64,000 nucleotides of DNA from an uncultured Poribacteria bacterium (GTDB lineage: Bacteria > Poribacteria > WGA-4E > PCPOR2b), in the NCBI GenBank assembly GCA_958296125.1, contig OY282444.1:2227940-2291939 (forward strand). Direction: 5' to 3'. Shown here one piece after another: positions 1-64,000 of this stretch. The notes below the pieces were generated by a model. It made no database searches and was not told where the DNA came from. It was given only the letters and a program-made list of their open reading frames with translations. The translations under genes were made by a program, and so were the position numbers. Position 1 is the stretch's first letter. Each line of letters begins with the position of its first letter.

Positions 1-285
1 TCCGTCACTGTTTGGATTCAATCCCAAATCAGATCGGGCAATCGCTTTTTCAACATCCTTCATAATCGTTTTATCCCACGGTTGGATGACGATAAAGCGA
101 GGTTCAGGGATGGTAATCGTTGCAACTTGATTAATTGGACTTTTGGTGCCGTAGTAGTCGACATGAATATTATCCAATAGAGAAGCCGAGGCTCTCCCGG
201 TGCGTACATGTGCAAAATCTCTTGCTGTCGCTTCCACAGCCTTTTGCATTCGCGTCTCTGCATTACGAAGAATTGTTTTAGGCAT
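1..285 (-). CDS. frr: Ribosome recycling factor (partial, N-terminal 95 residues)
   Basis: Ribosome recycling factor, which with EF-G splits post-termination ribosomes in the cytoplasm. The reading frame is open from the ATG at 285 to the window edge, so the C-terminal half is missing. The visible part has the typical RRF opening: an N-terminal helix, then RTGRASASLLDNIHVDYYG and a region with PEPRFIVIQPWD. An AAAGGAG Shine-Dalgarno sits 8-14 bases upstream. It lies 67 bp downstream of tsf in the same direction. The usual pyrH between tsf and frr is absent. The assignment is by family recognition and is firm. Confidence 0.95.
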   Translation of the reverse strand, partial: MPKTILRNAETRMQKAVEATARDFAHVRTGRASASLLDNIHVDYYGTKSPINQVATITIPEPRFIVIQPWDKTIMKDVEKAIARSDLGLNPNSDG

Positions 286-352
286 TTTGAAAACTCCTTT
301 AGATTGCCCATCGATAACAGCCAATCACCAATCCACATTCCTGTTCTACAAT

Positions 353-949
353 TTAGTCTTGTCCTAACACATAGAGCGAAAACCGCTTCACAACAATGTT
401 TTCTCCAAGCTGAGCGATTGCATCTTGAATCAGTTGTTTGACCGTTTTATCCATTTCCCGAATATAAGGTTGTTCCAGTAAACAAGCCTCAGCGTAAAAT
501 TTAGAGAGTCTGCCATCAACGATTTTGTCAACGATATGCTCCGGTTTTCCCTCGTCAAGTGTTTGCCGCCTCAAAATCTCTTTTTCTGATTCTAACACAC
601 TTGCTGGCACATCTTCCCCGCTAACGTATTTCGGTTTTGCGGCAGCAACCTGCATTGCAATCTCTTTGGTTAATTGCTGAAATTGTTCCGTGCGGGCGAC
701 GAAATCTGTTTCACAGTTGACTTCAACCAACACGCCAATTCGGCTGCCGGGGTGAATATACGAGGCAATCACCCCCTCAGAGGTAGTGCGTCCACCTTTG
801 AGCTCCGAAGCCTTCAGTCCCTTTTCGCGCAGGAGTTGAATGGCTGCCTCTAAATCGCCATTCGATTCGGTAAGGGCTTTCTTACAGTCCATAATTCCGG
901 CACCTGTGCGTGTGCGCAGCTCACTAACCATCTTCGCGGTAATTTGCAT
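353..949 (-). CDS. tsf: Translation elongation factor Ts
   Basis: EF-Ts, the nucleotide exchange factor that recycles EF-Tu-GDP. At 198 residues it is the short form, lacking most of the second core subdomain present in the ~283-residue E. coli protein. Residues 1-55 form the UBA-like N-domain with RTRTGAGIMDCKKAL. The conserved core motif CETDFVARTEQF, which contacts EF-Tu, is near residue 80. The start codon overlaps the rpsB stop (TAATG), indicating translational coupling in an rpsB-tsf-frr operon. Confidence 0.97.
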   Translation of the reverse strand: MQITAKMVSELRTRTGAGIMDCKKALTESNGDLEAAIQLLREKGLKASELKGGRTTSEGVIASYIHPGSRIGVLVEVNCETDFVARTEQFQQLTKEIAMQVAAAKPKYVSGEDVPASVLESEKEILRRQTLDEGKPEHIVDKIVDGRLSKFYAEACLLEQPYIREMDKTVKQLIQDAIAQLGENIVVKRFSLYVLGQD

Positions 950-1758
950 TAACTGTTATCCTCCATCGCTATCACAGAATTTTCTTGATTTTCATCCTGT
1001 GAGTCCTCTGATTCTGATGTTTCCGGTTCGCTAGCTTCCTCTAATGGCGGTTCCGAATCATCTGCACCCTCTAGCGCACTCGCCCGTCCTTCGATGACCG
1101 CGGTTGCAAGTACGGAACAGATAAGCTTAATCGCCCGAATCGCATCATCATTTGCAGGGATTGGATAATCAATCGGGTCCGGATCACAGTTAGTGTCAAC
1201 GATTGCAACAACTGGAACGCCCAGCTTATTCGCCTCTTTTACCGCAATGTGCTCCTTACGAGTATCTGTAATAATAACGGCTTCAGGAAGTTGCCCCATC
1301 GTCTTGATGCCCGCAAGGTTATTATCCAACTTCATCTTCTCACGTCTGAGGCTTATTACTTCCTTTTTAGGGAGCTGCTCAAAGACTCCGTTCGCTTCGT
1401 CTGCCTCTATTTTCGTCAACCGGCCGATACTACGCTTAATCGTCTCATAGTTGGTCAACATGCCGCCCAACCAACGATGGTTCACATGAAACATCTGGCA
1501 TCTGGCTGCTTCTTCTACAACCGTTTCTTGGGTCTGCTTTTTCGTTCCGACAAAGAGCACTGCCCCGCCCCGCGCCGCAACATCCTGCACAAATTCATAA
1601 GCTGTCTGGAGTAGACGCAACGTTTTCTGGAGATCGATGATGTAAATCCCATTGCGTTCCGCAAAAATGTACGGTGCCATCTTCGGGTTCCAGCGCCGAG
1701 ACTGATGCCCGAAATGAACCCCCGCCTCCAGGAGCTCTTTCATCGTAACTGTTCTCAA
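949..1758 (-). CDS. rpsB: 30S ribosomal protein S2
   Basis: Ribosomal protein S2 of the small subunit. The N-terminus [20 protein letters not shown] and the internal stretch [16 protein letters not shown] are diagnostic. The 269-residue product carries an acidic Ser/Glu/Asp-rich tail of about 40 residues (from about 230) beyond the core. The chosen start is TTG at 1758: a strong AAGGAGG lies 5 bases upstream, whereas the in-frame ATG 15 bases later is badly spaced. It is first in the rpsB-tsf-frr operon. Confidence 0.97.
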
Positions 1759-1850
1759 AAGAACCTCCTTACCTAACTTTAGTTTTTTGCTTCTACTTCC
1801 CTCATATTTACATCAGATTCTCAAAAGAGGAGAGAATCTTCTGTTTGACG

Positions 1851-2262
1851 TACTCCCAAGCATGGAGGCTTGGGATTCTTGAACGCCAGTATTATTCGAC
1901 GGACTTACATAGGTGCAGGTTGAACCGAACACCTATGGGGGACACCATAGCCCCAACTACAGGATTAAATAGAAATCCTGATACTTTCACGAGCAAGTTC
2001 ATCCAATTCAGCCATCTTTTCGGCTTTAACTGTTGTTTAACCTTCTTCGTTGTATACATTGGGATTATCCTTTCGGTCTTTCGTTTCTGGTGCCAACGGT
2101 TGTGGGAGACATCGCCGTGCGACGGTGTAGCACTCTCCCACCAAAAGACAATATAAGTATACCATACTTTGTTTATAAAATTAACACAAAAACGGCTAAA
2201 GCATGGCTTATATCCCAAAACTAAAGCATTGGGCTTTACGGGCTCAAGCCCCTATCTGTAAA
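1851..2262. mobile_element. IS605-type remnant or MITE-like element
   Basis: About 0.4 kb bounded on the left by a CCCAAGC...GCTTGGG hairpin (about 1854-1873) followed, read on the minus strand, by GAGTACGTCAAA. This matches the layout of the right ends of the two better-preserved IS605-type elements at 18516 and 57828. On the minus strand a short frame at 1892-2050 ends ...MVSPIGVRFNLHLCKSVE, reminiscent of a decayed TnpB C-terminus, and small hairpins follow as in an omega-RNA region. The right boundary near 2262 is uncertain. It is probably an internally deleted tnpB element of a subfamily different from the other two. Confidence 0.45.
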
Positions 2263-2454
2263 TCAAGAAGTGTGATTCATTCAAACAAACTAGGTTCAAA
2301 ACAGAGAAAATATAACATATCATCCGAAAGCCTGTCAAGACTGTCTGGGTTTTCGTTTTCTCAAGAAACGCTTCATGAGAAACTTTCAGAAAAACACCCT
2401 GCCACTGAACAATTCCCCATTTTCCCCGTATTATCAATAGAGAGGAGGGAATCG

Positions 2455-2685
2455 GTGTCAAATAGTGGGGAGCATAAACGCTTTGAACAAGCAAAAGCGA
2501 GCAATCGCACAGCGTTCGATCAATTGCACTGGATACTGTTCTACTCTTAGGAGTACGTCAATGATTTACAGAAGCAAGTCCGAGTTGAAGCACACCGCGC
2601 CTATCGAGAGGTAGCGAATGCCAACGAGACGAAGCAACCATTACAGCGGTATTTCCACCTTCTGCGGATGCCCGGTGTGGATTGA
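2455..2685 (+). pseudogene. Possible decayed small ORF with one in-frame TAG
   Basis: A GTG start at 2455 follows GAGGAGGG at 5-bp spacing and opens a charged, helical-looking peptide. A TAG at 2548-2550 interrupts it, and the same frame then continues as EYVNDLQKQVRVEAHRAYRE to a TGA at 2683. The continuity of charged helical composition across the stop suggests a small gene broken by one nonsense mutation. Its 3' end overlaps the oppositely oriented oxidoreductase gene. No family is recognised, so this is a weak call. The rest of 2263-2640 shows nothing recognisable. Confidence 0.22.
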
Positions 2686-3636
2686 CTCCGTAATCTTTTC
2701 TACCAATAAAGTGGAAACGATGCCAGGGCGTGTCGGAACGTAAGAATCAGTGTCGTTGCGGATGGCTGCTACCAACAACGGCATCCGTTCGATAGGGCCC
2801 GGCTTCAGGGTTTCATCACCACCAAAAGTGACCTTGCTGAAGTGCTCGTATAAGACCGCGGACTGTTCGCCATCGAAAAATTCAAAAAACCACTTGGAAA
2901 TGACGGGGTTGCTTCCAGCATCGCTCATCAGAAAGGTTGCCACCGAGTTGTCGGCAAAACGGATGGTCGCCGCAGCCGTGTCCACCATGTCAGGGCTACC
3001 TAACTCCCCATCGGGATGGGTAATTTGCCCCCCAGTTGCGTAAACCTCTACCGGATCCGCGCCGTGAATCCAACAGAGTAGATCTACGGCGTGCACACCG
3101 ACATCATAGAGCGGCCCCCCGCCCTCTTCGGGATGCCAACGCCACCGACTCAGATCTGCCGGTCCCATCATACACTGGCCATGGCTTACTTTCGGTGAGT
3201 GCAGCCGTTTCTTGATTTCTCGCGCCGCCCCAGAGAAACGGATCGAGAAGTTAATCATCAGTTTCCGATTAGCGGACTTCATCGCCTCATGGATGCGCAG
3301 GCAATCCGCCGTTGTCATTGCCATAGGTTTCTCTAGATAGAGGTGCTTTCCGGCATTGAAGGCAGCAACCGCTAAGTCGGCGTGGGAACTGTGGGACGTG
3401 GCGATTGAGACAATGTCCACTGATGGATCGGAGAAAACTCGGTCCGGATCAGTGGTGTAGTAATCGCCACCATACTGTTCGTGAAAATCCTTCGCTGAAT
3501 CGGATCGGACATCACAGAAGCCGCGCACCACGACATCCGGCGTGTCCGAAGCACTCCGCGCGTGGCCATTGCCCGCCCCTCCACAACCGATAAGTGCCCA
3601 GCCAAGCGGACGATTTGCGCTATCATTGGTTGCCAT
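2641..3636 (-). CDS. Gfo/Idh/MocA family NAD(P)-dependent oxidoreductase
   Basis: Predicted sugar or cyclitol dehydrogenase of 331 residues. The N-terminal Rossmann fold shows GCGGAGNGHA (about 18-27), and the family signature EKPMA is near residue 104 with the catalytic-type Lys. The C-terminal alpha/beta domain contains YDVGVHAVDL, where the His is the usual second active-site residue. The start lies 2 bp after the stop of the upstream aldolase gene, with GGGAGG in front, so the two are co-translated. The substrate cannot be read from sequence. Confidence 0.9.
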   Translation of the reverse strand: MATNDSANRPLGWALIGCGGAGNGHARSASDTPDVVVRGFCDVRSDSAKDFHEQYGGDYYTTDPDRVFSDPSVDIVSIATSHSSHADLAVAAFNAGKHLYLEKPMAMTTADCLRIHEAMKSANRKLMINFSIRFSGAAREIKKRLHSPKVSHGQCMMGPADLSRWRWHPEEGGGPLYDVGVHAVDLLCWIHGADPVEVYATGGQITHPDGELGSPDMVDTAAATIRFADNSVATFLMSDAGSNPVISKWFFEFFDGEQSAVLYEHFSKVTFGGDETLKPGPIERMPLLVAAIRNDTDSYVPTRPGIVSTLLVEKITESIHTGHPQKVEIPL

Positions 3637-3638
3637 GT

Positions 3639-4382
3639 TTATTCCTCCCTCGCTTCTCTCAACTGCCGGCCTGCTTCGGCAGCCAAGAAACTCATATCAT
3701 TGCTCAAGTCAAAGAATACAAACCCCTGTTCCTTCCGTTTCAGAAGCTCTTCGGCGGAACCGACCGGAATGCCGCACGGTTTGCCAACCCGATCACAGGC
3801 TGCCAGAAAGTGTTGAATCGCTTCCTCGTGTTCGGAACTTCCAGCCGCGACCCCCATTTCAAGGGATAGGTCTCCGGGTCCGAGAAAGCCGATATCAACG
3901 CCTTCGATCTCCATGATGGCTTCCGCATTCTGAATTCCCTCCCGGTCCTCGATCTGCGGTATTACCACCACTTCACGGTCAATCCACGTTCTGTAGTCGG
4001 GCCCCCATGTCCCCGCTCGACCGGATCCCGAAGACCGTCTCCCCCATGGCGGGTAGCGGCAGGCTTGAGCAATTTGCGCCGCTTGCTCCGGGGTGCTGAC
4101 ATGCGGAGGAACAATCCCGAATGTGCCCGCATCCAACACACGCCCGATGGTCTCCGGCGCATGGTCCCATACACGCACAATCGGTGTCGCTCCACGCGAT
4201 TCAATCGCTCGGAACATATTCGCAATCTCTGTGATTCCCACCGGCGAATGTTCCGCATCAACGGCAAGCCAATCAAACCCGGCGGCCGCCATCACCTCTG
4301 CCGCCTGTGGCGAGCCGAGGTTCAGCCATGACCCAATTGAGACCCCTCCATCTGACAATTTTTCACGAATCTTGTTTCTCAT
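3639..4382 (-). CDS. HpcH/HpaI-type class II aldolase
   Basis: Metal-dependent aldolase of the HpcH/HpaI (2,4-dihydroxyhept-2-enedioate aldolase) family, 247 residues, cytoplasmic. Visible are GSWLNLGSPQAAEVMAAAG at the N-terminus, AVDAEHSP with the catalytic His, the metal ligand region containing PQIEDREG, and GPGDLSLEMG. I chose ATG 4382, which gives the family-typical MRNKIREKL start. An upstream TTG at 4436 would add 18 atypical residues. A good AGGAGG at about 4422-4427 is too far from 4382 for standard spacing, so the start is not certain. It forms an operon with the oxidoreductase. Confidence 0.88.
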   Translation of the reverse strand: MRNKIREKLSDGGVSIGSWLNLGSPQAAEVMAAAGFDWLAVDAEHSPVGITEIANMFRAIESRGATPIVRVWDHAPETIGRVLDAGTFGIVPPHVSTPEQAAQIAQACRYPPWGRRSSGSGRAGTWGPDYRTWIDREVVVIPQIEDREGIQNAEAIMEIEGVDIGFLGPGDLSLEMGVAAGSSEHEEAIQHFLAACDRVGKPCGIPVGSAEELLKRKEQGFVFFDLSNDMSFLAAEAGRQLREAREE

Positions 4383-4428
4383 CGAAAATCGGCGGTAGAC
4401 CCTCTCTGTTTTTGAGGCACCGCACCTC

Positions 4429-4478
4429 CTTATCAAAAGATAAATCCGACGAACTTATCAAAAGATAAATCCGACGAA
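4429..4478. repeat. 25-bp perfect tandem repeat (two copies)
   Basis: The unit at 4429-4453 (starts CTTATCAAAAGATAAATCC) is repeated exactly at 4454-4478, immediately upstream of the aldolase gene. Each unit contains the small palindrome TTATCAAAAGATAA. Position and symmetry would suit an operator, or simple replication slippage. Confidence 0.7.
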
Positions 4479-4663
4479 ATCGACAAGCCACATCATATCA
4501 AAGTTTTACCGCTTCTGCAATGAAAAAGTGTTCTGATTTACCCCGGTTCTCAATGAGAAGATATCATTAGCAGGTTTTAAGAACAGGCGCGAGAAAGTGG
4601 CCTCAGATGTAGTAAAATAGCTTCTGCCAGTCTCCATTTTTCTGTCTGCCATTTTACAGCTGA

Positions 4664-4954
4664 GATATTGTCTCCATTAGTTATAGTGAGTCTTCTCACA
4701 TTGGTGTCCCCTCCTCTCCAGTAACAGGAATTGATGAAGCCAGTCCGTTGAATGCCCCTGATTCTGTATCCCATCTGGACTCGGACATGAGTGAAGTTCC
4801 CTTCTTGCCATTGAAAGAGGCATTGGTGCGTTATGAACGCCCATATCTCTGTCAAGTGTTGGAATGGACAGGTGGGAATAAGGCGGCAGCGGCGCGTCTG
4901 CTGAATATACCCCGGCGAACATTTTACCGAAAATTAACCAAGTACCATTTGTGA
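4664..4954 (+). pseudogene. Fis/NtrC-type HTH domain, C-terminal fragment of a sigma-54 activator
   Basis: The frame is open from 4664 after a stop. The last ~55 residues form a typical Fis-type helix-turn-helix of sigma-54 enhancer-binding proteins, with LVRYERPYLCQVLEWTGGNK and AAARLLNIPRRTFYRKL. The AAA+ and receiver domains that precede such a domain are absent, so this is the tail of a broken regulator; a TTG at 4748 could start a 68-residue stand-alone peptide. A sigma-54 promoter lies about 215 bp downstream. The region 4955-5168 shows nothing else. 4483-4663 is also featureless. Confidence 0.7.
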
Positions 4955-5168
4955 GCGAGGATCGTGACAAAAAGGGGCACGTGGTGTGACGAAATAAGGC
5001 ACTGCATACCCTTTTTTGGCACACCTTCCCTCCTTAATGCGGTGCTTGTCTGCCCCCTTAACAGAAAAAATAAAGGAGGTGTGGCATCGCATGGACTCAC
5101 GCACCGTAAGGATTTCAAGCGTTACGTCGCGGCGTGGCGATGAGAGGAACAGGTTTCAAAAGGAAATA

Positions 5169-5184
5169 TGGCACAAAAATTGCT
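5169..5184 (+). promoter_or_regulatory. Sigma-54 (RpoN) -24/-12 promoter
   Basis: TGGCACAAAAATTGCT matches the sigma-54 consensus (TGGCAC, 5 bases, TTGC, then A or T) with correct spacing. It points toward the CcdA-like pseudogene and the FGE-like cassette, and the remnant of an RpoN-dependent activator lies just upstream. Confidence 0.65.
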
Positions 5185-5287
5185 TAATACAGTAACACCG
5201 ATGAAAGTCGCCGTTATTAACTCAATATCTTAATATCGAAGTCATACCAAACGGAGATTTCTGCCTACAACTCCAGTATTGTTCTAA

Positions 5288-5759
5288 CTGATTGCTGCGA
5301 TTGGGACGTTTGCACTGGCATTTTTGAGTTTGTATGACGCTTATAAAGCAAAACAGGGACAGGTAAAAAGAGATTGCGTTACGGCTGCCTAAATCATTGA
5401 AGCAGCGCATCCACAAAGTCATCCGTGAGCAGACACGGACATCGGGGGTGATTATCGGTGCATTGGTCATTGGGTTTGCAATCTCTGTATTGGAGTTGGT
5501 CTGCACAGGTCAGGTCTATTTGCCGACGATTACGTTTGTGATGGGGGTTGAGGGGATGCGGGGCCATGCGTTGGCTTATCTGATTTTGTATAATCTAATG
5601 TTTATCGTACCGCTGCTGGTCGTGTTTGGGTGTGTGTATTGGGGAACGACTGCGATGCAACTGGGTGGTGTGTTACAGCGGCATTTGATGCCGGTGAAAG
5701 TTGGGACGGGAGGCTTGTTGTTGGGATTGGGAGCTTGGTTATTATCCAGTATTGCTTAA
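5288..5759 (+). pseudogene. DsbD/CcdA-like membrane protein, truncated and frameshifted
   Basis: C-terminal part of a polytopic membrane protein resembling CcdA/DsbD thiol-redox electron carriers. The frame beginning LIAAIGTFALAFLSLYDAYK at 5288 is in a different phase from the downstream frame (SLKQRIHKVIREQTR onward). Removing one A from the five-A run at 5365-5369 would rejoin them. The downstream part has the redox-type motif LELVCTGQVYLPTI and three hydrophobic segments. The N-terminal half is missing. Its last 78 bp are repeated at 8961 at the start of the second cassette copy. Confidence 0.65.
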
Positions 5760-5776
5760 GCGGAGGAGTATCAGCG

Positions 5777-6604
5777 ATGAGAAAATGTGTTAGTTTTTTG
5801 TCTACTGGGTTGATGCTGACGGTGTTTGCAGCGTGCAATCAATCTTCCGTTTCCTCAGAACTTCCCGGAGATATGATTTTAATTCCTGCGGGTGAGTTCA
5901 TCATGGGAACAGATTCTGAGGGTGCAAACGGGGATCAGAAACCCGCGCATCAGGTCTATTTGGATGCCTTTTACATTGATAAACACGAAGTAACTAACGC
6001 CCGATTTGAGGCATTTATCGTTGATGGTGGATACCAAAACCGGAAGCTTTGGACAGTGGCGGGTTGGAATTTTATTCAGAAAAATCAGATAAAAGCTCCA
6101 CTACATCATGGTCAAAATTCAGTGTCAATGGCACCAGACCATCCGGTGGTTGGCGTGAGTTGGTATGAAGCGAATGCCTACGCGACCTGGGCGGGGAAAA
6201 GACTTCCGACCGAAGCGGAGTGGGAGAAAGCCGCGAAGGGAACTGATGGACGGATCTATCCATGGGGGAATGAGATGGATTTTTCTCGCCTCAACTATTT
6301 TTCACATCACGAAAAGATTCTAGGGGTTGGCAGTTTCCCAAGTGGGGCGAGCCCATACGGTGTGCTGGATATGGCGGGTAGCGTATGGGAATGGTGCGCG
6401 GATTGGTATGGTGAAAGTTACTATTCACAAAGTCCACAGAAGAATCCAACAGGTCCAAATAAGGACAAGTACCGAGTTTTGCGGGGCGGGGCTTGGGATT
6501 CGATTCGGCTTCAATTGCGATGTCCCTACCGGTATTATGATAAGGAAGACCGCAGAACCTACACTATCGGATTTCGTTGTGCTCAGGACGCAACTCAGAA
6601 GTAA
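5777..6604 (+). CDS. FGE/SUMF1-fold lipoprotein, copy 1
   Basis: Exported lipoprotein of 275 residues. The signal sequence MRKCVSFLSTGLMLTVFAAC ends in a lipobox (FAAC), so the mature protein is probably membrane-anchored. From residue 35 it is a formylglycine-generating-enzyme-like domain: IPAGEFIMGTDSEG, VTNARFEAF, HPVVGVSWYEANAYATWAGK, RLPTEAEWEKAAKG, VWEWCADWYG and RVLRGGAWD...GFRCA. The paired active-site cysteines of true FGEs are absent; only one Cys lies in that stretch. It is therefore probably a binding or structural domain. GGAGG precedes the ATG. It shares an operon with the next gene. Confidence 0.88.
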   Translation: MRKCVSFLSTGLMLTVFAACNQSSVSSELPGDMILIPAGEFIMGTDSEGANGDQKPAHQVYLDAFYIDKHEVTNARFEAFIVDGGYQNRKLWTVAGWNFIQKNQIKAPLHHGQNSVSMAPDHPVVGVSWYEANAYATWAGKRLPTEAEWEKAAKGTDGRIYPWGNEMDFSRLNYFSHHEKILGVGSFPSGASPYGVLDMAGSVWEWCADWYGESYYSQSPQKNPTGPNKDKYRVLRGGAWDSIRLQLRCPYRYYDKEDRRTYTIGFRCAQDATQK

Positions 6605-6637
6605 AGGGGCTCGCAACACTTTCATAAGGAGGAGAAT

Positions 6638-7321
6638 ATGGAACGGAAATTCTTGGCTTTTTCATGTCTGGTGCTTTTGATTTCAATTGCGTATTTCATC
6701 TATACCAGTTATCAATTGCGTATCGAAAATAAAAATCAACAAGAAGTGAGCGTTGAATTGGAGGCACCTTTTACTAGGCTTCGGGATGCTAATCGCTCTT
6801 TTCACCCCTTAACGCCGGAACACTCAAATCCAGAACCGACTGCGGAAGAGTGGAAAGCGTCTGAGAAGACCTCTGAAAGCACAGAATTGGAAGAGACAGA
6901 AGTTATTTTCGATACAGAGGGCTTTGAGGAATTGGAAGCGAAGACTTCTGAAGAACAAAGCAGCCCGGAACTGGAAGCTCTTTTCATCGATGTTAAACAA
7001 TTAGATGATCAACGGCAAAAACTGAATCAAGCGGAGGAACCCTTCTTTAAGGACTTCGTTGAACTTCGGCGTGCCATTTTTGAAATTGTCGAAGAGATGG
7101 GAACAACAGAGGGTAAGCAAATGATCCAGCAACTAGATGAAGACTTTAAGCAGCTTACCACGCGACAGAATGAACTGGCACCTATACTCAATGAATTTTA
7201 CGAAAAACAACGTGAAATCGATAATGCGTATGAAAAATTAGCAGATAAGTATGGAATTTCTATGACGGAATTTCATGAAAAACACGAAGCAGCGTATCAG
7301 TCTTGGAAAGCAGGTTTGTAA
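6638..7321 (+). CDS. Membrane-anchored coiled-coil protein, copy 1 (unknown function)
   Basis: 227 residues, no recognised family. Residues about 7-24 form one transmembrane helix. A Glu/Ser/Thr-rich, acidic linker (about 60-115) follows, then a charged region (about 115-220) with heptad-like character ending FHEKHEAAYQSWKAGL. This topology suggests a single-span anchor with an extracytoplasmic helical rod. AAGGAGG precedes the start, 33 bp after the FGE-like gene. Residues 1-118 are nearly identical to the product at 9941, whereas the C-terminal half differs strongly. Confidence 0.8.
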   Translation: MERKFLAFSCLVLLISIAYFIYTSYQLRIENKNQQEVSVELEAPFTRLRDANRSFHPLTPEHSNPEPTAEEWKASEKTSESTELEETEVIFDTEGFEELEAKTSEEQSSPELEALFIDVKQLDDQRQKLNQAEEPFFKDFVELRRAIFEIVEEMGTTEGKQMIQQLDEDFKQLTTRQNELAPILNEFYEKQREIDNAYEKLADKYGISMTEFHEKHEAAYQSWKAGL

Positions 7322-7394
7322 GTTAAGACACTTTAGAACTTGGAAATACCTACAGGTTTGATGTTTAATCTGTGAAAAAGGGGGTGAATTTAAA

Positions 7395-7469
7395 ATGACG
7401 AAAATTGTGCTTACAACCATCATCATGATTGTACTTGTCAGTCGGACTGTCTCTTACCCAGAGCTTTGA
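7395..7469 (+). pseudogene. Truncated signal-peptide ORF
   Basis: A 24-residue frame (MTKIVLTTIIMIVLVSRTVS then four residues) sits behind GGGGGTG. It looks like a signal peptide whose mature part is gone. It lies between the coiled-coil and LolA-like genes, where copy 2 has only 169 bp. The rest of 7470-7678 shows nothing recognisable. Confidence 0.35.
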
Positions 7470-7678
7470 TTCTTCAACCGAGCCAATTTAAGCAATGACG
7501 TGATGGGAAAACTCATCGTAACGGGCGGAAATGCTCATAGGTTGGCACATGGCTTTAGATCTAACATGGTGCTGAAACTTTGTATTCCGATCTGACTGGA
7601 AGTTCAAAAATTTAATGATTTTTTCTTCATGAGTTTAGGCGATATTGCATTGTCGCACGAATCTTCAGGAGAGATTTT

Positions 7679-8707
7679 ATGTCCCGGATATTTTTTTGCA
7701 GCCTATGTTACTTCATCTTTTTCATGAATTCGTTATGTTTCTCTAAGGACCTAACACTTGATGGGCTAATTCATGGCGTAAATCTGACTCGCAATCATAT
7801 CAGAAGCGGGGAAGTCAGGGCTATCGTAACAGTGGATTACGCCGCTGAAAAGTCACCAGAAGAAATTCAGGTTTGGATGCAAGAAGAAAGAGAGCAAACT
7901 CTGAAGGATTTTGCACGCGATGGTAAGGCTGAATTGGAGCGTCAACTCAGGACCATTCCGTTTGGTGCGGAACTATACAGCGGGTATCAAACAATTGAAG
8001 AATCAAATTTTGTCTTTCAGATCTTCGATCAAGATATCATTTTCTCACCAAAAGCCTATCAATATAAGATGACCCGGGTGGATTTGACAGAGAGTGACCT
8101 ATATAGTGAAAGAGCAGCATATTCCTGGGCGGGTTTTCTTGAAATTCTCACTTACGATGGTCAAACCGAGGCACTTGAAAGAATTGAAGCATTGGCACCG
8201 CGTTCCTCTTTTGAACTTTTCGATGCCCATAAGAACGCAGGCTTTCTGCATTTTGAGTTTTATGGATGCCCTTCCCGTCGTGTACCTGTGAATGCACAGT
8301 TGGTCGGAAAAGAGACAATTGCAGGAGCCGATTGCTACATTCTTGAATTTCAAGGTTCAGAAGAAAACGTTGATATGGGAATTTTTAACTTTGTGAGAAT
8401 CTGGGTTGATGTGGAGAAGAATTTCTGTGTCCGTAAGGAGGAATTCCGACAAGACAGACAATCGGTCGTATCGTGGGAAGACAGGTATGAGCATTTTCAG
8501 AAATTAGGCGACATCTGGTTTCCGATGGTAATTAGCCAGACTCATAACAAACCGGATGGCACTCCTATGATAACTACTACAGTGCTCGTAAAAGAGGCAG
8601 CGTTTAATGTTAACTTCCCTGAGAATTTTTTTCAGGTCAATAGGCAGTTTTATTTTAATCATCCGCGCCTAAGAATTTCATCTCTTTCTGAAATAATCTC
8701 CCCTTAA
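7679..8707 (+). CDS. Exported LolA/LolB-like protein, copy 1
   Basis: 342 residues with a cleavable-type signal sequence (residues 1-22). The mature part starts with a helical segment, TLDGLIHGVNLTRNHIRSGE. Alternating beta-strand segments follow, with GKETIAGADCYILEF, FVRIWVDVEKNFCVRKEE and GDIWFPMVI, the pattern of periplasmic lipoprotein-sorting (LolA-like) beta-barrel halves. This is a structural analogy, not a proven function. After the TAA the same frame continues directly into a C39-peptidase domain, so the ancestral product may have been longer. The paralogue is at 10794. Confidence 0.75.
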   Translation: MSRIFFCSLCYFIFFMNSLCFSKDLTLDGLIHGVNLTRNHIRSGEVRAIVTVDYAAEKSPEEIQVWMQEEREQTLKDFARDGKAELERQLRTIPFGAELYSGYQTIEESNFVFQIFDQDIIFSPKAYQYKMTRVDLTESDLYSERAAYSWAGFLEILTYDGQTEALERIEALAPRSSFELFDAHKNAGFLHFEFYGCPSRRVPVNAQLVGKETIAGADCYILEFQGSEENVDMGIFNFVRIWVDVEKNFCVRKEEFRQDRQSVVSWEDRYEHFQKLGDIWFPMVISQTHNKPDGTPMITTTVLVKEAAFNVNFPENFFQVNRQFYFNHPRLRISSLSEIISP

Positions 8708-8962
8708 TTTGGTCGAATCGAAAAAAGCGAGCCACCAAGAAATAGCCCTCCAGCAGAGCCGGATATTCTTCTACTAACTTGCGGTCCCAACAGCCTGTTA
8801 CGGATCTGTGAGTTGTTGAAAGTCGATACAAACTTCGACGAACTTGCTCAACTCTCCCGTTTCCACCCCGATCGTGGCACAACTATGCTCGGACTTCGGG
8901 ATGCGGCAAAGTACAAGGGGTTAAATCCCCAAGGTATCCAAGCAAATCTAAAATTGCTTACA
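8708..8962 (+). pseudogene. C39-type peptidase domain fragment, copy 1
   Basis: In frame with the preceding gene after its TAA, the sequence reads LLLTCGPNSLLRICELLKV, then FDELAQLSRFHPDRGTTMLG and LRDAAKYKGLNPQGIQANLK. This is the N-terminal half of a C39-like papain-fold peptidase: CGPNSL carries the nucleophile Cys. The His/Asp half is lost at the duplication junction (8961), where CcdA-like 3' sequence begins. Confidence 0.7.
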
Positions 8963-9055
8963 TTTGATGCCGGTGAAAGTTGGGACGGGAGGCTTGTTGT
9001 TGGGATTGGGAGCTTGGTTATTATCCAGTATTGCTTAAGAGGAGGAGTATCAGCG

Positions 9056-9907
9056 ATGAGAAAATGTGTTAGTTTTTTGTCTACTGGGTTGATGCTGACG
9101 ATGTTTGCAGCGTGCAATCAATCTTCCGTTTCCTCAGAACTTCCCGGAGATATGATTTTAATTCCTGCGGGTGAGTTCATCATGGGAACAGATTCTGAGG
9201 GTGCAAACGGGGATCAGAAACCCGCGCATCAGGTCTATTTGGATGCCTTCTACATTGATAAATATGAGGTGACTAATGCTCAATATGAAGAGTTTATCTT
9301 AGCAGGTGGATACAAGAAGCGGGAATTTTGGACAGCGGCAGGTTGGGATTTCATTGGGAAGTTTCAATTTGATGCTGGTGAATGGCATCAAATTGAAACC
9401 CCTATGCAATATGGAGAAAATTCGGTTTCAACAGAGCCAGATCACCCCGTGATTGGCGTGAGTTGGTATGAAGCGAATGCCTACGCGACCTGGGCGGGGA
9501 AAAGACTTCCAACCGAAGCGGAGTGGGAAAAAGCCGCCAGGGGAATAGATGGACAAATCTATCCGTGGGGGAACGAGATGGACTTTTCTAAACTCCGTTA
9601 TTTTCCCCATGTCACTAAACTTCAAGCAGTCGGCAGTTTTCCTGGAGGTGCAAGTCCTTACGGTGTCATGGACGTGGCGGGTAGTGTTTGGGAATGGTGT
9701 GCGGATTGGTATGGTGAAAGTTACTATCCACAAAGTTCACGGCGAAACCCAAAAGGACCAGATGGTGGTGAATACCGAGTTTTGCGTGGCGGGGCTTGGG
9801 ATTCGATTCGGCTTCAACTGCGATGTCCCTACCGGTATTATGATAAGGAAGACCGCAGAACCTACACTATCGGATTTCGTTGTGCTCAGGACGCAACTGA
9901 GAAGTAA
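9056..9907 (+). CDS. FGE/SUMF1-fold lipoprotein, copy 2
   Basis: 283-residue paralogue of the product at 5777. The first ~73 residues, including the lipobox signal (MLTMFAAC), and the last ~40 are almost identical to copy 1. The middle differs and has an 8-residue insertion (around QFDAGEWHQIETP). The frame is open upstream to 8813 through the C39 scrap, but ATG 9056 has GAGGAG in front and gives the signal peptide, so it is the real start. It also lacks the FGE catalytic Cys pair. It is followed after 33 bp by the coiled-coil paralogue. Confidence 0.88.
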   Translation: MRKCVSFLSTGLMLTMFAACNQSSVSSELPGDMILIPAGEFIMGTDSEGANGDQKPAHQVYLDAFYIDKYEVTNAQYEEFILAGGYKKREFWTAAGWDFIGKFQFDAGEWHQIETPMQYGENSVSTEPDHPVIGVSWYEANAYATWAGKRLPTEAEWEKAARGIDGQIYPWGNEMDFSKLRYFPHVTKLQAVGSFPGGASPYGVMDVAGSVWEWCADWYGESYYPQSSRRNPKGPDGGEYRVLRGGAWDSIRLQLRCPYRYYDKEDRRTYTIGFRCAQDATEK

Positions 9908-9940
9908 AGGGGCTCGCAACACTTTCATAAGGAGGAGAAT

Positions 9941-10624
9941 ATGGAACGGAAATTCTTGGCTTTTTCATGTCTGGTGCTTTTGATTTCAATTGCGTATTTC
10001 ATCTATACCAGTTATCAATTGCATATCGAAAACAAAAATCAACAAGAAGGGACCGTTGAATTGGAGGTACCTTTTACTGGGCTTCGGGATGCTAATCGCT
10101 CTTCTCACCTCTTAACGCCGGAACACTCAAATCCAGAACCGACTGCGGAAGAGGGGGAAGCGTCTGAGAAGACCTCTGAAAGCACAGAATTGGAAGAGAC
10201 AGAAGTTATTTTCGATACAGAGGGCTTTGAGGAATTGGAAGCGAAGACTTCTGAAGCACAAAGCAGCCCGGAACTGGAAGCTCTTTTCATAGAGGTCAAA
10301 CAACTATATGATCAACGGGAAGTCATTTACCGAGAAACCGCTCCGTTCTCTATAGAACTTCGTGAACTTAAATACAGGCGAATAGAAATTGGTTTGCACG
10401 ACTTAGTCGAAGCCAGTGGCGAGGAAACGGAGAGGCTACACGAAGAATTTCGCAGGAGTCAAGACCGAATGCAAGAATTACGGACTATAATCGCTCCTCT
10501 TGACGAACAAAGATTTCAACTAGAAAAAGAAGTAGAACAGATAGTATTCGAGTACGGAATGACTGTTGAAGAATTCCATGACAGATACGGAGAGAAGTAT
10601 GAATCTTGGAAATCAGGGCTATAA
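9941..10624 (+). CDS. Membrane-anchored coiled-coil protein, copy 2
   Basis: 227-residue paralogue of the product at 6638, with the same TM anchor and acidic linker. Copies match closely to about residue 118 (SPELEALFI), then diverge: here IYRETAPFSIELRELKYRR, later ERLHEEFRRSQDRMQELR, ending MTVEEFHDRYGEKYESWKSG. Length and the final motif are conserved despite the divergence. This suggests a constant anchor with a variable, structurally constrained helical tip. Function unknown. Confidence 0.8.
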   Translation: MERKFLAFSCLVLLISIAYFIYTSYQLHIENKNQQEGTVELEVPFTGLRDANRSSHLLTPEHSNPEPTAEEGEASEKTSESTELEETEVIFDTEGFEELEAKTSEAQSSPELEALFIEVKQLYDQREVIYRETAPFSIELRELKYRRIEIGLHDLVEASGEETERLHEEFRRSQDRMQELRTIIAPLDEQRFQLEKEVEQIVFEYGMTVEEFHDRYGEKYESWKSGL

Positions 10625-10793
10625 CATAATCTCTGATTCGGGATCTATCATATAAATTTTGAGCGTGGAAATACCTCTGGCCAGGCGAAGTGAACTGGGA
10701 AGAGGGTTAGTCTAATATCTAAAGTAAAGGAGGTGATCTAGAATGTCAAATTTTGGGCTCTTCTTCCTTCGGGCCATTACGCCGGAGGAAAAG

Positions 10794-11834
10794 ATGTTCA
10801 GAATACTCTGCACCCTCGTATTCTTTTCGATTGGTCAGTTGTGCCAGTCTGAAGAGCTCACAACGAAACAGCTAATCGCCGGTGTCAATCAGGCACGTAA
10901 CCAGATCCGAAGTGGCGAGATGAGAATCATCATAACATTCGACTATGAAGCGAAAAAGTCACCTGAAGAAATTCAAGCGTTGATACAACAAGAGAGACAG
11001 AGAATTTTGAGGGACTATTCAATGCCTCACCAGAAGGAAATCCGAGAGGAAGAACTCGAGGGGGTCCCTTTCGACGCCAAGTGGTATGATAAACGTCAGG
11101 TGGTTGAAGAGTCAAATGTTGCGTTCCAAATTTTCGACCCAGATTCGGTGCATTATCCAAAGACTTTTCAATATAAAATGAACCAAATTGATCGCCTAGA
11201 GGTAGATCTATTTAGTGAGGCAGCAAAATATACGACTGCGGGTGATTACCACGTCATAACTTACGATGGGAAAACTCAGGCTTATGAAGCGTTAGATGAA
11301 TTTCCTGCTCACTCCGTTGCCTTTGCGAACCGTAGTAAATACAGGAGTTTTCTGTATTTTGAACTATATGGACGTTCCAGCCATCAAGTGCCCTCCGATG
11401 CAACGCTTGTCGGTCGAGAAACGATAGCTGAGGTGGACTGCTATGTACTTGAATTCCGGACAGAAGAGGGTGCCCGTGTGCTATCCTCCAAACCGACTGT
11501 GAAGATCTGGGTGGATGCGAGAAAAGGGTTCTGTATTCTCAAGGAGGAGCACTATGATGATAGGTGGACGATGATTTATGAGGATTTTCGGAAATACGGA
11601 GACATTTGGTTTCCTACGGTGTCCAGACACATACATAGGTGGCCAGGGGGGAAACTAGACCGTATTAACACGTATGTGGTTAAAGAAGCTCAATTTAATC
11701 TTGATTTTCCGCCCGATTTTTTTCAGGTCAATCCGAAGTTTTATCTGAATCAAGGTTTGCAACTTCGACCCGATTCAGAAGGTTTGGAAAGGGCACCGGA
11801 CAAATCACCAACAGAGGACAACCCCCCAAACTAA
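10794..11834 (+). CDS. Exported LolA/LolB-like protein, copy 2
   Basis: 346-residue paralogue of the product at 7679, sharing LIAGVNQARNQIRSGEMRI, KKSPEEIQ, GRETIAEVDCYVLEF, KIWVDARKGFCILKEE and GDIWFP. Two starts have good ribosome-binding sites: 10743 (AAAGGAGG) and 10794 (CGGAGG). Only 10794 places the hydrophobic signal peptide (MFRILCTLVFFSIGQLCQS) at the N-terminus, so I chose it. The C-terminus is a polar tail overlapping a second C39 scrap in another frame. Confidence 0.75.
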   Translation: MFRILCTLVFFSIGQLCQSEELTTKQLIAGVNQARNQIRSGEMRIIITFDYEAKKSPEEIQALIQQERQRILRDYSMPHQKEIREEELEGVPFDAKWYDKRQVVEESNVAFQIFDPDSVHYPKTFQYKMNQIDRLEVDLFSEAAKYTTAGDYHVITYDGKTQAYEALDEFPAHSVAFANRSKYRSFLYFELYGRSSHQVPSDATLVGRETIAEVDCYVLEFRTEEGARVLSSKPTVKIWVDARKGFCILKEEHYDDRWTMIYEDFRKYGDIWFPTVSRHIHRWPGGKLDRINTYVVKEAQFNLDFPPDFFQVNPKFYLNQGLQLRPDSEGLERAPDKSPTEDNPPN

Positions 11835-11907
11835 TCCAAACCTACTTTTGCTCACCTGCGGTCCCAACAGTCTGTTACGAATCTGTGAGTTGTTGAAAAC
11901 GGAATAA
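11830..11907 (+). pseudogene. C39-type peptidase domain fragment, copy 2
   Basis: LLLLTCGPNSLLRICELLK, encoded in a frame shifted relative to the LolA-like gene and stopped by TAA at 11905. It matches the C39 scrap of copy 1 at 8770-8813 almost base for base. Only the Cys-containing first helix remains. Confidence 0.6.
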
Positions 11908-11919
11908 CGTGTTCGTTCA

Positions 11920-11953
11920 CGATTTCTTCATATTTTACGCCCTGAAGAAATCG
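11920..11953. repeat. 11-bp perfect inverted repeat
   Basis: CGATTTCTTCA (11920-11930) and TGAAGAAATCG (11943-11953) can form a hairpin with a 12-nt loop beyond the duplicated cassette. There is no T-tract, so terminator function is doubtful. Confidence 0.5.
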
Positions 11954-12025
11954 AACTTGGATTAACAATTTAGAATCTGTCCCGTATCGGTCAAAATTTG
12001 GGTCAACAATATCGGTTACACACAA

Positions 12026-12760
12026 TCAACGGAATAGCAAGGCACCCATAATAAGGAACCCCACATTGACATACCCATCAAACTGCCCTTGGGGGATAAA
12101 TCTGTTCAATTTGCCGCCGAGGAATATCGCCGCCAAAATTAGTGGCCAGGAAATCACATAAAGCTTTAACACATAAGGTGTCCATAAGCCAGCCAACCCA
12201 TGACTCGCCAAAATGAAAAGGCCGGTAAACACAAAGTAGCTCTGCAATGTAGATCGGAAACGCTCCGGCGACCAATCACGTAGTGTCGCATAAATGGTAA
12301 TCACTACCCCACTTGTGTTGTAAGCCGCGCCGACAACCCCAGCAACGAATCCAAACAGATAAGCAATCCCGGAACCACCGCTCACCCGGCTCAGATCGAT
12401 TATCTTTAGATGACGGTTTGCCAGATTATAAAGGCTGAACAGGATGACCAGTATGCCCAGAAACACTTTCATCAGTCCTTCGGGGCCCCCTTTTAACAAG
12501 AACAGTCCCACAGGTATGCCGAGACATGACGATAGCACTAAGCACCAAACAGCACTCAGATCCACGACGCGCCAATTCTTTAACAGAATCACAGCTGCAA
12601 CCGTCATTAAGACAAACGCAACCAACGGGGTAGCGGTCTTTAATTCGACAACCATCGCCAGCAGGGGCATAGCGATTAACGCCTGACCAAAGCCGAGCGT
12701 CGAATGTATAAAAGTTGAAACAAACAGAATGGCAAAGATCAACAGATATGGGTGAATCAT
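12026..12760 (-). CDS. TauE/SafE-family membrane permease
   Basis: 244-residue polytopic inner-membrane protein of the TauE/SafE family, whose members are linked to export of sulfite or organosulfonates. About eight hydrophobic segments are visible. The family motif FIHSTLGFGQALIAMPLLA is in the first repeat and its counterpart VAGVVGAAYNTSGVVI in the second. No sulfur-metabolism gene is adjacent, so the substrate is open. It is followed by a 171-bp stretch without features. Confidence 0.85.
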   Translation of the reverse strand: MIHPYLLIFAILFVSTFIHSTLGFGQALIAMPLLAMVVELKTATPLVAFVLMTVAAVILLKNWRVVDLSAVWCLVLSSCLGIPVGLFLLKGGPEGLMKVFLGILVILFSLYNLANRHLKIIDLSRVSGGSGIAYLFGFVAGVVGAAYNTSGVVITIYATLRDWSPERFRSTLQSYFVFTGLFILASHGLAGLWTPYVLKLYVISWPLILAAIFLGGKLNRFIPQGQFDGYVNVGFLIMGALLFR

Positions 12761-12931
12761 ACGCGACCATTCGTCGGATTCCCGGACTTGACTGCCAAGA
12801 CGGTTGAACCCATCTCAGATGTTCTCCGTTAGATTGGGACAGGCGAGATATGAATCTCGACCTACTGAGACTGTAGGAATGTATAGGGTGTATCAGTTCA
12901 ATGAACCGATGAACTTAGGTACTAATTTGCG

Positions 12932-13468
12932 TCACTTAGGCAACCGCCGTACCCATAGGTAGAGCGCGAGGTTCATCCCACCAACAAAACCGAAGATGTG
13001 CGATTGAAGTCCCACCAAAAGCCCGTGGGACTGCCTCAAGGACAGCCCAATCAAAATCGGAATTCCGAGCGCAAGAATCACAAAAACCGTTGTTCCTGTG
13101 GCACCCTTCGCCTCCCAAAATGTAATTTCTCGTTGTATCACGCGCAAATAATCACGCGCCCACAGCCGCGATATCCACTTACCTTGAATGTAACCGATAA
13201 CAATCCCAAAGGCAAAGCCAACGCCGCACCATCGCACATCGACACCCCCAGTCATTGCTATAGCCGTTATCCACGTAAGCTGTCCCATCAGCGAAACCCC
13301 CATGAAAGCAATCAAAATAGCGGGTTTCATGTAGAACGGCAGTAAGCGGCGATGTAGTTTGTTAAGTCGATGCTTCGCTCTTTTTCCGGGGGGAATATTC
13401 ACTGGACTTCCTTCTGGCGATAGGTGCAACGCAAAATGTAAGGAAATTAGTAGATCGAGGCTTGACAT
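12932..13468 (-). CDS. Hypothetical membrane protein
   Basis: 178 residues, family not recognised. A basic segment (about 28-45, KRAKHRLNKLHRR) precedes four predicted membrane spans (about 48-68, 75-95, 126-143, 150-170). Two later methionines (residues 47 and 55) could start shorter forms, and codons 1-45 may not be translated. It is isolated between TauE and hisC. 13469-13663 shows nothing. Confidence 0.5.
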   Translation of the reverse strand: MSSLDLLISLHFALHLSPEGSPVNIPPGKRAKHRLNKLHRRLLPFYMKPAILIAFMGVSLMGQLTWITAIAMTGGVDVRWCGVGFAFGIVIGYIQGKWISRLWARDYLRVIQREITFWEAKGATGTTVFVILALGIPILIGLSLRQSHGLLVGLQSHIFGFVGGMNLALYLWVRRLPK

Positions 13469-13663
13469 TTCGCAACGGAATGAGTGGAGGCAGAGGGTAT
13501 AAAAGATTTGAAAACGGGACGGGACAAGGTTCGATGCACATCACCTCATCTTGTTTTCTCTGTGTTCTCTGCGTCTCTGTGATTGACGCAACTACTTAAC
13601 TTATTGCAAAACAGAGTAACTGTTAATCAACTCCACCGCTTCCATTCGGTATTCCTTGTAACC

Positions 13664-14719
13664 TCAACCCCGCAATCCCTCAAGGAACGTATCATTATCT
13701 TCCGGGAGCCCGATTGTTATGCGCAAACAGTTTTGCAATGGGCCCGGACGATCGAGATTGCGGACCAGTACCCCATGGTCGATCAGACGTTGAAACACCT
13801 CATGGGTGAGCTGGTCTGTCCGAAAGAGGACAAAATTCGCCTCCGTTGGGAATGGGTGAATGCCCTCTATCGCTTTCATAGCGTTGACAACCCGTTTCCG
13901 CTCACTCCGAATCAGTTGCAGATGTTGGGCTAATCGGTCAGGGCGTTTGATCAGAAGCGTTGCGGCGATCTGCGAAAAACGGTTGAGATTATACGGGAGG
14001 CGAACCTTGTTGAGTTCATCGACGACCTCCGGGTGTGCAACCACGTAGCCGACCCGCAAGCCCGCAAGTCCGTAAGCTTTGGAGAAAGTCCGCGTGATGA
14101 CTAGATTGGGGTATCGCTCCCGTTCCGCCATAAGGGACTGCCCCGAAAACTCGTAATACGCCTCATCAAGAAGCACGAGCGTATCAGGACGGGAAAGGAT
14201 TTGGCGGATCACCGCTGCCGAAAAATTGGTGCCTGTCGGATTGTTCGGATATGATAGGAATACAAGGTTAAGCGCGTGGGCATCGAGATGAGCATTCCAC
14301 GCTTCTGGATCCAGATCAAACCCGTCATTAAGCGGCAATCCAACCGCTTTGAGTCGCGCAACTTGTGCAAGGATTCCAAACATCGAAAACGTCGGGGTTG
14401 GAAAGGAGACACACGCCTCGTGCCTCCCGAACGCCAACATAAAATTCCCAATCAACTCGTCAGATCCATTGCCAACGACAATCTCTGTCTTATCAACCCC
14501 CAACTGTCTACAAAGTTGTGTTCGCAGCAGATCCGAACTCGGGTCCGGGTAGCGGTTAAATTTGAGTTTAGCGATGGCTTCCGTCAACTCCTGTCGAATC
14601 TCTGGTGGCAGGTCAAAGGGAGATTCATTCGCATCCATCTTGACTCGGTGTGGTGGTTGAGCAACGTGGTAGGGGGTAAGATCTGCGAGGTCATCTCGCA
14701 AAAAGGGGCGAAGGTTCAT
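13664..14719 (-). CDS. hisC: Histidinol-phosphate aminotransferase
   Basis: PLP-dependent transaminase of histidine biosynthesis, 351 residues (family about 350-370). It shows MDANESPFDLPP near residue 28, NGSDELIGNF, and YPNNPTGT. The PLP-binding lysine lies in TRTFSKAYGLAGLRVGY, and the C-terminal phosphate-binding Arg region is RPGPLQNCLRITIG. No other his genes are adjacent; it follows purQ by 49 bp in the same direction, so it probably shares a purine/histidine transcript. Confidence 0.93.
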   Translation of the reverse strand: MNLRPFLRDDLADLTPYHVAQPPHRVKMDANESPFDLPPEIRQELTEAIAKLKFNRYPDPSSDLLRTQLCRQLGVDKTEIVVGNGSDELIGNFMLAFGRHEACVSFPTPTFSMFGILAQVARLKAVGLPLNDGFDLDPEAWNAHLDAHALNLVFLSYPNNPTGTNFSAAVIRQILSRPDTLVLLDEAYYEFSGQSLMAERERYPNLVITRTFSKAYGLAGLRVGYVVAHPEVVDELNKVRLPYNLNRFSQIAATLLIKRPDRLAQHLQLIRSERKRVVNAMKAIEGIHPFPTEANFVLFRTDQLTHEVFQRLIDHGVLVRNLDRPGPLQNCLRITIGLPEDNDTFLEGLRG

Positions 14720-14768
14720 TCATTCAACTCACTTTCTAATCAGGATTCAAGGATTATCGGGATACGGA

Positions 14769-15548
14769 CTAAGACAATCCTGATACATAATCGACAGCAT
14801 TTTGAAAAATCGCTAGACCATCTCCCGCTTTCGGCAGCTTCTCTCGTGTCCAACGGGGGTGATTGAGGCGTGTCAGAAATCGTTCCGGGTGTGGCATCAT
14901 ACCGAAAATTCTGCCGGTGGGATCGCAGATGCCGGCGATGTGGTGATCGGAGCCATTCGGATTATCGGGGTATTCCGGTGCGCCGCCGTTGGCTGAGCCA
15001 TAGCGAAACACCACCTGTCCATCGGCTTCAATCTGATTAAGTATTGGTTGCGGTGCGGTAAAGCGGCCCTCTGCATGGGCAACCGGCAGATAAACGCGAG
15101 GTTTCAAGCCTTGTGTGAAGATGCAGTTGCTTTCTTGAGTTTCTAAGTGAATCCAACGACATTCAAACTTTGCGGAGGTGTTCATAGCGAGGGTAGCCTG
15201 TTGCACCTGCTGCAAATCGAGGCGCGGCAGCAAACCAGCGCGCACAAGCACCTGAAAGCCATTGCAAATACCAATCATCAGCCGTCCTGATTCGACATAA
15301 TCGGTGAGCGAATCGGCGAGCTTGTATCTCATCTCGTTTGCCAACAAGATGCCAGCGGCAACGTCATCGCCGTAAGAGAAACCGCCCGGAATCGCCATAA
15401 TTTGATAATCCATGAGGGCAACCTCACCAGCAATCAGCTGGTTGATGTGAGTCAGCGATGTCTCGCCTCCCACAAGTTGAAAGGCGTGATCTGTTTCATA
15501 GTCGCAGTTAGTACCTGCGGTACGAAGGATGAGGACCTTCGGTTTCAT
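14769..15548 (-). CDS. purQ: Phosphoribosylformylglycinamidine synthase, glutaminase subunit PurQ
   Basis: Class I glutamine amidotransferase subunit of FGAM synthase (purine step 4), 259 residues. The N-terminus KPKVLILRTAGTNCD is typical. GGFSYGDD and the nucleophile Cys in IGICNGFQVLV are present, and the His-Glu pair sits in MPHPERF. It supplies ammonia to PurL, encoded 228 bp upstream in the same direction. No small purS is visible in the window. Confidence 0.95.
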   Translation of the reverse strand: MKPKVLILRTAGTNCDYETDHAFQLVGGETSLTHINQLIAGEVALMDYQIMAIPGGFSYGDDVAAGILLANEMRYKLADSLTDYVESGRLMIGICNGFQVLVRAGLLPRLDLQQVQQATLAMNTSAKFECRWIHLETQESNCIFTQGLKPRVYLPVAHAEGRFTAPQPILNQIEADGQVVFRYGSANGGAPEYPDNPNGSDHHIAGICDPTGRIFGMMPHPERFLTRLNHPRWTREKLPKAGDGLAIFQNAVDYVSGLS

Positions 15549-15776
15549 TTAGATTCTCTCCTATTAACCTTTGGTGCTGGTTAGTTAGGGCTGGCTGTCG
15601 TTTTCACACAGTTCAAGAGTTCATTAGTACATTACTGAACCAATACACCAATGAACCAATAAAATGACCCCATGAACAAATTGTTTTCACGTTTCACCTT
15701 CGATATTTGATCGGAGAGCGTATCAACAGTCGCAAGCTAGCACCATTGGTTACTAAAGACTTTACCCCAAGGGATT

Positions 15777-18200
15777 TCACCACCGAAACGTCCCCTGCCA
15801 ACTCTCCTTGAGCCGATCGATTGTCGTCTGCACAATTACCCCTCTATCGGTGCTGTTGACAACGAAATCCCCGCTCTCAACCACCGTGCCGATGCAACCG
15901 ATCGGGATACCTGTCATGCACTTCTCAAACGCTTCCTGTTTCTTCGGCACAACCTCCACAATGAATCGGCTATTAGACTCCGAGAAAAGCAACAGGTTGT
16001 CTGTTGTAACGCCTGCATCGCGGGGCACGTTCATGAGCGAAAGGTGCATACCAAGTCCACCGGCAAATGCCATTTCCGCCGCAGCCGCACCAATCCCACC
16101 CTCGGAGCAATCGTGGCAGGAGCGGACAAGCCCCTGATCAATCGCAAGACTCAACGCCTCCATCGTCCGCTTCCCTTCAGCGGGGCGCACTTTGGGGGCA
16201 CTGTTTCCGATGAAGCCGCAAATCGCGTAGTAGTGTGATCCACCGAGTTCAGGGTAGGTCTTACCGATAACATAGATTCGGTTGTCGGGCGATTTCACGT
16301 CCATCGAGACCGCCTTGCTCACATCTGGCATGACACAGATCGCAGAGATGAGCAGGGTCGGTGGAATCGCAAGTTGCTCGCCGGTAGTGGTGTCGCGGTA
16401 TTCGTTGTAGAGACTATCCTTGCCAGAAATGAAGGGCGTACCGTATGCAACAGCGATGTCGTAACACGCTTTCGCTGCACGCACCAGACCGCCAAGACGG
16501 TCAAGTTTGTCGGGATTTCCCCAACTGAAGTTGTCAAGCAGTGCAGTCTGATCAAGATTCCCGCCTACAGCGATAACGTTTCGCAAGGCTTCATCAATCG
16601 CTGCGGCTGCACTGTGATACGGATCGATGTCCCCATATTTGGGGTTAATGCCGTTTGCCACAATGACCCCTCTTCGGGAGCCGAGAATAGGTGTTGTGAT
16701 GCAAGCGTCCCCAGGACCATCATTTTCGCGCCCAACGAGCGGCTTGAGCACCAACCCGCCTTGAACTTCATGGTCGTATTGTCGGATAACCCACTCCTTG
16801 CTTGCAACATTAGGACTTGCGAGGATACGGCACAGGTCTTGGGTGAGTTGCGTAGAACGCGCATCGTCCATCGATCGGTGTAGCGTGGAGTCAACCTCAC
16901 TTAACTCAGGTTCAGGGTGTTGCGGCGGTTCCCAAACCGCCTTTTTCGTATGGCGAGGCAAGCCATCGTGGAGGAAGTCCATGTCGAGGTCTGCTACAAT
17001 TTCTCCGAGGTAGAACACCCGCAGTCTGTGGGTATCGGTGAATGTACCGAGCACAGTGGCTTCAACCGATTCCGCCTCACAGATCGCCATCAATTCATCC
17101 AAGTTTTCAGGCGGTGCAGCGATTACCATCCGTTCTTGCGCTTCCGAAAGCCAAATCTCCCACGGATCAAGGGCTTCGTATTTGAGCGGTATGTTCTCCA
17201 GATGTATCTCCGCACCCGTCTCCTGCCCCATTTCACCGACAGCAGAGGAAAATCCACCTGCACCGCAATCTGTGATATTGCGATAGAGCTGGCGATCCCG
17301 GGCTCGCATCAGAGCATCGACAATTTTTTTCTCCATAATCGGATTGCCGATCTGCACGACGCTGCCGAGGTTTTCAGAGGTGTCGTCCAACTCCAGCGAG
17401 GAGAACGTCGCCCCGTGAATACCATCACGCCCGGTACGCCCACCGATGGCGATGATTAGATCACCGGGTTCCACCGTTTTATCACATCGATCTTTGGGAA
17501 TTAGCCCAACGTTGCCACAATAGACGAGTGGATTTCCTGTATAGCGTGGATCAAACAGGATAGCACCGTTCGCTGTCGGAATCCCCATGCGATTGCCGTA
17601 GTCCCGCACCCCTGCGACAACGCCTTTGAAAATCCGTTTTGGATGGAGCGCACCCTTGGGAAGTTCATCATAGCTGAGATTGGGGAGTCCGAAGCAGAAA
17701 ACGTCCGTATTCAGAATAGGCTTTGCTCCAAGCCCTGTACCGAGCGAATCCCGAATCACCCCCCCAATCCCCGTGCCTGCGCCGCCATAAGGCTCTATCG
17801 CGGAAGGGTGATTGTGCGTTTCAACCTTGAAAACGATATTATAATTATCATCAAACTCAATGATACCCGCGTTATCAGTGAAAACGGAAACACACCAATC
17901 CGCCCCAATCTCCTGTGTTGCCCGTTGAATGAACGTCTTGAAAAGCCCATCAATCATCTCCGTTTCTCGTCCTTTTTCGGCATACTCAATCATGCTCTTA
18001 AATGTTTTGTGGACACAATGCTCTGACCATGTCTGGGCGATTGTTTCAAGTTCAACATCGGTGGGATTTCTCTCCAATTTGGCGAAGTAGGCTTGGATCG
18101 CCTGCATTTCGAGGAGATTCAGCGAAAGCAACCCCTCCTGACTGATGCGCGACAATTCAAGGGCATCGGCGTTTAAGATTGGAATCTGTTTAACGTTCAT
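15777..18200 (-). CDS. purL: Phosphoribosylformylglycinamidine synthase, synthetase subunit PurL
   Basis: ATP-dependent FGAM synthase subunit, 807 residues, somewhat longer than the usual ~740-residue small PurL. Motifs include TWSEHCVHKTFK (catalytic His), FKVETHNHPSAIEPYGGAGTG, DSLGTGLGAKP, and the second repeat's SGKDSL and SCHDCSEGG. ATG 18200 is chosen for its TGAGGT Shine-Dalgarno; an upstream ATG at 18233 lacks one. The order purL-purQ-hisC on the minus strand suggests one operon. Confidence 0.95.
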   Translation of the reverse strand: MNVKQIPILNADALELSRISQEGLLSLNLLEMQAIQAYFAKLERNPTDVELETIAQTWSEHCVHKTFKSMIEYAEKGRETEMIDGLFKTFIQRATQEIGADWCVSVFTDNAGIIEFDDNYNIVFKVETHNHPSAIEPYGGAGTGIGGVIRDSLGTGLGAKPILNTDVFCFGLPNLSYDELPKGALHPKRIFKGVVAGVRDYGNRMGIPTANGAILFDPRYTGNPLVYCGNVGLIPKDRCDKTVEPGDLIIAIGGRTGRDGIHGATFSSLELDDTSENLGSVVQIGNPIMEKKIVDALMRARDRQLYRNITDCGAGGFSSAVGEMGQETGAEIHLENIPLKYEALDPWEIWLSEAQERMVIAAPPENLDELMAICEAESVEATVLGTFTDTHRLRVFYLGEIVADLDMDFLHDGLPRHTKKAVWEPPQHPEPELSEVDSTLHRSMDDARSTQLTQDLCRILASPNVASKEWVIRQYDHEVQGGLVLKPLVGRENDGPGDACITTPILGSRRGVIVANGINPKYGDIDPYHSAAAAIDEALRNVIAVGGNLDQTALLDNFSWGNPDKLDRLGGLVRAAKACYDIAVAYGTPFISGKDSLYNEYRDTTTGEQLAIPPTLLISAICVMPDVSKAVSMDVKSPDNRIYVIGKTYPELGGSHYYAICGFIGNSAPKVRPAEGKRTMEALSLAIDQGLVRSCHDCSEGGIGAAAAEMAFAGGLGMHLSLMNVPRDAGVTTDNLLLFSESNSRFIVEVVPKKQEAFEKCMTGIPIGCIGTVVESGDFVVNSTDRGVIVQTTIDRLKESWQGTFRW

Positions 18201-18262
18201 CGGATACCTCAATGGATTACGATCAACACCCATTTATAAGGGTTTCAGTCCTTTTTGAAGCA

Positions 18263-18297
18263 TAAAAAAAGCTGATTCCGGGGTACTAGAATCAGCT
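18263..18297 (-). terminator. Rho-independent terminator after hicA-like gene
   Basis: On the minus strand AGCTGATTC (18297-18289) pairs with GAATCAGCT (18278-18270), followed by a run of seven T's. It ends the hicA-like transcript just before purL. Confidence 0.85.
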
Positions 18298-18313
18298 GTA
18301 TGTTCAGTAAACT

Positions 18314-18529
18314 TTATTGGTGGAAATCTTGCCAATTAGGTCCTAGTTGTCTCACAATCGCACGGATTGTTCCTATTGGTAGGTCTCGTCTGCCGTGATC
18401 TGGAATACTAGTAGATTTTTCAGTATTGGGGTTAAACCATTTTCTGTGAAATCCACGTTTTCTTCCTCTTTCGTGACAACCAAATCCTCTTAATTTTTTA
18501 GCAAGTTCTTGGTATTTGACTGCTCCCAA
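18314..18529 (-). CDS. HicA-like mRNA interferase, 5' end replaced by mobile element
   Basis: 71-residue frame matching HicA/YcfA toxins: KYQELAKKLRGFGC, a catalytic-type His in RGFHRKWFNP, IPDHGRRDLP and GTIRAIVRQLG. HicA toxins cleave mRNA and are normally paired with HicB. Here the only possible start (TTG 18529) lies inside the right-end hairpin of the adjoining IS605 derivative, so the natural start codon and promoter were removed by the insertion. Downstream is a terminator, not hicB. It is best viewed as an orphaned, perhaps silent, toxin gene. Confidence 0.65.
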   Translation of the reverse strand: MGAVKYQELAKKLRGFGCHERGRKRGFHRKWFNPNTEKSTSIPDHGRRDLPIGTIRAIVRQLGPNWQDFHQ

Positions 18530-18710
18530 CGCTAAAGCATTGGGATTCTTATGATAGACTGACCAGTAGCAGTTGCTCTGTGCTATCTTCCTGTTTCAAC
18601 GATTCGTGCCTCACGTGCTGAGGGCTTACAGAATCTCCACCCCGATAAATCGGGATTCAAAGCAACAAGCGTTTAATGTCTCCGAGTGCCCCTCGGCGAC
18701 AGTCGCTCAC
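18516..18710 (-). ncRNA. Candidate omega-RNA (reRNA) region of the MITE
   Basis: About 195 nt from the tnpB 3' end to the right-end hairpin are conserved with the intact element at 57828, including stretches outside the coding part. In TnpB systems the omega-RNA maps exactly here, with the guide taken from sequence beyond the right end; here that would be hicA sequence. Inferred by position and conservation only. Confidence 0.4.
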
Positions 18711-18903
18711 CCGTTCACTTCGTTGTATCTGCTAAACGCTTCAGGGGAGTTGAGGCAAGTATAACACATTTATACGGATATATCCAGAGAAAACTACACG
18801 GTTTGACCCAATGTTGTCCGTTCCAGCCTGCCTGGTCTCGGCACGGACTCCCGATCTATCGGGGACAGGCAGGAAAATATTGGGCTTGTGCGAATTACTG
18901 TCA
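18516..18903 (-). mobile_element. tnpB-less IS605 derivative (MITE/PATE)
   Basis: 388 bp sharing both ends with the full element at 57828-59300. The right end has TTGACTGCTCCCAA with its hairpin (18525-18544), and the left end has TGACAGTAATTCGCACAAGC on the minus strand. Between them remain the last ~24 codons of tnpB (VAEGHSETLNACCFESRF, then IGVEIL and stop) and unrelated filler. The transposase and most of tnpB are deleted, so movement would need proteins in trans. Confidence 0.8.
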
Positions 18904-19050
18904 TAAAGCAGATGCTAACCGATGAGTATCAGGCTGTCGGAGATATTCTACCGTTCGGTTGTAGACATATCTCGCACACCCTAACCATTGCCTAAGTTTT
19001 GCACGTTGCTTTGAGTCAGGATAGACTCGAATCTTCTTTGATTTGGTCAC
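18901..19050 (-). pseudogene. IS607-type tnpB, N-terminal fragment
   Basis: From GTG 19050, overlapping the end of the serine recombinase gene, reads VTKSKKIRVYPDSKQRAKLR, then GCARYVYNRTVEYLRQPDTH. This is the N-terminus of an IS607-associated TnpB. It stops at a TGA supplied by the left end of the MITE. The remaining ~350 residues are not found on the far side. Confidence 0.75.
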
Positions 19051-19591
19051 AGTATTTGCGGAGTCCGTGCATTTGGCAACTGAAGACATGCAAGATAGCG
19101 AGTAAATCTTGGGTGAGCTCGGATTCGGGGCTGTTGCTTTTATTGTCAAGAACTACGAGCTCGCCACCGTTTTGCTCGACAAAGTATTGTATGATTTCAA
19201 TGCCGAATCGGGCGAGTCTATCCCTATCGGCAACCACAACTTGGAGCTTATCGCCTCGATGAAGGCGGTCCAGTAAGGTTTGAAGCCCTTTGCGTTTGAA
19301 GTTGAGCCCGCTTCCGATGTCGCGGACGATTTCTGCGTCGGGGTAAATACTTCGCAGGTAGGCGACTTGACGCTCAAGGGCGGCGCGTTGCTTGGGGCTG
19401 GAGACACGACAGTAGCAAACGGTGGTAAGAGTTGATTCGGATTTGCCTTCAATAAATGCTTGGACATTATATCTTCGTTGACCTCCCTTAGTGCGAATAT
19501 AATCAATCTTACCGGCTGTTGCCAACCGTCTCAAGTGGTCTGGCGTGTAGTCCAGCAATGCACTTGCTTTTTTCGCTGATACGTAAGCCAC
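19016..19591 (-). CDS. tnpA: IS607-family serine recombinase (TnpA)
   Basis: 191 residues. A MerR-like HTH (residues 1-50, KKASALLDYTPDHLRRLA) precedes a serine-recombinase domain with the nucleophile Ser in YCRVSSPKQRAALERQV, then GLQTLLDRLHRGD and VVADRDRLARFG. It ends SCQMHGLRKYCDQIKED, as in full-length IS607 transposases, so it appears complete. I chose GTG 19591: a consensus promoter places the transcript start almost on it, implying a leaderless mRNA. The tnpB partner is truncated. Confidence 0.85.
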   Translation of the reverse strand: MAYVSAKKASALLDYTPDHLRRLATAGKIDYIRTKGGQRRYNVQAFIEGKSESTLTTVCYCRVSSPKQRAALERQVAYLRSIYPDAEIVRDIGSGLNFKRKGLQTLLDRLHRGDKLQVVVADRDRLARFGIEIIQYFVEQNGGELVVLDNKSNSPESELTQDLLAILHVFSCQMHGLRKYCDQIKEDSSLS

Positions 19592-19597
19592 ATTGGA

Positions 19598-19626
19598 ATT
19601 ATACCACAAACATGCGGATATATCAA
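19598..19626 (-). promoter_or_regulatory. Sigma-70 promoter of IS607 tnpA
   Basis: Minus strand TTGATA (19626-19621), 17-bp spacer, TATAAT (19603-19598). The -10 box ends only 6 bp before the GTG start. Confidence 0.65.
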
Positions 19627-19801
19627 GAGATATCAAGAGAAAATGTTACTGTTAATCAACCTTAACTCCGCATCACATGTAAATGTAAATTTGTGAATTG
19701 GAATATTTGTAATCACTTCGGAAATTTACACTGTAGTAAAACTGATTTAGATTACCTCCGACGCGACGCATAAGCCCTACACAATCAGCATCTTCGCCTC
19801 A

Positions 19802-20758
19802 TTACACGTTCCCCCCGGCAAGGGCCCACACCGACGCTTCGTCCAGCACCGATCGTTCATCGTCAGTCAATTCCCAACCGATAGCCCCCACGTTTTCCTC
19901 AACCTGCTCTGGGGTGTCGGGCCCAATCATCGCTGCGGAGATTTCAGGGTGTGATAGCACCCATGCGATTGCAACTTGAGCAGGCGTCTTCCCTCGCGCT
20001 GTCCCAATGCGAATCAGCGTTTCCACCACCCGGTCAGCATCAGGCGACATGATTTTCTCGAATCCCAACCGTCCCTGTCCCCACGGTGTATCGGGCGAAG
20101 GCGACACACCATGCCGAAACTGCCCCGTCAGTAAGCCGATAGCCAGTGGGCTGTACGTCATCATCCCCAACCCTTCCGCACGACAGAAAGGCATAATCTC
20201 CTGTTCAGGAGAGCGGTCAAGCAGGTTATAATGGTTCTGCACACAGATAAAAGGAACAAGGTTACGACGATCACTGATCCACAACCCTTTACATACCTGC
20301 CATGCGGCAAAGTTGGCGCAGCCGACATACCGCACCATTCCCTGTCGCACGAGATCATCTAACGCTCGCAGTGTTTCCTCGATTGGTGTCGTTGGGTCCA
20401 CATGATGGAGCAGATAGACATCAATATAGTCTGTCTGAAGGCGCGATAGGCTTTTTTCAACTTCGCGCATGATATGAAAACGTGATAGTCCCCGGTTATT
20501 CGGTCCCTCGTCGATAGGCTCGCATACTTTGGTGGTGATAACGAACTGGTCTCGTCGTCCATTGATAACCTCGCCAAGGACACGTTCGGAGTCTCCGCGC
20601 TGATAGGTGTTCGCGCAGTCAATAAAATTGACCCCGTGCTCGATTGCGCGTTCGATTGTTGCCCGTTGGACTGCTTTATCGGGTCGTCCACGAAAGGCAA
20701 CCCCCAGACAGATGGGCGAAACCTTGACACCCGCTATACCAAAGTTGCGATATTCCAT
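19802..20758 (-). CDS. Aldo/keto reductase
   Basis: 318-residue NADPH-dependent oxidoreductase of the AKR (beta/alpha)8 family. The catalytic tetrad is visible: Asp and Tyr in NFIDCANTYQRG, Lys in VITTKV and His in YLLHHVD. The C-terminal cofactor-binding segment includes AMIGPDTPEQVEEN. It is last in a three-gene minus-strand operon (isomerase-like, Gfo/Idh-like, AKR) with 24 bp from the preceding gene, consistent with sugar or inositol-type catabolism. The substrate is unknown. Confidence 0.92.
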   Translation of the reverse strand: MEYRNFGIAGVKVSPICLGVAFRGRPDKAVQRATIERAIEHGVNFIDCANTYQRGDSERVLGEVINGRRDQFVITTKVCEPIDEGPNNRGLSRFHIMREVEKSLSRLQTDYIDVYLLHHVDPTTPIEETLRALDDLVRQGMVRYVGCANFAAWQVCKGLWISDRRNLVPFICVQNHYNLLDRSPEQEIMPFCRAEGLGMMTYSPLAIGLLTGQFRHGVSPSPDTPWGQGRLGFEKIMSPDADRVVETLIRIGTARGKTPAQVAIAWVLSHPEISAAMIGPDTPEQVEENVGAIGWELTDDERSVLDEASVWALAGGNV

Positions 20759-20782
20759 TAATTCCTCTCCTCAAGAATTCGT

Positions 20783-21769
20783 CTACGTCAAAGTTAAAAT
20801 TGTGTGCCCCTTATCCGGCATGTATCGGCGAACCGGGACTGACTTGCCGGTCCTGATGGATTCCGTGATTGCCGCATCAATCTCCATGTGACGCAGCCCC
20901 GCCCAGCCGTCCGCGACGAAAGGGCACCGCTCCTTAATCGAAGCGACAAATTCGGCGATTAAATCCTCGAATTGGGCAGTATACGTGCCTCCATCTAGCT
21001 GGCGGGCATCGCTCCAATGGGTAACATCATGCGAGTTGTGCAGATGCCAGTAAGCGTTGCCGGCGATGTTGTCAATCGTCACCTCTCCCAACTCACCGAT
21101 CCACTTGATTTGAAATTGCAGCCCCAAGTCCTGCGATACCGCCAATGTTCCCACCGCCCCACTCTCGAACTTCAGACACGCCGCCTTGTTTCCCATCTCC
21201 TCGCCGTCCGCATAGGCAAAGACTTCCTCCACTTCCCCACTCAGAAATCGAACCATATCAATGATATGATTCCAAGACCCCAGAGCCGTGCGGGCTTGAA
21301 TCTGCCGAAGTTGACCCAGTTGACCGCTTTGAATGACCTGCTTTACTCGTCTTACATTGCGCGAAGCATGGAGACAAAAGCAGATACCAAAGTGTACGTC
21401 GTGCCGCCTCCATTCGTCAATCATCTCTTGAGCAACCGGTACATCGGAGCGTTGAATTCTGTACTGACCTTCCGCTCCTGCTAAAGGCTTTTCAGTGAAC
21501 ACATGTAGCCCCCGCCTCAGACATTTCATGACGAGCTCATAACGATACCCCTCACCAACGGGGATATCTACGATGTCGATATCTTCCGCCTCAAGCATCT
21601 CGTCCGCATTGGTATAGGCTGGCACGCCGTACCGGTTCGCCCCCGCTCTTGCACGTTCCACAACGATGTCACATACAGCAACTATCTGGCAATCGGTCAG
21701 CTTGACAAACGATGGCGCGTGGTGATTAGCCCCCTGTGCACGATACCCAAGAATCGCAACTTTGAACAT
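20783..21769 (-). CDS. Gfo/Idh/MocA family oxidoreductase
   Basis: 328 residues. The Rossmann motif is the variant VAILGYRAQGANHH, with FTEKPLAG at about 97. The C-terminal domain lacks the usual GGxxxDxxxH spacing but has GSWNHIIDMVRFLSG in its place. ATG 21769 is preceded by an excellent AAAGGAGG; an upstream start at 21796 would add nine residues. It sits between the TIM-barrel isomerase (19 bp) and the AKR gene (24 bp). Confidence 0.9.
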   Translation of the reverse strand: MFKVAILGYRAQGANHHAPSFVKLTDCQIVAVCDIVVERARAGANRYGVPAYTNADEMLEAEDIDIVDIPVGEGYRYELVMKCLRRGLHVFTEKPLAGAEGQYRIQRSDVPVAQEMIDEWRRHDVHFGICFCLHASRNVRRVKQVIQSGQLGQLRQIQARTALGSWNHIIDMVRFLSGEVEEVFAYADGEEMGNKAACLKFESGAVGTLAVSQDLGLQFQIKWIGELGEVTIDNIAGNAYWHLHNSHDVTHWSDARQLDGGTYTAQFEDLIAEFVASIKERCPFVADGWAGLRHMEIDAAITESIRTGKSVPVRRYMPDKGHTILTLT

Positions 21770-21788
21770 TGAGAACCTCCTTTCCCAT

Positions 21789-22652
21789 TTACCCAACTGA
21801 GTCCCAAAGCTTTGTCAGATATTCACGACTCCTTTGCAATACAGCGATACGCTCCTCGTCCGGAACATTTTCGCAGTTAATCAGATGGACGCGGGCTCCC
21901 GTATTCCGTTTGAACGCCTTGATGTACAGTTCAAATGGACTGTGTCCGGTCCCCAACTCAATCGACCACATTGGGCGTGGACGCTCTTTTGCCAGACTAT
22001 GGTCTTTCCAACCCACAACCGGTATCCGATTGGGATATTCATCGACAAGCAACCACCCGTAACCCTCTGCGCTAGTCATGTGCCCGATATTGAGAATAAT
22101 GCCGGCGTTCTCGCACGGCATGGAGTCGAGGAGTAGGCGACAATCGTCCAACCCCTCCACCCACGCGGTATGGTGAATATCAACCCCAATCCAAAGCCCC
22201 CTGTCCATAAAGGTTTCTGCTACCGTGTTCATGCAGGTAGCAAGCCGTTTGATTTCCGTCGCTTTTTCTGCCGTAGGCACCTTAGACCTGCCACAGCTTG
22301 GAACGGGGTGCGTTAAGTATTTGCACTCCAGTGCCAATGCGTAAGCCGCATACTCCTTTAAGGCCGTAATTGTCGGTTCGATTCCCGCATCGCTGTCGAT
22401 ATCGATGTCACCGGAAAAATGGAGTGCGCCAATCTCTAACCCGGCGTTACGTATCGCTTTGCGAACATGCTCAGGGTCAGAATCAAGGACGTTGGGAAAC
22501 GGGCTCTGACTCGTGCCTTCTGCACTGACCGATTCCGCTACCCGACTCGTTAACAACAAGATGAAATCGAAACCGAGTCCCTTAATCGCTGCTAACGTTT
22601 TTTCAAACGACATGTGAGGTCCGACCGCGTGGGTCACAACGCCAAATTTCAT
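21789..22652 (-). CDS. Sugar phosphate isomerase/epimerase-like TIM barrel
   Basis: 287 residues of the xylose-isomerase-like (AP endonuclease 2) superfamily. It begins MKFGVVTHAVGPHMSFEKTL and has typical strand-end metal ligand positions: GVDIHHTAW, ILNIGHM, VGWKDHS. It is first in the operon with the Gfo/Idh and AKR genes. Such trios usually oxidise, isomerise and reduce a cyclitol or sugar acid, but the exact reaction cannot be inferred. Confidence 0.88.
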   Translation of the reverse strand: MKFGVVTHAVGPHMSFEKTLAAIKGLGFDFILLLTSRVAESVSAEGTSQSPFPNVLDSDPEHVRKAIRNAGLEIGALHFSGDIDIDSDAGIEPTITALKEYAAYALALECKYLTHPVPSCGRSKVPTAEKATEIKRLATCMNTVAETFMDRGLWIGVDIHHTAWVEGLDDCRLLLDSMPCENAGIILNIGHMTSAEGYGWLLVDEYPNRIPVVGWKDHSLAKERPRPMWSIELGTGHSPFELYIKAFKRNTGARVHLINCENVPDEERIAVLQRSREYLTKLWDSVG

Positions 22653-22716
22653 CGTTTTTCAACTCCTTATCTTACGTCCGATTTCGAGCATATCCCCTCT
22701 AACGCCCAAAAAAGAC

Positions 22717-22746
22717 TTGCAGAGTTCATAGCTTTCCTTGTAAAAT
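22717..22746 (+). promoter_or_regulatory. Candidate sigma-70 promoter for the selenoprotein gene
   Basis: TTGCAG (22717-22722), 18-bp spacer, TAAAAT (22741-22746). The predicted leader contains the hairpin CCCGGAGA/TCTCCGGG (22816-22823 and 22844-22851) shortly before the Shine-Dalgarno. Confidence 0.45.
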
Positions 22747-22879
22747 TTAAGGGATCCGATGTTGATTCGCGTAGATACGAATCCAATCCGTGCTATCAAG
22801 CACTCAAATCACCCGCCCGGAGAGAAGCCTAAACTGCATCCGATCTCCGGGAACTTCTGATACTTTAGGAGGACTAACA

Positions 22880-23110
22880 ATGGAACTGCGAGTTGAATAC
22901 TGCTCTGCTTGAAACTACCTGCCCAGAGCCGTCAGTTTGACGGACGATTTGTTGAGCAAATACAAAACAGATGTTAAAGGACTCACACTAGTCCCCAGTG
23001 GTGGGGGATGCTTTGAAGTCTCCCTGAACGGAGAACTGATCTACTCTAAGTTGCAAACAGGAGAGTACCCAACCACAGGACAGATTGTCTCTGCAATCAA
23101 TGGCAGTTAA
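22880..23110 (+). CDS. SelW/Rdx-family selenoprotein (Sec at in-frame TGA)
   Basis: 76 residues if the TGA at 22910-22912 is read as selenocysteine. The protein opens MELRVEYCSAU, giving the CxxU redox motif at residues 8-11. The thioredoxin-like SelW pattern follows: VPSGGGCFEVSLNGELIYSK and LQTGEYPTTGQIVSAI. AGGAGG lies 8 bases before the ATG, and a natural TAA ends it. The frame downstream is clean for 65 codons, which argues against a pseudogene. SelW-like proteins are small thiol/selenol oxidoreductases. No sel genes are in the window, so decoding genes must lie elsewhere. Confidence 0.88.
22910..22943 (+). promoter_or_regulatory. Bacterial SECIS-like hairpin
   Basis: Downstream of the UGA a perfect six-pair stem CCGTCA/TGACGG (22929-22934 and 22938-22943) closes a GTT loop. 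The loop G lies 22 nt after the UGA, within the spacing seen for bacterial SECIS elements, which present G-U in the apical loop to SelB. Confidence 0.7.
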
Positions 23111-23126
23111 AAAAGATTGACCTTAG

Positions 23127-23163
23127 GATGCGTGATGAGTCAGTCAACCAATCATCACGCATC
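23127..23163. terminator. Strong 12-bp hairpin after the selenoprotein gene
   Basis: GATGCGTGATGA (23127-23138) and TCATCACGCATC (23152-23163) are perfectly complementary with a 13-nt loop, lying between the selenoprotein gene and the convergent 23226 gene. No T-tract follows on either strand, so it is a likely 3'-end stabiliser or weak bidirectional terminator. Confidence 0.5.
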
Positions 23164-23225
23164 ACATTCACCTCCAACCCCCTACACACCAGCTATCATT
23201 GACAGCAGCGCGAGAATCGAAGGGA

Positions 23226-23996
23226 TTAACTGAAATCAACGTATAGTTCTCGCATTACCCCCCGCATATCCATTTCGTATTCAATGTCCACAATCGGTGG
23301 ACGTGACGGATACCAATGGATGCCGTGCGCCTTAGCTGCGGCTAGCTTCGGAAGCACAATCTCTTCGACGAGGCCGCTGATTGCCTGCACGGTATAGATG
23401 TTAATCCGATTCACCGCATCCCAAGCACCATCCAGCCCCAAGAGGCGTTCCGCCATTACTTCGACGACATAAGCAGCCTTCTCTCGCATGGCATCTATAT
23501 CGGTTTCTCCGCGGCGAAGGATGCCTTCGGAGTTCAGGGCACCCTCCAGAAGCTCACCGGCACCTGCAATGATGAAGGTTGGTTGCGCCGCTTTATCACA
23601 AGGAAGCACATAGGAAAAACCGCAGAGCATCGGCACTTCCGGCGGCTCTACCAACGGTGCTACATTTGTGCGTGCCAACGGATTGAGTTCATCGACATAA
23701 AGGCCCCACTCTTGCAAAACTTGGCAGTACCCATGATTAAAGGCGATAAACCCCTCCATGGTGAAAGGTGCTGGACTTCGGAGTTGAATCGCACACAGGG
23801 CTGTCCGCCCTTGACCCTGTGCCTTCAAGTACGCCTCAATGTGTGTAAATCCCTCACGCCATGGGATAGGATTTTTCAGCGTTATGTTGACGATTTCGTA
23901 ACCAAGATCGGCGATGACACCGCAGGAATACGGATCGATGCCTTTGAGAAAATGGTAGTGACCTTTGGGATTATGGATAAGCACAGTTTCCTCCAT
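23226..23996 (-). CDS. Hypothetical protein, possibly RidA-superfamily-like
   Basis: 256 residues. Features include KGHYHFLKGIDPYSCGVIAD, a stretch with LCAIQLRSPAPFTMEGF, FIIAGAGELLEGALNSEG, and a helical segment VVEVMAERLLGLDGAWD followed by INIYTVQAI. The last pattern (monitoring of many-helix then strand IYTV) recalls YjgF/RidA-like proteins used with small-molecule catabolic enzymes, but the match is weak. No signal peptide. It stands alone between convergent and divergent neighbours. Confidence 0.55.
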   Translation of the reverse strand: MEETVLIHNPKGHYHFLKGIDPYSCGVIADLGYEIVNITLKNPIPWREGFTHIEAYLKAQGQGRTALCAIQLRSPAPFTMEGFIAFNHGYCQVLQEWGLYVDELNPLARTNVAPLVEPPEVPMLCGFSYVLPCDKAAQPTFIIAGAGELLEGALNSEGILRRGETDIDAMREKAAYVVEVMAERLLGLDGAWDAVNRINIYTVQAISGLVEEIVLPKLAAAKAHGIHWYPSRPPIVDIEYEMDMRGVMRELYVDFS

Positions 23997-24001
23997 CGGG
24001 A

Positions 24002-24076
24002 TAAGGTAGTAGGCCCGCTCCGTCGTGCCGTAAGTTGCATAATGGTTACGGCATACAGAATATGCCTACTACTTTG
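24002..24076. repeat. Nested imperfect palindrome
   Basis: AAGGTAGTAGGC near 24005 faces GCCTACTACTTT near 24064, and inside them TGCCGTAA faces TTACGGCA. About 75 bp can fold into one long hairpin. It lies between the 23226 gene and a truncated epimerase and looks like a small non-autonomous repeat. Confidence 0.45.
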
Positions 24077-24088
24077 TGGCAACTTGCG

Positions 24089-24262
24089 TTATGTTAATTG
24101 GTATACTTCACCGGCATCGGTCAGATCAACACGCAAGAAACGAGGCACTCTCCCTTCAGACGCTAATATATCAACGCCAGTGACACTATGCCCTGCGTTT
24201 ACCAATTCCTTCACAACATAATGACCGATGCGGCTACTCGCCCCGGTGACCAAAATCTGCAT
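24089..24262 (-). pseudogene. NAD(P)-dependent epimerase/SDR, N-terminal fragment
   Basis: 57 codons from ATG 24262: MQILVTGASSRIGHYVVKEL, then VNAGHSVTGVDILA and FLRVDLTDAGEVYQLT. This is the first beta-alpha-beta unit of an extended SDR (GASSRIG replaces GATGFIG). It ends in TAA after the second Asp-containing strand, where a full protein would continue for over 200 residues. A palindromic repeat adjoins the breakpoint. GGAG precedes the start. Confidence 0.65.
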
Positions 24263-24361
24263 CTCCAACTCCTTTTCGTTGCCTTAATTCCCCGACTTTG
24301 GTAAACTGAAAGAAGTCATCGTATGCTTTCAACTGATTCATTCCTAAATAAAAGGAAATCT

Positions 24362-25483
24362 ATGGACTTCAACGAAATCAAATTTCAGGACGCAAAAACA
24401 CAAACCTACCTCGGCAGTCCGAGCATCGTCCGGCTCGCAGATGGGACACTGCTCGCAACACACGACTATTTCGGGACAGGCTGCCCCCTGAACCACGAAA
24501 ACGCACAACACCTAACCAGCGTCTACCGTTCAAGCGATAACGGAGAGACTTGGGCCAACATCACCCATATCGCAAATGCGTTCTGGAGTTCGTTATTTAC
24601 CCACAACGGCAGCGTTTACCTATTCGGCACATCACAGGAATATGGCTCAATTCTAATCCGCCGCAGCTGCGACGGAGGATACACTTGGACCCATCCCAAA
24701 GATGAGAAATCCGGCTTACTATTTCGGGGCGGTCCTTTCCGTGAACCACCGAATTACCACTGTGCCCCGGTGCCAATCCTTCTGAAGGACAACAGGTTGT
24801 ATCGGGCATTCGAGGACTGCGATCCGTGTATCTGGGGCAGCGGCTTCCAATCCCTCGTAATTTCTGCCGATGTAGATGCAGATCTCCTAGACGCTGCCAA
24901 CTGGACGATGAGCAACAAACTTCCCTTCGATCCGGCATGGGTTCCAGAGACGTGGGGAGAATTAGAGCGTCCGGGCTGGCTAGAAGGAAACACAGTAGAA
25001 ACGAAGGACGGGGAGATCTGGAATATCCTCCGCTTCAATTCGCTTCCCTTGTGGGACAAGGCAGCAATCGTTAAAGTTCACGACAATGGCACGACCATCA
25101 TGTTCGATCCAGAGACGGGGTTTATCGATTTTCCCGGCGGAATGACGAAGTTCACCATCCGTTTTGACCCAGCGACCGGGCATTACCTAACCCTTAGCAA
25201 CAACAACCCCAACCCAAGTCAACCTTCTCGGCGCACCGTACTGTCGTTGCACACTTCTGAAGACCTTCTCCGTTGGGCGCACAAACTCACGCTGTTAGAG
25301 GACGATCAGGGCTTACCTTATGAGCAATCCATCCAGTTGACCGGTTTCCAGTATGTGGATTGGCAGTTTGACGGTGACGGCATTATCTACATCGTTCGCA
25401 CCGCTTACGATGGCGCACATAACTTTCATGATGCCAATCGGATTACGTTCCATCAGATCCGCGACTTTCGGGGCTTGCTGTAG
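24362..25483 (+). CDS. BNR-repeat (sialidase-like) glycoside hydrolase-type protein
   Basis: 373 residues with a six-bladed-propeller look. Asp-box motifs SSDNGETW (about 60) and SCDGGYTW (about 110) are clear; a later counterpart HTSEDLLRW is degenerate. It begins MDFNEIKFQDAKTQTYLGSP and has GSPSIVRLADGTLLATHDYF, typical of exo-alpha-sialidase-like proteins. No signal peptide is seen from ATG 24362, which follows AAAGGA. The upstream ATG 24323 seems spurious. Enzymatic activity is not certain, as catalytic Arg/Tyr/Glu cannot be mapped with confidence. Confidence 0.78.
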   Translation: MDFNEIKFQDAKTQTYLGSPSIVRLADGTLLATHDYFGTGCPLNHENAQHLTSVYRSSDNGETWANITHIANAFWSSLFTHNGSVYLFGTSQEYGSILIRRSCDGGYTWTHPKDEKSGLLFRGGPFREPPNYHCAPVPILLKDNRLYRAFEDCDPCIWGSGFQSLVISADVDADLLDAANWTMSNKLPFDPAWVPETWGELERPGWLEGNTVETKDGEIWNILRFNSLPLWDKAAIVKVHDNGTTIMFDPETGFIDFPGGMTKFTIRFDPATGHYLTLSNNNPNPSQPSRRTVLSLHTSEDLLRWAHKLTLLEDDQGLPYEQSIQLTGFQYVDWQFDGDGIIYIVRTAYDGAHNFHDANRITFHQIRDFRGLL

Positions 25484-25496
25484 CGACGAAACTAGC

Positions 25497-26447
25497 TTAC
25501 CATACAAACACAGTCCCCAACAGTTCATTGGGTGTATCCCGCAGTGTGTCATAGATGCGCTTGGCTTCGCTCACCGGAACGACATCACGGATTAACGGCG
25601 CAATCTTCACCAACCCCCGATCAACCAAACGACACAGATTTTGCAGGTCATCGCGATCAAAATGGCTGTTCTGTTTCAGCTGGATCTCGCGTCCCTGACC
25701 GAGGTTAAAGGTATAGCTCACTTTGCCTCGTCCAGCGATGAATATAACCCTGCCGCGCTGGCGCACCGCACTGATGAATTGGTCCTCCATGCCCGGCACG
25801 CCTGCGAAGTCAATCACCGCGTCGAAGGTTCCGTCAGCCACCCCTTTTTCCCACCCGTCTCCCGAAACATCCAGAACGGTTTCAGCTGCACCGATCTGTC
25901 TAGCAATCTCCAAACGGTTGGGGTTAATGTCGCAAAGCGTAGCACGGGCACCCATAACAGCTGCAATTTGCGCGGCAACCTGGCCGATGATGCCAGCCCC
26001 CACAATCAACACCCGTTCTCCCATTTTCAACTCGGTGTTACGGCAGGTACGCATGGCGACACTGGTCATCCCGAAAAGTGCAGCCTCCGCGCGGTCAATC
26101 GAGTCGGGCAGCTTGATGAGCAAGTCATCTTCCGGCATCACGACGTACTCTGCATGGATGGCACTCATATACAGCACATCCCCAATCTGTAGTTCGCTGA
26201 CCTCGGGCCCCACCTCAATCACCCGCCCCACATTCTGGTAGCCGTTTCCGCCGGTGGGCAGTTGTTCATCCTTGGGAGCGTAGTTTCCGCCAATCAGCTG
26301 ATTTCGTTCTGTACCGTTTGTTATCCCGGAATAGAGCGTCTCAGTTTTGATTTCGTTGCCGGTTGGTCCCGCCGAATCGGGCCAATCGTGGACAAGGACT
26401 TTCTGCCGTCTCTTATCAGGTAAGCCTTGAATACTCAACGTACGCAT
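25497..26447 (-). CDS. Zinc-type alcohol/polyol dehydrogenase (MDR family)
   Basis: 316 residues of the medium-chain dehydrogenase superfamily. The GroES-like N-domain contains NGYQNVGRVIEVG in the place of the usual GHE motif. The Rossmann motif is VLIVGAGIIGQVAAQIAA and the cofactor strand LCDINPNRLEIA. The structural zinc cysteine cluster is missing and metal binding is doubtful. The gene begins 13 bp after the ThuA gene, so they are co-transcribed. The pair suggests secondary alcohol or sugar oxidation. Confidence 0.88.
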   Translation of the reverse strand: MRTLSIQGLPDKRRQKVLVHDWPDSAGPTGNEIKTETLYSGITNGTERNQLIGGNYAPKDEQLPTGGNGYQNVGRVIEVGPEVSELQIGDVLYMSAIHAEYVVMPEDDLLIKLPDSIDRAEAALFGMTSVAMRTCRNTELKMGERVLIVGAGIIGQVAAQIAAVMGARATLCDINPNRLEIARQIGAAETVLDVSGDGWEKGVADGTFDAVIDFAGVPGMEDQFISAVRQRGRVIFIAGRGKVSYTFNLGQGREIQLKQNSHFDRDDLQNLCRLVDRGLVKIAPLIRDVVPVSEAKRIYDTLRDTPNELLGTVFVW

Positions 26448-26460
26448 TGACTATCTCCCC

Positions 26461-27093
26461 CTAAATTCTTCCCGCCAACCACTGAATCCCCTGCGAAATC
26501 ACCGCGCGGAAATTTGGATCAGAAAAAACCTGATTGTCGTGGCCCGACTGGCAACAGAGCACGCGCGCGTTTTTGTACTGTCGAGCCCAAGCCAGCGTCT
26601 TCATGCTATCAGGGTGATCGGTAGTCAACAATAGGTCACTGTCATCCCCCGGATCCGCCATGATATAAATCTCATCCACCATCTTCCACGGAGTCAAGCC
26701 CCGGAGGGTCGGGTGCTGCGAATCTACGATGTCAACATGCACATTTTGGTCTATCTGGACACCGAAACTACGATTTTCAATACCGCACAGCTCCGACCAC
26801 AATTGCCACTGCGGAAACGCAAGGATGGCGTGGTGCAGCACCAAGATACCTGCCCCATTTTCGCCCAACTGTTCAATGGCTTCCTTGACTCTCCCCTCAT
26901 CGGGCGTTACCCGATGAAAATTATAAAACACAAGGACATCATACTGCTCTTGGACTTTTCCGGCATCTGCCGCAAAGTTCTCCAGATCCTGTAGGTAAAA
27001 ATCAATTTCGGGAATACTCCTGAACAACCCGTGAAACCCCGGCACATCAAAGGTGTGCTGTCCGGTTATCACCGCTGTTTTAATCTTGCTCAT
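26461..27093 (-). CDS. ThuA-like domain protein
   Basis: 210 residues of the ThuA (trehalose utilisation) glutamine-amidotransferase-like family. It starts KIKTAVITGQHTFDVPGFHG and has DVLVFYNFHRVTPDEG, ENGAGILVLHHAILAF, VDIVDSQHPTLRGLTPW and LAWARQYKNARVLCCQSGHD. The last segment is the family signature. The biochemical role is unsettled; ThuA proteins occur with sugar dehydrogenases, as here with the MDR gene 13 bp downstream. Confidence 0.88.
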   Translation of the reverse strand: MSKIKTAVITGQHTFDVPGFHGLFRSIPEIDFYLQDLENFAADAGKVQEQYDVLVFYNFHRVTPDEGRVKEAIEQLGENGAGILVLHHAILAFPQWQLWSELCGIENRSFGVQIDQNVHVDIVDSQHPTLRGLTPWKMVDEIYIMADPGDDSDLLLTTDHPDSMKTLAWARQYKNARVLCCQSGHDNQVFSDPNFRAVISQGIQWLAGRI

Positions 27094-27187
27094 AATCCCC
27101 TCCAGTTATAGATAAAATAGAATATGCTGCCAGCTTATTTGACAACAATCAGGAACGGGGCAGCTATGTTGGCAAAAGCCGTATCTG

Positions 27188-27401
27188 TTATCTGAATAGC
27201 TGGTTTTTAATTTTTGTCTGAATCTCCCGTGAACCAATCAAAGCACGCTCAACCACTATTTTTTGGCGTTTATTGAGGAGATTAAGAAAGGCGAGGGAAA
27301 GTCTATCGGTGTCAATATAGGGAAGCGCAGTTGCATACGGCGGAGACGTAATAATCAAGTCAATTTGATTGTTACGTTTTAGATAAGGACTATGAATCTG
27401 T
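27188..27401 (-). pseudogene. DNA methyltransferase fragment
   Basis: Open frame directly after the stop of the PLP-enzyme gene: IDLIITSPPYATALPYIDT, then DRLSLAFLNLL and ALIGSREIQTK. SPPY is motif IV of amino-methyltransferases and the following sequence is typical of one N4/N6 methylase family. Only ~70 codons remain and there is no start codon. 27094-27187 carries nothing convincing. Confidence 0.65.
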
Positions 27402-28487
27402 TCATGTCAATACTTCAACCAAACGCTTGGCGATAGCTTCCTCCTCACCCGGCATCAGCGTCATCGGATTGAACACCACAGTGTCGTTACCTCCACCGTT
27501 CACAATGGAAGGAACCCCTTCTCTCAATTCACCGTTCACCTGTGCCGCTGTTTTCCCATACGAGGAGTCAAGGGTGATATGCACTGATGGATGCTGCTTG
27601 GCATCAACCACCTGTGCGTGAACCCCATCAACCGATTCAACAGCTTGGGCGATATGTTCCATCTGGGCGCGCCACTCGGCATATTCCTCTTTCTCATCTT
27701 TCGCAAGGAAGATCTCAACGGCTGTGAGTAGCCCCATGACCTCTTCTTTGCCGACCTTCATGCCGCGCCCAATTGCGCTGTGAGGGTTAGAGTTGAGACG
27801 TGCTGCTTCGACAAACTCCTGTTTCCCAATTACTAATCCTGAATTTTGGGGGCCGCGAATCCCTTTTCCGCCACTGAAATTGACTAACGATGCACCCATT
27901 CCAGCAATCTCTTTCAAATTTGACCGGGGCGGCAGTTGTGCTGCGGCATCAACCACCACAGGCACACCGCGCGCTGTGGCTTCAGGAATAATCTCTGCAA
28001 GCTGCTCCTTCGGCTGTGCACCGAAGAAGAAGACAATTGCCGCGGTATTGGGACCAATCCCCTCAAGTATATCTGCTGCTGAAACCGATTCGCGGGTGCC
28101 GACCCGAACCAACGTTCCGCCGACCGCCTCAATTCCCTGATGGATGTAGGTATGCGAATCGACCATGCTGATGATAAACTCGTTTTTTGCACCGCTCGTG
28201 TCAGGTAACTTGTGAACACGGTTTACATCTGTCCCTGTCAGGCAGGCGGCGGCAGAGACCTGTACGCCACTTGCAGCCCCACAAGAAACGAATGCGGCTT
28301 CAACCCCGATCATCTCCGCTAATTTGTCACCAACCTGCTCGTGGAGGTCATTGAGATGGATGAAGGAAGTTGACGCCTCACGCATGGATTCGACCACTTC
28401 CGTCGGCATGATGCTGCCCCCGAGCGTCGTGATAGTTCCACTTGCGTTGATAAAAGGTTTGATACCCAAATCTTGATACGTTAGCAT
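27402..28487 (-). CDS. SelA-like PLP-dependent enzyme
   Basis: 361-residue fold-type I PLP enzyme related to SelA and D-glucosaminate-6-phosphate ammonia-lyase. It starts GIKPFINASGTITTLGGSIM, has VSCGAASGVQVSAAACLTG (phosphate-binding loop), PVVVDAAAQLPPR and the PLP lysine in NFSGGKGIRGPQNSGLVIG. It lacks the SelA N-terminal domain, so it is probably a lyase of sugar-acid or amino-acid catabolism rather than Sec-tRNA synthesis. GGAGG precedes the start, and it follows the esterase gene by 24 bp. Confidence 0.85.
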   Translation of the reverse strand: MLTYQDLGIKPFINASGTITTLGGSIMPTEVVESMREASTSFIHLNDLHEQVGDKLAEMIGVEAAFVSCGAASGVQVSAAACLTGTDVNRVHKLPDTSGAKNEFIISMVDSHTYIHQGIEAVGGTLVRVGTRESVSAADILEGIGPNTAAIVFFFGAQPKEQLAEIIPEATARGVPVVVDAAAQLPPRSNLKEIAGMGASLVNFSGGKGIRGPQNSGLVIGKQEFVEAARLNSNPHSAIGRGMKVGKEEVMGLLTAVEIFLAKDEKEEYAEWRAQMEHIAQAVESVDGVHAQVVDAKQHPSVHITLDSSYGKTAAQVNGELREGVPSIVNGGGNDTVVFNPMTLMPGEEEAIAKRLVEVLT

Positions 28488-28511
28488 TGGATCCTCCTAC
28501 ATAAATTTTGG

Positions 28512-29390
28512 CTACAAATATAAATCCAACCAATTTTTCGCATGGTTGTTGAAATCGGTACATGGTGAATGCCCCAAGTCAGGGTAGATCATCAGTGCTT
28601 TCTGGCTTACGATGCGTTCAAACACAGGTGCGATTGTGTGGTACGGGCAAACGTCGTCTTTCATTCCGATATTAACGAGCATAGGACAGGTAATCATTTC
28701 CACCAGATTGAGGGGATCAAAATAGGCGAGTGTTTCGAGAACAATCTCTTTCCGTTCAGGGTGTTGACTCAGATATTCGCCCAGCTCGACATACGGGTTA
28801 GTTTTCACCTCAATAGAGAGCGGATAGTTGCACAAAAACGGTTCTTCGGCAACGCCGGCTTTCATTCGCTCATCTAAGGAAGAGGTTGCAAGCGTCAATC
28901 CACCACCTTGACTGCGACTCCACATCCCAATCCGATCTACATCAATTTCGGAACGATCCACCAGAAAATCGATACCCCGCACACAATCCATATACACCTC
29001 ACGATAAAAATACCTGTCCCGATCGGTGATATGATAGGTAAGGTACGTCCCCGATTCAATCTGCCACTCCGCCTTGCTCTCCCCCTGGCTTCGCGGAAAC
29101 AGTGTGAGGACAGCGTATCCCTGAAGGACGAGCTGCGTTGGGATCTGCTTGCTCCCGCTGTAACCGGGGACAGCGAGAATGGCGGGACATTTTCCCCGTG
29201 GATTATCCTTCGGTACTGAGTACCAACCCCGGAGTTTGATTCCGCCAAAACTGGTCAGCGTCACGCCATAGGTGTCGAACTCTCTGCCACTCTGCTCAGG
29301 TGCAGGTGAGAGTTCGGGTTGTATGGGAATTTTATCGAGTGCTGCCCGCGTCCCTTCCCAGAACTCCCGAATGTCATTTGGTGAGTACAT
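28512..29390 (-). CDS. Acetyl-xylan-esterase/dienelactone-hydrolase-type alpha/beta hydrolase
   Basis: 292 residues. GVTLTSFGGIKLRGWYSVP and PAILAVPGYSGSK mark the AXE1-type N-terminus. The nucleophile Ser is in MWSRSQGGGLTLATS, the acid in MLVNIGMKDDVCPYHT and the His in PDLGHSPC. ATG 29390 has GGAGG 9 bases upstream; the longer frame to 29519 adds an unlikely leader. A cytoplasmic carboxylester hydrolase that probably shares a transcript with the SelA-like gene. Confidence 0.88.
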   Translation of the reverse strand: MYSPNDIREFWEGTRAALDKIPIQPELSPAPEQSGREFDTYGVTLTSFGGIKLRGWYSVPKDNPRGKCPAILAVPGYSGSKQIPTQLVLQGYAVLTLFPRSQGESKAEWQIESGTYLTYHITDRDRYFYREVYMDCVRGIDFLVDRSEIDVDRIGMWSRSQGGGLTLATSSLDERMKAGVAEEPFLCNYPLSIEVKTNPYVELGEYLSQHPERKEIVLETLAYFDPLNLVEMITCPMLVNIGMKDDVCPYHTIAPVFERIVSQKALMIYPDLGHSPCTDFNNHAKNWLDLYL

Positions 29391-29747
29391 ACTTCGATGC
29401 CTCCGTTGAACGTGAAACGTGAAACGTAAATTGACAATAGGCAATCTGTTCCTACCCCTATTTATTAGTTTCTCATCATACCGTTTTGCGGAGATGCTGT
29501 CAACCAAAAAGTAGGGCAAAGTCGCGGATCAGAGCATACCTGAAAAGGAATCGCCGAAGCAAAGAAAAACCCGTTCATGCAGCGGTTTGTGCACTTCCCC
29601 GTTAGTAGGTAGTCCGTGGGTCAAGATTCATATCTCGACATGAGGATGTCGATTTTGGAAAATCGACCGACTAGAAATCATCATCAAGGTTTGTCTTAGG
29701 ATAGTGGCAACTTCGGTTAATTTATCAAAATCAAATGACGATCTCAG

Positions 29748-29777
29748 TTGATTTAGTCGTAGTGTCCGTGTTATAAT
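29748..29777 (+). promoter_or_regulatory. Sigma-70 promoter for ferredoxin-yicC-gmk
   Basis: TTGATT (29748-29753), 18-bp spacer, TATAAT (29772-29777), about 110 bp upstream of the ferredoxin start. The rest of 29391-29885 shows no gene. Confidence 0.6.
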
Positions 29778-29885
29778 TAGGGGCGATCGGTCGTCCGCCT
29801 AAAATTCATCCGCGTTGACCACTGATTTCCGCCACTCATTCCAACTGCAATGGTTCTCAAATTCAAAGGAGGGAGCGCGTTTCTA

Positions 29886-30344
29886 ATGGCTTACTACATA
29901 ACAGAAGAATGCGTCGGTTGCATGGCATGTCTAACAAATTGCCCCGTTGATGCCATCACCGGCGACCGTAAAATGCTTCATATCATAGACCCGGATATAT
30001 GTATCGATTGTAGTGCGTGTGGTATGGTCTGTCCGGTCGAAGCCATCCATGATCAGAATGGAGATGTCGCTAAATTTATTAAGCGTCCCAAAGATCGTCC
30101 GATTGCTGTAATCTACGAGGAACTCTGCTCTGGGTGTGATTTTTGTGTCCACATCTGTCCATGGGATTGCCTAGAGTTAAAAGATCCGGAGACCGGCGAA
30201 CACGCCGAGAGCTTCTTCGGTATCTGCGAACTTGTGAAACCGAGGGATTGTGTCGGGTGCAAACTTTGTGAAGAGGTCTGTATCAAAGATGCAATCCGTG
30301 TTGAATCTCCAATTTTAGTCGAATGGCAGGAAGCGGCAGATTAA
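29886..30344 (+). CDS. Four-cluster 4Fe-4S ferredoxin-like protein
   Basis: 152 residues with four CxxCxxCxxxC motifs: CVGCMACLTNC (about 9), CIDCSACGMVC (about 39), CSGCDFCVHIC (about 81) and CVGCKLCEEVC (about 123). It could hold up to four [4Fe-4S] clusters, as in polyferredoxin-type electron wires. No partner oxidoreductase is adjacent; instead yicC starts 2 bp downstream and gmk follows. AAAGGAGGG lies before the chosen ATG. A start at 29850 would add 12 residues. Confidence 0.88.
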   Translation: MAYYITEECVGCMACLTNCPVDAITGDRKMLHIIDPDICIDCSACGMVCPVEAIHDQNGDVAKFIKRPKDRPIAVIYEELCSGCDFCVHICPWDCLELKDPETGEHAESFFGICELVKPRDCVGCKLCEEVCIKDAIRVESPILVEWQEAAD

Positions 30345-30346
30345 TC

Positions 30347-31231
30347 ATGATCAGAAGTATGACCGGCTATAGTCGGCATAAAGCAGAAACTGCCTTCGGG
30401 CAGTTGATTATCGAAATTAAATCGTGGAACGCTCGCTACTGTAAAGTAACCGTCCGCACCCCAGAATTTCTTTCCAGATTTGATCATCAGGTCCACAGTG
30501 CGATAAGGAATCGGGTTTCGAGAGGACAAATCCAAGCTACAGTCGAGTGGACCGAGGCCGCTACCGTCTCAAACCAATTCCCCGTTCTCGATTTTAAGTG
30601 GGCAGATCAGTACCATCAAGCCCTTGTAAAGTTGCAAAATAGGCTGCAATTAGCGGACGAGATTTCGCTTTCTCTGCTGGTCCAACTCCCCGGTGTCTTA
30701 ACTACACAAGAAACCGATTTGGACGAAGAAGCGGTTTGGAAGGTGTTACAGGCTCACCTAGAAACCGCTTTGGATGGGTTGGAAACAACCAAGCAGGCAG
30801 AAGGCACTGTTATGCTTGAGGAAATCAAAGGACTCATCCACTCTATCCAGCTTCTGACTCGGAAGATAAAAGCGGCTAGCGCAAATCTTGTCGAAGCCAC
30901 GCATACAAGACTGGAAGCACGTTTGAACGAACTCTTTGAAGGACGTGTTAAAATCGATCCACACCGCCTCACGATGGAGGCAGGCGTGATTGCCTCCCGC
31001 TCAGACATCACGGAAGAACTGGTGCGGCTTGATAGCCACTGCTCTCAGTTTGTAGAATATCTGCAAGCAACCCAACCCATCGGCAGACAACTCGATTTTC
31101 TACTGCAAGAGATGAATCGAGAAGTCAATACCATCTCTGCCAAAGCGTCTCGATCCTCCATCTCCTATACCGGCGTTGCCCTGAAAACAGAGATTGAAAA
31201 AATTCGGGAATTGGTTCAGAATGTGGAATAA
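30347..31231 (+). CDS. yicC: YicC-family endoribonuclease/stress protein
   Basis: 294 residues. The N-terminus MIRSMTGYSRHKAE is diagnostic, as are EIKSWNARYCKVTVRTPEFL and the C-terminal GRQLDFLLQEMNREVNTI plus the terminal IEKIRELVQNVE. YicC proteins are metal-dependent endoRNases acting in RNA turnover. ATG 30347 lies 2 bp after the ferredoxin stop and the gene overlaps gmk by 11 bp. yicC-gmk is a widely conserved order. Confidence 0.93.
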   Translation: MIRSMTGYSRHKAETAFGQLIIEIKSWNARYCKVTVRTPEFLSRFDHQVHSAIRNRVSRGQIQATVEWTEAATVSNQFPVLDFKWADQYHQALVKLQNRLQLADEISLSLLVQLPGVLTTQETDLDEEAVWKVLQAHLETALDGLETTKQAEGTVMLEEIKGLIHSIQLLTRKIKAASANLVEATHTRLEARLNELFEGRVKIDPHRLTMEAGVIASRSDITEELVRLDSHCSQFVEYLQATQPIGRQLDFLLQEMNREVNTISAKASRSSISYTGVALKTEIEKIRELVQNVE

Positions 31232-31859
31232 TCGACCCTCCCAAAAGGGGTTACTCATTGTTATATCGGGCCCTTCTGGGACCGGCAAAACGAGTGTTGT
31301 CAGAGCACTCTACGAAGGCGATGCAACATTGGAGCTTTCGATCTCCGCGACGACCCGCCCACCCCGCTCCAATGAAACCAATGGCATCAATTACCATTTT
31401 TTAGACCAAACCGAATTTGAAAATCTGATTCAGCATGGCGGCTTTTTGGAATGGGTAAAGTATGGCGGATACTACTACGGCACCTTAAAATCCACGGTAG
31501 AATCAACGATCGCAAACGGTAAGGATCTGATTTTAGAAATCGACGTGCACGGCGCAATGAAGGTAAAAGACCTCAACATCCGATGTACTAGTATTTTTCT
31601 TTTGCCTCCCTCCCTAGAGAGTTTAGAAAAACGGCTTCGCAACCGCAGAACAGAATCCGACTCAGAACTTCAACAACGTTTGCTGACAGCGAAATCAGAG
31701 TTCGATTATATTGCAGACTACGAGTACTGTGTTAAAAATCCGGATAACGATGTCGCAGGAGCTGTGACTCAAATTCGCTACATCATCTCCGCAGAACGCT
31801 GTCGAATCGACGACCAGCTTCTCGCTACAATCTCTCAAGAATTTTCCACTCCCCAATAG
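31221..31859 (+). CDS. gmk: Guanylate kinase
   Basis: GMP kinase, 212 residues. The P-loop is SGPSGTGKTSVV (about 17-28). The GMP-binding region has SISATTRPPRSNE and GINYHFLDQTEFE with the family's Tyr, then FLEWVKYGGYYYGT, DLILEIDVHGA and the lid RLRNRRTES. The ATG at 31221 overlaps the 3' end of yicC, implying coupling. An upstream start (31194) is less likely. Confidence 0.95.
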   Translation: MWNNRPSQKGLLIVISGPSGTGKTSVVRALYEGDATLELSISATTRPPRSNETNGINYHFLDQTEFENLIQHGGFLEWVKYGGYYYGTLKSTVESTIANGKDLILEIDVHGAMKVKDLNIRCTSIFLLPPSLESLEKRLRNRRTESDSELQQRLLTAKSEFDYIADYEYCVKNPDNDVAGAVTQIRYIISAERCRIDDQLLATISQEFSTPQ

Positions 31860-31928
31860 CAGGACGCATAGCTGAAAACCCCGTTCCCACAGTACCCCGG
31901 CATCAACCCAACGAAAAGGAAAATTAAC

Positions 31929-33401
31929 ATGAACGGCGATGACAGGGCAAAAACCCACAATACGCCGAAAGTCGAAATCTCAGTCCGCAACTTCGGACCG
32001 ATTGCAGAAGGGGATATAGACCTTCGCCCGCTAACGGTATTTGTCGGACCGAGCAACACCGGCAAGACTTATCTCTCTATGCTGCTCTATGCCCTGCATC
32101 GCATCTTCGGGGAGCTCTCAGGATTTCCCGCAATGCATAGCTTACGACTCCTAGCATACGGCTTGGATTACGACCCTCCGGTAGACAAAAAAGAACTTTT
32201 AGAGACCTTCAACAAGACAAACCGAAATCAACCGTTCAAATTCTCGGAACTGCCCAAGGCAGTGCGTGAACGGGCACAAACCAGCCTTAATACCCCGTAC
32301 TTTTTCGGACCAGATCTAAAGACCGAACTTGTACGTTGTTTCGACCTCGATTCCGTTTCGGGGTTAATACGGTCGCCCGATGGGCAAAACGATGAAATAA
32401 CCGTTTCACTAATAGTCGGCCAGGGAAACCAGGATCTCTGGTCCTTGACAATGGAAGTCTCCGAATCAGAGATTACCCCAAATGGAGAGATCAACGAAAA
32501 TGCTGTCATTTTTCCGGCGGATTGGTTGCCTTCAACTTCGTCGATCGATTTTGATGATACAGTTGCACTCTTGTCTGAACATCGCAGATACGCAGAAAAA
32601 CCTTACTACCTGCCAGCCGCCCGGAGCGGCATCATGCAGAGCCATCGGGTGATAGCGAGTTCGCTTGTAGCAGGTTCTACCCGCACTAACTTGGAAACGT
32701 CAGAGATTCCGACGCTTTCGGGAGTAGTGGCAGACTTCATGGAAAAACTCATACTCTACGAAGAACATTCAAGATTAAGGAAACGTACAAAACCGGACGA
32801 TGGAATGAATCACATCGCCGACACGTTGGAGTCCAACGTGCTCAAGGGGCAGATAATCATGAAACCTTCACCGACAGGGTATCCAGAATTTCTCTATCGC
32901 CCACAGGGAACAGAACAGGATATGCGTCTGACCCGTTCCTCATCAATGGTGTCTGAACTTGCCCCCCTTGTTCTGTTCATCCGTGGTCTCGTCCGCCCCG
33001 GCGATACACTCATCATTGAGGAACCCGAAGCCCATCTACACCCCGCCGCCCAGACTCAAATGGCAGCCACCCTCGCCCGCTTGGTCCGTGCAGGCGTGCG
33101 GGTGCTTGTAACAACACATAGCGACTACATGCTCCAAGAGATTGGAAACTTGATGCGTGTCGGTATGCTCAAGGAAAAAGATGCGCTGAAGAAGGGGACC
33201 AACGATTGGCTGTTACCGGAGGAAGTGGGAGCGTGGTACTTCCAAAAAGATCAGCCGGTAAAGGAAATTCAATTCGATCACACCGTAGGCATCGAGCCGG
33301 AGGATTATGAGGATGTGGCTGAATCTCTTTACAACCGCTGGGCAGGCTTGCAGAACCGAATTGAGGAACTGAAAGACGAGAGTGAACGTGAATGTGAATA
33401 G
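31929..33401 (+). CDS. AAA/ABC-type ATPase (AAA_15-like, possible defence ATPase)
   Basis: 490 residues, SMC/ABC-like. The N-terminal Walker A is FVGPSNTGKTYLS (40-47). A long divergent helical insert (80-370) follows. Then come SSSMVSELAPLVLFIRGL in the signature position, Walker B DTLIIEEPEAHLHP and the H-switch TTHSDYMLQEIG. There is no fused TOPRIM domain. It overlaps by 20 bp the gene for a PD-(D/E)xK-like protein, and a type ISP methylase scrap follows. ATPase-nuclease pairs of this shape are common in anti-phage systems; that role is inferred. Confidence 0.85.
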   Translation: MNGDDRAKTHNTPKVEISVRNFGPIAEGDIDLRPLTVFVGPSNTGKTYLSMLLYALHRIFGELSGFPAMHSLRLLAYGLDYDPPVDKKELLETFNKTNRNQPFKFSELPKAVRERAQTSLNTPYFFGPDLKTELVRCFDLDSVSGLIRSPDGQNDEITVSLIVGQGNQDLWSLTMEVSESEITPNGEINENAVIFPADWLPSTSSIDFDDTVALLSEHRRYAEKPYYLPAARSGIMQSHRVIASSLVAGSTRTNLETSEIPTLSGVVADFMEKLILYEEHSRLRKRTKPDDGMNHIADTLESNVLKGQIIMKPSPTGYPEFLYRPQGTEQDMRLTRSSSMVSELAPLVLFIRGLVRPGDTLIIEEPEAHLHPAAQTQMAATLARLVRAGVRVLVTTHSDYMLQEIGNLMRVGMLKEKDALKKGTNDWLLPEEVGAWYFQKDQPVKEIQFDHTVGIEPEDYEDVAESLYNRWAGLQNRIEELKDESERECE

Positions 33402-33891
33402 GGTTCTCGATCACATCCGGGCGCAGGTGGATGAAGGGAACCTTACCAATTCGTGTAGCGGTGAGGGATGTCGCGTGGACATGACTGGCACACCCTCTCA
33501 TCGGGTTGTGATACATGTCGAGCATGAATTCGAGTCGCGTAACATAACAGAGAAACGATGTGACCGTCTGCTCTTCTTTGTTGACATCGCCGAAAACAAC
33601 CTCGTTGCGGCACCCATTGAACTCAAGAGCGGCAAAGCCGAACAATCGGAAGTCATTGAAAAGTTGCAAAACAGTTTGAACTTTGCCACCGCCCTCGTTC
33701 CAAGAACAAGGGCTTTGACAACCGTTTACAGACCAATCCTGTTCCAAGGGCGGGGCATTAAATGGATTAATCCCAGAGGGACCAAACAACTTAATGTGAA
33801 CTTTCGCGGCAGTAATCTGCGGATTCAAATAGGGCGTTGCGGAAAAAGCGGGAATCTAGTGAGAGTGCTGTCTGAGCCAAACAATCTCTAA
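33382..33891 (+). CDS. PD-(D/E)xK-like putative nuclease, partner of the ATPase
   Basis: 169 residues, no named family recognised. The core strand pattern with Asp-61/Asp-68 in CDRLLFFVDIAENN and Glu-80/Lys-82 in APIELKSGKAEQ fits the D-(E/x)xK arrangement of restriction-like nucleases, followed by the helix EVIEKLQNSLNFA. The start overlaps the ATPase gene by 20 bp, so production is coupled. It could be the effector of a two-gene system. Without catalytic tests the nuclease assignment is inference. Confidence 0.6.
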   Translation: MNVNVNRVLDHIRAQVDEGNLTNSCSGEGCRVDMTGTPSHRVVIHVEHEFESRNITEKRCDRLLFFVDIAENNLVAAPIELKSGKAEQSEVIEKLQNSLNFATALVPRTRALTTVYRPILFQGRGIKWINPRGTKQLNVNFRGSNLRIQIGRCGKSGNLVRVLSEPNNL

Positions 33892-33918
33892 CAACCTTCG
33901 CTTGCCCTAACAAACACA

Positions 33919-34038
33919 ATGCTAACCCTCAAACCCACACACAAACCCATCAGAGCCTACTACACCGCACTCGATCGATATGCTCGGCACTCCAAATTAA
34001 CTCGGCTCCGATATGACTGGAACCATTCAGAATCATAA
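33919..34038 (+). pseudogene. Type ISP restriction-methylase, N-terminal scrap
   Basis: 39 codons beginning MLTLKPTHKPIRAYYTALDR. This closely follows the conserved N-terminus of type ISP restriction-modification enzymes and related N6-methylases (KPTHKPI-AYY-AL). It then degenerates and stops 5 bp before coaBC. It suggests that the ATPase/nuclease pair is the residue of a larger defence locus. Confidence 0.5.
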
Positions 34039-34043
34039 GCACA

Positions 34044-35252
34044 ATGAAACAAGAAAATAAAACTATCATCCTCGGTGTTACCGGCGGAATTGCCATCCAT
34101 AAATCCATCGACTTAGCGAGCCAACTGGTGAAGCAGGGGCACTCGGTGTATGTAGTCATGACAGAAAACGCGGCACGTCTGGTGCAGCCGATCCAATTTC
34201 AGGTCATTTCCCGAAACCCTGTGCTGCTTGACCTCTTCGATCTCGGTTCCGACTGGAAACCGGTGCACATCGACCTCGCAGACAAAGCCGATCTACTGGC
34301 AATCGTCCCCGCCACCGCAAACATTATCGGGAAAATGGCAAATGGCATCGCAGACAACGCACTTTCCACCGTCGCAATCTCCGTCCACTGTCCCATCCTA
34401 ATCGCACCCGCGATGGAACAACACATGTATGAAAACCCGTTTGTAGCAGCAAACATCCAAAGCCTGAAAGCACACGGCGTAGAATTTGTCGAACCTGTCA
34501 GTGGCGAGCTCGCCTCTGGAAAACAGGGTATGGGACGCTTGAACACGGTTGAGGTCATCTTGGAACGTATCACGCAAATGCTGAAAACACTCAAAGACCT
34601 AGACGGGAAGCGAGTGGTTGTCACAGCGGGCCCCACACGGGAATATCTCGACCCAGTCCGTTTTATCAGTAACCGGTCCAGCGGAAAGATGGGATACGCC
34701 ATCGCCGAAGCGGCACGAGACCGTGGCGCGGCGGTTCTCCTGATCAGCGGACCGGCGACAGCAGCACCGCCCACGGGCATCGAAACCCGATATATAGAAA
34801 CCACACTGGAGCTGCAAGACGCACTCCTCGAAAGGTTCGATCAGACCGATATTGTAGTGATGGCAGCAGCCGTTGCTGATTACCGTCCGCAAGCGTTCTC
34901 TCCGAGCAAAATCAAGAAAACCACCGATCAACTGATTATCCCGCTGGAGCAAAACCCAGATATCGCACAAGTGCTGGGAGAACGCAAGCGGAAGGGGCAG
35001 ATCACGGTCGGTTTCGCTGCCGAGACGAATAATCTCTTGGAGAACGCCCAAAAGAAGTTGATCAAGAAGAACTGTGACCTTATCGTAGCGAATGACGTAT
35101 TGGCAGAAGGCGCGGGGTTCGAAGGCGACACCAACATCGTAACCTTGTTGGACCAAAGTGGGAATTGCGAACAATTGCCCCTGCTCTCCAAACGTGAAGT
35201 CGCGGATCGAATCTTAGACCGTGTGGTTGAACCGATGCAGGCAGACGATTGA
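34044..35252 (+). CDS. coaBC: Bifunctional phosphopantothenoylcysteine decarboxylase/phosphopantothenate-cysteine ligase
   Basis: 402-residue coenzyme A biosynthesis enzyme. The flavin-binding CoaC half (1-185) has ILGVTGGIAIHKSIDLASQL, the active His in PVHIDLADKAD, PAMEQHMYENP and the substrate clamp ASGKQGMGRL. The CoaB half (190-402) has VVTAGPTREYLDPVRFISN, SSGKMGYAIAEAA, AAAVADYRP and GFAAETNNL. Complete and canonical. It starts just after the methylase scrap. Confidence 0.96.
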   Translation: MKQENKTIILGVTGGIAIHKSIDLASQLVKQGHSVYVVMTENAARLVQPIQFQVISRNPVLLDLFDLGSDWKPVHIDLADKADLLAIVPATANIIGKMANGIADNALSTVAISVHCPILIAPAMEQHMYENPFVAANIQSLKAHGVEFVEPVSGELASGKQGMGRLNTVEVILERITQMLKTLKDLDGKRVVVTAGPTREYLDPVRFISNRSSGKMGYAIAEAARDRGAAVLLISGPATAAPPTGIETRYIETTLELQDALLERFDQTDIVVMAAAVADYRPQAFSPSKIKKTTDQLIIPLEQNPDIAQVLGERKRKGQITVGFAAETNNLLENAQKKLIKKNCDLIVANDVLAEGAGFEGDTNIVTLLDQSGNCEQLPLLSKREVADRILDRVVEPMQADD

Positions 35253-35365
35253 CCGAGGTATCATTAGCAATCCTATCGTCCTTAATTTGTAGATTAAGCA
35301 ATTAGGACGCAATTACAAACTCCCCATACAACAACTTGAACCTTAAAAAAAAAACAAAGGGAGGG

Positions 35366-35458
35366 ATGCTATTGCCTCTTGATGTACACGATCGCATAGA
35401 TACACATTCCTATCAGCATCAAGAGGCTTTTCTTTTACGGAGGAGGAGGGGCAGATGA
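35366..35458 (+). CDS. Putative 30-residue leader peptide, coupled to next gene
   Basis: AAAGGGAGGG directly precedes ATG 35366. The peptide is MLLPLDVHDRIDTHSYQHQE then AFLLRRRRGR, and its TGA overlaps the next ATG (ATGA at 35455). A hairpin followed by a T-rich run lies inside the ORF, so translation could control termination. Whether it is expressed is unknown. Confidence 0.4.
   Translation: MLLPLDVHDRIDTHSYQHQEAFLLRRRRGR
35375..35436 (+). terminator. Terminator-like attenuator hairpin
   Basis: CCTCTTGATG (35375-35384) pairs perfectly with CATCAAGAGG (35417-35426), followed by CTTTTCTTTT. It ends 18 bp before the TIM-barrel gene, a position that suits read-through control. Confidence 0.55.
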
Positions 35459-36336
35459 TTTTAATGAGTCCAAGCATACAACCGGGAAAGACGGCAGAAG
35501 AACGGGCGGCGTTTCTCCGCACAGTCCGCATCATGGAGGTAAAAACGGTCTCCATGAGTACACCTGCCGATTGGAGCGATGGGGATGTCGAGGATGCAAG
35601 GAAATTCCTCGAAGATCACGGCATCCGGCCGGGCGAGTTTAGTGCGTTCCACAGCGGGTTTGGCGCAGCGGATGAAGCCGAGTATCAGTCAGCTATCGAA
35701 CACTATCGCCGTCAACTACGCCACGCTCGGATCCTAGGCGCGCACTGCGTCGGATTTAACGTCGGATTAACCTACAGATGCACACCCCAAATGTGGTCCG
35801 ACGAGGCATGGAAGCAATGCCTTGACGCTGCGGTAGATTTGGCAAGGGAGGCAGAGGCAGCAGAGATGGACGTTGCCGCACACCCCCATATCATGAGTCC
35901 GCTCTGCTCTGTGGAACGGTACAAAGAGATGTTTGAGGCAGCCGCCTCCCCCCGAATGAAGGCACTGATGGACTGCGTAAACCTGACCTGGCCCCATCTG
36001 TTCTACAGAACAACGGAGTTGGTAAATCAGATCTTCGATGAGGTGGGCGATAAAATCACTGCGCTCCACGCAAAAGATATAGCGATGTCAGCCGTACGCC
36101 AGAATGAGAGCGGGCGTTTATCAGTCGTTCACGTAGACGAAGCTGTTCCGGGAGCAAAGGACACAGATCACCGTTTTGAATCCGGCGTTATGGACTATGC
36201 GGCAATCCTTCGACGACTCGATGAGTTAAACCACGATGTCACGCTCTATGTGGAGCACTTCCCATACGAAGACACCATCGCAGGTCAGCAATACATCCGC
36301 CACATCGCACGAGAGATTGGCGTAACCATACACTAA
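35455..36336 (+). CDS. Sugar phosphate isomerase/epimerase-like TIM barrel
   Basis: 293 residues of the xylose-isomerase-like superfamily. Visible are GEFSAFHSGFGAADEAEY, LGAHCVGFNVGL, DVAAHPHIMSP, LMDCVNLTW, ITALHAKDIAM and TLYVEHFPYEDT. The His and Glu/Asp residues sit at the strand ends, where the metal site is built. Preceded by GGAGGAGG and by a leader ORF/attenuator. Substrate unknown. It has no operon partner downstream; a repeat follows. Confidence 0.87.
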   Translation: MILMSPSIQPGKTAEERAAFLRTVRIMEVKTVSMSTPADWSDGDVEDARKFLEDHGIRPGEFSAFHSGFGAADEAEYQSAIEHYRRQLRHARILGAHCVGFNVGLTYRCTPQMWSDEAWKQCLDAAVDLAREAEAAEMDVAAHPHIMSPLCSVERYKEMFEAAASPRMKALMDCVNLTWPHLFYRTTELVNQIFDEVGDKITALHAKDIAMSAVRQNESGRLSVVHVDEAVPGAKDTDHRFESGVMDYAAILRRLDELNHDVTLYVEHFPYEDTIAGQQYIRHIAREIGVTIH

Positions 36337-36356
36337 GAACTGAGAATGCGAGTATC

Positions 36357-36458
36357 GTAGGTTGGGTTGAACGGTTAAAAGCAAATCCCTATCAAGATAA
36401 ACCACCGTTCCGCTTTTCACCGCAATCGTCGCGCAGATAGAAAAAGTGAAACCTAACG
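36357..36458. repeat. Interspersed repeat, GTAGGTTGGGTT...AACCTAAC type (copy 1)
   Basis: Begins GTAGGTTGGGTTGAACGG and ends GTGAAACCTAAC. Its ends are imperfect inverted repeats and match copies at 37474 and 51501. It is intergenic, between the TIM-barrel gene and rsmA. Confidence 0.6.
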
Positions 36459-36553
36459 CTATCGGCGCAATTAACTTCGCTTCAGCGGAGCGATATTTCT
36501 CTACAATGGCTGGCAGATCCCCTTTCCTCCACTCAAACACAAAATCGGCAGAA

Positions 36554-37420
36554 ATGACTCTCCACCAACAGGTTCGTGAATTTCTCAAACGCACCGGCAG
36601 AAACCCCAACCAAAAACTCGGTCAACACTTCCTGATTGATCCACACGCCTTGCAAGAGATAGCTTGGGGGGCAAAATTGACCGATGCCGATTTCGTCTTG
36701 GAGATTGGGGCGGGACTCGGATTTTTAACCTCTGTCCTAGCGGCTACTGCCAAAAGGGTCATTGCCATTGAAATCGACGAATTTCTATACGCCGAACTAC
36801 AGCTCAAATTCTCAAAAACACCTCACATCTCTCTAATCCAAGGGGATATTCTCAAACAGAATCTTCCCACTCTACTGAATAACTTTCCTCCCCAAAACAC
36901 CAAAGTTGTCGCCAACCTGCCCTACTATATCACCACACCTATCCTATGGGAGTTATTGAAGTATCACCGGAAAATCGGTGCTTGCGTCCTGACAATGCAG
37001 ACGGAAGTGGCTGAACGTATCATCTCACCGCCGGGGAACAAACGTTACGGCACCCTCTCCATCGGTGTCTCCTATTATGCAGAGGCTGAAATTGTGCACA
37101 GGATCCCACCGGATCGATTTTACCCTTCGCCGCAGGTCGATTCTTCCGTCCTAAAACTACAGATGCGAGATACTCCCCAAGTCAACGTTGAGAATGAGGA
37201 GCTATTCTTTCGGATAATCCGGGCTGCGTTCCAATCTCGGCGCAAAATGTTACGAAACGCACTCTTGAAAAACGTCGTTTTTATCTCTGCTGAAGTGCTC
37301 AACGCCGTTTGTGATCAACTCGCCATCGATCTACAGCGACGTGGAGAAACGCTGGACATCGCCGAGTTTGCCGCGCTTGCGAACGGTTTGCATAAACACA
37401 TGAGCAAACCAGCAAACTAA
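36554..37420 (+). CDS. rsmA: 16S rRNA (adenine1518/1519-N6)-dimethyltransferase
   Basis: KsgA/RsmA, 288 residues, which dimethylates two adenines in helix 45 of 16S rRNA. It shows NPNQKLGQHFLIDPHAL, SAM-binding EIGAGLGFLTSVLA, IEIDEFLYAEL, the catalytic NLPYYITTPI and FYPSPQVDSSVL. ATG 36554 gives the normal N-terminus; the frame is open to 36446 through repeat sequence, which is unlikely to be translated. Complete. Confidence 0.95.
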   Translation: MTLHQQVREFLKRTGRNPNQKLGQHFLIDPHALQEIAWGAKLTDADFVLEIGAGLGFLTSVLAATAKRVIAIEIDEFLYAELQLKFSKTPHISLIQGDILKQNLPTLLNNFPPQNTKVVANLPYYITTPILWELLKYHRKIGACVLTMQTEVAERIISPPGNKRYGTLSIGVSYYAEAEIVHRIPPDRFYPSPQVDSSVLKLQMRDTPQVNVENEELFFRIIRAAFQSRRKMLRNALLKNVVFISAEVLNAVCDQLAIDLQRRGETLDIAEFAALANGLHKHMSKPAN

Positions 37421-37473
37421 GATTTTCACGGATCGGCCTTACACCACACTGACATTATGAATAAGAAAAGTAT

Positions 37474-37567
37474 TGTAGGTTGGGTTGAAAGTGCCTCGCT
37501 ATTAAAAACAATAGCGTTTCTACCTTTCAACGCTACGTCCCTACGGATAACAAGAGTGAAACCCAAC
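37474..37567. repeat. Interspersed repeat, GTAGGTTGGGTT...AACCCAAC type (copy 2)
   Basis: Begins TGTAGGTTGGGTTGAAAG and ends GTGAAACCCAAC. It contains an internal CGCTATT...AATAGCG hairpin. It lies between rsmA and the amidase gene. Confidence 0.65.
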
Positions 37568-37597
37568 ACTCACAACTAGTGTACCTTAGAGAACGCC

Positions 37598-39187
37598 ATG
37601 AAAATATATACATACGCGCTTATCTTGCTCGGATCGCTGCTGCTTGCTTGCTCTCCCGCCATGCCGCCTTCACCACCTCCCCCTGACGCATCATCCTTTT
37701 ATAGCGCGGCTGCAGCCAAGCATCACCAACTAGTGCACGGAGAGATTCCATCCACCAAAGCGGAGTGGATTTCCTTGATTGAAGAATTTCAGCGGACCAT
37801 CGACGCGGATAAGGAAGGGGAGTGGGCAGACGATGCCCAATACGCAATTGCTTCTTGCTGGCTCTGGTTGGGGCAACGGAGGAACGAACAGCCGGTGATT
37901 GACAATGCAATCGCCGCGCTCAAGAACCTGCTCCAAGATTACCCAGATTCAGGGCACGCAGCAGAGGCACACTATTGGCTAGGGGATTGCTATAATCGGC
38001 TTGGAGACTACGGTAAGGCAGTAACACATTATCAAACGGTGATCGGTCGCTATCTCAATCACTCAATCGCCGCCAAGGCACAGTTGCGCCTCGGCAGGGT
38101 ATACGAAGCACAAGGTTACTTCACATTGGCGCGCATTACCTACGAAGCACTCTCTCAACGAAGCCAAGATCCCCAAATCGTCGCCCAAGCGGAGAAACGG
38201 GCTTCACGGCTTGATACCGAACAAACGGAGGAGGCTGCACCCATCGACTCTCCACCTGAAATTGCGCCACCTACGCCACCCGATCAACCAAATCTAGCCA
38301 AAACACCGCCGGAAACGATCAAGCCTCCACCTGCGCCTCCGAAAGCACCTCAACCTAGTGCCAATGTGCCTCCATCGGAGAAAGCGGACGTTGCGTCCAA
38401 AACGGTAACACCGCCAAGCGAGGCAAAACCTACGCCGAAAACACCGAAAACACCGAAAACACCGAAAACACCAAAACCCGTCCCCGATCCGTCGCTGGCA
38501 CAGCAACTGGGCTTGAGCGTTAAAACGATTGTTATCGATCCAGGACACGGCGGCAAAGACCCCGGTGCCGTGAGTCAAGTGGGGCAAGAAAAACAGATTG
38601 TGCTCAGTCTATCAAAAGTGCTGCGCGATATCCTCGTTAAGAAAGGGTATAATGTGCAGCTGACACGCGAGACCGATGTTTATCTCCCGCTCAGAAAACG
38701 GACACAGTTTGCAACAAACCAGAAAGCCGATCTATTCATCAGCATTCACGCCAATGCTAGCACCTCTCGTGCGGCTGCCGGCATAGAAACTTACTACCTC
38801 GCCCTCGCATCCGACGAATCCGCCCGAACCACCGCCATGCGAGAAAATGCCGGGGCAAAGTACAGCATGAAAGAGCTAGACGCGCTTGTGGGAAGAATCC
38901 TCAAGGAGAGCAAGAGCACGGAGAGCCGTCGGTTGGCACAGTTCATTCAGGCACAACTAGCATCAGGAAAACAGGTGAAGAGCCGGGGGGTCAAACACGC
39001 CCCTTTTGTGGTCCTCATCGGCATAAAAGTTCCCGTAGTGCTTGTTGAGGTCGGCTTTATCTCAAATCCACAGGAAGGGAAGAAACTCACGACAAAGGCA
39101 TACCAACGTCAGCTGGCAACAGCGATTGCCAAAGGGATCGAGCAATATATCAAAAGCCTCCCCCTAGCAGCTGCGAACCAATCGTGA
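37598..39187 (+). CDS. N-acetylmuramoyl-L-alanine amidase lipoprotein with TPR-like domain
   Basis: 529 residues. A lipoprotein signal ends LLGSLLLAC (Cys about 18). Residues 55-205 are TPR-like (EWADDAQYAIASCWLWLG, HAAEAHYWLGDCYNRLGDY). Residues 210-300 are a Pro/Lys/Thr-rich linker with a run of KTP repeats. Residues 305-520 form the zinc Amidase_3 domain: IDPGHGGKDPGA, Glu in EKQIVLSL, SIHANAS and the catalytic Glu in VLVEVGFISNP. It cleaves peptidoglycan stem peptides outside the cytoplasm. The TPR part probably docks it in a complex. Confidence 0.93.
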   Translation: MKIYTYALILLGSLLLACSPAMPPSPPPPDASSFYSAAAAKHHQLVHGEIPSTKAEWISLIEEFQRTIDADKEGEWADDAQYAIASCWLWLGQRRNEQPVIDNAIAALKNLLQDYPDSGHAAEAHYWLGDCYNRLGDYGKAVTHYQTVIGRYLNHSIAAKAQLRLGRVYEAQGYFTLARITYEALSQRSQDPQIVAQAEKRASRLDTEQTEEAAPIDSPPEIAPPTPPDQPNLAKTPPETIKPPPAPPKAPQPSANVPPSEKADVASKTVTPPSEAKPTPKTPKTPKTPKTPKPVPDPSLAQQLGLSVKTIVIDPGHGGKDPGAVSQVGQEKQIVLSLSKVLRDILVKKGYNVQLTRETDVYLPLRKRTQFATNQKADLFISIHANASTSRAAAGIETYYLALASDESARTTAMRENAGAKYSMKELDALVGRILKESKSTESRRLAQFIQAQLASGKQVKSRGVKHAPFVVLIGIKVPVVLVEVGFISNPQEGKKLTTKAYQRQLATAIAKGIEQYIKSLPLAAANQS

Positions 39188-39324
39188 ATAAAAAAGTCAA
39201 TCGAACCAAAATTGGCAAATTCACCCAAGATAAGCAGCGGGAAGAGATTTTGCACCTATTGCATGAAGGACGAAACATCTATGCAGGGTTGACAGCGGGG
39301 GATAGGGAGTTCATTTTCCGATAA
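39184..39324 (+). CDS. Small ORF coupled to the amidase gene
   Basis: GTG 39184 overlaps the amidase stop (GTGA) and opens a 46-residue basic peptide, VNKKVNRTKIGKFTQDKQRE then EILHLLHEGRNIYAGLTAGD and REFIFR. The composition looks protein-like, but the family is unknown. The end overlaps the tail of the convergent M14 gene by 14 bp. It may be a truncated gene. Confidence 0.35.
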   Translation: MNKKVNRTKIGKFTQDKQREEILHLLHEGRNIYAGLTAGDREFIFR

Positions 39325-41914
39325 CGCTGTAGTAAATCGCATTGAACAGCAGCTTAAATGTCCCGTGCGATTGCGCCCGATGTTGCGGCTTGAAGCCAAA
39401 CAGAATCACACGTCCCTTTCCCAACTTGACATCCCAAAGCGCGCCTTTCTGACGAATCCGTTTCTCCCCTTCAATCCAACCACTCATGAGTGGATTGAAG
39501 TTGGGATAAGCCGCAACCCTTTTTCCACCCCTCGCCTCAAATGCTGGACCCGACTTGAAAAAGACCGCCATCTCACGCTCCAACCCGTAACCGATTGGAT
39601 GGGTTGTTTCAACAAAAACGCGCAGCAGCGAGCCGGGGCAAAAAAATTCCGCTCCAGTCAATTTTTGCGGACCCGATCGATTCGCTTCCAGAGCGTTGTT
39701 AATCTCCAGTCCAAAATGTTTCATTGGCAGCTCTGTCGCCCAGTTCAAGCAGATAAGCATGCCACCTTGTTCAACAAAGGTGCGAAGGTTCGCCACACCT
39801 TCCAATCCGATACCGCCCACGTACTCTGGCGGCAGGCTGCCTTCCGCGTGCCCTTCAATCATCGTCGATGCCTTCATGTCGGGCAGGATTATCGCGTCAT
39901 ACCACTCAGCTAAATTTCCGGCACGAATCTCCGCATCTGTTAAGTTGCGATAGGGAAACTCATGCGCTTCCAGCACCCAGCGAGTCCATCCTTCATCCAT
40001 GTTCGCCACCCACGGTTTATAGAGCCCCAAGCGCGGCTGCCTCAACTTTGCTCTTTTTTCCACGCGTCGATTGAAGGCATAGATTTCAACTCCAAGGGAT
40101 TCAGCAAGCTGACGTAATTCGGCGGAATCGCTTCCCGGTATTCGATCTGATTGAAGGAGAATCGTTCCACGGGGGAGGTGCAAATCCTTCCACACGGTTT
40201 CTCCTTGCTGCTGATAGATTGTATATCTGTCCTTTTGGAGCAACCGATTCAGTGCTACGGTTTCTAAGTTCGTTTGATTTCTGAAGACGTAGACGACCGC
40301 GTCTTGGAAATCAACCCCGTCAAGGTGGAGTTTGCCCGCCGCTGCTGGGATTTCCTCAACGAGTGCTAAGTCTGCCGCAAATGCGTTAACCACCTTGATA
40401 ACTTTGATGCCCATCTGCATCGGCAACGTCCAGCCCGCAATGTCATACGGCCGTTCCGGCGGAGCACCGGGTGCCGGGATGCGTCGAGGATAGTGTTGTA
40501 TCTCAAGGAGGTCTTTGGCATGTGCTCGAAACGGCTGCGCCATCAAGACGACGTAGGTTCCCGCAGGATATTCGACATTATCAGCTGTAAAATTCGTGTT
40601 CGCCTGATGTATCTTCACACCACCACGCTGTAGAATCTGCAGCATCTTGAACGTCGTATTGATATCCCGCTGATCCATCGGCACCAGAAATGCGCGCGGT
40701 GGCTCCTGTTCTCCTTTCTCGACAGCGTCTAACCCCATCTTATAAAAATTGGTGAGAAACATCTCTCTCTGCTTGGCAGCAAGTGACAGGATTGAATACG
40801 CTGCCGCTTTCTCGTATTCGATAATGTCGCGCAGCCGCCACCAACCGCCGGGCCACGGTTCAGGGAAGTTGGTCTGCTGCGCGTATTCGCTCAAACCCCG
40901 TCGATGCCCCCTCAAGCTCAATCTTGGCTGAAAAATTGGTGAAGCGATGTTGACGCTTGCAGCCTCTGTCAAAATACCTACCATGTTGTGGCGATACGGT
41001 ACGGTGCGAAAACCACCGTGCCACCACGTATCGTACACCGCGTTCGATAACACGCCGGTGAACCCTCGCGATGTGAGATCAAGTGCCATCTGTGCACCGA
41101 TTAGGGAAAGTTCACGCTGCAACAGTGGCGGGATATTCGGATTAACGGGATGAAAGTAGGGGGGGATCACGAACCGCGCCCCTCTGTTTCCCATCTGATG
41201 CACATCGTAGACCACCTGAGGAAACCACTCCTCATAGAGCATCTGGGTCACTAACTGCGATTCGATCTGCGTCAGCATAAACCAATCTCGGTTGTTATCG
41301 TGGCCTGTGTATTTGTGGTAGAGCCAAGGCATTGGGGCACCTTCATACGGCGTGTTGACGGTGCGCTCGTACCAATCAACCACCATGTTCAACCCGTCAG
41401 GATTGGCGGACGGAATCAGCAGCAGGATGGTATTTTCCAGAATCTCCTTGATCTCCGGCGTGTTCTCCGTCGCTAGTTGATACGCCAATTCCATCGACAT
41501 CTGAGACGAAGCAACCTCCGTAGAATGGATGTTGCAGCTAATCATGACGACCGCTTTTCCCGCTCGCGACAGTTGCTTTAACTCCGCTAATTTTTGCTCC
41601 TGCGGATTGGCAAGTTTTCGCTGGATAGCTTTGTAGTGGTCACGGTTCGCCAAATTTTCTGGCGAGGATATTAGGGCTAGCACAAAGTCGAGCCCCTCGG
41701 TGGTTTTGCCGCGCTCCTCTAGGATTACCCGATCCGAGCTCGCAGCCAGTGATCGCAGATAGTCGGTGATCTTCTCCCAACGCGCCAGCTTGTAATCCGC
41801 CCCTACAGGAAAGCCGATCGCTTCCTCCGGGCTGATAATCTGCGCGTCTACCGACACCGCTATTAGCAGTAAGCCGAAAATTCCGATGAAAATAGAACCA
41901 TATTTTTGCCGCAA
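39311..41914 (-). CDS. Secreted M14-family zinc carboxypeptidase-like protein
   Basis: 867 residues from TTG 41914, preceded by AAGGAAG and followed by a signal peptide (YGSIFIGIFGLLLIAVSVDA). The longer frame to 41977 buries this signal and overlaps the upstream gene. The M14 domain (about 50-400) has the zinc motif ISCNIHSTEVASS (His, Glu), NPDGLNMVVDWYERT and a third His in VVYDVHQMGNRG. The remaining ~450 residues resemble a glutamine-amidotransferase-like beta-sandwich extension. Likely a periplasmic or outer-membrane peptidase. Confidence 0.87.
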   Translation of the reverse strand: MRQKYGSIFIGIFGLLLIAVSVDAQIISPEEAIGFPVGADYKLARWEKITDYLRSLAASSDRVILEERGKTTEGLDFVLALISSPENLANRDHYKAIQRKLANPQEQKLAELKQLSRAGKAVVMISCNIHSTEVASSQMSMELAYQLATENTPEIKEILENTILLLIPSANPDGLNMVVDWYERTVNTPYEGAPMPWLYHKYTGHDNNRDWFMLTQIESQLVTQMLYEEWFPQVVYDVHQMGNRGARFVIPPYFHPVNPNIPPLLQRELSLIGAQMALDLTSRGFTGVLSNAVYDTWWHGGFRTVPYRHNMVGILTEAASVNIASPIFQPRLSLRGHRRGLSEYAQQTNFPEPWPGGWWRLRDIIEYEKAAAYSILSLAAKQREMFLTNFYKMGLDAVEKGEQEPPRAFLVPMDQRDINTTFKMLQILQRGGVKIHQANTNFTADNVEYPAGTYVVLMAQPFRAHAKDLLEIQHYPRRIPAPGAPPERPYDIAGWTLPMQMGIKVIKVVNAFAADLALVEEIPAAAGKLHLDGVDFQDAVVYVFRNQTNLETVALNRLLQKDRYTIYQQQGETVWKDLHLPRGTILLQSDRIPGSDSAELRQLAESLGVEIYAFNRRVEKRAKLRQPRLGLYKPWVANMDEGWTRWVLEAHEFPYRNLTDAEIRAGNLAEWYDAIILPDMKASTMIEGHAEGSLPPEYVGGIGLEGVANLRTFVEQGGMLICLNWATELPMKHFGLEINNALEANRSGPQKLTGAEFFCPGSLLRVFVETTHPIGYGLEREMAVFFKSGPAFEARGGKRVAAYPNFNPLMSGWIEGEKRIRQKGALWDVKLGKGRVILFGFKPQHRAQSHGTFKLLFNAIYYSVIGK

Positions 41915-41934
41915 GCCTCGCTTCCTTTCCACAA

Positions 41935-42768
41935 TTACAAGATAAACTGCACTTCCAAAAGCAGCAGCCGTCCGCAAAACTCACCTATAAATACCGTTAA
42001 CATAGCAATATAAAGAAATCCGGTTGCAGCGCGTGTTGCCCCAACGACATCCCGCTGGGTTGATTTATCGCGCAGACAATCCCAAATAATGATATATAGC
42101 AGCACGGATCCGCCAAATCCGATGAGAAGCCGCAACCCAAATGCAACCTGATGGAAAAAATTCAGTGGACTCACCTCTGCCGCCTGCCATCGGAGGCATA
42201 CATTCAGTATGAAAAACGAAATTGATAAAAGCAGCGACACCAAGAAGATCCGATTGAATCGCTTCAAGTGGATAACGGGCAGGTTTGGGGTCACAAGATA
42301 CCAGTGCCCAAACCACATGCCGCTATTCACAGAGCCTAACAAAACGGCGGAAACAAGAAATTGTGCGGACAACAGAAATTTTCCCGCAGGCAGGTCTATT
42401 GATGTCTCATACGATTGCGCGCTGTATCCAACCCAGATTACGCCACAGATTGCGCCCCCAACTAATAAGAGGCGATTCATCAAAGGCTGTTTCAACCACA
42501 GACTTATCGTATACAGAAGGAGGAACAAACAGAACACAAGGACAAAAATGGAATCGTGTCCCTGCCATGCGAGGAAGAAATTGCTAAAACTGACGGAATT
42601 GCCGCTGATCGCCAGGTTCGCACAACGCGCCAAGACCATGACAAGCAGGTAAATCAGTGCCATGAGTCGGTAAAATCCGCGTCCCACCAAGTCTTTAGGT
42701 ATGATGAGCAGCAGCGCAAGACCGCCGACCGCTAATTGGCTAAAAACGATATAAAAGATAAGAACCAT
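41935..42768 (-). CDS. Polytopic membrane protein of unknown function
   Basis: 277 residues with about eight hydrophobic spans and short loops, for example LIFYIVFSQLAVGGLALLLI at the start and FLVSLLLSISFFILNVCL in the middle. ATG 42768 follows GAGG. The family is not named; the pattern resembles heme-copper or DMSO-reductase-anchor-like helical bundles but no ligand motif is clear. It ends 20 bp before the M14 gene, so the two may be expressed together. Confidence 0.7.
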   Translation of the reverse strand: MVLIFYIVFSQLAVGGLALLLIIPKDLVGRGFYRLMALIYLLVMVLARCANLAISGNSVSFSNFFLAWQGHDSIFVLVFCLFLLLYTISLWLKQPLMNRLLLVGGAICGVIWVGYSAQSYETSIDLPAGKFLLSAQFLVSAVLLGSVNSGMWFGHWYLVTPNLPVIHLKRFNRIFLVSLLLSISFFILNVCLRWQAAEVSPLNFFHQVAFGLRLLIGFGGSVLLYIIIWDCLRDKSTQRDVVGATRAATGFLYIAMLTVFIGEFCGRLLLLEVQFIL

Positions 42769-42816
42769 ATCGGTTAGCCTCTGCATTGAAAATCTGGAGC
42801 GTGAAACGTAGGGTGT

Positions 42817-42858
42817 AAAAAGAAAAACCCATCGCAGTCATGAGACCACAATGGGTTT
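42817..42858 (-). terminator. Rho-independent terminator after rplL
   Basis: On the minus strand AAACCCAT (42858-42851) pairs with ATGGGTTT (42832-42825), then TTTTCTTTTT. It ends the ribosomal-protein transcript without rpoB following. Confidence 0.85.
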
Positions 42859-42882
42859 GTGTAGGTTGGGAGAAGTTGGGGA

Positions 42883-43284
42883 TTAGAGAATTTCTACGAC
42901 TGCATTGACCGCTTCCAACTTACCCTTGATCTCCTCAGCTTCTTCTTTGGTGACACCTTCCTTAATAACATTTGGTGCAGCTTCAACCGCCTCTTTGGCT
43001 TCTTTCAGTCCGAGTCCGGTGACCGCCCGTACCTCTTTAATTACGGGAATCTTATTAGGTCCAATCTCTTTTAATTGGACATCAAACTCGGTCTGCTCCT
43101 CTTCTTCAGGTGCAGCCTCAGCCGCGGCACCTTCTGCAGCTCCTGGCATCATACCGGGTGCCATCATCATTGGCGCGGCGGCGGCACTTACCCCAAACTT
43201 ATCCTCAAGGGCTTTCACCAATTCGGAAAGCTCTAAAACTGTCATATTACTAATCTCATCAATTAGCTTCGCAACATCAGCCAT
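42883..43284 (-). CDS. rplL: 50S ribosomal protein L7/L12
   Basis: Stalk protein that recruits translation factors. 133 residues: an N-terminal dimerisation helix ([20 protein letters not shown]), an Ala/Gly/Met/Glu hinge (35-65) and the C-terminal domain with KKIPVIK-like [20 protein letters not shown] and [12 protein letters not shown]. Slightly longer hinge than in E. coli (120 residues). Last gene before the terminator. Confidence 0.97.
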
Positions 43285-43372
43285 TGTTTCATTCCTTCCT
43301 TTAAAAAATAGAGTCCATCAGCAATCAATCTTCAACCTTCATCTGATTGCTGATGCCTGTGTTTAACCCGAG

Positions 43373-43939
43373 TCAAGCTGGCTCAGTCTCTTTCTTCTGA
43401 TCAGCAATTGCCTGTAATACCGTCGTTACCTGACGGAGTGAACCATTCAGCACATTAACAAGCCCAGCCAGCGGAGAACCCTCGTGCAAGGCATTGACAA
43501 GCCCGGAAATGGGCGCTTTCAAACCACCAACGGCGTAGGCAAGCAGCTGTTCCCTTGATGGCATATCGATCAGTCCTTCAGCCGCTGCGGCATCAATGGT
43601 GGTCTTACCAAGTACTCCCCCCTTAATTTTTAGATTTTCATGTTCGCGGCTAAAATCCCTTAAAATCCTTGCGGATGCAGCCGGATCATTGCTCATTGCA
43701 ACAGCTGTCGTTCCTTGAAGGTAAGGTTCTAAACCTTCAATCTCTAATTCTTGAGCGACAACATTGATAAGTGTGTTCTTATAAACTTTATATTGGATGG
43801 CCGCATCACGACACTGATTCCGTAACTCGCTTATCTCCTCAACAGTCAATCCTTGATATTCTGTCAGGATAATAATTTCCGAGTTCTGGAAATCCGCTCG
43901 AATGCTTTCTACCTGTTCGATATTTTTCTGGTTAGGCAT
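43373..43939 (-). CDS. rplJ: 50S ribosomal protein L10
   Basis: Stalk base protein, 188 residues, with KNIEQVESIRADFQNSEIII, YQGLTVEEISELRNQ, YKVYKNTLINVVAQ and GGLKAPISGLVNALHE. It binds 23S rRNA and L7/L12 dimers. An L10 leader with an attenuator precedes it (43984-44146), so L10-L12 likely controls its own operon. GGGGG precedes the start. Confidence 0.96.
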   Translation of the reverse strand: MPNQKNIEQVESIRADFQNSEIIILTEYQGLTVEEISELRNQCRDAAIQYKVYKNTLINVVAQELEIEGLEPYLQGTTAVAMSNDPAASARILRDFSREHENLKIKGGVLGKTTIDAAAAEGLIDMPSREQLLAYAVGGLKAPISGLVNALHEGSPLAGLVNVLNGSLRQVTTVLQAIADQKKETEPA

Positions 43940-43983
43940 TCGATACCCCCTCTCTTTTCAGTTCGGTCATTCGCACTCGACGC

Positions 43984-44013
43984 AAAAAAAAGCCTCCTGT
44001 CGTATAGGAGGCT
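43984..44013 (-). terminator. Attenuator terminator in the L10 leader
   Basis: AGCCTCCT (44013-44006 on the minus strand) pairs with AGGAGGCT (43998-43991), followed by eight T's. It lies 45 bp before rplJ, after rplA. Confidence 0.88.
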
Positions 44014-44146
44014 TTATATCCATATCTATGGAGCGCACCTACCAACTTCCGTCAATTCCGGTCCGAAAGTAGAAATTGGTAAGTATCAGTCCGCCTCGGT
44101 AGGCCAAATATTCGTTTAAGCAAACTTGCACCCACTGTCTACGACG
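43984..44146 (-). promoter_or_regulatory. L10 (rplJ) leader
   Basis: Between rplA and rplJ the minus strand carries GTAGACAGTGGGTGC, then GGCCTACCGAGGC. These are the two conserved sides of the L10-leader kink-turn region to which L10(L12)4 binds. It is followed by an intrinsic terminator, as in other L10 leaders. Confidence 0.7.
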
Positions 44147-44180
44147 ACACCCAAAGTCAAATCAGTGTGATATATTCAAT

Positions 44181-44879
44181 TTAGCTAAACTGCTGCGGCT
44201 CCAGACGAATCCCAACGCCCATCGTTGATGAAACAGCAATAGTCTTCAAATATCTTCCTTTGATAGAAGACGGACGGGCCCGCATCAGGGCACCCATCAC
44301 CGCTTGGATGTTTTCTTTGATTTGATGACCGTCAAACGAAGCTTTACCAACAGGGGCATGAATTACTCCGGACTGTTTCTCGACTCGGTACTCAATCTGC
44401 CCGGCTTTAATGCTACGAATTGTCTCTGCCACGTCCATCGTGACAGTTCCCGCTTTCGCATTGGGCATTAAGCCTCTCGGTCCGAGAATGCGCCCCAACT
44501 TCGGCATGATTGACCGCATCAAATCAGGGGTGGCAACAGTTGCGTCAAAGTCCAACCAGCCATCGACAATCTTTTCGACGAGGTCATCAGTCCCAACCGC
44601 ATCGGCACCAGCCTCTTCTGCCTCACGAGCCTTATCCCCTTGAGCGAAAACAACAACGCGTATCTCCTGACCGGTGCCATGCGGTAAAGAAACGGTGCCT
44701 CGGATATTCTGATCTGCGTGACGGGGATCCACACCAAGATGTACCGCCAAATCCACCGTCTCTTCAAATTTTGCTGACGCGGACTGTTTCAACAGTTGCA
44801 CACCCTCATCTATATCGTATAGCTTCAAGCGATCGACCAGCTGCGAACCCTCGCTGTATCTTTTTCCTCTTTTGCCCAT
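44181..44879 (-). CDS. rplA: 50S ribosomal protein L1
   Basis: L1-stalk protein, 232 residues. [67 protein letters not shown] and [10 protein letters not shown]-type [11 protein letters not shown] are diagnostic. ATG 44879 has GGAGAGG upstream. It lies 18 bp after rplK. Confidence 0.97.
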
Positions 44880-44897
44880 TGTCATCCTCTCCAAAAA

Positions 44898-45323
44898 TTA
44901 TTGATTAATAGTAATTCCCATGCTCCGTGCCGTCCCCGCAACCATTCGCACCGCAGATTCCAAGCTGATTGTATTCAGATCTGGCAGCTTCGTTTGGGCA
45001 ATTTCTTCAATCTGCGCCGATGTTACGGCAGCGACTTTATTTCGGTTGGGCTCGCCGGATCCTTTTGCCAGCTTTGCTGCCTGTTTCAACAACACAGCTG
45101 TCGGCGGTGATTTGACTTCAAAAACGAAGGAACGATCTGCGTAACAGGTAACAACAGTCGTCACCACTAATCCCTGTTGGTCCTGCGTTCGACCGTTAAA
45201 AGACTTGATAAATTCCGGGATATTAATCATATAAGGGGCAAGGCTTGGACCAACAGGTGGATTTGGTGTCGCCTGTCCGGATACCAGTTGAAGTTTAACA
45301 ACCCCGGCAATCTTCTTAGCCAT
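44898..45323 (-). CDS. rplK: 50S ribosomal protein L11
   Basis: L11 of the GTPase centre, 141 residues: VVKLQLVSGQATPNPPVGPS, LAPYMINIPEFIKSFN, FEVKSPPTAVLLKQA and the C-terminal VAGTARSMGITI. It starts 15 bp after nusG. This is the canonical secE-nusG-rplK-rplA order. Confidence 0.97.
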   Translation of the reverse strand: MAKKIAGVVKLQLVSGQATPNPPVGPSLAPYMINIPEFIKSFNGRTQDQQGLVVTTVVTCYADRSFVFEVKSPPTAVLLKQAAKLAKGSGEPNRNKVAAVTSAQIEEIAQTKLPDLNTISLESAVRMVAGTARSMGITINQ

Positions 45324-45338
45324 CTATATCTCCTTATT

Positions 45339-45884
45339 CTATATCTTCTCCACTTGAAAATGATCCAGTTCAATTGGCGTAGATCTGCCTAGGATAGAAA
45401 TCGTCAAATGTAAGCGTTGTCTATCTTCGTCAATCCCATTAATCTCTGCGGGAAATTCCTTAAACGGGCCATCAATCACTCGGACTTTATCGCCAATTGC
45501 GTGCTCTAACATTGGAGGTGCCTGCTTTTTCTCTTCATCTGTTGACAGATTGAGAACATGCTGAACCTCCTCTTCAGTAAGCGGGGCAATCACATCCATG
45601 ACACTCGGCGTATCCTGGATGAGGTGCCAACTCCGCTGGCTTGCCTCGTTCGGAGCATCTGCACGCAGTTCGTGTGCGGTCTGGACGAGGAGATATCCGG
45701 GGTAAGATGGACGTTCAAATGTCCGTTTTTTGCCGTTCTTGATCTCTACCACCTCTTTGGTTGGAACAATTACTTGGCAAACTTCCTCCTCTAACCCCAA
45801 AGCCCGTGCCCGCTGCTCAAGATTCAGTTTTACTTTTTTTTCATGCCCAGAATAGATGTGGAGAATATACCAAAAAGCGTCCAT
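45339..45884 (-). CDS. nusG: Transcription elongation/antitermination factor NusG
   Basis: 181 residues. The NGN domain (1-115) has WYILHIYSGHEKKVKLNLEQ, VPTKEVVEIKNGKKR and SYPGYLLVQTAHEL. The C-terminal KOW domain (about 125-181) has HAIGDKVRVIDGPFKEFPAE and STPIELDHFQVEKI. It binds RNA polymerase and couples it to ribosomes and Rho. Confidence 0.96.
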   Translation of the reverse strand: MDAFWYILHIYSGHEKKVKLNLEQRARALGLEEEVCQVIVPTKEVVEIKNGKKRTFERPSYPGYLLVQTAHELRADAPNEASQRSWHLIQDTPSVMDVIAPLTEEEVQHVLNLSTDEEKKQAPPMLEHAIGDKVRVIDGPFKEFPAEINGIDEDRQRLHLTISILGRSTPIELDHFQVEKI

Positions 45885-45925
45885 AGCGCACCTAAAATTT
45901 GAGATCGGTTAGATTCACCTGCGGA

Positions 45926-46303
45926 TCAACCTGTCCGAATGAACAAGCTACGTAACAAAGCCAGGCCGAAACCTGCAATGGAGTAGTCAAGAACAACATA
46001 AGAGACAGCCACCACTATCAATGGAATTAGGGAAATTAAAAACGCGATTTGCCATCTCGGCGTATAGCGTTTTGCCATCACGGTTATACACACGATGATT
46101 CCTAGGAGCAAAATTATGCCGTGTATAGAAACCCAGCCGGGATATTCCGTATTTCCGTCAACTATCCAGAGGAAAATCCCCAAGACTGCACAAGCCACAA
46201 TCACGACAAGGGTGTTGCCTTGAACTTCCTTCCGGTCCGGTTTAGAGACTTTGCCCCATTCAGTCTGAATGTCTCGAAGGAATGTTTTTATACGTTTTAT
46301 CAT
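45926..46303 (-). CDS. secE: Preprotein translocase subunit SecE (extended)
   Basis: The first ~55 residues are SecE-like: RIKTFLRDIQTEWGKVSKPD, RKEVQGNTLVVIVACAVLGI. The total is 125 residues, about twice the usual length of single-span SecE. Two further hydrophobic segments (about 60-77 and 87-107) follow the canonical one. Position directly upstream of nusG supports the call. Whether the extra helices are real or a fused neighbour is open. Confidence 0.85.
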   Translation of the reverse strand: MIKRIKTFLRDIQTEWGKVSKPDRKEVQGNTLVVIVACAVLGIFLWIVDGNTEYPGWVSIHGIILLLGIIVCITVMAKRYTPRWQIAFLISLIPLIVVAVSYVVLDYSIAGFGLALLRSLFIRTG

Positions 46304-46327
46304 AGGTCATAAAAAAATAGAAAAGAC

Positions 46328-46400
46328 AGGCCAGGAGGGATTCGAACCCCCAACATTCGGTTTTGGAGACCGACGCTCTAGCCGTTAGAGCTACTGGCCT
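46328..46400 (-). tRNA. tRNA-Trp (CCA)
   Basis: 73-nt cloverleaf with acceptor AGGCCAG/CTGGCCT, anticodon loop CTCCAAA giving CCA, and T-loop GTTCGAATC. It lies between rpmG and secE, its classical site in many bacteria. Confidence 0.96.
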
Positions 46401-46424
46401 GCAAGACAAACATAAATTAAAACA

Positions 46425-46577
46425 CTATCGAATCTCTTTGTGAGGTGTGTGCTTACGGCAATAGCGACAATATTTCTTCAACTCATAACGCGCTTGCTGC
46501 GTTCTTTTGTTTCTTGTTGTGACATAATTTCGCTGTTTGCAATCATCACACGCCAACGTGACAATATCTCTTGGCAT
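46425..46577 (-). CDS. rpmG: 50S ribosomal protein L33
   Basis: 50 residues: MPRDIVTLACDDCKQRNYVT, TRNKRTQQARYELKKYCRYC, RKHTPHKEIR. It keeps both Cys pairs (CDDC and CRYC), the zinc-binding C+ form of L33. It lies between tRNA-Thr(GGT) and tRNA-Trp, ahead of secE-nusG. It is too short for typical ORF cut-offs but unmistakable. Confidence 0.95.
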   Translation of the reverse strand: MPRDIVTLACDDCKQRNYVTTRNKRTQQARYELKKYCRYCRKHTPHKEIR

Positions 46578-46625
46578 AATACCTACTCAATTTCGTTTGA
46601 CTGCATCAAGTTAAAAACAGGATGG

Positions 46626-46698
<73 letters not shown>

Positions 46699-46735
46699 AT
46701 AACTAGGAAACACACGCTCAGAAGCAAAACCTAAA

Positions 46736-46808
46736 AGCGGGAGACGGGACTCGAACCCGCGACAATTGGCTTGGAAGGCCAATGCTCTACCAACTGAGCT
46801 ACTCCCGC
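46736..46808 (-). tRNA. tRNA-Gly (TCC)
   Basis: Acceptor GCGGGAG/CTCCCGC, anticodon loop CTTCCAA giving TCC, T-loop GGTTCGAGTCC. Third gene of the cluster. Confidence 0.96.
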
Positions 46809-46857
46809 GTTTTGCTTGGGACACGACAGGAACACGTCTCCGACGCTTTAGGAACGA

Positions 46858-46939
46858 TGGGGGGAGAAGGATTTGAACCTCCGCAGGCAGTGCCAACAGA
46901 TTTACAGTCTGCTCCCGTTGACCACTTGGGTATCCCCCC
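46858..46939 (-). tRNA. tRNA-Tyr (GTA)
   Basis: 82 nt, class II with a long variable arm. Acceptor GGGGGGA/TCCCCCC, anticodon loop CTGTAAA giving GTA, T-loop GGTTCAAATCC. Confidence 0.95.
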
Positions 46940-46958
46940 GTTTTTAAGATAGAATGAA

Positions 46959-47031
46959 AGCTGGCGAGAGGACTTGAACCCCCGACTAAGTGATTACAAA
47001 TCACTCGCTCTACCAACTGAGCTACGCCAGC
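46959..47031 (-). tRNA. tRNA-Thr (TGT)
   Basis: Acceptor GCTGGCG/CGCCAGC, anticodon loop TTTGTAA giving TGT, T-loop GGTTCAAGTCC. First gene of the cluster, immediately downstream of the promoter. Confidence 0.95.
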
Positions 47032-47045
47032 AAACGCACGGATGA

Positions 47046-47074
47046 ATTATACATGCTAGCTTCCCAATTGTCAA
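47046..47074 (-). promoter_or_regulatory. Consensus sigma-70 promoter of the tRNA/secE-nusG cluster
   Basis: Minus strand TTGACA (47074-47069), 17-bp spacer, TATAAT (47051-47046). Both hexamers and the spacing are perfect. It drives tRNA-Thr and everything downstream. Confidence 0.93.
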
Positions 47075-47107
47075 GCAGAAATTTTCACAACCGCAGGGGT
47101 TCCCCAT

Positions 47108-47686
47108 TTACTCATACTCAGTAGAAAATATAGGGTGCGAGCGGAGACGGTCAAATACCCTTTCTTCCTTTGCAAATGTCCACATCTGTCCATCAAGGTC
47201 TATCGCTCTTTGGAGGGAATCAATGGATTTCTGGTCCTCGTTTTTAAGAGCGTATGCACAAGCCAAGTTATAGTGGATGTGTGCAACATTTGGAGCAATC
47301 TGAATTGCCGCCTCACAAGACTCGATTGCCGAATCCGGTAGGTTCTGCTTCAGGTAAGCGGTCGCCAGATTGATATAAGCCCCCACCGCATCTGGTCTCA
47401 TTTCAAGTGCTTTGTGGAATGCAGCGATTGCCGAAGCGTATTCCTCTTTACGCAGATAGGCTTGACCCAGATTATTATATGCCGAAGGTTCTTGGGTGAA
47501 AAAGATGGTCCGCTCTTTGTTCTTGATGGCTTTGGTATATACCTCAACTGCTTGATCTAATTCGCCATTCCTCAGATGAAACCCCCCCTTGCGCGAATGG
47601 TCGTTAAATTGACTCTGATGGTGCCAGACCCAAATAAATAGAATAGTCACGATGAGGCAAAACGCCATGCTTATTTTTCTAATCAT
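47108..47686 (-). CDS. TPR-repeat protein, membrane-anchored
   Basis: 192 residues. An N-terminal hydrophobic segment (5-20, MAFCLIVTILFIWVW) acts as anchor or signal. Three to four TPR motifs follow (35-175): AYNNLGQAYLRKEEYASAIA, AYINLATAYLKQNLPDSAIE and HIHYNLACAYALKNEDQKSI. TPR proteins are adaptors; no partner is evident. It begins 3 bp after the PhyH gene's stop, implying cotranscription. Confidence 0.85.
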   Translation of the reverse strand: MIRKISMAFCLIVTILFIWVWHHQSQFNDHSRKGGFHLRNGELDQAVEVYTKAIKNKERTIFFTQEPSAYNNLGQAYLRKEEYASAIAAFHKALEMRPDAVGAYINLATAYLKQNLPDSAIESCEAAIQIAPNVAHIHYNLACAYALKNEDQKSIDSLQRAIDLDGQMWTFAKEERVFDRLRSHPIFSTEYE

Positions 47687-47689
47687 TAT

Positions 47690-48550
47690 CTACTCGAACA
47701 GTTTTAACCAATCCTCAAGGCTATTTGCCACAGACGCTGGCTGTGCCTTGCTTCTCGCGATAAATCCCGGCACCCTATCGCGCCCGGTAGGCATCCGAGG
47801 GTCGCTATAGCGTAGGTCCAGGCTCCAGCGGACGTGATCGGAGTGGTTGGGCACCGAGCGGTGAATGGTTTTATGTTGGATGAGCAACACACTACCTAAC
47901 GGAACTGGACACTCCACCTGCTCGCCTTCGGGCAATGCCTCATCGACGATGCCCTTAAAATTGGCTCCCGGACCAAGTCCTGTGACATGGTTAATCAGCG
48001 GTGCTTTGTGGCTTTTCGCAATCACTTCCATGCAACCGTTCTCCACCGTTGCATCCACAAGCGGGATCCAGAAGTTGACCATGAAAGTCTCTGAGGCATC
48101 CGGTTGTAAATACCCAAGGTCTTGGTGCCAAGGAACCACGGATGTATCCTGATTGGGCAATTTCGGTCGGATATTGAACTGGGGATGCACCAGAATTTCT
48201 GGCCCAATCAGCGATTCAACAATGGCCAAGATAGCCGGGTGGGTCATCACGGCGAACATGCCCTCCGTCTTCAATTTACCATGTAACCCCTCAAAGAAGA
48301 TATCTGTGAATGAGGTCTCGGATGGCTGAGCGACGGACTCTACAATCTGAGCCAGTCGCCGCTCGAAGGGTTCATCTTCAAAGAGCTCGGATAGCTCTCC
48401 CCTTGCTTGCGCTTTTCGGGCGTTCTGGTCAACGGTCTCGTTTAACTCCGAAATCAGCAGTTGCAGGTCCTCGATAGGGATTACATCCTCCACTAAGAGG
48501 TAACCTTGATCTTTGTAAAACGTAATCTGTTCAGAATCTAATCCACGCAT
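47690..48550 (-). CDS. Phytanoyl-CoA dioxygenase (PhyH) family protein
   Basis: 286-residue Fe(II)/2-oxoglutarate-dependent oxygenase. The iron ligands are visible as HxD in VVPWHQDLGYLQP and a distal His in LIQHKTIHRSVPNHS, and the 2-oxoglutarate Arg in VRWSLDLRYSDP. It starts DSEQITFYKDQGYLLVEDVI, typical of the family. Substrate unknown. Upstream gene of a pair with the TPR protein. Confidence 0.9.
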   Translation of the reverse strand: MRGLDSEQITFYKDQGYLLVEDVIPIEDLQLLISELNETVDQNARKAQARGELSELFEDEPFERRLAQIVESVAQPSETSFTDIFFEGLHGKLKTEGMFAVMTHPAILAIVESLIGPEILVHPQFNIRPKLPNQDTSVVPWHQDLGYLQPDASETFMVNFWIPLVDATVENGCMEVIAKSHKAPLINHVTGLGPGANFKGIVDEALPEGEQVECPVPLGSVLLIQHKTIHRSVPNHSDHVRWSLDLRYSDPRMPTGRDRVPGFIARSKAQPASVANSLEDWLKLFE

Positions 48551-48696
48551 AAGGAACAGCCTCCATTAAAAATAAAGTATAGGACTTACGCAGTTGGACA
48601 CGGTTACTATATTTTCCGTTCCTGCTTACGCATTATGTATTATTCTGCATTAGTTCGGGGTGAGCAGATGTCAACTCGTTGACCTAAAACCACGCA

Positions 48697-50148
48697 TCAC
48701 TTCGCTAGCCATGTCCTCTCAAATGCGAGGACACCCCCCGATACGACCTTCACTCCACGGACCTTGGGGTGACACAAAAAACTAGAAGGCAGCAGATAAA
48801 GCGGAATCAGGGAATTGGACTGGCCAACTTCTAACGATGAGACATCACTTTCTGGTGCAATCGGCATCGATAGCAAAGCAAGCGTCGGCGCATCTTCCTT
48901 GAATCCACCCCGCAAAGTATCGGCATCCGCCGCTTTGACCTGTACTTGCAACCCAATCTGAGAGAGGGAGCCACGCTCGATCCACGTTGCAATCGCATTG
49001 CCCGTGTTGTCCGGTAGCTGGGCATAGATCAGATTGAGTGGACTATTCCAGCCCGCATGTTTCAGGCGGCGGCGCGCCTTTACACGATTGTGGGGGAATG
49101 CAAAGGGAACGAATACCATCTTGGAAGGATTTTCTCCATATTGTAAATGCAAGAGCGCGCGCGAGTCAATAGCATATTTGAGCACGTTGTGCCAAGTCGG
49201 AGTGGGTGAGGTTTGCGGTAAGCTGAAAACCTTGACCTTCTCAGGGAGGCGAAGATATACAAGTGTTGCTGCATCTGTTTGGATTAAAATGCCATCAAGT
49301 CCCTCACGCTGGTGTCTTTCTATCTCTGTAATGGGAAGCGGCAAGGTGTCTAAAACTCCCGATTCAAAGTCAAACAGGGCTTCATCCAGATTTGCATAAT
49401 AGCGGAAAGTCAGCTTTTCCAAATAAGGGCTGCCCCAAACGTAATCCGAGTTCGCCGTCAATCGCACCTCTGTCTGACCAAAGGACTCCAAGCGAAATCG
49501 CCCCGTGCCAATGGGCTGCGAATCCCCCGGTGTTACCACCCACGCCGCTGGTGAGGTCAGTTTCTCCAGAAATTCCGGATCACCAGATTGCAGCGTAACT
49601 TGGAGGCGGGAATCGTCAAGGACATGAATCCCTTCAATCTGTGTCACGGTGTTGTTTCGATACGCCTCGGTGCCCCGAATCAGAAATAAGGGTTGCGGCG
49701 AAACTCTCCAAACTCCATCTCGCACAAATCGCTCCCAAGCCAATTTCACATCAACTGCTGTCACCGGCTTACCGTTGTGAAATGCTATCCCCTGTGCGAT
49801 TACAAATGTCCAAATTCGGTGATCATCAGAATGCGTCCAGCTCTGGGCGACCGCAGTGCTGATTTGTCCGAACCGATCTCGTTTTACCAACCCCTCGTAC
49901 AGATTTGATGCGACCTGTAACTCCGCAAAGCTGAGATAGTTGACCGCATCAAGCGTTGTAACTGGTTGAAAAATTGCCCCCTGTAAGATGCCCCCAAATC
50001 GTGGATGGGGCGCAGATTCAGCCGCGGTAGCTATCCAACAAAAGAACGCTACAGAAAAAAAATGAGGCAGAAAACCCTTTCTGATCCGAGCACTGCTTAA
50101 TAACACAACATGAAAATCTGAAGTCCGACAGTCCTGCTCCCCTTCCAC
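48697..50148 (-). CDS. Family 5 extracellular solute-binding protein (peptide/nickel type)
   Basis: 483 residues. A hydrophobic export signal (about 30-45, FFSVAFFCWIATAAESA) precedes the SBP_bac_5 domain: TLDAVNYLSFAELQVASNLY, EGLVKRDRFGQI, AQSWTHSDDHRIWTFVIAQG and FHNGKPVTAVDVKLAWERFV. It is shorter than typical members (500-600) and no permease or ATPase genes adjoin, so it may work with a transporter encoded elsewhere. It starts 21 bp after the stop of the 50170 gene. Confidence 0.82.
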   Translation of the reverse strand: MEGEQDCRTSDFHVVLLSSARIRKGFLPHFFSVAFFCWIATAAESAPHPRFGGILQGAIFQPVTTLDAVNYLSFAELQVASNLYEGLVKRDRFGQISTAVAQSWTHSDDHRIWTFVIAQGIAFHNGKPVTAVDVKLAWERFVRDGVWRVSPQPLFLIRGTEAYRNNTVTQIEGIHVLDDSRLQVTLQSGDPEFLEKLTSPAAWVVTPGDSQPIGTGRFRLESFGQTEVRLTANSDYVWGSPYLEKLTFRYYANLDEALFDFESGVLDTLPLPITEIERHQREGLDGILIQTDAATLVYLRLPEKVKVFSLPQTSPTPTWHNVLKYAIDSRALLHLQYGENPSKMVFVPFAFPHNRVKARRRLKHAGWNSPLNLIYAQLPDNTGNAIATWIERGSLSQIGLQVQVKAADADTLRGGFKEDAPTLALLSMPIAPESDVSSLEVGQSNSLIPLYLLPSSFLCHPKVRGVKVVSGGVLAFERTWLAK

Positions 50149-50169
50149 TATTTCTCTCCTACCATTCTG

Positions 50170-51330
50170 TCAAGCTACCTCTGACATCTCATCTAGACTC
50201 TTCAACAACGCATCTATCTCGATTTGCAGATCGCGCAAGGCTTTAGAAACGTCATCACTTTCAAGATGAGCGTTACTTATCTCCGTCGTCCGGATCCGGA
50301 TGATTTTGGCATGTGTGTTGTCAAGCGACACACGAATTGTCATTAAGCGGGCATCAATTTGTTCCCTTAATTCCTCAAGCCGCCCATGATTTTCAATACG
50401 TTCCTCAAGTGTGTGTAATGCCTCCTCATATTGAGTATACACCGCAGTGTTGGGTGACTCTGCCAATTTTCTTGTGATTTCCATTTTTTCGTTGTGCAGC
50501 GTTTGCATATTCGTTGTTTCCAAGTAGTCATCAATCTGTTGCAGGCGGTGACTGAGATGGGCCGCTTTCTCAAAAACATTATCAATGTGTTCGATCGACC
50601 CCTCTAACAGCGGTTTGATACTCTCGTTGGCAGAATGAATCTGCTCAAAAATTTGGTTGCGGATGTCACGAATTCGCGAGACAGGTCCAATATATTTAGC
50701 TTTGAGTTTGAAGGGATATTCCTGCCACGGCTCAAGCACCTCCTGTTGAAAGGCTTCCTCAGGCTTGAAGAGGTCCCGATAGGCAACCACTTGGACACAG
50801 ACAGCAAGCGGAACGGTGATAAAAAGACCGAAGAAGAACCCCAACGTGCCGAGACATGAGACAAGGGGCACCGCCAATCCATACAGCCAAAATCGCGCAC
50901 AATTCTTCCATGTAAACACAGTATTGAACGCAGTAGCAAAGGCGGAACCAACGCCTTCCCGTTCATCAATTAGTAATGGAAACGCCAACATCGAAATCGC
51001 CCAGACTAGGGGTGCTACCAAGATGCCAATCCCCGTTGTGCACAGCACGATAAATGCAATCAGAGATAACCACCATAGAAATAACGCGCCCCAATACCGG
51101 CGAAATCCCTTGAAAATATCGCGAACCCGCGGCTTCTCTCCACGCATCGCTTTCAACGCCATATAATACAAACCCGCATAAAGCGGTGCAGCGAAAAACA
51201 GAAAAGCCGGCGGGATAGAAATTAACGCCCCAAGCCAACTCGCAAAGAAAAAGGTTACTGGATGCCGCTTGTATAGTTTCCAGCCCTCGGTAAACCATTG
51301 TTCAATCGTGACTATCGGTTGATTTGCCAT
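50170..51330 (-). CDS. Membrane protein with C-terminal coiled coil
   Basis: 386 residues. The N-terminal ~200 residues form about six spans with IEQWFTEGWKLYKRHPVTFF, ISIPPAFLFFAAPLYAGLYY, GLYYMALKAMRGEKPRVRDI and FKGFRRYWGALFLWW. This resembles DUF975/DUF2189-type integral membrane proteins. The C-terminal ~160 residues are strongly helical and charged (HLSHRLQQIDDYLETTNMQT, YEEALHTLEERIENHGRLEE), a predicted cytoplasmic coiled coil. ATG 51330 follows AGGAG. Role unknown. Confidence 0.72.
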   Translation of the reverse strand: MANQPIVTIEQWFTEGWKLYKRHPVTFFFASWLGALISIPPAFLFFAAPLYAGLYYMALKAMRGEKPRVRDIFKGFRRYWGALFLWWLSLIAFIVLCTTGIGILVAPLVWAISMLAFPLLIDEREGVGSAFATAFNTVFTWKNCARFWLYGLAVPLVSCLGTLGFFFGLFITVPLAVCVQVVAYRDLFKPEEAFQQEVLEPWQEYPFKLKAKYIGPVSRIRDIRNQIFEQIHSANESIKPLLEGSIEHIDNVFEKAAHLSHRLQQIDDYLETTNMQTLHNEKMEITRKLAESPNTAVYTQYEEALHTLEERIENHGRLEELREQIDARLMTIRVSLDNTHAKIIRIRTTEISNAHLESDDVSKALRDLQIEIDALLKSLDEMSEVA

Positions 51331-51500
51331 CTCCAATTTCTCCTATCGTTTTATGCACTCGATATCAAAGCCCAATTTGACAATGGAACCAGATTGCAAG
51401 ATATTCGCCATTTCTCATTTCTATAACGGAGAAACTTAGAAGCGCGATTGGCACATTCCTTCTTTAAGCTCCAGCGGGGCGATATGTGTATAGTGGAGTG

Positions 51501-51536
51501 GTAGGTTGGGTTGAACGGGAATTGTGAAATCTAACC
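51501..51536. repeat. Interspersed GTAGGTTGGGTTGAA repeat (copy 3, short)
   Basis: GTAGGTTGGGTTGAACGG is followed within 36 bp by GTGAAATCTAACCCC. A shortened relative of the repeats at 36357 and 37474, lying downstream of the amidohydrolase gene. Confidence 0.55.
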
Positions 51537-51559
51537 CCATCAACCAAGGTGCTAATGAA

Positions 51560-52816
51560 CTACTGAACCTTCTGACCCCTCTGAAACACCGCCACGACAC
51601 GACTAAAAGCGGAAACATCAACCGTTGGATCACCGTCGAAGGCAGCAAGGTCAGCAACTCTGCCCGGTGCAATAGCACCAATCTCATCTCCCATGCCGAT
51701 CGCCTCGGCGGAGACACTTGTGGCGGAAACAAGTGCCTCGGCAGGCGTAAAGCCAACACGAACCAGTAACTGCAAATCGTAATCCAGATGTCCAAAGGCG
51801 AGATCTCCGACACCGGAGTCCGTGCCCGGCACAATCCGATCCCGCATACCGTGGTCCAACATACGCCGCATCACGTCCAAGCGCACCTCCGCCCGTTCCT
51901 CAAGCGCATTCAATTCTGCCTCACCTTCAGGAGCGAGGGTGCCCGCCTCCCGTTGTGCTGTGAGCTTGACAATCGCCGGATAGCCCGTCCATGCCTGAAG
52001 CGTTGGACTGATCCAGATACCGGACTCCGCCATCATCTCGGCGACTTTCGGATCGAAACGCAGTTGGTTATCCGGGTCCAGAAATTCCGCGTGTTCCATC
52101 AGATCGATGCCCGCTTCAACGGCTCGCACCATCGACTCCTTTGCGCGACAGTGCGCTGCTGTCAAACGATGAAAGTGATGCGCTTCGTGGGCAGCGGCGT
52201 GAAGTTCTGCGACGGTATAAGTCGCCCGGCCGGGAATTGTGCCTGCGGTGCCGCCGCCAGAAGCCATAATTTTGATGTAATCCGCGCCTTCGTGCACCAA
52301 GCGGCGGACGGAACGGCGCATCTCTGCCTCGCCGTCAGCGACCTCATTGCACATGTGAAAATGCCCGCCGGTGCAGGTGATGGGGCGACCACTCACAAGC
52401 ATACGCGGGCCCGGAATGTATCCACGTCCAAGCCCCTCCTTGAGCGTAAATCCCACCCGGTTCCGCGCCCCGTGTTCTCGGATTGTAGTAATGCCGGCAG
52501 CCAAATGACACCGTAGATTCATCGCCCCCGTGAGCACCATCATTTCGTCGGTCTCGGTGAACATCTCAACGTAGTTACGCCCATCACCCGCCAAACTCAG
52601 ATGCGTGTGCCCATCAATAAGACCGGGGGTCACACATGCTGCACTTAGGTGGATCTGCTCGGTATCGGGCGGTGCCTGCTGCTGAATCGCCTCCCGCGGT
52701 CCCACAGCGGTGATGCGATCTCCCGTCACCAGAATCGCCTGATCGGATTTGGCTTCGCCACCAAGACCGTCTGCTAACAAGCCTGCTAAAATGAGTTTTG
52801 AAGTCGACTGAGACAT
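51560..52816 (-). CDS. Amidohydrolase (imidazolonepropionase/prolidase-like)
   Basis: 418-residue metal-dependent hydrolase. Metal ligands: HxH in GLIDGHTHLSLAG, candidate Lys in DYIKIMASGGG, His in LTAAHCRAKES and DLMEHAEF, and Asp in VPGTDSGVGD. The C-terminal beta-sandwich closes with GAIAPGRVADLAAFDGDP. Related enzymes hydrolyse Xaa-Pro peptides or cyclic amides. Substrate cannot be stated. Isolated on the minus strand. Confidence 0.9.
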   Translation of the reverse strand: MSQSTSKLILAGLLADGLGGEAKSDQAILVTGDRITAVGPREAIQQQAPPDTEQIHLSAACVTPGLIDGHTHLSLAGDGRNYVEMFTETDEMMVLTGAMNLRCHLAAGITTIREHGARNRVGFTLKEGLGRGYIPGPRMLVSGRPITCTGGHFHMCNEVADGEAEMRRSVRRLVHEGADYIKIMASGGGTAGTIPGRATYTVAELHAAAHEAHHFHRLTAAHCRAKESMVRAVEAGIDLMEHAEFLDPDNQLRFDPKVAEMMAESGIWISPTLQAWTGYPAIVKLTAQREAGTLAPEGEAELNALEERAEVRLDVMRRMLDHGMRDRIVPGTDSGVGDLAFGHLDYDLQLLVRVGFTPAEALVSATSVSAEAIGMGDEIGAIAPGRVADLAAFDGDPTVDVSAFSRVVAVFQRGQKVQ

Positions 52817-52837
52817 AGTTTCCTCTGCTTTGTTTTT

Positions 52838-53551
52838 TTATTGGGGGGGTAATATTCTGAAGACTTTGCAAACCTTCATATAGGATCCCTCAAAATTTAC
52901 AGGCACTGGAACTTCGGAAGTGATATACAACGGCAGCTCAGGCAACGTATCTCCAATTTTTAAAGGGCTGTGCCAGATGTCCACCATCCCCAAATTAGAT
53001 TCCCCGTGAGGATGCTTTCGGTAGGCAGCACAATAAAGTGGATTTTCTGGATTCTCCTCTATGTACCCTGCTGTTGCTTTGACCGCCCGAAGCAATTGAT
53101 TATGAAGGTTGAAAAGAGGCAGTTCGAGGACATCGACAATAATCAGTGAGACATTTTTGGCTATCAGGTTTTCGCATTTGGCAACAAAACTGTCTCTCTC
53201 ACTCGGCCGGTCTTTGTCGGCACGACTTAAAATCTCAATCGCCCCCACGGTGATATGTCTGCCTCGATTAATGTAATCAACGAATACTTCAAACGCTGAC
53301 GGAAATTCTGCCCGTGTTGTGATCGGCAGCTGAGGCTGATATAACCCTTTGAGGGTTTGTCCTATTCCTCGAATTTTGTCCGCCCTGACATCAACTTCCC
53401 GCGCGCCAATGCTTGTCTGTGGTATGGCTAAAAACCCTGTCGGCAGTATTTCATTCAAGCCCTCAACAATATATGTCGTCCATGCGCTGTGAAAAGACTC
53501 GAAAGGGGCAATGTCACTAATTTCGGGGTTTAAGTGGTCTAATATTGGCAT
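52838..53551 (-). CDS. DUF4058-like protein
   Basis: 237 residues resembling DUF4058: an N-terminal FHSAWTTYIVEGLNEILP, a beta core with REVDVRADKI, HITVGAIEILSRADKDRPSE, SFVAKCENLIAKNVSLIIVD and a C-terminal DTLPELPLYIT. The DVRAD and VGAIEIL strands recall a restriction-endonuclease-like fold, but catalysis is unproven. It lies downstream of the defence island on the same strand. Confidence 0.6.
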   Translation of the reverse strand: MPILDHLNPEISDIAPFESFHSAWTTYIVEGLNEILPTGFLAIPQTSIGAREVDVRADKIRGIGQTLKGLYQPQLPITTRAEFPSAFEVFVDYINRGRHITVGAIEILSRADKDRPSERDSFVAKCENLIAKNVSLIIVDVLELPLFNLHNQLLRAVKATAGYIEENPENPLYCAAYRKHPHGESNLGMVDIWHSPLKIGDTLPELPLYITSEVPVPVNFEGSYMKVCKVFRILPPQ

Positions 53552-53593
53552 TTTAGACGCTCCGCACTACGAGACGTTGAGCCTTCAACTACA

Positions 53594-53788
53594 TTAGTCC
53601 TGATTATCAAGAATGTACTCTTTAATCTGTGCATGGAGCCGCGCCAACGCGTCAATCGCAGCGGCAAGACGGTTATAAACCTTCTGTCCATCACTGGATG
53701 CAACGCACAAGGGGCCACCCACAACTTCAAACATGGATACTTGAATATCTTCCGGCATGGTCATCCCCTTAAAAAATGTCATCTGCAT
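53594..53788 (-). CDS. Small protein, possible STAS-like (DUF4325) N-terminal part
   Basis: 64 residues: MPEDIQVSMFEVVGGPLCVA, then SSDGQKVYNRLAAAIDALAR and HAQIKEYILDNQD. The motif VVGGPLCVASSDGQKVYNRL resembles the start of STAS-like DUF4325 proteins, but the helical end is different and short. It could be a truncated member. MPEDIQ at 53761 may be the real start. It sits between the ATPase/TOPRIM gene and the DUF4058-like gene. Confidence 0.5.
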   Translation of the reverse strand: MQMTFFKGMTMPEDIQVSMFEVVGGPLCVASSDGQKVYNRLAAAIDALARLHAQIKEYILDNQD

Positions 53789-53829
53789 TTCGGTCAGAAG
53801 CAGAACCGTAAGTGTGTGTATCTGCCGTG

Positions 53830-55374
53830 TTACTCCCCAAAGATTATCCGTTTCAACTCATCGTAAGTAGACATCTTAGGCTTGATTAGTGGAGCAACTG
53901 TATCACGCAGAAAACCTTCACGAGTTTCACCCACCCCACTTATCCCCCAAACAGTTACCTTCTGACGAATTTTATCAGCAGCATCTTTGATATTTGAAGG
54001 ACCGTTTCGTAATTCTATCAATTCGTTTACTTTTTCATTATAAGGTTCTAATTCGTAATACTTACATAGCGCGTGTAATACATCGTCTGCAAGCAGGCAG
54101 TCTTCGATTTGCCTTTGCTTCAAAACTTTTATTCCCTTTCGTTGCCACTGGGTTACTTCCCCACCCGTGGCTTGATCCCGATCTCTGAGACCAAAAACCT
54201 TTGCCCCTCCCGTAACTGCGCCAATAACTGAAATGTAATTTTGCAAATCTCTCTTTCCGCCCGCTGAAATGAATTTTGTATTCGGAAATTCCTTGGAAAA
54301 GATTCGGTTGTAGCATTCTGCGTCGAAACCCTTAGCTCCGTGTTTTCCCTCACAAATAACAATCTGATCTGGAGCTACAAGCGTGGCTAAATCGTCTAAA
54401 GCAACCTCATGCGTTTGTTCCCAAAATCTACGATCGGGGGTTCTAGAGTTAATAACCACCTGACTATCAAAGTCTTCGTCGCTAAAATCAAGAAATACAA
54501 TTTCCTCTCCGTATTGTTCATACAACTGCAATGCCTTTCGCATCACGCCAATGGCATGGGTAGCAATCCACAATTGCGATTTATCGTTCATAAGCCGAAA
54601 GAGTTCCTCAAGAAGATTTCCCTGTAATCTAGGGTTCATGTGCGTCTCCGGCTCGTCTATACAAAAAACAGTATCATCATATTCTACTCTTTTGATAAAA
54701 ATATCGAGCAGCAAGTCAAAAGCGGACTTTTCACCCCCTGAGAGGTTCTTATAAAGAAAATTGCTACTTTTTCCCTTTTTAAAAGTAAAACTTCTGTCAC
54801 TAAGTGGATTCCCCAAGCTATTGAGCTTCAAATCAGGGAAAAGCCGATTCATAGCCTCTTGAATCTCTCCAAGGGTTTCGTCTTGAAAGTTTCCTAAACT
54901 TTTTGAGCGATCTTCTCTGCTGTATGCGCGTTCTAGCGCATTAGAAATGAGTCTTTGATAATTGCCGCTAGCTGTATCATCGTTTTCAATCATGCTGTTG
55001 AACCTGATCTCTTGAATAACCGAGGACATTCTTTGTATCGAATCTACACTTATCACCGGGGTATTACGATAGGCAGTTCGCATATAAATCGCTTTTCCCA
55101 TATCAGAATCAGATTGTAGAGGGCTGTGAAATTTAATATCTATTTGATCCGACCGCTTGCCCTGAGTAGACATTTTGGAATAGTAATCAGGATCATCGGG
55201 TTTCCCCAACTGTCTATAGGAATAAGATTCGTTGTGTAACGCATCAAACACCGATGACTTTCCACAACCGTTAGGCCCAAGCAAAACCACCAGTTTCGCT
55301 GTCTCAGGGATGTTTTCGATTTTCAAGTCAGTAAACCGCTTGAAATTCTGCAAATGAATTGAAGCTATTTTCAT
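53830..55374 (-). CDS. ABC-ATPase with C-terminal TOPRIM/DUF4435-like domain (OLD/PARIS-like)
   Basis: 514 residues. ATPase part (1-330): SIHLQNFKRFTDL, Walker A LLGPNGCGKSSVF (33-41), signature NLSGGEKSAFDLLL, Walker B TVFCIDEPETHMNP and H-switch WIATHAIGV. The C-terminal part (335-510) has QIVICEGKHGAKGFDAECYN and VFGLRDRDQATGG, the Glu and DxD of a TOPRIM or DUF4435 nuclease-type fold. This is the build of fused PARIS-like or OLD anti-phage proteins. Its ATG overlaps the mod stop (ATGA), so the two are co-translated. Confidence 0.85.
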   Translation of the reverse strand: MKIASIHLQNFKRFTDLKIENIPETAKLVVLLGPNGCGKSSVFDALHNESYSYRQLGKPDDPDYYSKMSTQGKRSDQIDIKFHSPLQSDSDMGKAIYMRTAYRNTPVISVDSIQRMSSVIQEIRFNSMIENDDTASGNYQRLISNALERAYSREDRSKSLGNFQDETLGEIQEAMNRLFPDLKLNSLGNPLSDRSFTFKKGKSSNFLYKNLSGGEKSAFDLLLDIFIKRVEYDDTVFCIDEPETHMNPRLQGNLLEELFRLMNDKSQLWIATHAIGVMRKALQLYEQYGEEIVFLDFSDEDFDSQVVINSRTPDRRFWEQTHEVALDDLATLVAPDQIVICEGKHGAKGFDAECYNRIFSKEFPNTKFISAGGKRDLQNYISVIGAVTGGAKVFGLRDRDQATGGEVTQWQRKGIKVLKQRQIEDCLLADDVLHALCKYYELEPYNEKVNELIELRNGPSNIKDAADKIRQKVTVWGISGVGETREGFLRDTVAPLIKPKMSTYDELKRIIFGE

Positions 55375-57557
55375 ACTGTTACCTCCACAATCGTCATCGT
55401 ATCATTCCCAAAAATGTCCACCACCTTGATGGCGAGTTTGCGTCGTCCGGGGGTGCATTCATGGGCGACACTGGTCAACTCCAACGAGCGGTCCTTCTTG
55501 GTGCGGAAACTCTGCCACTCATTTTCAAAGATGTAATCGCCAGTCCACTGCTCTTCCCACTCGTCCGTCCCAGGATGTTGCACGCGGATAATCTCACGCT
55601 TGCTCTCGAAGTCAAAATCTACCGACCAGTAATCGATCCAGTCTGTCCAGTGTTTCGTCAACACTTCGCGGCTGACAATCCCGTTTGTATCTTTGCTCAC
55701 TTTTATAATCTGCCCCTGTTCCACCGTGATCCGACTGCCCCTGTTTCTGAGCTGCTGATCGGCGTCGGTATTGGAATCCTGTGAGTAAAACACAGAAAAA
55801 TCGGTCAATTCTACCGCCACTGTCGCAAGTTTCCCTGATAAGGGGGGATGGATATGCGGTTTGACTTCAATAAAGGCCACATCGTGAAATACTACCTGCT
55901 CCCGATCCACCGCCCGCTTGTCGAACACCTCAGTGGGGATATATTTCGGGGCGAGGTCAATGCCCTTGCCCCGCGCCTCATCCAGCAGGTTGGGGAACAA
56001 CCCCATCTCAAACTCAAAGCCGAGAACGTCCACACGCGTGATCCGATGCTTGCGGCATTCCAATATGAGCTCCTCAATAAAAAGTCGGGTTACTGGCAGA
56101 TTGACAGGCCCCACCGCGACAAGCCGCCCCGCTTTCACCCCTTGAAAGGCGGCAAAACCGTCGGTTTTCTCAGCGGAGTAAGCCCGCAGGATGAGGTTGA
56201 CAAACGCCCTCTCCTTCTCCTCCAACTGCTGCTCCTGTTCCACTTCACGCAGGTTTGGATTGAGACCGATGTAATGCTGACGCTCATACTCGCCGAGGTT
56301 GAGGATTTCAAAGGCGCGATAGTCCTCGCCAGTCGCCTTCAGTTGACGTTGGACCCCAATCAGCCGTTTGCGCGTGGTGTGGATGGCGAACTTGCCGAGG
56401 TCTGTGCAAATCCACTTGCGTCCCAATTTTTCGGCGACAGCGGCGGTGGTGCCAGAGCCGCAGAAGAAATCAGCGACGAGGTCATCCTCGTTGGAGGAGG
56501 CTTTGATAATGCGTTCAAGCAGAGCTTCGGGTTTTTGGGTTGGGTAGCCAACCCGTTCTGGGCTATTGCTCATGCTGCCCGTTTCCCACAGCGAATTTTC
56601 CAGGACCTCTTTTCTTATCTCGTACACGATATTCCCATATTCATCTCGAACCATATCGGCTTTCTTGGTCACGGGATTGAACTTTCGCTTCGCTTGTTTC
56701 GATTGCTTATCTTTTCGTTTCTTAAAAAGGTGGTTGAAAATGAAATTATCGTTCTTGGAGTAGACATGCAGAGTGTCCGAAACTTGATGAAATTTCTTTG
56801 ACCGTGCCTTGAGTCCAGTATTAGCATAATGCCAGACAATTTCATTACGAAAACGGTCCTTTGAAAATACCTCATCTAGCACTAGCCGAACGTAGCCATT
56901 TACCCGCCAATCACAATGCACATAAATACTCCCATCCTCCGCTAACAAATCTCGCATCAGAATCAGCCGCTCGTAAATCATCGCGATGAAGGAATCTGCT
57001 CCCTGGCCCCAAGTGTCGCGGTATGCAATCTCTTCGAGGATGTTTGGCTTTTTGGTAAGGGTCTCAACCCCTCCCCCAGGGGAGGAGTCGGCACTGTCCT
57101 CCCTGACAAGGGGGGATATAGGGGGGTTGCCCCCCACTTCGATATCCATCGAAAAATCCGCGCCCACGTCAAAGGGTGGGTCAATATAGATTAGCTTGAG
57201 ACCTCCCTGCGCTTCGATTTCCTCGCGCAGGGGCCCATTCTTGAGCGATGATAGAATCAGCTTGTTATCACCCCAAATTAGCTTGTTGGTCCAACCTTTG
57301 CGCTGGCGGCCGCGCTCATCAAACAGACTGAGTTGCGGGGTGGTTTCGTCCGGTTTTTCGGCGCGAGGTTCATCCACCAGCTCAATCGATTGAAAGGGCA
57401 AAACGATGTTACAGACCTCGTTGGTCTTGCCGTTCCAGACCAACTCCACCTCGCGTTTATCTTCAAACAGCAGAAAGCGGTATTTCTCAGGCAGCGGTTT
57501 GTCCGCCTCAAGAAAGCGGATGATTTCTTGTTGTTCCTGTGCTGTGAGTCGGGGCAT
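55371..57557 (-). CDS. Type III-like site-specific DNA methyltransferase (Mod)
   Basis: 728 residues. Motif IV is LIYIDPPFDVGADFS, followed by EEIAYRDTWGQGADSFIAMI and EDGSIYVHCDWRVNGYV. Motif I, placed late as in beta-class methylases, is DLVADFFCGSGTTAAVAEKL. An acidic C-terminal target/helper region follows. ATG 57557 begins MPRLTAQEQQ; ATG 57590 is also possible. A palindromic insertion near residues 140-160 interrupts the family sequence. Likely the DNA-modifying partner of the helicase-nuclease at 61014. Confidence 0.9.
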   Translation of the reverse strand: MPRLTAQEQQEIIRFLEADKPLPEKYRFLLFEDKREVELVWNGKTNEVCNIVLPFQSIELVDEPRAEKPDETTPQLSLFDERGRQRKGWTNKLIWGDNKLILSSLKNGPLREEIEAQGGLKLIYIDPPFDVGADFSMDIEVGGNPPISPLVREDSADSSPGGGVETLTKKPNILEEIAYRDTWGQGADSFIAMIYERLILMRDLLAEDGSIYVHCDWRVNGYVRLVLDEVFSKDRFRNEIVWHYANTGLKARSKKFHQVSDTLHVYSKNDNFIFNHLFKKRKDKQSKQAKRKFNPVTKKADMVRDEYGNIVYEIRKEVLENSLWETGSMSNSPERVGYPTQKPEALLERIIKASSNEDDLVADFFCGSGTTAAVAEKLGRKWICTDLGKFAIHTTRKRLIGVQRQLKATGEDYRAFEILNLGEYERQHYIGLNPNLREVEQEQQLEEKERAFVNLILRAYSAEKTDGFAAFQGVKAGRLVAVGPVNLPVTRLFIEELILECRKHRITRVDVLGFEFEMGLFPNLLDEARGKGIDLAPKYIPTEVFDKRAVDREQVVFHDVAFIEVKPHIHPPLSGKLATVAVELTDFSVFYSQDSNTDADQQLRNRGSRITVEQGQIIKVSKDTNGIVSREVLTKHWTDWIDYWSVDFDFESKREIIRVQHPGTDEWEEQWTGDYIFENEWQSFRTKKDRSLELTSVAHECTPGRRKLAIKVVDIFGNDTMTIVEVTV
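57061..57135. repeat. In-frame palindromic insertion within the methyltransferase gene
   Basis: About 75 bp rich in CCCC/GGGG palindromes (CCTCCCCCAGGGGAGG at 57070 and GGGGGGTTGCCCCCC at 57121). It encodes GNPPISPLVREDSADSSPGG, which interrupts the conserved passage between the DPPF motif and TKKPNILEEIAYRDTWG. Length and frame are kept, so the protein is not broken. Confidence 0.6.
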
Positions 57558-57654
57558 AAGCTTATCTCGGTTCTGTTTATTGCATTGCAACGTGGGGACA
57601 GAATAGCAATCAACCCTTAGGTCCTATTTGGTGAGACCGTCATTTCCACATCGT

Positions 57655-57759
57655 TCAAACGTCCATCATTTTAATGAACCACTCTGCATCTTGGGAGAAC
57701 CTGCGTTGCTGGGTCGCTTTGAGTTCTTTATCATTGTGAACCATTGTTTTCGGTGTCAT
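57655..57759 (-). CDS. Short ORF between mod and the IS element
   Basis: 34 codons from ATG 57759: MTPKTMVHNDKELKATQQRR, then FSQDAEWFIKMMDV. The VHNDKELKATQ start looks like the N-terminus of a small helical protein truncated by the insertion events around it. No family assigned. 57600-57654 and 57760-57827 show nothing else. Confidence 0.3.
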   Translation of the reverse strand: MTPKTMVHNDKELKATQQRRFSQDAEWFIKMMDV

Positions 57760-57827
57760 CTGTTTAATCCGTGATTCAGAAATAATTATGAGTACCCTAC
57801 ATCTACCAGATACTGGAGATTCCGTGA

Positions 57828-58050
57828 TTGACTGCTCCCAAGCATAAATGCTTGGGATTCCTATGATAGACTGAACAGCAATAATTGTTCACTCCTGTCC
57901 CGATGGAATCGGGGTATTACTGTGCTATCTTCCTGATTCGACGATTCGCGCCTCAACGGTTGAGGGCTTACAGAATCTCCACCCCGATAAATCGGGATTC
58001 AAAGCAACAAGCGTTTTGCGTCTCCGAGTGCCCCTCGGCGACGGTTCTAA
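57828..58050 (-). ncRNA. Candidate omega-RNA (reRNA) of TnpB
   Basis: From the tnpB 3' end to the right-end hairpin about 220 nt are conserved with the tnpB-less element at 18516, including non-coding stretches with small hairpins. In characterised systems this is the omega-RNA, whose guide derives from the sequence past the right end (here TCACGGAATCTCCAGTATC on the minus strand). Inferred by position and conservation. Confidence 0.5.
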
Positions 58051-59116
58051 GGTTTATTGCAGCGTTCAAGTCTCGGTCTTGTGTATGACCACAAGCACTG
58101 CAATGATAAGTTCTATCTGACAACGATAAATCACTATCAATGACACCGCAAGCCGAGCACGTCTTACTTGACGGATAAAACCGATCGGCTTCAACTACTT
58201 TTACGTCTGTCCGTTCAGATTTATACTTCAACATCTCAAGGAACGTTGACAGGGACGCATCTGCCAATGCTTTGGCAAGTCTATGATTCGTTATCATACC
58301 CGCGACGTTCAAAGATTCTATGCCGATACGACTTGCACCCTTGACAATAGCCGTTGTCGCCTTATGATGGGCATCGTTGCGAATGCAGGTTATCCGATAG
58401 TGTAACTTGGCTATCTTGTCTTTCAGTTTATACCAGTTGCGACTGCCTTTTACCTTGCGACTGAATTGACGTTGAAGCCGTTTGAGTTTCCGTTCATGCC
58501 GACGCAATGCCTTCGGATTCTCAAAATACTGTCCTTCAGATGTTACCGCCAAGTGCTTGATTCCAACGTCCACGCCGACAACAGGCTTGCCGCGTGGGTC
58601 GGGTATTGGGTCGTCAACGAAAGTGTCAACGAGAATAGAAGCGAACCACCGATGCCCTTGTTTAGAAATAATCACCTTGCAGATAGTGCCGAGGTAGCGT
58701 AGGGTTTCAAAGGTGCGAACCCAACCGATTTTGGGGAGTCGAATTCGCTTGCCTACGACAGAGATTGAGCCTCGACCGCTATCTGCCTGGTAACTCTTAT
58801 GATGAGACCGTTTCTTAAACTTAGGGAATCTGTTTTGACCCGACTTCCATCGGGAGACGGCATCGTTAAGATTCGTGTAAATCGCATTTTTTGATACACA
58901 TTGTGACATGGCTTTACACCAGTCGTATTGTTCATACTTGATGACATTGAAACGGCGACAAAGCTCTATATGCGAACGCCAGACCTTTTCATCGAGCCCC
59001 GCTTTGAAGTCGGCTAAGGCGTGATTGTAGGCGACGCGTGCGTAACCGCAATGCTGGGCAAACTGGGTCGCTTGGACGTTATTAGGGGCTAATGCGATTT
59101 TATGTGTTTTTAACAT
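57968..59116 (-). CDS. tnpB: TnpB RNA-guided nuclease (IS605 OrfB)
   Basis: 382 residues. The RuvC catalytic residues appear intact: Asp-183 in GVDVGIKHLAV, Glu-267 in IGIESLNVAG and Asp-347/349 in TQDRDLNAAINL. The zinc ribbon has two Cys pairs, CSAC (320-323) and CSAC (339-342). The N-terminal REC/WED region starts MLKTHKIALAPNNVQATQFA. It is likely an active nuclease that keeps the element in place after excision. The start lies 184 bp inside the left end. Confidence 0.92.
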   Translation of the reverse strand: MLKTHKIALAPNNVQATQFAQHCGYARVAYNHALADFKAGLDEKVWRSHIELCRRFNVIKYEQYDWCKAMSQCVSKNAIYTNLNDAVSRWKSGQNRFPKFKKRSHHKSYQADSGRGSISVVGKRIRLPKIGWVRTFETLRYLGTICKVIISKQGHRWFASILVDTFVDDPIPDPRGKPVVGVDVGIKHLAVTSEGQYFENPKALRRHERKLKRLQRQFSRKVKGSRNWYKLKDKIAKLHYRITCIRNDAHHKATTAIVKGASRIGIESLNVAGMITNHRLAKALADASLSTFLEMLKYKSERTDVKVVEADRFYPSSKTCSACGVIDSDLSLSDRTYHCSACGHTQDRDLNAAINLRTVAEGHSETQNACCFESRFIGVEIL

Positions 59117-59268
59117 GGGAGTCTCTTTCTATCTTTCTTGTCCCAATAGCAATGGGTGTAGGAGACACCACCAAGCGGTGGCGTGCTATTCCCCCACAAG
59201 ATAGACAACCTTATTGTAACACATCCTAACTACAATATCATGAGAAAATCACGCATTTTGACCCAATG

Positions 59269-59874
59269 TTAAAACATTGGGCTTGTGCGAATTACTGTCA
59301 GATTAATATGTGCTTCCATTCCACTGTCGGTAACATTGACGAGATTTTTGAAGAAAGCCTCTGTTTCTCGAATAACCTTGCTCGTTAAGCGAACTTTCCC
59401 ACTCGGCGATTGTGTCCAGTTGTAGGCTGGCATACCAAAGCCGTGGGCGAAACTATGGCGAATATGTAATATCTCATTCAATCTTTCGCGAACCTCCAAG
59501 CCCTCCATTCCACGTCGAGGCCAAGCCCAGTCACCGATTGGGTCATATCCTGTGCATTGGATAAGCAGATTGCGTGTATTTTCCCAGTTTGGCGTATTAA
59601 ATCTCTCCAACGCTCTGTCTGCCGCTTGCCGGGCGACTATGTAAATGGCATGGAATCTCGAATCTGATGAATCTGCTATCACATTGTAGAATTCGCGCAC
59701 TAGGTCATTTATGTATGCGTCCCAAGCTGCGACGTACGCTGTAAGCGAGGCATGGTAATAAACCTGTATCTCATCCTGCGCCATGGGGCGCAAACGCCTA
59801 TCAGTCGCTGCTTTACGAAGTGTCTGGATACGATCTGCTGCGGTTATGTATTTCAATGCTGCTGGTGATGACAC
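59269..59874 (-). CDS. HEPN-domain (RiboL-PSP-HEPN-like) putative RNase
   Basis: 201 residues, all helical. The HEPN catalytic signature Rx4H is Arg-139 to His-144 in ILHIRHSFAHGF. Other helices: YYHASLTAYVAAWDAYINDL and FHAIYIVARQAADRALERF. HEPN proteins of this kind are toxin or immunity RNases. It starts 9 bp after the ParA-like gene, so they form a unit. The last nine residues (TVIRTSPMF) are encoded by the IS605 left end, which also supplies the TAA. Confidence 0.75.
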   Translation of the reverse strand: MSSPAALKYITAADRIQTLRKAATDRRLRPMAQDEIQVYYHASLTAYVAAWDAYINDLVREFYNVIADSSDSRFHAIYIVARQAADRALERFNTPNWENTRNLLIQCTGYDPIGDWAWPRRGMEGLEVRERLNEILHIRHSFAHGFGMPAYNWTQSPSGKVRLTSKVIRETEAFFKNLVNVTDSGMEAHINLTVIRTSPMF

Positions 59875-59883
59875 TGGAAACCC

Positions 59884-60972
59884 TTAAAGATAACTTACAA
59901 ATTTGGTGAGTGCTTCTCGATACCGTTCTAATGGTTCGGGATTGAGTTGCACCTGTTTACCGCGAATCTTATTCGGACCGGCTCGAAGGTTATCTAAGGG
60001 GATACCTTTAACTGTCATAACGACACATGCGCTATGATAGTCGGGGACTTCTATGAACCTTTTGCTCGGTAACTCTTTTGGGGTTGCGTAGACCTGGCGA
60101 TGCTTTTTGTGAAGTGCATCCACGGTTTCTTTAATAGACTCGATCACCGCTTCAAAAGCCCTGCTTGCTTTGCTACGATAGAGGGTTATGCGATTATTAA
60201 CGAAGGTGTGCAGTTTCGGAATATCCAAACCTTCTTCCTTGGCTCTTTTGGCAAAGCTGATTCTGGCATACGTTTCTATCTTTGAATCACCTATACCGTT
60301 GCCATAGAGCAGCGCGACGACATTCAACATAGCCCGGCGCGAGCTATCATCAGGAGTAAAAGGCACCACAAGATTTTCTGCCGCTGCGAGAGCCAATTGG
60401 GTGTAAATCGCAAAACTCGGATTACAGTCAAGGATAAAAAGTGTATCTCTGTCTCCGCTCTGCTGCCGCAACACCATTGTTAAATCCTTAATCCAACTGA
60501 GTACCTGTTTCCACGCATCTACTGGAATCGCAAGCTGAGAAGTCTGGCGAATTGCTTCTGATAGAATTTCCAGAAGATAATCACCGCAAACCAAAAGTAA
60601 ATTTTTTGGAAGTTTTGCATTGAACTCCCAAGGCCGACACACATAGGGGGACACATCCTTGATAGGTTGAAAGGGAGAATTCAGTCGCGCTTCAAGATAG
60701 CCTGCAACTGTACAGCGGGGTTTCTTCTCTATCAGTTTGTTAATCACATCATAATTGCTGTTAATCACATCATAATCGAATAGCTCTTCGTCGGAATTAC
60801 TTGATATATCGGAATTCAAGAGTAATATCTCAGAGACATTTGCCTGCGGGCAAAGGTCTACAACGTAGACATCAGTATCTGGGTAAGTGCGGGCATACTC
60901 AGTAGCTGCAACAAAACTTAAAAAGCTCTTGCCAACTCCTCCCTTGTTGTTCCAAAAAGCGTAAGCTGTCAT
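59884..60972 (-). CDS. ParA/MinD-like P-loop ATPase
   Basis: 362 residues. The deviant Walker A is FWNNKGGVGKSFLSFVAA (about 7-24), Walker A' VYVVDLCPQANVSE and Walker B TLFILDCNPSFAIYT. The middle (70-140) has no ParA counterpart known to me, and no ParB gene or parS cluster is visible. Located 41 bp after the restriction helicase and 9 bp before the HEPN gene, it is more likely part of a defence or addiction unit than of plasmid partition. Confidence 0.85.
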   Translation of the reverse strand: MTAYAFWNNKGGVGKSFLSFVAATEYARTYPDTDVYVVDLCPQANVSEILLLNSDISSNSDEELFDYDVINSNYDVINKLIEKKPRCTVAGYLEARLNSPFQPIKDVSPYVCRPWEFNAKLPKNLLLVCGDYLLEILSEAIRQTSQLAIPVDAWKQVLSWIKDLTMVLRQQSGDRDTLFILDCNPSFAIYTQLALAAAENLVVPFTPDDSSRRAMLNVVALLYGNGIGDSKIETYARISFAKRAKEEGLDIPKLHTFVNNRITLYRSKASRAFEAVIESIKETVDALHKKHRQVYATPKELPSKRFIEVPDYHSACVVMTVKGIPLDNLRAGPNKIRGKQVQLNPEPLERYREALTKFVSYL

Positions 60973-61013
60973 AACATACTCCTCTCAGAAAAATAACCTT
61001 ATCAATCATAATA

Positions 61014-63695
61014 TCAGGTTTTGTATTCGGTGAACGCCTCAAGCAGTTGCCCAAATGTTCTCGGCTGATACGTCTGAAAGCTTTCCTCGTCAACATAGAC
61101 AAAGTCGTAGACGACATCGGACTGGACTGCGTTGATATCCTCGCACCACTGCGCCAGTCGGTGGGTCTTGGAATCTACATCCACATCCTTCCGTCCTTTG
61201 GTTTCGGCAATAATCACTCGTCCATCGGTCAACTTCGCGAAGAAATCGGGGTAGTAGTTGGCAATGTCCCCATTGGTGTTGATGTAATCAAGCTTGAAAC
61301 CCACCCCAAAGTAATTTTTAGCAAACGAAACTACATCAGGGCAGTTATCCAGAAATGAGGCAAAGTCCAGTTCCAATTGATAATCGCTGGTAATTCTGTT
61401 GAACACAGATTTTTCCGGCATCAAATAGGGTTGCTCCTTGACCACAAAGGGCCGCATATTCTGCACCCTGATAGTCCCGCTAATTTGTGCTTCGCCCTTG
61501 TCCTGTATTGTGAGGTGGTTGATGGCTTGCTTGAAGGTTTCAATCCCCGTTTTTGTGGCAGCGGGTTCTGACAGGTTACGCAAGGTATTGGGTGAATCCA
61601 ACTCCACAGGTTCACCAAACAGCTGGTTCTGGATAAAATCTTTAACTTTCCTGTACAGCGCATCGTAGCCGCTGACTAATTTTAACTCTTTCATGATGGT
61701 GTGTGCAAAATAACTGAGCACGTTGCGATAATCCGCGACACCGGCACTATCCATCTCTGTGGTGTGAGTCACTTCACCGGTTGTCATGTCCCTAAAAACG
61801 ATTTCGCGTTGCTCCTCTGCGCTAAAACCCCGATACGTCACAGGCGTAAAATCGAGCTGTGTAAGATCCAGTGCCCCCAAATTCCTGTATTCTCGATAAA
61901 CGCGCCGCGTTAGGGTTGGAATTTCGATGTCTAGGGCATTGACGTCCTTGTTGCGGTTCTCTTCGTCCACTTCAATCACAAGCGGCGTTTTGGGTTTTGC
62001 CCCTTCACCCATCGGTCGGCGTTCCAACTGCACGCCCTCCGCTTGAATCGACTCAACAAATGTCATGAAGGCATCCGTGCCGACGACGCTCACATACTCC
62101 TCCACGCCGTTGAGGTACATCCGGCGGAGTCCGCGCCCCAGGGTCTGCTCAGGTAAAATGTTGCTTTTGGCGGAATACGGACGCAGGCCCACAATGGTGG
62201 TAACGTTTCTGACATCCCACCCCTCCTTGAGCATCAACACCGAAATAATCGCCTTGTATGGACTTTCTATCGAATCGATCTCCTTCGCCTGTTTACGCAG
62301 TTTCTCCAATGCTTCCTTTTTCTTGCTAGATGTAGCCTCGGAGATCTCGCCGTTCTGATTTGTGTGAATCACCAGCACGGCATCTTTCAGATCCGGATAG
62401 CGGTCTTCAAGATACTCCGCGACCTCATCGCAGTTCCGGGTGTTATCGGTCATCACAAACAGAATGGCTTTCTTACCTAACTTCTCATGCTCTGTATACG
62501 CTTTGCGCCACTCAATAACGCCCAGATCAAGGTAGTCCGCATATTTCTCGGTGTACTTCGCGCTTTGTCTCTCAGCCAGCTTGTCTCTACTCGGTTCATC
62601 GGGGAGCACGGGGTGCTTGACCACATTTTGCGAAATCGCCTCCACGAGAGGATAATCCGCCACCGTCTGCACAAAAATCGCACCATTATTATGCTTGGGC
62701 GTGGCGGTTACGTCCATCTGTAACGCCAACGCGCCTCCTTTCTGCAGCAAGCGGTTGTGAATATCCTCGATCGACTTGAACCATGCCAATCTAGGGTCGT
62801 GGATATGATGCGCTTCATCGTTCAGGACCATCAGTTCGTCAATGTCACGGACAATTACCCCCAAGTCTATCTTAGAATCTGTGGTCGCACCCGTCGGTCG
62901 TCTCCCCAGGAAGTAGTCCATACTGTTGTCGTCATCGGGCGATGGCGGCGGCTGATCACCCGAATAGACGCGGTGGATATTGGTCAGAAAGATGTTGCCG
63001 ATAGGGCGGGTGACGCGCACCTCGTCCTGTAGGTGCAAGGTCAGTTGAAAATCGTCGCGCCAGTTACGCCCCTCAAAGCCGTTATCGGGCAACACAGGGT
63101 CCCCAAAGAAAATACGCAACCCCCGAAAGTCGTGATAGATGCGATCAAGCACAATGATATTGGGGGCAATGACCAGAAAGTTACGGGATAGTTCGGAATT
63201 GGGTTCATACAACTTGTGAAAGAAACTCCAAGCGATCGCAAGGCTCATCACCTTTGTTTTGCCCGTTCCTGTCGCCATCTTCAGCACAAATCGCCGCCAA
63301 CTTTCGGCAAACATTCCTGCCGAAACAATATCGGAACTGTCGAAGCGCATCAGATCGTATTTGTCCCTCGCCTTGATCACGTCGTATAGGTAGATAACAG
63401 TTTCCAGTGCCTCGCGTTGGGCAAAGTAGTACTGAAAATTGCTCATCGTGCCATCTGCCCCTTCCAGCGGGTGATGCGTATCGAACCACCAATTGAGAAG
63501 TGCTTTGCTCGTTTCAGCAGCCCCGTTGTAGCCGTTATCGCGCCATGTCTTGACCTGATCACGAATCCTGTGAACAAGTGGGGGCAGCAGTTTCCCGTAA
63601 TCGGTGTCTCTCAGTGTTTGGTTGTCTGGCAGCCAGCGCACTGGGGGATCAATAATTTCGTGCGGCGATTCGGGAAAATCGGGGTGTAGTGCCAT
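61014..63695 (-). CDS. Type III-like restriction helicase-nuclease (Res)
   Basis: 893 residues, SF2 helicase fused to a nuclease. Walker A LKMATGTGKTKVM (141-147), DEAH box VLNDEAHHIHDPR, motif III-like MDVTATPKHNN, motif V/VI LMLKEGWDVRNVTTIVGLRP and LGRGLRRMYL. The C-terminal PD-(D/E)xK signature is NYYPDFFAKLTDGRVIIAET then KGRKD. Together with Mod it would cleave unmodified DNA after ATP-driven translocation. The ATG overlaps the preceding gene's stop (ATGA at 63695). Confidence 0.9.
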   Translation of the reverse strand: MALHPDFPESPHEIIDPPVRWLPDNQTLRDTDYGKLLPPLVHRIRDQVKTWRDNGYNGAAETSKALLNWWFDTHHPLEGADGTMSNFQYYFAQREALETVIYLYDVIKARDKYDLMRFDSSDIVSAGMFAESWRRFVLKMATGTGKTKVMSLAIAWSFFHKLYEPNSELSRNFLVIAPNIIVLDRIYHDFRGLRIFFGDPVLPDNGFEGRNWRDDFQLTLHLQDEVRVTRPIGNIFLTNIHRVYSGDQPPPSPDDDNSMDYFLGRRPTGATTDSKIDLGVIVRDIDELMVLNDEAHHIHDPRLAWFKSIEDIHNRLLQKGGALALQMDVTATPKHNNGAIFVQTVADYPLVEAISQNVVKHPVLPDEPSRDKLAERQSAKYTEKYADYLDLGVIEWRKAYTEHEKLGKKAILFVMTDNTRNCDEVAEYLEDRYPDLKDAVLVIHTNQNGEISEATSSKKKEALEKLRKQAKEIDSIESPYKAIISVLMLKEGWDVRNVTTIVGLRPYSAKSNILPEQTLGRGLRRMYLNGVEEYVSVVGTDAFMTFVESIQAEGVQLERRPMGEGAKPKTPLVIEVDEENRNKDVNALDIEIPTLTRRVYREYRNLGALDLTQLDFTPVTYRGFSAEEQREIVFRDMTTGEVTHTTEMDSAGVADYRNVLSYFAHTIMKELKLVSGYDALYRKVKDFIQNQLFGEPVELDSPNTLRNLSEPAATKTGIETFKQAINHLTIQDKGEAQISGTIRVQNMRPFVVKEQPYLMPEKSVFNRITSDYQLELDFASFLDNCPDVVSFAKNYFGVGFKLDYINTNGDIANYYPDFFAKLTDGRVIIAETKGRKDVDVDSKTHRLAQWCEDINAVQSDVVYDFVYVDEESFQTYQPRTFGQLLEAFTEYKT

Positions 63696-64000
63696 CAGGA
63701 TACCTTATTAATTAAGCGATTAAAATGAAGCCTCGGACTCCCGAAAATTTTCAGAAAAGCATCAGGGGAGTCGTGTAATCCTTTGTAAGGAGAGTAGTGA
63801 CGGGTTCTTTTTGTTTCCTTGTTACTGTTAATATCTACCATGCTTATAAATCGGTATCGGTAGCCATCAAGAAATTCTTCCCATTCCCAGAATGACCTTC
63901 CAATACATTTGCAGTAGCTGATAAAGCATTGTGCCCCTTTCAACTGTGCTACAACATGCGCTTGATTTTTACTGTCTCCTGCCTGAGTTTCAATAAAAAC
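63695..64000 (-). CDS. Unknown protein, C-terminal part (runs off the window)
   Basis: 101 residues of open frame enter from the right edge: FIETQAGDSKNQAHVVAQLK, QCFISYCKCIGRSFWEWEEF, LDGYRYRFISMVDINSN and a basic C-terminus. The family is not recognised. It ends in an ATGA overlap with the restriction helicase gene, so it is the upstream member of that operon and probably functionally tied to it. Confidence 0.65.
   Translation of the reverse strand, partial: VFIETQAGDSKNQAHVVAQLKGAQCFISYCKCIGRSFWEWEEFLDGYRYRFISMVDINSNKETKRTRHYSPYKGLHDSPDAFLKIFGSPRLHFNRLINKVS

Follow-up and report, generated by a model that had tools for sequence, protein, structure and literature searches.

The window analysed here is a stretch of 64,000 nucleotides from an uncultured Poribacteria bacterium. 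It harbours a short gene on the forward strand that begins with ATG at 22880 and ends with TAA at 23108-23110, and the only stop codon within this frame is a TGA at codon 11. The following features were identified at the locus.

22867..22872, + strand: Shine-Dalgarno-like AGGAGG, 7 nt 5' of the ATG, seen in the sequence
22880..23110, + strand: predicted SelW-like (Rdx family) selenoprotein gene, 76 codons plus TAA, from read-through translation, PF10262, TIGR02174 and NF041051
22910..22912, + strand: putative selenocysteine (Sec) codon TGA, codon 11, U of the CSAU (CxxU) redox motif, TGA in 114/114 loci and 58/58 Rdx genes
22929..22943, + strand: predicted bacterial SECIS hairpin, from folding, a stem-loop of the terminator scan, pair statistics and the bSECIS model

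Reading the TGA as Sec yields a protein of 76 amino acids (MELRVEYCSAUNYLPRAVSLTDDLLSKYKTDVKGLTLVPSGGGCFEVSLNGELIYSKLQTGEYPTTGQIVSAINGS), and the residues of the CxxU motif are C8-S-A-U11. Re-reading the frame confirmed the initial annotation in its coordinates, the motif CSAU, the length of 76 codons and the break at codon 11. The ribosome-binding site that it had proposed corresponds to the AGGAGG, and the downstream frame is uninterrupted, as it had claimed. The gene stands alone, since its neighbours on either side (21789-22652 and 23226-23996) are encoded on the other strand. The upstream sequence showed no sigma-70 consensus promoter. A scan of the whole window listed thirteen TGA-interrupted frames with a neighbouring Cys codon, among which, by eye, only the SelW-like one resembles a selenoprotein. 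The other twelve were rejected, since they look by eye like ordinary genes extended by a leader, or like shadow frames. Inspection of the translations by eye also revealed an IS607-like serine recombinase frame at 19016-19636 on the reverse strand, which overlaps the start of an apparently truncated TnpB-like frame at 18901-19149 on the same strand.

The read-through product scores 72 bits in the Pfam family Rdx (PF10262), whose cut-off is 22.6 (E=4.8e-20, profile positions 2-72 of 74), which is more than chance. The cut-off of the model TIGR02174 (CXXU_selWTH), 34.2 bits, is also exceeded, with a score of 67.4 bits (E=1e-18). This is in agreement with the assignment to SelW/Rdx selenoproteins in the initial annotation, and the TGA falls on the redox position of the family. 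The best-scoring curated model is NF041051 (SelTWH_Campy, E=1.4e-23); nevertheless, its cut-off was missed (82.9 versus 88 bits), and therefore the protein is not an equivalog of SelTWH_Campy. Among solved structures, the nearest relatives by sequence are the bacterial Rdx proteins Atu0228 (2fa8, the best E-value with 5e-11), SAV_2001 (3dex) and 2p0g, whose chains of 103-108 residues extend at the C-terminus beyond the matched part. Mammalian selenoprotein W (PDB 2npb) belongs to the same family by sequence, at a larger distance (E=8e-4).

Bacterial SelW-like (SELENOW-like) selenoproteins share with the present protein the Rdx domain, the CxxU motif and a SECIS element right after the UGA. There is no difference in kind between them, the present copy being one from Poribacteria. 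Such proteins are known from the Sargasso Sea (PMC1088965), and in the Global Ocean Sampling data SelW-like proteins, with 427 sequences, and SelD were the most widespread selenoproteins (PMC2398784). Few or no Cys homologues of SelW-like proteins in Sec-containing organisms were already noted in 2006 (PMC1794560), and the bacterial SELENOW-like protein is counted among those "predicted with high confidence" (PMC13188914). The literature search found no paper combining "Poribacteria" and "selenoprotein". The SelW-like protein is an ordinary member of a well-known family. Hence the description of the gene as hidden in the initial annotation holds insofar as the standard code breaks the frame, but not for the family itself.

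The genome consists of one contig of 5,156,246 bases (5.16 Mb) and encodes the components required for Sec decoding. A tRNA-Sec with the anticodon UCA was detected with 76.6 bits, together with selA (601 bits, cut-off 268), selB (370.7 bits, cut-off 242) and selD (377 bits, cut-off 125). The genes selA, selB and tRNA-Sec adjoin in one cluster on the same strand, and selD is located away from it. The selD gene itself contains one internal TGA at its own redox site (TCGU). The initial annotation had implied a Sec-decoding organism and named the lack of selB or selC as an observation against its reading; the search for selA, selB, selC and selD recovered the complete set. A tRNA-Sec above the cut-off was present in 55 out of 59 related genomes, and Sec decoding is, judging from these genes, predicted to be a lineage-wide trait. 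SelA and SelB have been reported to co-occur in most bins of sponge symbionts from various phyla (PMC5649159).

An Rdx gene was found in 58 of the 59 related genomes searched, each time with exactly one internal TGA (58/58); no Rdx match was detected in the remaining one, G005, a 95% complete genome of the same genus. In a wider comparison of 114 homologous loci, some of which are duplicates of one genome present in two collections, the position corresponding to U11 is encoded by TGA throughout and never by a Cys codon. These loci span Poribacteria, Planctomycetota, Chloroflexota, Actinomycetota, Verrucomicrobiota and Bacillota. The initial annotation had held that close homologues with Cys, and a frame with further stops, would speak against a live gene; neither was found, and the downstream frame is conserved. 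The closest named relatives belong to Candidatus Poribacteria (91-95% identity). In the protein tree, which has few columns and many unresolved forks, the sequences of the Poribacteria order form one group, with two long-branched Verrucomicrobiota rows as the exception. This grouping fits a mainly vertical inheritance of the gene. A phage origin was rejected, with 0 matches among 50,697 phage records.

The predicted SECIS hairpin, CCGUCA-GUU-UGACGG, lies inside the reading frame, unlike the eukaryotic SECIS elements, which sit in the 3' UTR (PMC1088965). It starts 16 nt after the UGA and consists of a stem of 6 bp and a loop of three nucleotides with G first, then U; the terminator scan listed the same stem-loop independently. 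The bSECIS model describes a loop of 3-9 nt with a G in the first two positions, a stem of 4-16 bp, a distance of 16-37 nt from the UGA and a minimum free energy of at most -7.5 (PMC13188914). All of these properties were found in the hairpin, with the loop GUU, 6 bp, G first, a gap of 22 nt between UGA and loop, and -7.8 or -10.3 kcal/mol with 24 or 54 nt folded, respectively. Rfam SECIS_1 gave 0 matches in the genome and likewise 0 in the E. coli control, and the Rfam matches over the gene were chance matches only.

Alone, the window's own sequence is only mildly unusual, as 3.7% of its synonymous recodings fold as stably, and the case for the hairpin is therefore comparative. Among 97 distinct sequences, 86% of the cells are paired in Poribacteria and 90% in the others, compared with 9-48% when the partners are slid, and the inner pairs are almost always kept. 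The pair 23-31 alternates between U-A, U-G and C-G; the underlying codons encode the combinations Val-Thr, Val-Ala and Ala-Ala. Furthermore, the Ser codon spanning the loop is AGT in 44 out of 44 distinct sequences of the Poribacteria order, while all six Ser codons occur in the genes of the window. In one family of Poribacteria (f3), the pair 21-33 is mostly A-A; there, the core GCCA-GUU-UGGC is kept and a different lower stem folds.

Beyond the SelW-like gene, the selenoproteome was sampled by families and not by a whole-genome scan. This search revealed at least six further genes with a TGA at a redox site, of which one is formate-dehydrogenase-like and five are peroxiredoxin-like, on the following positions of the contig.

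4974459-4975727, - strand: formate-dehydrogenase-like molybdopterin protein, TGA at the canonical Sec position (NCSRAUHAPTVAGL)
4919124, 1188175, 4811284 and 3735730: four peroxiredoxin-like genes (L134, L135, L136 and L137) with UPxx, TGA at the redox site
3702845-3703666, - strand: one frame with two tandem AhpC/TSA (peroxiredoxin) domains, TGA in each

The motifs of L134 to L137 are UPFC, UPNS, UPHC and UPKD, so that two of these genes possess UxxC and two lack the second Cys. Both domains of the tandem frame carry FTGGUTAE with TGA at U, and stable hairpins follow both TGA codons; this frame is predicted to encode a fused peroxiredoxin with two Sec residues. An AhpD-like (CMD) match was also observed at 3747848-3747997 on the forward strand, with CRYU (CxxU by TGA) and a TAG inside the match, which may be either a short gene or a broken gene.

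Taken at face value, the standard code terminates the frame at codon 11, as would be expected if the TGA were a true stop or a recent nonsense mutation, with a Cys-type Rdx gene decayed to a pseudogene. However, nonsense mutations would not hit the redox codon anew in each lineage, and the invariant TGA across phyla, the missing Cys form and the conserved downstream frame make this reading highly improbable. The several genes open across TGA could also reflect a genome-wide reassignment of the codon, for example to Trp or Gly. Nonetheless, the genome has prfB (508 bits), which encodes the release factor that reads TGA, and the standard code yields full-length products for the remaining genes of the window. 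Moreover, selD and three of the peroxiredoxin-like genes each carry a single TGA within the gene, at the redox site, and terminate in another, and the Rdx homologues L115 and L117 likewise use TGA internally and terminally. TGA is thus both sense and stop within single genes, which excludes a reassignment and leaves it a vanishingly small probability.

The genome record estimates 3.93% contamination, and the gene or the Sec genes could in principle derive from another organism. Nevertheless, the assembly is a single contig, near-identical SelW genes occur in genomes of the same genus, and the protein tree places the SelW-like protein with its own genus and order, so that the probability of a foreign source is negligible. 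The gene is almost certainly functional and encodes, as far as sequence comparison can tell, a bacterial SelW-like selenoprotein in which UGA codon 11 is decoded as Sec. SelA would make Sec-tRNA from selenophosphate supplied by SelD, and SelB and tRNA-Sec of the cell, whose genes are present, would decode the UGA, guided by the SECIS hairpin downstream. By analogy with the family, the protein is most likely a thiol/selenol oxidoreductase whose CxxU motif alternates between a selenenylsulfide and the reduced form.

The SelW-like gene would be missed or cut short if the genome were annotated with the standard code. The present data document Sec genetics across an uncultured candidate phylum and add a well-sampled set of SelW SECIS hairpins, and the picture of bacterial selenoproteins is unchanged. 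We give an even chance to the proposal that the SelW of Poribacteria depends obligately on Sec, without any Cys form, and belongs to a lineage-wide selenoproteome rich in Sec peroxiredoxins, among them the tandem-domain protein with two Sec sites. Even if it is true, SelW itself stays an ordinary member of its family; a steady supply of selenium in the habitat of these bacteria would then be implied.
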